Part shown: positions 1 through 21,084 of the stretch, in pieces
Numbering within the stretch: position 1 is the first letter of the stretch
Layout of the letters: each line of letters starts with the position of its first letter
IMG/VR virus record: IMGVR_UViG_3300011116_000009
Location: 1 to 21,084 of that record
DNA from: a virus
DNA: 21,084 nucleotides
Strand: one strand, 5' to 3'
The notes under the pieces: generated by a model
Told to the model about the DNA's origin: nothing
What the model saw: the letters and a program-made list of their open reading frames with translations, nothing else
The model's database searches: none
Position numbers and translations under genes: made by a program

Positions 1-147
1 CATCACATTGTTGCTTTAGACACGGGCCAATGGATTGCCTACCCCAACAATCGGTTGCTGTGGGTAGACCCGTCGTGGATACATGGGGAGGTGCCGAGGG
101 ACTGGCGCAGCCCGTCAACTAACTACACCGTGGAGGGTAGCCCATGA
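1..147 (+). CDS. C-terminal end of an unidentified small phage protein (5' truncated)
   Basis: Reading frame 1 is open from the window edge to a TGA at 145-147, giving 48 residues of a protein whose start lies outside the window. The fragment is rich in Trp, Pro and Asp and contains a DTGQWIAYPNN segment and a PRDWRSPSTNY segment near the end; I do not recognise the family. The stop overlaps the next start (ATGA at 144-147), which is typical of a real coupled operon and supports this short frame being coding. It belongs to a rightward group of small genes that face the leftward virion and lysis genes. No function is proposed. Confidence 0.55.
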   Translation, partial: HHIVALDTGQWIAYPNNRLLWVDPSWIHGEVPRDWRSPSTNYTVEGSP

Positions 148-251
148 AACGGCTTATAGCGGCTTTACGGCGGCTTTGGGAGGTAGATTGGCGTCATGTA
201 CCGCCCCCGAATTGGGCGGCTAAACGCGGGTCAGGGAGGATTTACTGGTGA
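144..251 (+). CDS. 35-residue basic small protein, unknown function
   Basis: A 35-codon frame starts with ATG overlapping the previous stop by four bases and ends with a TGA that overlaps the next gene's GTG start, also by four bases. A strong ribosome binding site (GGAGGG at 132-137) lies six bases before the start. The N-terminal half is an Arg/Leu-rich segment that could be an amphipathic helix (MKRLIAALRRLW), followed by a Pro-rich middle and an aromatic end. It is too short for normal gene callers. The double start/stop overlap plus the binding site are the reasons for calling it; there is no recognisable domain. A leader peptide or coupling cistron is an alternative. Confidence 0.5.
   Translation: MKRLIAALRRLWEVDWRHVPPPNWAAKRGSGRIYW
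233..240 (+). promoter_or_regulatory. Shine-Dalgarno site supporting a GTG start
   Basis: AGGGAGGA lies seven bases before the GTG at 248 and inside the preceding 35-codon gene. It decides the start of the 62-residue gene, which would otherwise have no good initiation codon. Confidence 0.7.
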
Positions 252-436
252 CGGTGGATAACGATAGCCCGCCGGGGTCATGGCAACGGGAGATTGACCT
301 GATGCCGTGGAAGTACAACACCTCGCAAGAGGAACGGGTCAGGTTGGCGCTGTCTGAATTACGCGCTAAAGGGCTATGGGAAATTGCCCGAGTGCTGGAG
401 CAGGAGATTGTTACCCTGCGAGCCGAGCGGAAGTAA
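248..436 (+). CDS. 62-residue small phage protein, unknown function
   Basis: A GTG-started frame with an excellent ribosome binding site (AGGGAGGA at 233-240, seven bases upstream). The start overlaps the previous stop as GTGA. The product has a polar N-terminus followed by a helical C-terminal half (from about residue 27) rich in Glu, Arg and Leu, likely one long amphipathic or coiled-coil helix. No family is recognised. Its last 26 bases overlap, on the opposite strand, the end of the endolysin gene, so this is the last gene of a rightward operon meeting the leftward late operon tail to tail. Such small helical proteins are common in phage accessory or early regions, but a role cannot be assigned. 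Confidence 0.65.
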   Translation: MTVDNDSPPGSWQREIDLMPWKYNTSQEERVRLALSELRAKGLWEIARVLEQEIVTLRAERK

Positions 437-905
437 ACAGCGCCCGTTCGTCGTTGCGGCGTTTAACCAACCCCGGCAGCACCTTGCCTGCCGTTTTTGT
501 CCACATGAGGAAGGCGTCGGCAGCGCCCTCTATGTCGCCACGGTTGTAGCGCATCCGTATGCTGCTGCGCTGGAGGTTCCCGAGGCCGACGTTAAAGGCA
601 AAGCTCACCAGAGCGTCAAATTGGCCTTGATGACCAAGAGCAGCAGGGCAAAGTCGGGCCACGCCGCGCTCAAACCGCGCAAGGTCTTGAGCAAGTAAAG
701 CGTCCACCTCTCCCATCGTGAGGCTGCGATCCCAGCCGTCGGGTAGCGGTAAGTTGCGCCGATCCTCATATTTCACCGCTGCGTGTGAGGGGTCTATAAC
801 GTGGCCGACCCCGACCGTCCATAGCAGGGCCGGACACCGATAGGGTCGCGTCCTTACGCCCTCGTGATGCGCGATCATCGCCTTGGCGGCGTCCGACACC
901 TTCAT
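411..905 (-). CDS. Endolysin, T4-type lysozyme (GH24 muramidase)
   Basis: This 164-residue protein should hydrolyse the MurNAc-GlcNAc bond of peptidoglycan and lyse the host at the end of infection. The GH24 signature is clear: a Glu-Gly at residues 15-16, then a Tyr-x-Cys at 22-24, then WTVGVGH at 29-35. Spacing gives a catalytic triad of Glu15, Cys24 and Thr30, i.e. the E-x8-(D/C)-x5-T pattern with Cys instead of the T4 Asp. The C-terminal FDALVSFAFNVG and GLVKRRNDER segments are also family hallmarks. There is no N-terminal hydrophobic or SAR segment, so it probably needs the upstream holin to reach the periplasm. Its start overlaps the holin stop (ATGA), and no strong Shine-Dalgarno site is visible, which suggests coupled translation. 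Length is normal for the family. Confidence 0.95.
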   Translation of the reverse strand: MKVSDAAKAMIAHHEGVRTRPYRCPALLWTVGVGHVIDPSHAAVKYEDRRNLPLPDGWDRSLTMGEVDALLAQDLARFERGVARLCPAALGHQGQFDALVSFAFNVGLGNLQRSSIRMRYNRGDIEGAADAFLMWTKTAGKVLPGLVKRRNDERALFTSARLAG

Positions 906-1387
906 TTTTTCTGGAACGCTTGTGTCCCAAACCAGAAGGCAATGATGCTGGACAGGATCAGCATTTCGTCATCGCTGAATACGTTTTCCATCGCAATCGC
1001 AAACGGGATGCCTGTGGTGTAGGCGTACCACACGCCTGCGATGTTCAGCGCGACCAGTTCCAGCACAAAGATGTAGGTGACGACCGGACGCACCGAGGCA
1101 CGCAGGTTGATCATCCATTGGGATGCGCCTTTGCCGATCTCAATATCGTGCTGGTACAGGGCTTGGCGCTCCTCGGCGGCGGTCTGCGTCTGCATCTGCT
1201 CCAGCTTGATTTCCTCTACCCGCGCCTGTGCGATAAAGCCACGTTCGGCAAGGGCGAGTTCGCGTTCCTTTTGCGCGGCGACAAGGGCAAGCTCATGCTT
1301 CTTGTCCTGCCGGTCTTGGAAGATGGTCAGAATCTTCGGCAAGCCACCCGCAAGGAACGACAGAAACGTGCTAACTAACGTCATCAT
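902..1387 (-). CDS. Holin, GTA-type three-transmembrane family
   Basis: This 161-residue protein has a hydrophobic N-terminal segment (about residues 2-20), a long charged Glu/Gln/Ala-rich coiled-coil stretch (about 27-80) and two strong C-terminal hydrophobic segments (about 100-125 and 143-155). The RASVRP motif just before the second segment, followed by a WFGTQAF-type end, matches what I know of the 'holin of 3TMs, for gene-transfer release' family. It would form the inner-membrane lesion that releases the adjacent endolysin. It starts inside the previous gene's stop (ATGATGA) and its own stop overlaps the endolysin start. A spanin-like role for the coiled coil is a weaker alternative. 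Confidence 0.8.
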   Translation of the reverse strand: MMTLVSTFLSFLAGGLPKILTIFQDRQDKKHELALVAAQKERELALAERGFIAQARVEEIKLEQMQTQTAAEERQALYQHDIEIGKGASQWMINLRASVRPVVTYIFVLELVALNIAGVWYAYTTGIPFAIAMENVFSDDEMLILSSIIAFWFGTQAFQKK

Positions 1388-1797
1388 TTGGAAGCCCTCA
1401 CAACGTCATCGCCTTTGGTGACGGTCACATGGTCGCCTTCTACGTCCACGCGCATCGGTTGTTCCTTGCGGTCAAGCCGGTCAAGTTTGCTGATAAGTTC
1501 CTTGATGACCGCAAACTCGGGCTTTTCTTCTTTCTCCACCGTACCGGCGATGCCATTGAGCATGGAGATAAGGGCGGTCAGCGAGGCACCAAGCAAGCCC
1601 ATCACGGCAGCAATCTTGTCGTTGTCCAGAAACAAACTGGAGACGACGCCAATAACTACGATAGCGGTGATGTATTTAAGGCCGTCCTTGCCGATAGCCT
1701 TGCCTGCTACGGTCTTAGCCGACGCTTTGGCCTCAAGCCGATTTAACTCGGCCTGCACCTGCGCTCGGAATAACTCAAGGTCTACTGGCTCGCTCAC
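1384..1797 (-). CDS. Small lysis-cassette membrane protein (two TM segments), holin-like
   Basis: The 137-residue product begins with GTG (GTGA overlap with the preceding gene). Residues 1-30 are charged and helical, two hydrophobic segments follow at about 41-57 and 62-85, and the C-terminal third is charged with a helix (about 95-112) and a short beta-like VDVEGDHVTV end. Two closely spaced membrane helices and the position directly before the 3TM holin and endolysin suggest a second holin, an antiholin or a lysis regulator. I recognise no named family with certainty. The preceding GGTGGGG at about 1803-1809 is a modest ribosome binding site, so coupling to the upstream gene is likely. Confidence 0.7.
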   Translation of the reverse strand: MSEPVDLELFRAQVQAELNRLEAKASAKTVAGKAIGKDGLKYITAIVVIGVVSSLFLDNDKIAAVMGLLGASLTALISMLNGIAGTVEKEEKPEFAVIKELISKLDRLDRKEQPMRVDVEGDHVTVTKGDDVVRASK

Positions 1798-1991
1798 GAT
1801 AACCCCACCAACTTGATGACGATGCCAAGCAGCAGCAGGATGATCGTGGCTGCCGTACCCATCACGACCTGCTCCAGCCTTTTGAGCCGTGCGTTGGTCG
1901 CGTCAAACTGCAATTCAATCTTTGCGAACCGGGCCGAGCATAAATCCTCGTGACCGTTCAGCCTAATCTCTAACTCGCCTGTTGTTGCCAT
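1794..1991 (-). CDS. Small membrane protein with C-terminal TM helix, XhlA-like
   Basis: The product is 65 residues: a soluble N-terminal part with a predicted amphipathic helix or coiled coil (about 15-42) and a single very hydrophobic C-terminal segment (about 45-63, ATIILLLLGIVIKLVG). This architecture is that of XhlA/haemolysin-type small phage lysis proteins, so a membrane-associated lysis role is inferred. An ATG also exists six bases upstream (1997), but the AAGG at 1999-2002 is only one base from that ATG and seven from the one chosen here, so the downstream start is preferred. The gene follows the tail fibre stop closely and overlaps the next gene. Confidence 0.7.
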   Translation of the reverse strand: MATTGELEIRLNGHEDLCSARFAKIELQFDATNARLKRLEQVVMGTAATIILLLLGIVIKLVGLS

Positions 1992-1998
1992 GTTCATG

Positions 1999-2002
1999 CC
2001 TT
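1999..2002 (-). promoter_or_regulatory. Shine-Dalgarno site that selects the second ATG
   Basis: AAGG next to the fibre stop codon lies seven bases before the ATG at 1991 and only one base before the ATG at 1997. Spacing favours the shorter product. Confidence 0.5.
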
Positions 2003-3509
2003 ATGGATGGGATGCTTTGTATGCGTCAAAGTCGGCCTTCAGCTCTTGGATCGCTTTGACGAGCGCAGGAATCAGCGTGCCGGGAGCAACAGTATAAATC
2101 CCATCCTCACGTTGCTTCACCATCCGCATGACATCAGCGCCATTCGCGGCAATCGCGGCTTCTGACTCTTGAGCAATAAACCCGTGATAAACGCTGTCAC
2201 CGTCGCCGTGTACGCGCTCATCGCTTTGAGGGTTGTACTTGCCCTCATCGTCATATTCCGGCACATACCCCGGCACCGCAGGATCAATGTCTTTGCACTT
2301 TTTCCATTGGTAGGTAACCGGGCGCAGGCTTGCAATCAATGCCAAACCAATGTCGCTCGGCTGGATGTTTTCCTTTAGCCGCTCATCGGATGACGCTGAC
2401 CACGACGTATCGCTACCGTCTAAATCCAGTTCAGCAATGTTAGCGCCGCTGCCTATCGTGATGCGGTTGTCGGCGGTGCCAGTAACACCTTGTCCGATTA
2501 CAATTCGGTTGGATGCAGACGCTGATCCAGTTTGCGCGCTTTTTCCAACAAGAGTATTGCCTGATCCCGTGGTGATAGTAGTTCCTGTGCCATAACCAAG
2601 CCCTGTATTGTTAGAGCCTGTTGTTAAATCACTAAGAGACTCAGCGCCAATAGCGGTGTTGTTACCACCTGTTGCCCCACCCACTCCACGACAAGCCAAA
2701 CGCCCAACGCCCACGTTGTAGCTTGAGTTCATGTTTCTGCCAGAAATTTGACCAATAAACGTATTAAAATTAAAATTGTATTGGCTGCCAGCGTCATCTC
2801 CAATAAGAGTGTTTCCGCCTAAACTTGTTATTGCAGCGCCTGCGGCATTCCCAATCAATGTGTTGTTAGAGCCAGTTGTTATTGCCGTCCCCGCGTCATA
2901 GCCCACGGCGGTATTTGCTGTTCCTGAGGTGACGCTATCACCTGCGTTAATGCCTAACGCAGTAACGGCGCTCGTCGTAATGCCCGCAAGTGATGAGCCA
3001 ATCAACTGAAACTGCGTGCCGTCGTACACAATCACCACGGTCTGCCCTGACTTGATGTCGTTTGCAGCAAGGGCGGTGGTGCCGTTCTTGGTAATACTCT
3101 TTGCGCCAAGGCTGTTGATGTTGATGGTCGTTGCGCCCGTGTTTGCGCCTGCCGCGACAAACCAAAACATCTGGCCTGCGGCATACGCAGCAATCGCTGG
3201 CGACAAACTGCCGGTGATCGTATTGGTGCCAGAGATAGAGCCGATCAGGCTAACCGTGTTGCTCTGCACCTGACCAAGCGTGGCCGAGTCCGTAGACGCG
3301 CTACCCGTTCCAAGGCCCGTGAGCTTATAGCCCGCCATCGGAAGGTTAGCCGTGGGATTGGTCTGCCCGTCCTTGGTGACACAGGTAGAGAGGCCCGTTG
3401 CAAGGTCTGCCGTCAGCGCGTTAAACGCGGTGCTAGAGATAACCGTGCCGGTAACGACAGGCTGGCCTGCCGAGTTGATCTGGAATGTACCGCTACCGTT
3501 GAATGACAT
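2001..3509 (-). CDS. Tail fibre/spike with YadA-like repeats and C-terminal S74 chaperone
   Basis: This 502-residue protein is a likely receptor-binding fibre. Residues 1-90 form a phage fibre head domain (GQPVVTGTVISSTAFN, then KDGQT and LPMAGYKLTGLG). Residues 100-175 are a beta-rich domain. Residues 187-356 carry repeats of the NTAVGYDAG type, like the left-handed beta-roll of YadA head domains. Residues 374-502 are an intramolecular chaperone/peptidase S74 domain: SDERLK with Ser374 and Lys379 five apart (the expected cleavage dyad), LRPVTYQW, GFIAQE and a C-terminal coiled coil. Such domains drive trimerisation and then cut themselves off. The gene starts with a TAATG overlap from the ejection protein gene. 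Its middle is visibly A+T-richer than both ends (23/60 G+C at 2761-2820), a sign of module exchange. Confidence 0.92.
   Translation of the reverse strand: MSFNGSGTFQINSAGQPVVTGTVISSTAFNALTADLATGLSTCVTKDGQTNPTANLPMAGYKLTGLGTGSASTDSATLGQVQSNTVSLIGSISGTNTITGSLSPAIAAYAAGQMFWFVAAGANTGATTININSLGAKSITKNGTTALAANDIKSGQTVVIVYDGTQFQLIGSSLAGITTSAVTALGINAGDSVTSGTANTAVGYDAGTAITTGSNNTLIGNAAGAAITSLGGNTLIGDDAGSQYNFNFNTFIGQISGRNMNSSYNVGVGRLACRGVGGATGGNNTAIGAESLSDLTTGSNNTGLGYGTGTTITTGSGNTLVGKSAQTGSASASNRIVIGQGVTGTADNRITIGSGANIAELDLDGSDTSWSASSDERLKENIQPSDIGLALIASLRPVTYQWKKCKDIDPAVPGYVPEYDDEGKYNPQSDERVHGDGDSVYHGFIAQESEAAIAANGADVMRMVKQREDGIYTVAPGTLIPALVKAIQELKADFDAYKASHP
2442..2951 (-). repeat. YadA-like beta-roll repeats in the tail fibre
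   Basis: Residues 187-356 of the fibre contain a series of N-T-x-(I/V/L)-G-x-x-A-G-like units: NTAVGYDAG, NTLIGNAAG, NTLIGDDAG, NTFIGQISG, NVGVGRLAC, NTAIGAESL, NTGLGYGTG, NTLVGKSAQ, then degenerate RIVIGQG and RITIGSG units. Linkers vary from about 6 to 15 residues. The pattern matches trimeric autotransporter head repeats and predicts a trimeric beta-roll shaft. Confidence 0.75.
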
Positions 3510-5173
3510 TACTCTTGCTCCTCTGCTGCGCGATCAAGTTGCGCCAACTGATACGCCAACATTCTTGCCGTTTGTGGGTTTACTTTGCCGCCCGCACGCT
3601 TTGCCATATCCACGGCCATTGCCATGCTGGGATTGCGGCGCACCAACTCATCGCCACGCTCTGCAAGCAGCTTGGCAAGCTGCGCGGGTTTGCCAACTGC
3701 CTTGCCCGCTGCGTACACGGTCTCACCCACAAGACGCGGGCTGCTTGCTGCCATTTGCAACACGCCTGTCGGGCTTAATGCTTGAAATGCGTTGTATGCC
3801 GCGCCAGCGCCAGACAAAGCGCCTGACAAACCGCGAGGCAATTCCGCACTTAACGCTTGACCAGCCAACTCTGGAAACAAGTTTTTTGCGCCTTGTTCGG
3901 CCAGCATTTCGCCAAGCTCCACGCGGCGACCATAATTGGTATTAGCGTTATTTCGCAAAATTGACTGAAGTTTGCGAACCTGCGTGTCTATGCTTGCTTT
4001 TGGGTTTTGCGATAGCGTTTTTTCAATTTCTTGCAACAAATCGCTGGCCGTTTCGTAATCTGCCATTACATTCGCATAGTCAGGCGCTTGCCGTGTAATT
4101 TCGCCACGAATTGCGCCGTAAACTTCATTTGCCGCATTCCTAGCGGGTGTTCCATACGGAAGCGAATCTCTAATGCTACCAACCGCCTGCTTTAGCGCAT
4201 CAATACCAGCAACCGTGTGATACACGGCGGGATCGCCTGATTTCCAATCATCAACAGTTGCTTTTAAATCTTGCCATGCAGAAGCGGCAGCGGGGTCTTT
4301 GCTTTTGCCTTCAAAATACCCACGCCCTTTAACTTTGTTGACTGCTGCGTCAATGTCATTAAATTTTAGTACGGTTTTATCTTTAGAAACATTAGCCATT
4401 CCCGCTGTATACGCTTGCGATCTTTGTTGGCGTAACGAGGAAATTGCGGGCTTTATAGTTTCTACAATTTGATTAACGGGGGCATCGCCTCGCATTTGAG
4501 AAACAAACGCTTGCCCTTGCTCTCCACCCTTAAACCCCGCTTTTGCCGCTTCTTCAACGGCGCGAGTTCCCGCGCCAGTTGTAAAGCCTAAACCTGCAGC
4601 ACCTAATTTGCCCGCGCCTTTTGCGGCTTTGGTGGCAACGCTCAACGGATCAATTACATCGGCTACTTTTTGGATTGTTTCGCCCGTTCGCGCAACAACG
4701 CCGCCTGTGCGGCCCATTGCACGGGGAGCGACACGCAATGCACCGCCTGCGCCCGTTAAAATTGTGGCCGCATCTGCCAAAAACCCGGCAGGATCGTCAG
4801 CAAATGTTTTTTTGGCGTTTTCTACGCTGCCATATCGGCTTTTGTAAAACTCACCGACACGGTTAGCCATTTCTGGGCTGGCATCCGTAATGCCTAGTTT
4901 GCCCAATACGCTGCTGCCTAAATTGACAATGTTCTTACCAGTTTCTATGGGGCTTGTAATAGCTTCCACCGTGGACTTTCCAAGCTGATACGCGCTGCTT
5001 GGGAAATTTGCTACAGCTTGGGCAAGCATTGGCCCCGCCCCTAAACTATCCTCGCGCTTTGGCATTGCAGAAGTAGCAAGCGGTTTAGACGCTTTGGCTT
5101 TGTCATGTTTTGCATACGCCTCGTCGGGCGACGCCGCGTCATATAACTCGCCTTCAATGCGGTAAGTAGGCAT
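3509..5173 (-). CDS. Internal virion (ejection) protein, large, hydrophobic-helix rich
   Basis: The 554-residue product starts MPTYRIEGELYDA followed by an ASPDEAYA segment, an opening I associate with phage internal virion and tail-tip proteins. The rest is mostly helical and Ala-rich: hydrophobic or amphipathic Gly/Ala stretches near residues 137-155 and 185-205, a central helical region (220-420) and more Ala/Gly-rich helices at about 435-490, ending in a charged tail. This matches ejection proteins that enter the host envelope with the DNA; no lysozyme or transglycosylase motif was seen. It is the third large protein between nozzle and fibre, the usual place for ejection proteins in P22/SU10-like phages. 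A GAGG lies nine bases before the start. Third positions are A/T-richer than in neighbours (22/60 G+C at 4321-4380). Confidence 0.7.
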   Translation of the reverse strand: MPTYRIEGELYDAASPDEAYAKHDKAKASKPLATSAMPKREDSLGAGPMLAQAVANFPSSAYQLGKSTVEAITSPIETGKNIVNLGSSVLGKLGITDASPEMANRVGEFYKSRYGSVENAKKTFADDPAGFLADAATILTGAGGALRVAPRAMGRTGGVVARTGETIQKVADVIDPLSVATKAAKGAGKLGAAGLGFTTGAGTRAVEEAAKAGFKGGEQGQAFVSQMRGDAPVNQIVETIKPAISSLRQQRSQAYTAGMANVSKDKTVLKFNDIDAAVNKVKGRGYFEGKSKDPAAASAWQDLKATVDDWKSGDPAVYHTVAGIDALKQAVGSIRDSLPYGTPARNAANEVYGAIRGEITRQAPDYANVMADYETASDLLQEIEKTLSQNPKASIDTQVRKLQSILRNNANTNYGRRVELGEMLAEQGAKNLFPELAGQALSAELPRGLSGALSGAGAAYNAFQALSPTGVLQMAASSPRLVGETVYAAGKAVGKPAQLAKLLAERGDELVRRNPSMAMAVDMAKRAGGKVNPQTARMLAYQLAQLDRAAEEQE

Positions 5174-5179
5174 AGCGCA

Positions 5180-6433
5180 TTACCTCGGCGGCAAATCAAT
5201 AACGGGTTGGTACGATGGGCCTGCGTCACGGGTGATTGATCGCAAAACCGTTTCACGATTCCGGCGTTTTTGTTCTAACACCGGGGCTTTATCAAACGGT
5301 TGCGGTATGTATTGCTTGCGAGCGTTATCAAATTCATCAGGACTAATTACTGCACCAGATTCACGACGCAAAACGGCGTTGATAAAGTTTCGCTCGGCTT
5401 GAAAAAACATTTGTTGTTTTGGATCAAGAGCGAAATTACCGCCCGGTACGCCTGACAAAATTGAAGCGCCAACACTTTGTGGGGGCGTATCCAAAACTGG
5501 ATTTGATTCTGCAATACGGTCTGCAAAACCAGCTGCCTTGGCTTGATTTTCATTCATGCCTTTTGGAGCAGGGCGAATTCCCTTGACAATAGATGGTTCG
5601 CCCCCGGTTCGGCTTAATTGCGCGTAAATTGGGTTGCCTTCGTCATCAACTCCCGCAATCGCGGAACCACTATAAACATTAGTGACCGGCCCAGTCGGGC
5701 GTGTTGTTTCCTTCTTGATCGCAGCATCATAAATTGCGATGTTTGGATCACCGGGCTTTAACGCAGCGCGTTCAGAAATTAGTCGTGACAACTCCGTGCC
5801 TTTTGCTTCGCTTGGCGCAGCGACGGTGCTTTCTTTTACGCCGCCACGTTTGCCGAACTGCACATATGTGCCGGTCGCGCCCGCCACAGGGGCATAAAAC
5901 TCCTCTGCGGTTGGCGTTTCCATAGACTTTTCAAGCGCCGCTGCCAAAAGCGGTGCGCGCTTCATTGCGCCCATGCCGAGCGGCGTCATCGCCATGCTCA
6001 AGGCTTCCTGCGGCGCTTTGCGATACTGAGCGGTCGGTGTGACCTCCTGCAGCGTGGTTTCTGCGGGCGTTGCCGCCATAATCTGCTCAGCCGTGCGCTG
6101 GCCTTTGTCAAACACGCGGGCGGCTTCTTCCTTGCTAGGCGGTACATACCCGCCCTCCAAGCGGCCTGCGATACGGCGGCCAAACTCCTGCTCCATCTGC
6201 GTAGCCTGCTCACCCGCCTCCTCGGCTTTACGGCGCTGGCGTGCGCTCAAAAACGACTGCAGCGCCATCACAAGGGGCGCAGCGGAAGGCGTCGGGGCTG
6301 CCGATCCTGAAAGCGGCTGATACGCCTGTGCCTCTAGGGCTTCTGCCATAGCCTGACGGCGACGGGCCTCTGCGGCCTGCCGCTCGTACTCGGTCGGGGC
6401 GGCAAACGATGAAATGTATCTAGGTGCTGCCAT
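5180..6433 (-). CDS. Internal virion (ejection) protein
   Basis: This 417-residue protein has an Ala/Arg/Glu-rich helical N-terminal third (helices to about residue 100), a low-complexity Pro/Ala/Thr middle, and a conserved C-terminal block (about 340-405) containing FFQAERNFINAVLRRESG, AVISPDEFDNARKQYIPQP and a basic QKRRNRETVLRSI helix. That C-terminal block is one I recognise from podovirus-like internal virion proteins. The ATG at 6433 is chosen because GGAG sits nine bases upstream; a TTG six bases earlier is too close to that site. The start overlaps the upstream 84-residue gene by 14 bases. Role in DNA ejection is inferred from position and family resemblance, not from an enzymatic motif. 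Confidence 0.72.
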   Translation of the reverse strand: MAAPRYISSFAAPTEYERQAAEARRRQAMAEALEAQAYQPLSGSAAPTPSAAPLVMALQSFLSARQRRKAEEAGEQATQMEQEFGRRIAGRLEGGYVPPSKEEAARVFDKGQRTAEQIMAATPAETTLQEVTPTAQYRKAPQEALSMAMTPLGMGAMKRAPLLAAALEKSMETPTAEEFYAPVAGATGTYVQFGKRGGVKESTVAAPSEAKGTELSRLISERAALKPGDPNIAIYDAAIKKETTRPTGPVTNVYSGSAIAGVDDEGNPIYAQLSRTGGEPSIVKGIRPAPKGMNENQAKAAGFADRIAESNPVLDTPPQSVGASILSGVPGGNFALDPKQQMFFQAERNFINAVLRRESGAVISPDEFDNARKQYIPQPFDKAPVLEQKRRNRETVLRSITRDAGPSYQPVIDLPPR

Positions 6434-6674
6434 AATCAAAGTCTCCGCGATATTCGCCGCCCTGCGGGGTCGTCATACCCGGTGAGCGCGGCTTCATCAT
6501 GCCCTTGGGGATCACGCGGCCAAACTGCGGTTTAGCGGGCGACGTAATCATGGGGTTGTATTGGGCGTCAGTCGGCGGGGTGAAGTTGTCCATGCTGCCG
6601 CGCCGTTCCAGCGCATTAGCCAGTTTCTGCTGGCGGCTCATGGGGCCACTAAAGGTTTGGTATCTGCCGTTCAT
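6420..6674 (-). CDS. Small phage protein between ejection genes, unknown function
   Basis: An 84-residue product rich in Pro, Met, Gly and Arg with little predicted structure after a short helical stretch (about residues 13-25, SRQQKLANALERRG). The AGGGG at about 6681-6685 is a good ribosome binding site. It sits between two ejection protein genes, nine bases after one and overlapping the next by 14 bases. Similar short disordered proteins occur at this place in related phages, so a minor virion or assembly role is plausible, but no family function is known to me. Confidence 0.65.
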   Translation of the reverse strand: MNGRYQTFSGPMSRQQKLANALERRGSMDNFTPPTDAQYNPMITSPAKPQFGRVIPKGMMKPRSPGMTTPQGGEYRGDFDYGST

Positions 6675-6683
6675 GCCTACCCC

Positions 6684-8642
6684 TTAACCAAATGGTTTGC
6701 CAAAGAACCCGCCACCGGCGGCTGCGCCCGCTGCGCCAGCAAGACCGCCGAGCAAGCCCATTTTGGCGTTGTAAGCAGCGGTTTGGTTGGCGTAGTTACG
6801 TTGTGCAAAGTCGCCCGCCGCCTGCGTTCCCGCAAAAATGGGGGCCGCTGCGACGTTTGCGCCTTGGTAGCCTTGGAACTGCGGCATATTGACCTGTACG
6901 CCCGACATCAGGGCGGCGATCTCGTTGAGCGGCTGATTGCGTAGCGCCAGCTGCTGCTGCAAACTCTGCTGCAACGCGGTGTTGCCAAACTGAGCGCCTT
7001 GCAGGGCTTGGTTGTACCGCTGCAGCTGCGCGGCGTTTGCCAACTGCTGCTGTTGGGTCGCAATGGCCTGATTCTGTGCAAGGGCTGCATTGCGTGCGGC
7101 CTCCACATCCATTGCCTGACCAAACTGTTGCGCCTGACCGCCAAGCAATGCCCGGTAAGCCTCTAGCGCGTTAGCGTTAGCGATCTGAGCCACATCACGC
7201 TGCTCGCCAAACTGTTGAGCGCGAATGCGGGCGGCAAGGTCTGCAGCGGCTTGCTGCTCACCAAACGCTTGACCGCGTGCGGCGTTAGCAAGTTGTGCGC
7301 CCGTGACATCTGCGCCAAACATGGCCTGTCGTGCTTCGTTGCCGAACTGGCCTGCTGCGACACGCTGCCGGAAGTCTTGCTCTTGTGCGGCGTTGCGGGC
7401 GGCCTGTGCGCCAAGTGCCGTGCCGACCGCCTGTGTACCCATGCCAAACTGCCCGAGGGCCGCTTGGTTAGCAAACTGTGCGGCAGCCTGCTGCTCGCCA
7501 AAGCCCTGCGCCCGAGCCGCCATATCTAGCCGTAAGCCCTCTAAGGCCGCCTGCTGGATGGCATCGTTCTCTTGCTGCTGCTGTTCGGTGATTGCCTCGT
7601 TGTAGGCTTCCGAGCCACGCGGGATGCCTTGGTTAGCCAGCTGCGTTTCTAACGCTTGGCGACGGCGCTGCAGTTCTGGGGCGACACGCGAAAGGATCGC
7701 CTGCTGGCCCGTCGTGCCTGCCTGTACCGGCATGGCGGCAAGCTGGCTGGTATCAATCGTGCGTTGCAGCTGCTCCTCGGGAATAAACCCTCGGGAGAGG
7801 CCGTACATTCCAAGATTCGGCGCGTAACTTACATCCTGAACGCCCGCAAGATTGAGGTCAGCCTGTTGCTGTAACGGCGATACGCCCGCCTGCAGCCCCG
7901 GCAATGCGCCTAAATCTAAACCTCGGAACTGCTCTAGCCCCGTTGGGGCAAACTCACGCATGGAAAGCGTCGGCATTGCGCCCGCACGAACATCGGCGGT
8001 AGCGCGGCCCATGCCCGCAAGGTCAGGAGCGCCCTGTACTTCGCCGTAACCGCCAAGCGTCGTCTGTAGGTCGCGCAAGTTAGGGGCAAATCGCTTGCCC
8101 AACACATCCTGCACCGTGCCGAGAGCGGTTTCGCCCACGCCTGACAAACCCAATTCTACGCGCTGCTGGGCTTCTAAAATCTTCTGTTGTTCAGGCGACA
8201 GGTACTGCTCAATATAGGGCGTATCCTGATCCGTCTGCGTGGTGAACTGTTCGCGGGTTGGGGCTACCGGCGCAGCACCAAACTGACCACCATACGCACC
8301 CATCGGAAAATTGCCACCGCGACCCTCGCCACGGCCTTCAAAGTCGCCGTAATAGTCGCCACCGGGGAAACCGCCTGCAGGGCCGCCTGCCATCACGCCA
8401 GAAGCTTTGCGGGCCTCATAGTCGGCAAGCTGCTTGTTATAGGCTTCCATCGCCTTGTTGTAGCCCGCTTCATCAAACACGCTCTTGCCAAACGTGACGC
8501 GCTGGCCGCCATAAGGCGTGGAAATGTTGGGATTGGAGATGCGGGCGGTTAGACGCGCCGCCTCCAGATTGGCCGCGCCCTGCTCTTTTGCCGCTGCGGC
8601 GTAGTCAGGCGCTGGCGGTGGTTTCGGTGAACTTTTGCCCAT
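6684..8642 (-). CDS. Internal virion (ejection) protein with Ala/Gln-rich periodic helix
   Basis: The 652-residue product begins with a conserved MGKSSPKPPPAPDYAAAA opening common to podovirus-like internal virion proteins. Residues 85-125 are a Gly-rich disordered stretch, 150-345 are helical, 370-560 form an Ala/Gln-rich region in which Phe-Gly steps recur at multiples of about nine residues, and the last 25 residues are a small-residue hydrophobic tail (GLLGGLAGAAGAAAGGG) that may insert in membranes. This is the composition expected of proteins that build the trans-envelope DNA channel. A GGAG at 8650-8653 lies seven bases before the ATG. The start lies 38 bases inside the GNAT gene, so translation is probably coupled. 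No enzymatic motif is present. Confidence 0.75.
   Translation of the reverse strand: MGKSSPKPPPAPDYAAAAKEQGAANLEAARLTARISNPNISTPYGGQRVTFGKSVFDEAGYNKAMEAYNKQLADYEARKASGVMAGGPAGGFPGGDYYGDFEGRGEGRGGNFPMGAYGGQFGAAPVAPTREQFTTQTDQDTPYIEQYLSPEQQKILEAQQRVELGLSGVGETALGTVQDVLGKRFAPNLRDLQTTLGGYGEVQGAPDLAGMGRATADVRAGAMPTLSMREFAPTGLEQFRGLDLGALPGLQAGVSPLQQQADLNLAGVQDVSYAPNLGMYGLSRGFIPEEQLQRTIDTSQLAAMPVQAGTTGQQAILSRVAPELQRRRQALETQLANQGIPRGSEAYNEAITEQQQQENDAIQQAALEGLRLDMAARAQGFGEQQAAAQFANQAALGQFGMGTQAVGTALGAQAARNAAQEQDFRQRVAAGQFGNEARQAMFGADVTGAQLANAARGQAFGEQQAAADLAARIRAQQFGEQRDVAQIANANALEAYRALLGGQAQQFGQAMDVEAARNAALAQNQAIATQQQQLANAAQLQRYNQALQGAQFGNTALQQSLQQQLALRNQPLNEIAALMSGVQVNMPQFQGYQGANVAAAPIFAGTQAAGDFAQRNYANQTAAYNAKMGLLGGLAGAAGAAAGGGFFGKPFG
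6987..7502 (-). repeat. 9/18-residue Phe-Gly/Ala/Gln repeat in an ejection protein
   Basis: Within residues 381-552 of the 652-residue protein Phe recurs at 381, 390, 399, 424, 433, 442, 460, 478, 507 and 552, mostly in QFG or FGE contexts followed by Ala/Gln-rich spacers (for example FGEQQAAAQFANQAALGQ and FGEQQAAADLAARIRAQQ). Most steps are 9, 18 or 45 residues. An 18-residue step is five turns of an alpha helix, so Phe would lie along one stripe. Confidence 0.65.
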
Positions 8643-9048
8643 ACCGAGGCTCCAGATAACGACACGAAGCTCGTGTCATAGTTAAAAACACGATGTCCCC
8701 GTTGGTGTCGGCGTCTTTTATACGCGCTTCCTCGGTAAACCCCATTTTACGCACTAATTTCAAGGCTTTCACGTTTTTACTGCCTACGGGGGCAATAATT
8801 TTGTCAACTCCGCAGACATTGAACGGATAGTCATAGATGGCAGCAAGGTAAGCGGGCGTCAGCCGATCCTGAAACGCGATATGGCACACGATGCTGCGCC
8901 CGTTCCAGTTTTCGTACACCACGCCGCATACCAGTTCGTCGTTTTTTTTCAGGCCAAGAGCGTTTGACCGTTCGGCGTGATAACCGCCCCCGGTCTGCGC
9001 GCAAACCCATTCGCCCACTTCGGGGCCGCTTGTTATATGCCAGCCCAT
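8605..9048 (-). CDS. GNAT-fold protein in the virion gene cluster
   Basis: This 147-residue protein resembles phage GNAT-family proteins found next to tail genes, including the T7 gp13-type internal virion protein group. The start MGWHITSG, the GVVYENWNGRSIVCHIA strand pair (42-58) and the IIAPVGSKNVKALKLVRKMGF segment (84-104) are the family's usual blocks. A canonical acetyl-CoA loop (Q/R-x-x-G-x-G/A) is not seen, so enzymatic activity is doubtful and a structural or assembly role is equally likely. It starts 16 bases inside the nozzle gene and ends 38 bases inside the next gene, unusually long overlaps for this cluster. No strong ribosome binding site precedes the start, consistent with coupling. 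Confidence 0.8.
   Translation of the reverse strand: MGWHITSGPEVGEWVCAQTGGGYHAERSNALGLKKNDELVCGVVYENWNGRSIVCHIAFQDRLTPAYLAAIYDYPFNVCGVDKIIAPVGSKNVKALKLVRKMGFTEEARIKDADTNGDIVFLTMTRASCRYLEPRYGQKFTETTASA
8661..8677 (-). promoter_or_regulatory. 7-bp perfect hairpin just upstream of an ejection gene ribosome binding site
   Basis: GACACGA at 8661-8667 pairs perfectly with TCGTGTC at 8671-8677 around a three-base loop. On the transcript it lies inside the end of the GNAT gene and ends seven bases before the GGAG that serves the 652-residue protein. No U-tract follows, so it is not a terminator; an RNA element affecting translation or processing is possible but unproven. Confidence 0.3.
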
Positions 9049-10595
9049 CCGAGTTGGTACACGATGTCAGTAGAGGCCCATTGAATCTGTAAATATCGGC
9101 TGCTGCTATTGAGCTGCACCGCCGCGCAATAACCAATACCAGTCACGCCCTGCCAGTTGTTGTTGATAACTTCGCTTGATCCCCAGTTAGAGGTATCCCA
9201 CGTTGCCGTATCCCAAAGGCCATACGTTGAGGGGGTATAGGCAAGCGCCGCCGTACTAGCAGACAGGTCAAAGTCTACGTTAATGTCTATGTTGATCGCG
9301 GGCTGGCCGTTACTGAAGATGCCGGGGCGGGCGCGGGTAAAATACTTTTTGACGCCTCGCGTTTCAAAGTAGTTAAACGCCTGCAGGATACGGCCAGAAA
9401 TGTTGTTCGTATCGTCAATATATCCCGAGGTGCCGGTTGTCCACGCCTCTGCGACATATTGGTTGCCGCCGAAGTAAAGTTCATCGTTAAGGATGCTGAA
9501 GCAGTTGGCATTCCAATCGGTAAACCGACACCACGCCTTCGTGATGTTGTTCATCACAAACTGCTCTTGTGCGCCGGTGCTGACTGGCACGTTGACCACT
9601 AGCGCATTGTTGAGCGCGTTGTAGACCATGCCCCAGCCAAAGTTGTTTTTATAGTTCTGTGCGGCGGTCGCAAACGCACCCTGTATCTTGTCTGACAGCG
9701 CGACGTTGGGATCAAGGCGCGAGGACTGCAGCGCCGAAGCCAGCGGAAACAGCCCGTCAAGCGTTAGCACCAAGAGGTCGCCGCCGTATTTCATCATGCA
9801 ACGCTTGGTAAGCGGCGCACCAATCTGCCACACACCAATTAGCGCCCATGTAGAGGCGCTAGAAGGGTCGGTGCCGCGATAAACGATGACCTCACCCTTA
9901 TTCGTAATGAATACAAGGTTGTCGTCAACACCGTAACCTGCGTCAATCGTCCATGTGCCGAGCGCAACAAGGTTGCCACCCCATCTGGCAACTGCGGACA
10001 GGTCAAGCTCTTGCGCTGCGCCACCCACGGCAAGCGTCGGCAAATACCACGCCTTTAGCGTGTCTTTCTGGATAAACCACAGCCGGTTCTTGAAAAGCGT
10101 GATGTTGGAGAGCGTTGTGGTCGTGACGCCTGTGATGGCGGGTGTAGATGCACCGTCAATCGCTGTCCATGTTGTGCCGTTGTAAAGCTGCGGCTTATCT
10201 GTGCCGTTTACGCACATCATGTAATTGCCGCCGGGGGTCGTGATGTTGACGTATTCCCACCGAGCGTTACTTAATCCGCTGACAACCGCCGCGCCCACGG
10301 CACCGGCTGACGTTACGTCATAAAACCCTGATCCCGACGCCGCAAACAATTTGTTGGTGGCACCGCCTGCATAAGCAAACAGGCTTTCTACTTGCCCCGG
10401 CAACCCCGTGGCGTGCTTGCTATACCCGCCTCGCAGATTGACGCTGGCAACGCCGGGGAAAAAGTTATCCAGCGTGACCGCATCAGTCGGGGCCATGTTG
10501 GCAAGCGAGTCGCGGGCGTTCCACCCGCCGACAGGCGCGGGCAAAGACGCCACGTTGGCGTTGTTGCGCTGAACAAGCCTGCGAGCCGCTGCCAT
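9033..10595 (-). CDS. Tail nozzle / tail stabilisation protein (P22 gp10-like, beta-rich)
   Basis: A 520-residue, strongly beta-rich protein. After a short basic start, residues 17-60 hold the conserved block PAPVGGWNARDSLANM ... DAVTLDNFFPG ... VNLRGGYSKHATG typical of the phage nozzle family. Repeating strand-rich segments with Trp/Tyr/Gly follow (FAYAGG, NYMMCVNGTDKPQLYNG, FKNRLWFIQKDT, VFITNKGEVIVYRG, RCMMKYGGDLLVLTLDG), which fits a propeller-like fold. It would form the tip of the short tail below the adaptor. It starts with a TAATG overlap from the adaptor gene, the order seen in P22/SU10-like virions. No signal peptide or enzyme motif is present. Confidence 0.85.
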   Translation of the reverse strand: MAAARRLVQRNNANVASLPAPVGGWNARDSLANMAPTDAVTLDNFFPGVASVNLRGGYSKHATGLPGQVESLFAYAGGATNKLFAASGSGFYDVTSAGAVGAAVVSGLSNARWEYVNITTPGGNYMMCVNGTDKPQLYNGTTWTAIDGASTPAITGVTTTTLSNITLFKNRLWFIQKDTLKAWYLPTLAVGGAAQELDLSAVARWGGNLVALGTWTIDAGYGVDDNLVFITNKGEVIVYRGTDPSSASTWALIGVWQIGAPLTKRCMMKYGGDLLVLTLDGLFPLASALQSSRLDPNVALSDKIQGAFATAAQNYKNNFGWGMVYNALNNALVVNVPVSTGAQEQFVMNNITKAWCRFTDWNANCFSILNDELYFGGNQYVAEAWTTGTSGYIDDTNNISGRILQAFNYFETRGVKKYFTRARPGIFSNGQPAINIDINVDFDLSASTAALAYTPSTYGLWDTATWDTSNWGSSEVINNNWQGVTGIGYCAAVQLNSSSRYLQIQWASTDIVYQLGWAGI

Positions 10596-11512
10596 TACTG
10601 GCTCTCCGTCCCGTAACCGCTGTCAGGGATGTTGTCGTAGCCGATCAACACCGTACCCGGTCGCGGCGCAAACGAGAGGTTAGCGCCTGCCGTATCCTGC
10701 GCGATGGCGGTTTCCAGTTCCTGCAGGTAATCGCGGTAAATGGCCGTCGTGTCAAAACCCTTGCCTTCAAAATACTTGAGCTTGGTGGACAGCACCATGA
10801 CCCGATCTGGATAGATGCAGGTATCGCTATCGGCGGTAAACGAGGACTTGGAGGTGCCGTCAGCGGCGTTTGCCCAGTTCTTGCTGCGGTATTCAAAGCC
10901 GAGGAGTTCCCCAGCATTCATACCCGGCCAAATCTGGAAGTACGCACCGAGCAGACGCCAGCGGATACGCGGGCCGGTAGAGATATAGCCTGAGAGCAGC
11001 CATTCCCATTGCTGCGGCGACTCGGGGCCAAGCATTTCCCAACGCTTGCTCTTATCCCAATGCGTGCGGTTGACCGTGCTGTAGTAGTCAGACGGAAGGT
11101 TGTATTTAACCTTCTGGAAAATCAGCTGGCCGCCCACCTGCGCTTGAGTTGGCTCATAGTTGAGCGTGACCTGCGTGGCACTATCCACGCTGGTGATATA
11201 GGTCGCGTTCGGAATTCCAACGCCCTGCACCTGATACGCCGTAGACAGCCCCGCCGTAGAAGGGATGCCGGTGATCGTATAGGCCGTTGTCGTCCACGTT
11301 CCCGTGGTCGTGGTGGCCTCGGTGTAAAACGTATGCTGGCGGGTGAGTTCCCGCCAGTCCGCACGACGCATCAACTCATAACCCGAGGCGTTCATCAGAG
11401 CCAGAAGCTGCACAACGTCCTGACTCGTATTGCCCGCAACGGTTGCCGGGGTTGCTATGCCCAACTCATTTGTCACTTGCTGAATGAGTTGAAGCATCGT
11501 GGTTGTGGACAT
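10595..11512 (-). CDS. Head-tail adaptor protein (P22 gp4 / SU10 adaptor-like)
   Basis: The 305-residue protein has a helical N-terminal domain (MLQLIQQVTNELGI, LLALMNASGYELMRRADW) followed by an inserted Thr/Gly beta-rich domain (about residues 60-130) and a C-terminal helical part with DRVMVLSTKLKYFEGKGFD and DYLQELETAIAQD. This layout is characteristic of phage adaptor proteins that attach under the portal and bind the nozzle. Position confirms it: the nozzle gene follows immediately (TAATG). GAGGGA seven bases before the ATG is a good ribosome binding site, just overlapping the end of the previous gene. It is longer than P22 gp4 because of the beta insertion, which is usual in SU10-like members. 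Confidence 0.82.
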   Translation of the reverse strand: MSTTTMLQLIQQVTNELGIATPATVAGNTSQDVVQLLALMNASGYELMRRADWRELTRQHTFYTEATTTTGTWTTTAYTITGIPSTAGLSTAYQVQGVGIPNATYITSVDSATQVTLNYEPTQAQVGGQLIFQKVKYNLPSDYYSTVNRTHWDKSKRWEMLGPESPQQWEWLLSGYISTGPRIRWRLLGAYFQIWPGMNAGELLGFEYRSKNWANAADGTSKSSFTADSDTCIYPDRVMVLSTKLKYFEGKGFDTTAIYRDYLQELETAIAQDTAGANLSFAPRPGTVLIGYDNIPDSGYGTESQ

Positions 11513-11515
11513 AAT

Positions 11516-12076
11516 TTATCCCTCGGTTATAACTTCTTTAGGCGGTCGGCCCCGACGCTTCGGTTCGCCCGCCTTTTCGCCAAGAAGCTGCGCCATCTGC
11601 GCCTGCAACTCGGCCAACTGTTTCTTGGTGTCCTCTAGCTCGGCGCTAGAGTCTGAGCGGTTTTTGCGGTTGAGGTACTGACGTGCCTTTTCGCGCAAGC
11701 CTACCCCGCCCATGCCGACGCGCTGCAACTGACTATCAGAGGCCAGCGCCAGCTGCTCCACCGTCATAAACTTCAAAATACCCAACTCGGCTACCTGATC
11801 GCGGTTGATTTCTTCAGGATAATCGCGGTGCCATTGAGCGAGCGGTATGCCAATCTGTGACGCAGAACCCTCGTTCTCCTGCATCTGAAAGTAGAGCCAT
11901 TGGCGCGGGAAACGCTGCCGGTGATCCTCTCGGGCAGGCTGGTCAATAATGTTCGTCTTATCGCCGGGGGCCATAATGCGAACATACGGCTTACCCTCGT
12001 TTGCGCCTGAGTCTTTGGTGTAAAACTCAACGTGCAACTGAGCGTCGGCGTTGTTGATGTCACTATCTAGGGCCAT
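11516..12076 (-). CDS. Conserved virion-cluster protein with HhH-like segment and AT-hook-like tail
   Basis: The 186-residue product starts MALDSDINNADAQLHVEFYT and carries a PYVRIMAPGDKTNI block (30-43) that I recognise from a widespread phage protein of unknown function. Residues 95-135 (ELGILKFMTVEQLALAS, then LQRVGMGGVGLREKARQYL) look like a helix-hairpin-helix: two helices around a Gly-rich turn. Residues 142-168 are a coiled coil, and residues 173-180 (KRRGRPPK) contain the RGRP core of an AT-hook. DNA contact is therefore an inference. An upstream in-frame ATG at 12112 is rejected because AGGAG at 12084-12088 lies seven bases before the ATG at 12076 and the earlier start overlaps the previous gene. 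It precedes the adaptor gene by three bases. Confidence 0.78.
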   Translation of the reverse strand: MALDSDINNADAQLHVEFYTKDSGANEGKPYVRIMAPGDKTNIIDQPAREDHRQRFPRQWLYFQMQENEGSASQIGIPLAQWHRDYPEEINRDQVAELGILKFMTVEQLALASDSQLQRVGMGGVGLREKARQYLNRKNRSDSSAELEDTKKQLAELQAQMAQLLGEKAGEPKRRGRPPKEVITEG

Positions 12077-12082
12077 TTCCTT

Positions 12083-12110
12083 TCTCCTGTGGGGATTGGG
12101 GTAATTAAAC
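12083..12110 (-). repeat. 28-base repeat, copy 1 (before the AT-hook protein gene)
   Basis: 26 of 28 bases match 15746-15773 in the same orientation. This copy spans the stop codon of the 120-residue gene and the AGGAG of the next gene. Confidence 0.75.
12084..12088 (-). promoter_or_regulatory. Shine-Dalgarno site fixing the start at 12076
   Basis: AGGAG seven bases before the ATG selects the 186-residue product rather than the 198-residue reading. The site lies inside a 28-base sequence that is also found before the scaffold gene. Confidence 0.7.
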
Positions 12111-12467
12111 ACGCTCGCCGTTAAGCGAGTACCAAGCGGTATTACTTACGGCAAAAAAAATACTAGCATGATTGACAGCAATGCTTGCTGACGCCCCGCC
12201 ATTTAGCGTTGACCCAGAGGGCGGGTACACCGTTAGGGTATGCGCTCCGCTGTTTGCAATCATTATCGTTGCACCCATTTCCGTTGTCGGCAGTTTTACG
12301 CCGGTATTTGGCGGTGTTGTGTCCACCGAATTGTAAACGTGGGTAAGTTGCAACGCATTTCCCGCGCTAGTTCCAACAGCAACTAAATCATCAGCACCGT
12401 CTCCACAAATAGAAACAGTTGATAGCTGGCTGATGCCGCTACCCAAGACTCGGGACGGGATCGCCAT
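12105..12467 (-). CDS. Small beta-rich virion-cluster protein
   Basis: A 120-residue protein of strand-forming, Thr/Ser/Gly-rich sequence with blocks TGVKLPTTEMGATIMIANSGAH (about 56-77), TLTVYPPSGSTLNGG (about 78-92) and a hydrophobic strand ending in Trp. I recognise this as a common small phage protein found among head and fibre genes; its exact role is unsettled, with decoration or fibre-associated subunit the usual guess. It overlaps the preceding DUF115-like gene by TAATG. Its stop falls in the 28-base repeat before the next gene. A run of eight T on the coding strand (12153-12160) is a potential slippage site but the zero frame is intact. Confidence 0.7.
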   Translation of the reverse strand: MAIPSRVLGSGISQLSTVSICGDGADDLVAVGTSAGNALQLTHVYNSVDTTPPNTGVKLPTTEMGATIMIANSGAHTLTVYPPSGSTLNGGASASIAVNHASIFFAVSNTAWYSLNGERV

Positions 12468-13243
12468 TACGCCGCCTCGGCGCGTTCAGTCCTTACGCGC
12501 ATGATTTCTGCGATCAGCCCCGGCCCTTTAACGTCAAGCGTTACATCGGGCATAACCTCAAAAATCTTCTGAAATTCGTTGGCCTGCTGGGCCATTGCCA
12601 TGTTGCAGTTGAACTTCTTACCCGTTGGGCCGCCTACCCAAACGTCTACCGATGGGCCAGTTGTCTCGCCCGTGAATCGCTTAAGGCCGTCTGCGCGATT
12701 GCAAGAGTCGTAGCCGTAAAGCGTGAAATTGCGAAACCCGAGGATATAGCCGATGTTGATGGCACGCAGACCCGAGGTCGTGCCGCCACCGATGGCTAAC
12801 TTGTTTGGCCCCAGCGCCTCCATTTCTGCACCCGGCGCCCATGAGTGCCACAGCAACACCTTTCTGTCCTTGAGATGGTCAAAGGTGGAGGGCGGGCAGC
12901 GCGAGGCGGGCATATAAGTCGTGTAATCGTTTAGCCGCTGGATACCGCTAGTGCGGTCGCGGGGGTCAAGGTTGACCCACAGATCAGGCTCCACGCCGTT
13001 TGCTACGAGGTAGTCGTGCGTGGCCTTGATGCTGACAATCGGTCGCCCTGCCTTGCGGTGGGCTTTAATCTCATCAATGTAGTCAGGCATAGACCACCCG
13101 CTCGCCACCAACACCATGTTGCCATCGTGCTTGGTGGGAGCGAGGGTCAGTTCTGGCAGACCACGGGCCAGCGCCGAGCGGATGTTGGAACATAGTTCCT
13201 CCTCCGTCCCTGCCGCCTGTACCGTGATCTCCAGAGGCTGCAT
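12467..13243 (-). CDS. DUF115 / MptE-like Rossmann-fold protein in the head cluster
   Basis: The 258-residue protein has the order of conserved blocks seen in the DUF115 (6-hydroxymethylpterin pyrophosphokinase MptE-like) family: a nucleotide-binding-type strand and loop VLVASGWSMPDY (44-55, in place of the usual GPSL motif), a second strand IVSIKATHDYLVANGVEPD (69-87), the WVNLDPRD acidic motif (89-96), a Gly/Thr loop GGGTTSGLRAINIGYILGF (152-170) and a strand ending LYGYDS (175-180). Relatives are linked to nucleotide-sugar or pterin diphosphate chemistry and flagellin glycosylation, so modification of a sugar or virion component is possible. An ATG 45 bases upstream would overlap the previous gene heavily; the ATG at 13243 forms a TAATG junction like its neighbours and is chosen. 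Substrate unknown. Confidence 0.75.
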   Translation of the reverse strand: MQPLEITVQAAGTEEELCSNIRSALARGLPELTLAPTKHDGNMVLVASGWSMPDYIDEIKAHRKAGRPIVSIKATHDYLVANGVEPDLWVNLDPRDRTSGIQRLNDYTTYMPASRCPPSTFDHLKDRKVLLWHSWAPGAEMEALGPNKLAIGGGTTSGLRAINIGYILGFRNFTLYGYDSCNRADGLKRFTGETTGPSVDVWVGGPTGKKFNCNMAMAQQANEFQKIFEVMPDVTLDVKGPGLIAEIMRVRTERAEAA

Positions 13244-13716
13244 TAGGCGTTCAAGCCCGTCAGAACGTGCGGGTAACCCGCAACGCAAGTCGGAGCCGAG
13301 GCCGATGCCGCCGAGGTAGTTGCCACAAGGCCCGCCACCAAACCCGCCGTCACGGTGGCGTCGTCAAGCGAGCCAGCCGTTGAGGTGGTGAAGAGCGGGA
13401 CGTTGGGCTGACACCCGATCAGCACGTTGACACGCGGCTTACCGCCCAACTGCACCCAGCCATAATACGCCGAGGCAATGGAGGCCTGAGCAAAGCCAAT
13501 GGCCTTGCTGTTAGCCGAGTTGGTCGTGGTGAGCGGAACAACGGTGTTATCCACACGGACGGAAACCGCCATGTAGGTAGACACCGTGGAGGCCGCCTGC
13601 ACATAGACCGCCTGACCGCCATCGCTCAGGTTGACGACCGTGCCGGTACCAAACGAGGGCGAGCTGTCGGTGTAATCAAGCGCCACACCGATCAATGCGC
13701 TAGTAGAGATAGACAT
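13243..13716 (-). CDS. Probable capsid decoration protein
   Basis: A 157-residue beta-rich protein directly after the major capsid gene, the usual site of decoration or head-stabilising proteins. Blocks such as GTVVNLSDGGQAVYVQAASTV (about 24-44), AIGFAQASIASAYYGWVQLGG (about 72-92) and a final Ala/Ser/Thr-rich strand region resemble short capsid proteins of the DUF2190-like type. It has no catalytic motif, signal peptide or membrane segment. AAGGGGG about nine bases upstream is a strong ribosome binding site, in line with high expression, and the gene begins 12 bases after the capsid stop. A fibre-like head appendage is an alternative. Confidence 0.7.
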   Translation of the reverse strand: MSISTSALIGVALDYTDSSPSFGTGTVVNLSDGGQAVYVQAASTVSTYMAVSVRVDNTVVPLTTTNSANSKAIGFAQASIASAYYGWVQLGGKPRVNVLIGCQPNVPLFTTSTAGSLDDATVTAGLVAGLVATTSAASASAPTCVAGYPHVLTGLNA

Positions 13717-13728
13717 TTCTATGCCCCC

Positions 13729-14748
13729 TTAAGCAATCAACACGCCTTGGAACTGGCTGCCCGAGCAGGTCAAGTTACCTGCCCAGCCAATCAGCTTCAC
13801 AATGGCGTCTTGGTTGACCGCCTGACGCTCACCGCCAATCGGCACAAAGTTGCGATCCTTGTGCGGACGGAACATCAGGTACTTGGTGTTCAGGAACCAC
13901 ATATGGTTTGCGTTGCCCGAACCGCTGTTGTAGGTGGACGAACCGATACCACCGTCCAGCACCACGTCAGAGGCCATGCCTGCGCCGTAATACTTGAGGG
14001 AGGCAAAGCCCGCGCCCGCCATGCCCGAGCCAGCGTCGGTAATACGCTGGATGGCCTGCAGCGACTGCAGATACAACTTGTAGTAGTTGTTGTCCGCAAC
14101 GATGAGGTCAGGCTTGTCGGTGCCACGAATCAGCTGAACCGCGAGCGCGTCCATGTAGCCCTGAATGTTCGTGGCCGAGACAGCCGCGAGGCCATCGGTC
14201 AAACCACTATATTTCTTGGACTGCCAGAACGTCCACACGGCGCGGTTGATGCCGCCGTAGGTGCCAGTCGTCGGGTCATCCGGCACAGCCGCAGCAAGGC
14301 CCGTGAGGTTCTTGCCCGCGTTGCCGGTGCCGTCACCGTACAGGTCGCCGCTGATGCGGTTGGCAAGCTGCGCTTCCGCAACTTCCATGCGACCGTCAAG
14401 AAGGTCAATGATGGCCTCCTTGCCCGTGTTCTGGATCATCTCCAGACCCGAGATGGTCACCGCACTTGCGTACTGCGTGATGGAGAACTGCGCCGAGCTG
14501 ATCGGGCTGTTCTGACCGACGTTCAGCACCTCGTAACCCGAGTAGCTGTTCGTGTTGTTCGTGGTCGGATCAGTGTACATGATTTCCTGCAAAATCACGT
14601 TACCGCCCGAGAACGTCTTGACGTTCCCACGCTCCTTAAGACGACGCAACAACGCATTGTTGTTGGTCACGTTGTCAGCGAGCTCACCGCTACGGCTCTG
14701 GATGGTAGTAGCGATGATGTCGCTGATACTAGAGTTGGCAAAAGCCAT
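13729..14748 (-). CDS. Major capsid protein (HK97-like fold)
   Basis: The 339-residue protein forms the capsid shell. It opens with MAFANSSISDIIATTIQSRSGELADNV and contains the coat-like blocks LLRRLKERGNVKTFSGG (33-49), VTISGLEMIQNTGKEAIIDLLDGR (about 97-120), AQLANRISGDLYGDGTG (about 125-141) and a C-terminal HMWFLNTKYLMFRPHKDRNF (about 278-297), a set I recognise from the capsid proteins of many podovirus-like phages. It is preceded by the scaffold gene, has AGGAGA six bases before its ATG, and is not extended by a protease or delta domain, consistent with a separate scaffold. Length is normal. A longer-than-usual 23-base gap precedes it. Confidence 0.9.
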   Translation of the reverse strand: MAFANSSISDIIATTIQSRSGELADNVTNNNALLRRLKERGNVKTFSGGNVILQEIMYTDPTTNNTNSYSGYEVLNVGQNSPISSAQFSITQYASAVTISGLEMIQNTGKEAIIDLLDGRMEVAEAQLANRISGDLYGDGTGNAGKNLTGLAAAVPDDPTTGTYGGINRAVWTFWQSKKYSGLTDGLAAVSATNIQGYMDALAVQLIRGTDKPDLIVADNNYYKLYLQSLQAIQRITDAGSGMAGAGFASLKYYGAGMASDVVLDGGIGSSTYNSGSGNANHMWFLNTKYLMFRPHKDRNFVPIGGERQAVNQDAIVKLIGWAGNLTCSGSQFQGVLIA

Positions 14749-14771
14749 TTTAAGTCTCCTATATCAGTTAG

Positions 14772-15740
14772 TTATAACCGGGCGTTTGCTTCTTCAAATG
14801 CTTGCTCAAGCAAAGTCCGGCGGTCATTCGCTTTAGGAGCCGTGTTAGCACCGGGTGTGGCGCTTCTGACACTCACAGCAGCGGCCCGAGCGGCTTTCGC
14901 TGCTCGGTTTTTCTCTGCGGAAACTTGTGCGCTTTGTTTAGCCTGTTGGGCCGACAAAATGCGTTCCCGCAAATCTTTATTTCCATAGACGGCCTTATCA
15001 TACGCCTCCTCCAATGTTTCGGCGCTACCGCCTTGGAGGAGCTTGATCATTTCGGGGCGTACTTCCTCAAAATGCTCGGCCTTCTGGGCAAAATCTTCAA
15101 TTTCGTTCAGCAGCACGGCCTGTTCGGCCTGCTCTTGCTGCTGTTTCCAAGTCATGACCTCACCACGCACGTTTGCCAGCTCGTTTTTAAGGGCAAAAAT
15201 GGCGGGGTCAGCGGTCGGTGTGCCGGTTTGCGGCATACCGCCTAAATTGATGCCGTATTCGTTCGCCAACTGCATGAAATACTGTTGGCGGGTCTGCGGA
15301 TCGCTAGTTCGCAGCGTGTGATCGGCCTTCATCAGCGCGGCAATGGCCTGCTCGGGCTTAAGTCCAAGGCCGTTTAACGTGCTGATGTACGGATTGATCG
15401 CCTCGTTGATGGCGTCGGCAAACTGTTTGGCCTGTAGCAGCGGTTCCACGCCCCGGCGCATCTGCTCCTCGCGCTGGTAGGCGTACTCCTGCAGCCGAGG
15501 GTCGGCTTTCTGCCAGACTTCGTGATAATCCTTCTTCCAAGAGAGCGGTGGCCGCTTCCAAACGGGTTCTTCAGCAGGCTCTGGGGCTTCTTCCTGCGGT
15601 TCGGGCTTGGCAAAACGCCCTTGCGCGTCACGGCCAGCGTCTGCAGGCTCGTTATTCTCTACCGCGTCAAAGCCCTGCTCCAGAACGGCCCGTCGGTCGG
15701 TGGTATCAACCTCTGGGGTGTCAACGGTTTGGTCGGTCAT
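14772..15740 (-). CDS. Scaffolding protein
   Basis: A 322-residue, highly charged, largely helical protein immediately before the major capsid gene. The N-terminal 60 residues are acidic and disordered (Glu/Pro-rich), followed by a PPLSWKKDYHEVWQKADPRLQ motif (about 64-84) often seen in phage scaffolds, a helical core to about residue 260 and an Ala/Lys/Arg-rich linker. It should drive procapsid assembly and leave before packaging. Remarkably, a DRR-x-(V/L)LEQ-x-F motif occurs at residues 15-24 and again at 306-315, i.e. at both ends. The start overlaps the previous stop (TAATG), and its ribosome binding site lies in a 28-base repeat. No protease motif is seen. Confidence 0.88.
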   Translation of the reverse strand: MTDQTVDTPEVDTTDRRAVLEQGFDAVENNEPADAGRDAQGRFAKPEPQEEAPEPAEEPVWKRPPLSWKKDYHEVWQKADPRLQEYAYQREEQMRRGVEPLLQAKQFADAINEAINPYISTLNGLGLKPEQAIAALMKADHTLRTSDPQTRQQYFMQLANEYGINLGGMPQTGTPTADPAIFALKNELANVRGEVMTWKQQQEQAEQAVLLNEIEDFAQKAEHFEEVRPEMIKLLQGGSAETLEEAYDKAVYGNKDLRERILSAQQAKQSAQVSAEKNRAAKAARAAAVSVRSATPGANTAPKANDRRTLLEQAFEEANARL

Positions 15741-16087
15741 TAGCCTCTCCTGTGGGGATTGGTGAAATTAAACTCTTGGCGCAACTGACGCAGCACGCGG
15801 TCGGCCTGCTCGTTCGTCATGCGCTTGTTGACCTCCCACTTCAGCCGCTCTAAACGCTCGTTGGTTTGGCGTTCGGGCTTGATGTGGCGGGCAGGATCGT
15901 CGTTGCCGACCTCAATGCAGTTGTTGGCCTTGAGGTGACGGCGGTGTTCGGAGCGCGAGGTAATCATGCTGCCGTCAATCATGCTCTTGTAGGGCTGGAT
16001 GTCGGGCTGGACGTAGTGATAGCGACCCTTGGCGTCTTTTTTACGTTCTACAAACTCGCCATCCATGTAAACGTAGGTGCGTTTCAT
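15740..16087 (-). CDS. Conserved phage head-cluster protein, unknown function
   Basis: The 115-residue product has a block IQPYKSMIDGSMITSRSEHR (31-50) followed by HLKANNCIEVGND (51-63), which I recognise as highly conserved in many tailed phages next to portal and scaffold genes. The C-terminal half is a basic amphipathic helix region (ERLERLKWEVNKRMTNEQ, about 78-95). No zinc ligands, catalytic or membrane features are visible. It overlaps the previous gene (ATGA) and the scaffold gene (TAATG). A role in head assembly or packaging is only suggested by position. Its last ten codons coincide with the 28-base repeat. Confidence 0.78.
   Translation of the reverse strand: MKRTYVYMDGEFVERKKDAKGRYHYVQPDIQPYKSMIDGSMITSRSEHRRHLKANNCIEVGNDDPARHIKPERQTNERLERLKWEVNKRMTNEQADRVLRQLRQEFNFTNPHRRG
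15746..15773 (-). repeat. 28-base repeat, copy 2 (before the scaffold gene)
   Basis: 26 of 28 bases match 12083-12110, with the two mismatches in a three-base core. This copy lies wholly inside the C-terminal codons of the 115-residue gene and supplies the AGGAG of the scaffold gene, five bases before its ATG. Confidence 0.75.
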
Positions 16088-16473
16088 AACAGTAACAATA
16101 CTTCCTCGTCGTCCTTTTCCTGCAGTTCGCGGTATAGCGCCTCAATGCGCGTTACGTCCGCAAGCAATGCGTCAAAATCAATGGCGTTGACTGGCGGAAT
16201 TGGAATGCCTGCGGCCTCCTCCTCCACAAACGGGGCCACAATCTCCGCGACAATGCGCGGGCGGCCCTCAACCAGTTCCTCGTAAATCGCAATAACTTCT
16301 TTACGCCGCGCCTGACGGAGTTTTTCGTACTCGTCATACTTTGGTTCGGGGCGTTTCCGATGCGTATTTTTGCCGCCATCGTGCATATCCGTAATGACGA
16401 TAGGGGTGGGCGGCGTAATAACCGTCCCCGCATCGGCAAATGGCAATACGCAAAATGGAGCAAGTGCAAACAT
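16084..16473 (-). CDS. Small charged protein with hydrophobic N-terminus, unknown function
   Basis: The 129-residue product starts with a short hydrophobic stretch (MFALAPFCVLPFADAG) that looks like a weak signal peptide without the usual basic n-region, so export is uncertain. The middle is very basic (HRKRPEPKYDEYEKLRQARRK, about 38-58) and the rest acidic and helical, ending in four Leu. No family is recognised. It is joined to both neighbours by TAATG and ATGA overlaps, which supports it being translated. It sits between a DUF7936-like gene and the conserved gene before the scaffold. Confidence 0.6.
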   Translation of the reverse strand: MFALAPFCVLPFADAGTVITPPTPIVITDMHDGGKNTHRKRPEPKYDEYEKLRQARRKEVIAIYEELVEGRPRIVAEIVAPFVEEEAAGIPIPPVNAIDFDALLADVTRIEALYRELQEKDDEEVLLLL

Positions 16474-16790
16474 TAAACAGCATTAACCCACGGCAACGGT
16501 TTGGCAACAGTCGGCGGGTTCACCTGTGCATCCAATTCCCGCGCCACGTTCGCCTCTACTTCGGCCTTGTCCACGCCGTTCGCCCAAATCCAGCCCAGCA
16601 CGGTGTCCTCGGTGAGATCGGCGTAGGCGATGAAGTCGCCGCTCGGTGAGGCGAAGCCCATGCTGCCGTAGTTGGACGCGCTGTGGTCGCCATCCACCGC
16701 CGTGCAGCGCCATGCCGCCGTCACCACAACGTCGGTGTGCGAGCCGTCTACCGGCTTCACGACCATGCTCTCAATTTTCCAGTTAGCCAT
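16473..16790 (-). CDS. DUF7936-like small phage protein
   Basis: A 105-residue protein with a beta-rich first half containing VVVTAAWRCTAVDGDHSASNYGS (about 21-43) and a second half with PYADLTE-like AYADLTEDTVLGWIWANGVDK (56-76), followed by a helix (AEVEANVARELDAQ) and a Pro-rich end finishing PLPWVNAV. This is a pattern I recognise from a small conserved phage family of unknown function, common near head or tail genes of podovirus-like phages. Its start overlaps the end of the 47-residue gene by eight bases. No active site is visible. Confidence 0.75.
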   Translation of the reverse strand: MANWKIESMVVKPVDGSHTDVVVTAAWRCTAVDGDHSASNYGSMGFASPSGDFIAYADLTEDTVLGWIWANGVDKAEVEANVARELDAQVNPPTVAKPLPWVNAV

Positions 16791-16926
16791 TGCTTTGCTC
16801 CTTCAAGGCTTCTTCAGCCTGCTCTTTGATCTTGACCAACAACGGCCACGCGCCGCTGCTCGTCGGAAGTTGTCCTAATACTTGCAGGATGGCCTGCACT
16901 TCTTCGGGAGTGAGTTCTAGTTTCAT
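16783..16926 (-). CDS. 47-residue small phage protein
   Basis: A 47-codon frame starting with ATG that overlaps the fibre stop as ATGA and ending eight bases inside the next gene. The sequence begins MKLELTPEEVQAILQVLGQL and continues with a short Ser/Gly turn and a Lys/Glu-rich helix (KIKEQAEEALKEQ). This two-helix pattern matches short phage proteins of unknown function that I have seen beside tail or head genes. It is below the usual gene-calling length. The frame, the overlaps on both sides and the family-like sequence support it. A GGAG at about 16934-16937 lies within the fibre end as a ribosome binding site. Confidence 0.65.
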   Translation of the reverse strand: MKLELTPEEVQAILQVLGQLPTSSGAWPLLVKIKEQAEEALKEQSNG

Positions 16927-19900
16927 TTTGCCTCCAATGCGGCGACCTTGGCTTCAAGTTCTTGAATGGCCTTCACAAGCAGCGCGACCATGTTTCCGTA
17001 ATGCAACGCATCTGGTCGTCCTTCCTTGTCGTAAGCCACAAACTCGGTCAGTCCTGCGTCGTGGACTTCTTCGGCAATCAAACCGCCGAATACCGTGTCT
17101 CCGCTGTTTTTTGCTTTGTATGTAACGCTGCGAAGTTTGAGGACATCCGCAAGGCCATGTGCTGCATCGGCTACGTCTGACTTGTAACGCAACGACGAAG
17201 TTGAACGATATAGCAAACCGCCAGCATCAACATACAAATTTGCTGCGTTACCCGTTGTATAACTGTATGGGGAATTAGCGGCATTACCAATCATCATCAA
17301 TCCGTCATTTCTGACGTAAAACAAATTTGCTGCCGCTCCTGCATTTTCAACCACTAACGCATAATTTGCGCTTGTCGTGGTTGAACCTTGAACGTGTAAT
17401 CGGTAGATAGGCGTTCGGCCAACTCCAACGTCGCCAGCAAAATAATTCGCCGCCGTCCCCGCTGCATAGAAGTTCCAGCGGTTTGTGCCAGAGGCGATGG
17501 CGCTGTAGAAGCCGTAGTTGTTGGTGGCTCCGGTGAGGCTCCCGTCAACATAGTAGCCGTGTTGATTAGTAATAGACGAACCTGCACCAATACTGTTTTG
17601 ATATGCAAAATAATGGGTGTAATTTGAAAGCGTATAGGATGCGGCTTGCGTAAACAGGTTCGTCGCAAAAGCATAAGTCGTATTAGTTGTTGAACTAGGA
17701 GAAATCCCAGTCATGTAATACCCGATACTAATTGTGCTCGCCGTCACCAGCGTTCCTTTGACGTGAACTTTTGCAAACGCATCCGCCGTCCCGCCAATCC
17801 CGACGTTGCCGCTGGTGTCAATCCGCATACGCTCGGCGTTGTTGGAGTAAAACGCCATTGGATGATTTGACGTTGTACCGACCGTTCCGTTTGCAGAACT
17901 TGTGTTGTACAAAATCGTCGTAACGGTGCCGTCCGTTACAGAGATGCCTTGATTGGTTGCGGAAGATATGGCTAATTTCGTTCCCGGCGACGCAGTACCA
18001 ATACCGACGTTGCCGCTGGAGTCAATAATTGCCCGCAGCGTATTATTGGTTGAAAAGCCAATCGGGTGAGTGCTAACTGTAATTAAATTTAAACTGTTGT
18101 TACCCGCATAAGATCCTTGTGCAGACCCGTTGCGGAAAATACCGGCGTTTGCATCGCCAAGTTGGATGGTGCTGTACCCGTCAGTTGCGGTGTTGGTAAT
18201 TCGCAACGCAAGGTTATTCGCGGCTGCGGTTCCGTAAATTTCTGTCTTTGTAGCAGGCGACGCAGTACCAATCCCGAGATTCCCCGACGTATCCAGCCGC
18301 ATACGCTCGCTGCCGCCGGTATAGAAGGTCATCGGCAGGTAGGTGCCGGTGCCTGCTGCGTTTGAACGCAACGACGCTTCTAAATTTTTGAAAACAAACA
18401 TTGACATCGTTTGAGTGTTTGTCGTGTCGCTTACAGCGTTACAAACCACCCCAGTTCCTGCTAAATCAGCAGGGGTTCCATTTGCCAATATGCCAAGAAT
18501 TGTGTTTCCGTTTGTCGTGCTGCTTTGAAACGCCAACCGACTGCTAAACGTCGCATTGGACATATCGCCCGTGATGCGCTGGGCGGTGGACGAGAAGGTG
18601 AGGTTGCCGGTCGTCACCGTCGCCGTGCCTGCATTCAGCGAGGCGATAGAGGCGTTGGTAACCGTGAGTCCCGTGACCACCGCCGTACCGACGTTAGCCG
18701 AGGCGACAGAGGCTCCCGTAGCCGTCAGCGCGGTGACCGTTCCCGTCGTAATCAGCGCGACCGCTGCGTTGATGGAGGCGACCGAGGCATTGGTCACGGA
18801 TAGGTTGGTCACGCGCTCTGTGGTCGTAACGACATTGCCAAAGTTAGCGGAAGCGACTGATGCGCCTGTAACCGTTAAGGCCGTGATAACAGCCGTTCCT
18901 GCGTTTGCCGACGCAATGGAAGCGCCAGTAACCGTCGCTGCGGTGATGACCGCCGTGCCGACATTGGCAGAGGCAATAGATGCCCCGGTTGCCGTCAGGT
19001 TGGTGATTACCGCCACGCCCGCGTTGATGCTGGCGATAGAGGCTGCCGTGAACTGAAGGTTGCCAATGTTCGCGGACGCGATGGATGCGCCCGTGGCCGT
19101 CAGGTTTGTCACCGTGGCCGTAGTAAGCAACGCCACGCTTGCGTTCATAGACGCGATGGAGGCGCTCGTTGCCGACAGGTTAGTGATCACCGCAACGCCT
19201 GCGTTAATAGACGCAATGGACGCTGCCGTAAACTGCAAATTGCCGATGTTGGCCGACGCGATGCTTGCGCCCGTAGCGTTAAGCGTTGTCACCGTCGCAG
19301 AGGTCAGCAAGGCCACGCCTGCGTTTACGGAGGTCAGCGATGCGCCAGAGGCTACCAGCGTCGTGAATGCACCCGAGGAAGGGTTTGTTACACCCACCGT
19401 TGTGCCATTAACGCTGCCGCCTGTGATAGCGACATTGTTGGCGTTTTGCGTGGACATCGTGCCGAGGCCCGAAATGTCCGTGCTAGGAATAGTGGAAACC
19501 GCCGTGAACGCTGCCGTGCCAGAGGCTTTAACGTAACCCGTTAAGGTCGTCGCGCCTGTACCGCCATTGCCAACAGGTAATGTCCCCGTGACGCCTGTAG
19601 TAAGCGGCAGTCCCGTGGCGTTTGTCAGGATCGCGGCAACGGGTGTACCGAGGTTTGCGCTGACAAGCGTTTTGCCAGTCAGCGTTTGCGGGGTATCCAG
19701 CGTGACGGCCTTCTCAGCTGGGTACGCTACGAATACGTCCTTGCTACCTGCTACAAACCCAACCTTTGTACCGCCATCGCTGGAGGCCAATACGGTATCG
19801 CGGGTCAGCGTTCCCGCGTTGTAGGTGCCGATGCCGACTTCCCACGCGCCTGTGGTGTTATCCACCGCCGTGTAATAGGTCTCGTTACCATTACCAATGA

Positions 19901-20003
19901 CAGAAAACGGCACAAACCCGGTGGACGTGCCGTTTAGAGTGAACGTCCCAGTACCAACCGTAGTCGTCGTTTCTTTAACGCGATCCTGTAAAACCAATGC
20001 CAT
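16923..20003 (-). CDS. Long tail fibre with repeat shaft and C-terminal S74 chaperone
   Basis: The 1026-residue protein has a conserved N-terminal domain (1-100: ALVLQDRVKETTTTVGTGT, VIGNGNETYY, WEVGIGTYNAGTLTRDTVLASS, DVFVAYPAEKAV) that probably attaches it to the virion. A link region (100-219) with GLPLTTGVTG and LPVGNGGTG follows, then a repeat shaft (220-465), then beta-rich units marked by SGN(V/L)GIG at 573, 663 and 731. Residues 936-1026 are an S74 intramolecular chaperone: Ser936 and Lys941 five apart in SSLRYK, LRSVTYKAK, GGLIAEEV and a terminal coiled coil. It should form a trimer and self-cleave. It starts three bases after the portal stop, an unusual site for a fibre. Regions near 17281-17340 and 18370-18530 are A+T-richer than the shaft. 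Confidence 0.9.
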   Translation of the reverse strand: MALVLQDRVKETTTTVGTGTFTLNGTSTGFVPFSVIGNGNETYYTAVDNTTGAWEVGIGTYNAGTLTRDTVLASSDGGTKVGFVAGSKDVFVAYPAEKAVTLDTPQTLTGKTLVSANLGTPVAAILTNATGLPLTTGVTGTLPVGNGGTGATTLTGYVKASGTAAFTAVSTIPSTDISGLGTMSTQNANNVAITGGSVNGTTVGVTNPSSGAFTTLVASGASLTSVNAGVALLTSATVTTLNATGASIASANIGNLQFTAASIASINAGVAVITNLSATSASIASMNASVALLTTATVTNLTATGASIASANIGNLQFTAASIASINAGVAVITNLTATGASIASANVGTAVITAATVTGASIASANAGTAVITALTVTGASVASANFGNVVTTTERVTNLSVTNASVASINAAVALITTGTVTALTATGASVASANVGTAVVTGLTVTNASIASLNAGTATVTTGNLTFSSTAQRITGDMSNATFSSRLAFQSSTTNGNTILGILANGTPADLAGTGVVCNAVSDTTNTQTMSMFVFKNLEASLRSNAAGTGTYLPMTFYTGGSERMRLDTSGNLGIGTASPATKTEIYGTAAANNLALRITNTATDGYSTIQLGDANAGIFRNGSAQGSYAGNNSLNLITVSTHPIGFSTNNTLRAIIDSSGNVGIGTASPGTKLAISSATNQGISVTDGTVTTILYNTSSANGTVGTTSNHPMAFYSNNAERMRIDTSGNVGIGGTADAFAKVHVKGTLVTASTISIGYYMTGISPSSTTNTTYAFATNLFTQAASYTLSNYTHYFAYQNSIGAGSSITNQHGYYVDGSLTGATNNYGFYSAIASGTNRWNFYAAGTAANYFAGDVGVGRTPIYRLHVQGSTTTSANYALVVENAGAAANLFYVRNDGLMMIGNAANSPYSYTTGNAANLYVDAGGLLYRSTSSLRYKSDVADAAHGLADVLKLRSVTYKAKNSGDTVFGGLIAEEVHDAGLTEFVAYDKEGRPDALHYGNMVALLVKAIQELEAKVAALEAK
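18609..19346 (-). repeat. Twelve-unit fibre shaft repeat (ASIASxNxG)
   Basis: Residues 220-465 of the 1026-residue fibre hold twelve copies of a (G/A/N/S)AS(I/V/L)(A/T)S-x-N-x-(G/A/S) core. Start-to-start distances are 25, 16, 20, 25, 16, 20, 20, 20, 25, 25 and 20 residues. The order 25-16-20 occurs twice, giving a 61-residue higher-order unit. Spacers are Thr/Val/Leu-rich, which predicts a beta-structured trimeric shaft. Confidence 0.85.
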
Positions 20004-20006
20004 GTT

Positions 20007-21084
20007 TTACTGCCTCGTCATCGGCATGATGGGCTGGGGTTGCTGTAACGGCAGCGCCTGCTGGGCAATCTCCACGCCTGCCGCACGACCATCGGGGCCG
20101 CGCACAATGCGTTTTGGTGCCGTCATCGCACGCAACGCCGCGTCTAGTTTCGCCATCATTTCGGCGTAAATCTGCATCGTCTGCTGCTGCATCTGCATCA
20201 CGGTCTGCGTGGAGACCATGACGTTTTTCTCCACCGTTTCCATCATGCGCTCGGTGTTAGCCTTGGTGACCTCCAACATCGGAAGGTCGGTGCCGGGGTT
20301 AGCCGAGATACGCGCCACGTTAATCTTGGTCTGCGCGTCAAGGTCGGCCTTGTATTTGTCCATCTGCGCGTCCATTTCCAGTTCGCGCTGCTTGAGCTGC
20401 AGTTCCATCTGCATACGCTGTTGATCTGCTTGCACCTTGGCGCTCTCCGCTTCCATTTCAGGGTTCGGGCGCGGCTGTGCAGCCTGTTGCTTGAGCTGCT
20501 CCAGCGCCTGATCAATCTGGCCTTCAATCGGACGCGAGGACTTGAACGCCTGCACGCCAAACTTCAGGAGTTCCATCATCACCGGCACCATCGGCGGCGA
20601 GGACTGACCGACCGGGAGCGCCTGCTGCAAGAAGCCACCAAACGCCTGAATGAACTGCAGGCGGTCAGCCTTCATCTGCTGCTCGTCTACCTGTACGAGG
20701 CTGTCGGCGGCCACTTCCACGCGGAAGTTACGCAGCGGGCGATCCTGTAGGAGTTGCAGCGCCTGCGGGATCAGCTGCTGATCTACTGGCGACATCTGCT
20801 GTGCGGCAGAGTACGAGAGCAGCGTCTGCGGCTGGAACTTGGCGCACATGATCTGCGCCTTGAACCTAATTAGTTCGGAGGCAAAGAGGGCTACGTCCTC
20901 CTGCATAGAGCGCAGTCTTAGCCCTGCGTATTGCCCTTTGATTTGCTGCGCGGTCGCGGTTTCGCTGGCGTAGGACGCACCACGGATGATGTCCGAGATG
21001 CCCGTGATTTCGTAGATTTGGCTCTTGATGTCCTCTCTAGCTCTATAGCACTGGAGTAGCGCATTTGCGAGCGTGTCAAGCGGG
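20007..21084 (-). CDS. Portal protein, P22-type family (5' end outside the window)
   Basis: The frame is open from the right edge to a TAA, giving the last 358 residues. The visible start holds a conserved portal block: YEITGISDIIRGASYASETATAQQIKGQ, split over fragment residues 28-55, followed by RLRSMQEDVALFASELIRFK. Further on are QMSPVDQQLIPQALQLLQDRP (about 93-113) and a long Gln/Glu/Met-rich coiled coil (about 205-285), as in portals with an extended barrel. The protein forms the dodecameric vertex for DNA packaging and attaches the adaptor. Its first part and the terminase would lie to the right of the window. Three bases separate its stop from the fibre start. Confidence 0.93.
   Translation of the reverse strand, partial: PLDTLANALLQCYRAREDIKSQIYEITGISDIIRGASYASETATAQQIKGQYAGLRLRSMQEDVALFASELIRFKAQIMCAKFQPQTLLSYSAAQQMSPVDQQLIPQALQLLQDRPLRNFRVEVAADSLVQVDEQQMKADRLQFIQAFGGFLQQALPVGQSSPPMVPVMMELLKFGVQAFKSSRPIEGQIDQALEQLKQQAAQPRPNPEMEAESAKVQADQQRMQMELQLKQRELEMDAQMDKYKADLDAQTKINVARISANPGTDLPMLEVTKANTERMMETVEKNVMVSTQTVMQMQQQTMQIYAEMMAKLDAALRAMTAPKRIVRGPDGRAAGVEIAQQALPLQQPQPIMPMTRQ

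Follow-up and report, generated by a model that had tools for sequence, protein, structure and literature searches.

The gene on the minus strand at positions 12467 to 13243 of the analysed window (the whole stretch of DNA studied, an IMG/VR virus record of 21,084 bases) encodes an MptE-like protein of 258 amino acids. Its best family reading is a stand-alone glycosyltransferase of the Maf type with a GT42/GT29-like Rossmann fold, the enzymatic activity being predicted from the modelled structure. From fold and genomic context, the protein may act as a glycosyltransferase of virion proteins, a reading to which we assign a probability of about one half. It is based on the Maf-type fold, the constant place of the gene beside decoration genes, the fusion of related proteins to glycosyltransferase-like domains, and the presence of sugar-modifying neighbours.

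Myxococcus phage Mx8 has a major capsid protein 54% identical to that of the window; Stenotrophomonas phage BUCT555 and Bradyrhizobium phage ppBjS10J-1 have similar ones. The gene order of the structural operon is that of Mx8 (portal, small gene, scaffold, major capsid protein, the virion structural protein p49, p50, p51, p52, and an N-acyltransferase). Between the decoration gene, which is p49-like, and p50 lie the MptE-like gene and a gene termed o120; this site is referred to here as the slot. Counterparts of these two genes were not detected at this site in the six cultured relatives examined; in BUCT555, genes for a holin and an endolysin are located at this point. The genes concerned are the following:

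14772 to 15740, minus strand: scaffold-like protein, so assigned only because it lies where Mx8 has p47
13729 to 14748, minus strand: major capsid protein (phrog_9953, E 7e-105), upstream edge of the slot
13243 to 13716, minus strand: decoration-like virion protein of 157 amino acids (Ser/Thr 24%), TAATG overlap with the MptE-like gene, candidate substrate
12467 to 13243, minus strand: MptE/Maf-like protein of 258 amino acids with a glycosyltransferase-fold domain; altered loop SGWSMP at residues 48 to 53, LDPR at 92 to 95, GGGTTSG at 152 to 158, YGYDS at 176 to 180, and K188, a His in most relatives
12105 to 12467, minus strand: o120, a Ser/Thr-rich (23%) protein of 120 amino acids, candidate virion protein and substrate
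11516 to 12112, minus strand: p50-like protein, homologue of Mx8 p50 (phrog_20268), downstream edge of the slot
10595 to 11512, minus strand: p51-like tail/adaptor protein (phrog_6013)
9033 to 10595, minus strand: p52-like tail stabilisation/tubular protein

An earlier note on this DNA had described the MptE-like gene as embedded between decoration and adaptor genes. The upstream neighbour is decoration-like by weak profile matches only (PHROG 29386, E 0.004; Mx8 p49, E 4.6e-8). The downstream neighbour is not an adaptor gene but o120, after which the p50-like gene and then the p51-like tail/adaptor gene are located. After p52, a gene for a GNAT-like N-acyltransferase was found at the same place in the window (8605 to 9048, minus strand, phrog_4470), as well as in Mx8, BUCT555, the Bradyrhizobium and Rhizobium phages, and most loci examined. 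A Ser/Thr-rich repeat protein of 1026 amino acids (16923 to 20003, minus strand; repeats like ASIASANVG) has an end resembling an S74-type chaperone; its gene is located in the portal/scaffold interval, which would be unusual for a fibre.

The open reading frame starts with an ATG at 13243, and its stop codon ends at 12467. The coordinates given earlier were exact, and the strand, which had been left unstated, is the minus strand, as for the whole structural operon. The four sequence blocks quoted before (VLVASGWSMPDY, WVNLDPRD, GGGTTSGLRAINIG, and LYGYDS) occur in the same order in this frame, and the TAATG stop/start overlap is present with both the preceding and the following gene. The median dN/dS of about 0.11 (131 relatives) indicates strong purifying selection; the value equals that of p51 (0.11), and the decoration gene has a higher one (0.19). 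The Pfam score, hundreds of relatives in IMG/VR, and purifying selection confirm that the open reading frame is real and beyond chance.

The Pfam profile PF01973 (MptE-like) matched residues 20 to 183 with 48.1 bits, above the curated cut-off of 34.6 (E 1.5e-12), which bears out the assignment to DUF115. No match was obtained in NCBIfam, nor among 38,880 PHROGs at E 0.1; the related protein of locus L242 and the MptE-like part of that of L158 also had no PHROG match at E 0.01. A structure model built from 71 aligned relatives (pLDDT 95.2, pTM 0.92) displayed the expected Rossmann-type fold, with matches to Maf, HPPK, and sialyltransferases. The top match was the Maf flagellin glycosyltransferase of Magnetospirillum (PDB 5mu5; Z 21.6, 2.6 Å over 216 residues), followed by the archaeal HPPK/MptE of M. 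jannaschii (8sd5; Z 15.4, 3.2 Å over 191 residues). Further scores were 11.2 for SteA, 9.1 for GT29, 9.0 for the GT42/Pasteurella sialyltransferase, and 8.3 for CstII with CMP-3FNeuAc. The likeness to MptE and to CstII-like transferases suspected beforehand was therefore found, both scoring below Maf. The family profile gave the same ranking (Maf, E 1.4e-15 vs. MptE/HPPK, E 1.2e-4). In a first model derived from only 20 close sequences (pLDDT 75), Maf and HPPK were tied at Z 17.4; this model was replaced by that of the deeper alignment, in which the two separated. A Foldseek comparison with viral models returned MptE-like proteins of uncultured phages (best 39% identity), so the phage family is already annotated by this name.

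Close relatives (79–100% identity) were found at about 130 loci in IMG/VR. Among the matches listed, the loci of this clade share the order decoration gene, MptE-like gene, o120, and p50 wherever the flanks are present. For divergent relatives, two degenerate DNA-pattern searches covering the GG..G..A...G...GYD region were used, which are blind to genomic context. They yielded at least about 125 loci with true MptE-like open reading frames, most of them 22–35% identical to the query; because the pattern was seeded from the family of the window protein, it would overlook more distant members of DUF115 at other places in phage genomes. Nearly all divergent relatives occupy this slot, with the decoration gene on one side and the p50/neck genes of an Mx8-like podovirus on the other. 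Among the matches listed, 78 of the 84 divergent loci with at least 2.5 kb of downstream sequence have a p50, p51, or p52 homologue at a distance of up to 3 kb, and MCP or decoration profiles recognised a capsid or decoration gene in 38 of the 68 loci with 2 kb upstream; some of the remaining 30 contain open reading frames of about 340 amino acids there. In the GTDB genomes, an alignment search gave no relatives; the degenerate pattern revealed six true members, each in this slot on a phage-like contig, with no member outside it. The constant location next to capsid genes, which the earlier note had raised as a question, applies to the clade, the divergent loci, and the GTDB members. L285 and L299, two contigs from a Euryarchaeota MAG in GTDB, seem to derive from the same phage as L242 from IMG/VR and therefore likely represent a mis-binned virus.

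Capsid-based surveys of IMG/VR rank contigs by closeness to one query, so that the frequencies do not carry over to the group as a whole; among the best matches listed, an MptE-like gene was present in the slot of 0 out of 66 contigs nearest Mx8 and of 10 out of 75 nearest another lineage. Where the gene is absent, the slot is short or filled by structural-looking proteins. Because the slot mostly lacks the gene in these surveys, it is considered accessory in the wider group and fixed in the window clade. Two MptE-like genes, in most cases with p50 between them, were observed in six loci (L178, L211, L225, L245, L255, and L279), and MptE-like genes in tandem in L158. The diverged pairs flanking p50 in L178, L225, L245, and L279 suggest a duplication with division of labour.

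Separate sugar-modifying genes were detected in the slot of 49 out of 95 MptE-positive loci and of 0 out of 131 negative loci; the loci are related and not independent, and the contrast is partly circular because the sugar-gene exemplars were taken from MptE-positive loci, including the one drawn from the capsid survey. The slots contain, for example, a sugar-type C-methyltransferase (L249; Methyltransf_13 with Methyltransf_14, E 3e-38), a glycosyltransferase of family 8 (L175; E 1e-7), and a radical SAM protein with SPASM (L242). FkbM methyltransferases (E 6.5e-14 and 1e-14) are encoded in L446 (E 1e-14) and, as a fusion, in L264, and a GT2-like fusion (weak match) occurs in L249. In L458, L446, L264, L184, and L171, the MptE-like part is fused to an N-terminal domain matching glycogenin and Skp1 galactosyltransferase (E 5e-5 to 1e-2), both of which modify proteins. 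The slot of the window clade contains no other transferase gene. In the clade genome G003, a GT8-like gene (phrog_28018; L281:9533-10189) is located far from the slot, and a second transferase-like open reading frame was observed at L281:10870-11607.

In the proposed mechanism, the MptE-like protein would be made together with the products of the capsid decoration genes by coupled translation. Most likely, it would transfer an activated sugar made by the host onto Ser or Thr residues of a virion surface protein, with the decoration protein (13243 to 13716), o120, or the major capsid protein as candidate acceptors. The transfer might take place before or during assembly, much as flagellin subunits receive nonulosonic acids from Maf while still in the cytoplasm. 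The other transferases and methyltransferases in the slot of many relatives could extend or methylate the glycan, and the window clade would retain the MptE-like protein as the sole transferase of the slot. A more far-reaching version is put forward tentatively, as a possibility that we hold to be clearly below even odds: the slot might be a dedicated glycan-writing island of the Mx8-like podoviruses, a large group with hardly any cultured members. Its hallmark would be a new protein-priming Maf-like family, extended in many lineages by fused or adjoining GT8, GT2, FkbM, and sugar C-methyltransferase genes, and the window clade would represent the smallest version, a single gene whose donor site has been rebuilt (GWS/Lys) for a different donor.

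Regarding the candidate substrates, o120 is the gene immediately after the MptE-like one in numerous loci that are not related to each other (L152, L166, L178, L225, L245, L279, and L298). It also occurs in slots without an MptE-like gene (L441, L443, and L454) and was thus ruled out as an obligate partner. The Ser/Thr excess in decoration proteins is small (19.6% vs. 17.5%); as a substrate test it was dropped, being too small and not independent.

The window clade differs from its relatives at two conserved positions. In 86 non-redundant relatives, residue 50 is a Pro in 88%, residue 93 an Asp in 96%, and residue 188 a His in 81% of the sequences. In the clade, Trp50 was found in 81 out of 81 sequences and Lys188 is invariant. 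The loop change from GPS to GWS (SGWSMP), which had been spotted in the single sequence, is real and clade-specific, since the nearest relatives (42–53% identity) retain GPS or GPT while the clade has Trp50 throughout. As the clade replaces both the Pro of the GPS loop and the conserved His (P50W and H188K), the two exchanges may reflect an altered donor or a loss of catalysis. A loss would turn the Maf-like domain of the clade into a pseudoenzyme serving as a component of the virion or its assembly, e.g., as a chaperone or a minor capsid-neck protein, which is conceivable, though we regard it as unlikely. The fixation of both exchanges, the absence of another transferase from the clade's slot, the tight coupling to structural genes, and the structural-looking proteins in the slot of many relatives without an MptE-like gene are in accordance with such a repurposed role. 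However, the window protein keeps many of the fold's other Gly, Asp, and His positions, and its gene is under selection equal in strength to that on p51. A Lys or Arg near residue 188 is also found in the nearest relatives of the clade (L179, L261, L215/L259, L238, L177, and L242), mostly with a glycosyltransferase-like, methyltransferase, or C-methyltransferase gene adjoining. Because these relatives combine the GPS-type loop and Lys with such neighbours, Lys188 alone is no mark of lost function.

Alternatively, the protein might be a glycosyltransferase with a target outside the virion, for example a polysaccharide or lipid of the host surface (superinfection exclusion) or modified DNA, with the slot as a site for late-expressed cargo. 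Holin and endolysin genes at this site in BUCT555, the patchy distribution in the capsid surveys (0/66 and 10/75 among the matches listed), and the further GT8-like gene of G003 far from the slot are compatible with this explanation. In contrast, a cargo gene that moves freely would not be expected to keep so constant a position, several relatives have one copy on each side of p50, and expression together with late structural genes would be a poor time to alter host receptors; we consider this explanation somewhat less probable still than a pseudoenzyme. A pyrophosphokinase for pterins or other nucleotides, as implied by the Pfam name and in line with the Pfam match and the Z score of M. jannaschii HPPK, is highly improbable and was rejected as the main role, because Maf is closer by profile and fold, the metal-binding SDLDG stretch of HPPK is replaced by NLDPR in the window protein and by LD[AP][RK] in relatives, and inspection by eye of the window and of G003 showed no pterin genes.

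The preferred reading, glycosylation of virion proteins, would mean that a widespread group of uncultured podoviruses carries a conserved family of virion-glycosylation enzymes beside its capsid genes, and would link flagellin glycosylation enzymes to virus capsids. To our knowledge, few cultured phages have been demonstrated to possess glycosylated virions. A tblastn search with the window protein and three divergent relatives against 50,697 phage records gave no match at E 1e-5, so that at the sensitivity used the family is missing from these records as well as from the PHROGs. No functional report on DUF115/MptE-like proteins in phages was found in our literature searches. Taken together, the data suggest that uncultured Mx8-like phages provide their virions with a sugar coat by means of a gene set that collections of cultured phages lack. 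With a one-gene system in the window clade and multi-gene systems in L242, L238, and L175, donor, acceptor, and biological role are directly testable.

Among the known systems, archaeal MptE, a 6-hydroxymethyl-7,8-dihydropterin pyrophosphokinase (8sd5), belongs to the same Pfam family and has the same fold, but its SDLDG stretch is replaced in the window protein, the match by sequence profile is poor, and no pterin context was noticed around the phage gene. The GT42 and GT29 sialyltransferases (CstII 1ro7, Pasteurella 9c08, and mammalian 2wnb) may have the core fold in common, with low similarity (Z about 7–9, 8–12% identity, rmsd about 4 Å). The mycobacteriophages Che8, Corndog, and Myrna also encode their own transferases, which are proposed to glycosylate capsid and tail proteins (PMC12363180); they belong to a different phage group, and in the present case glycosylation is predicted from fold and gene context. 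The closest counterpart is Maf, whose PF01973 domain resembles the sialyltransferase CstII and which O-glycosylates flagellin at Ser/Thr (PMC11339370). Its central domain (MAF_flag10/PF01973; 5mu5) is the best match of the window protein in both fold and family profile, the GPS-type loop is shared by most phage relatives, and in both cases the gene lies beside that of the presumed surface-protein substrate. In contrast to Maf with its N- and C-terminal domains (PMC11339370), the window protein is a single domain of 258 amino acids. The GPS feature of the 5mu5 loop (VGSGPSIDD) has no match in the SGWSMP of the window clade, and the His after the G-x-D motif of 5mu5 (DLGSRNPKRHH) is Lys188 in the clade. 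Maf genes adjoin flagellin genes, whereas the MptE-like genes of the phages adjoin capsid genes.
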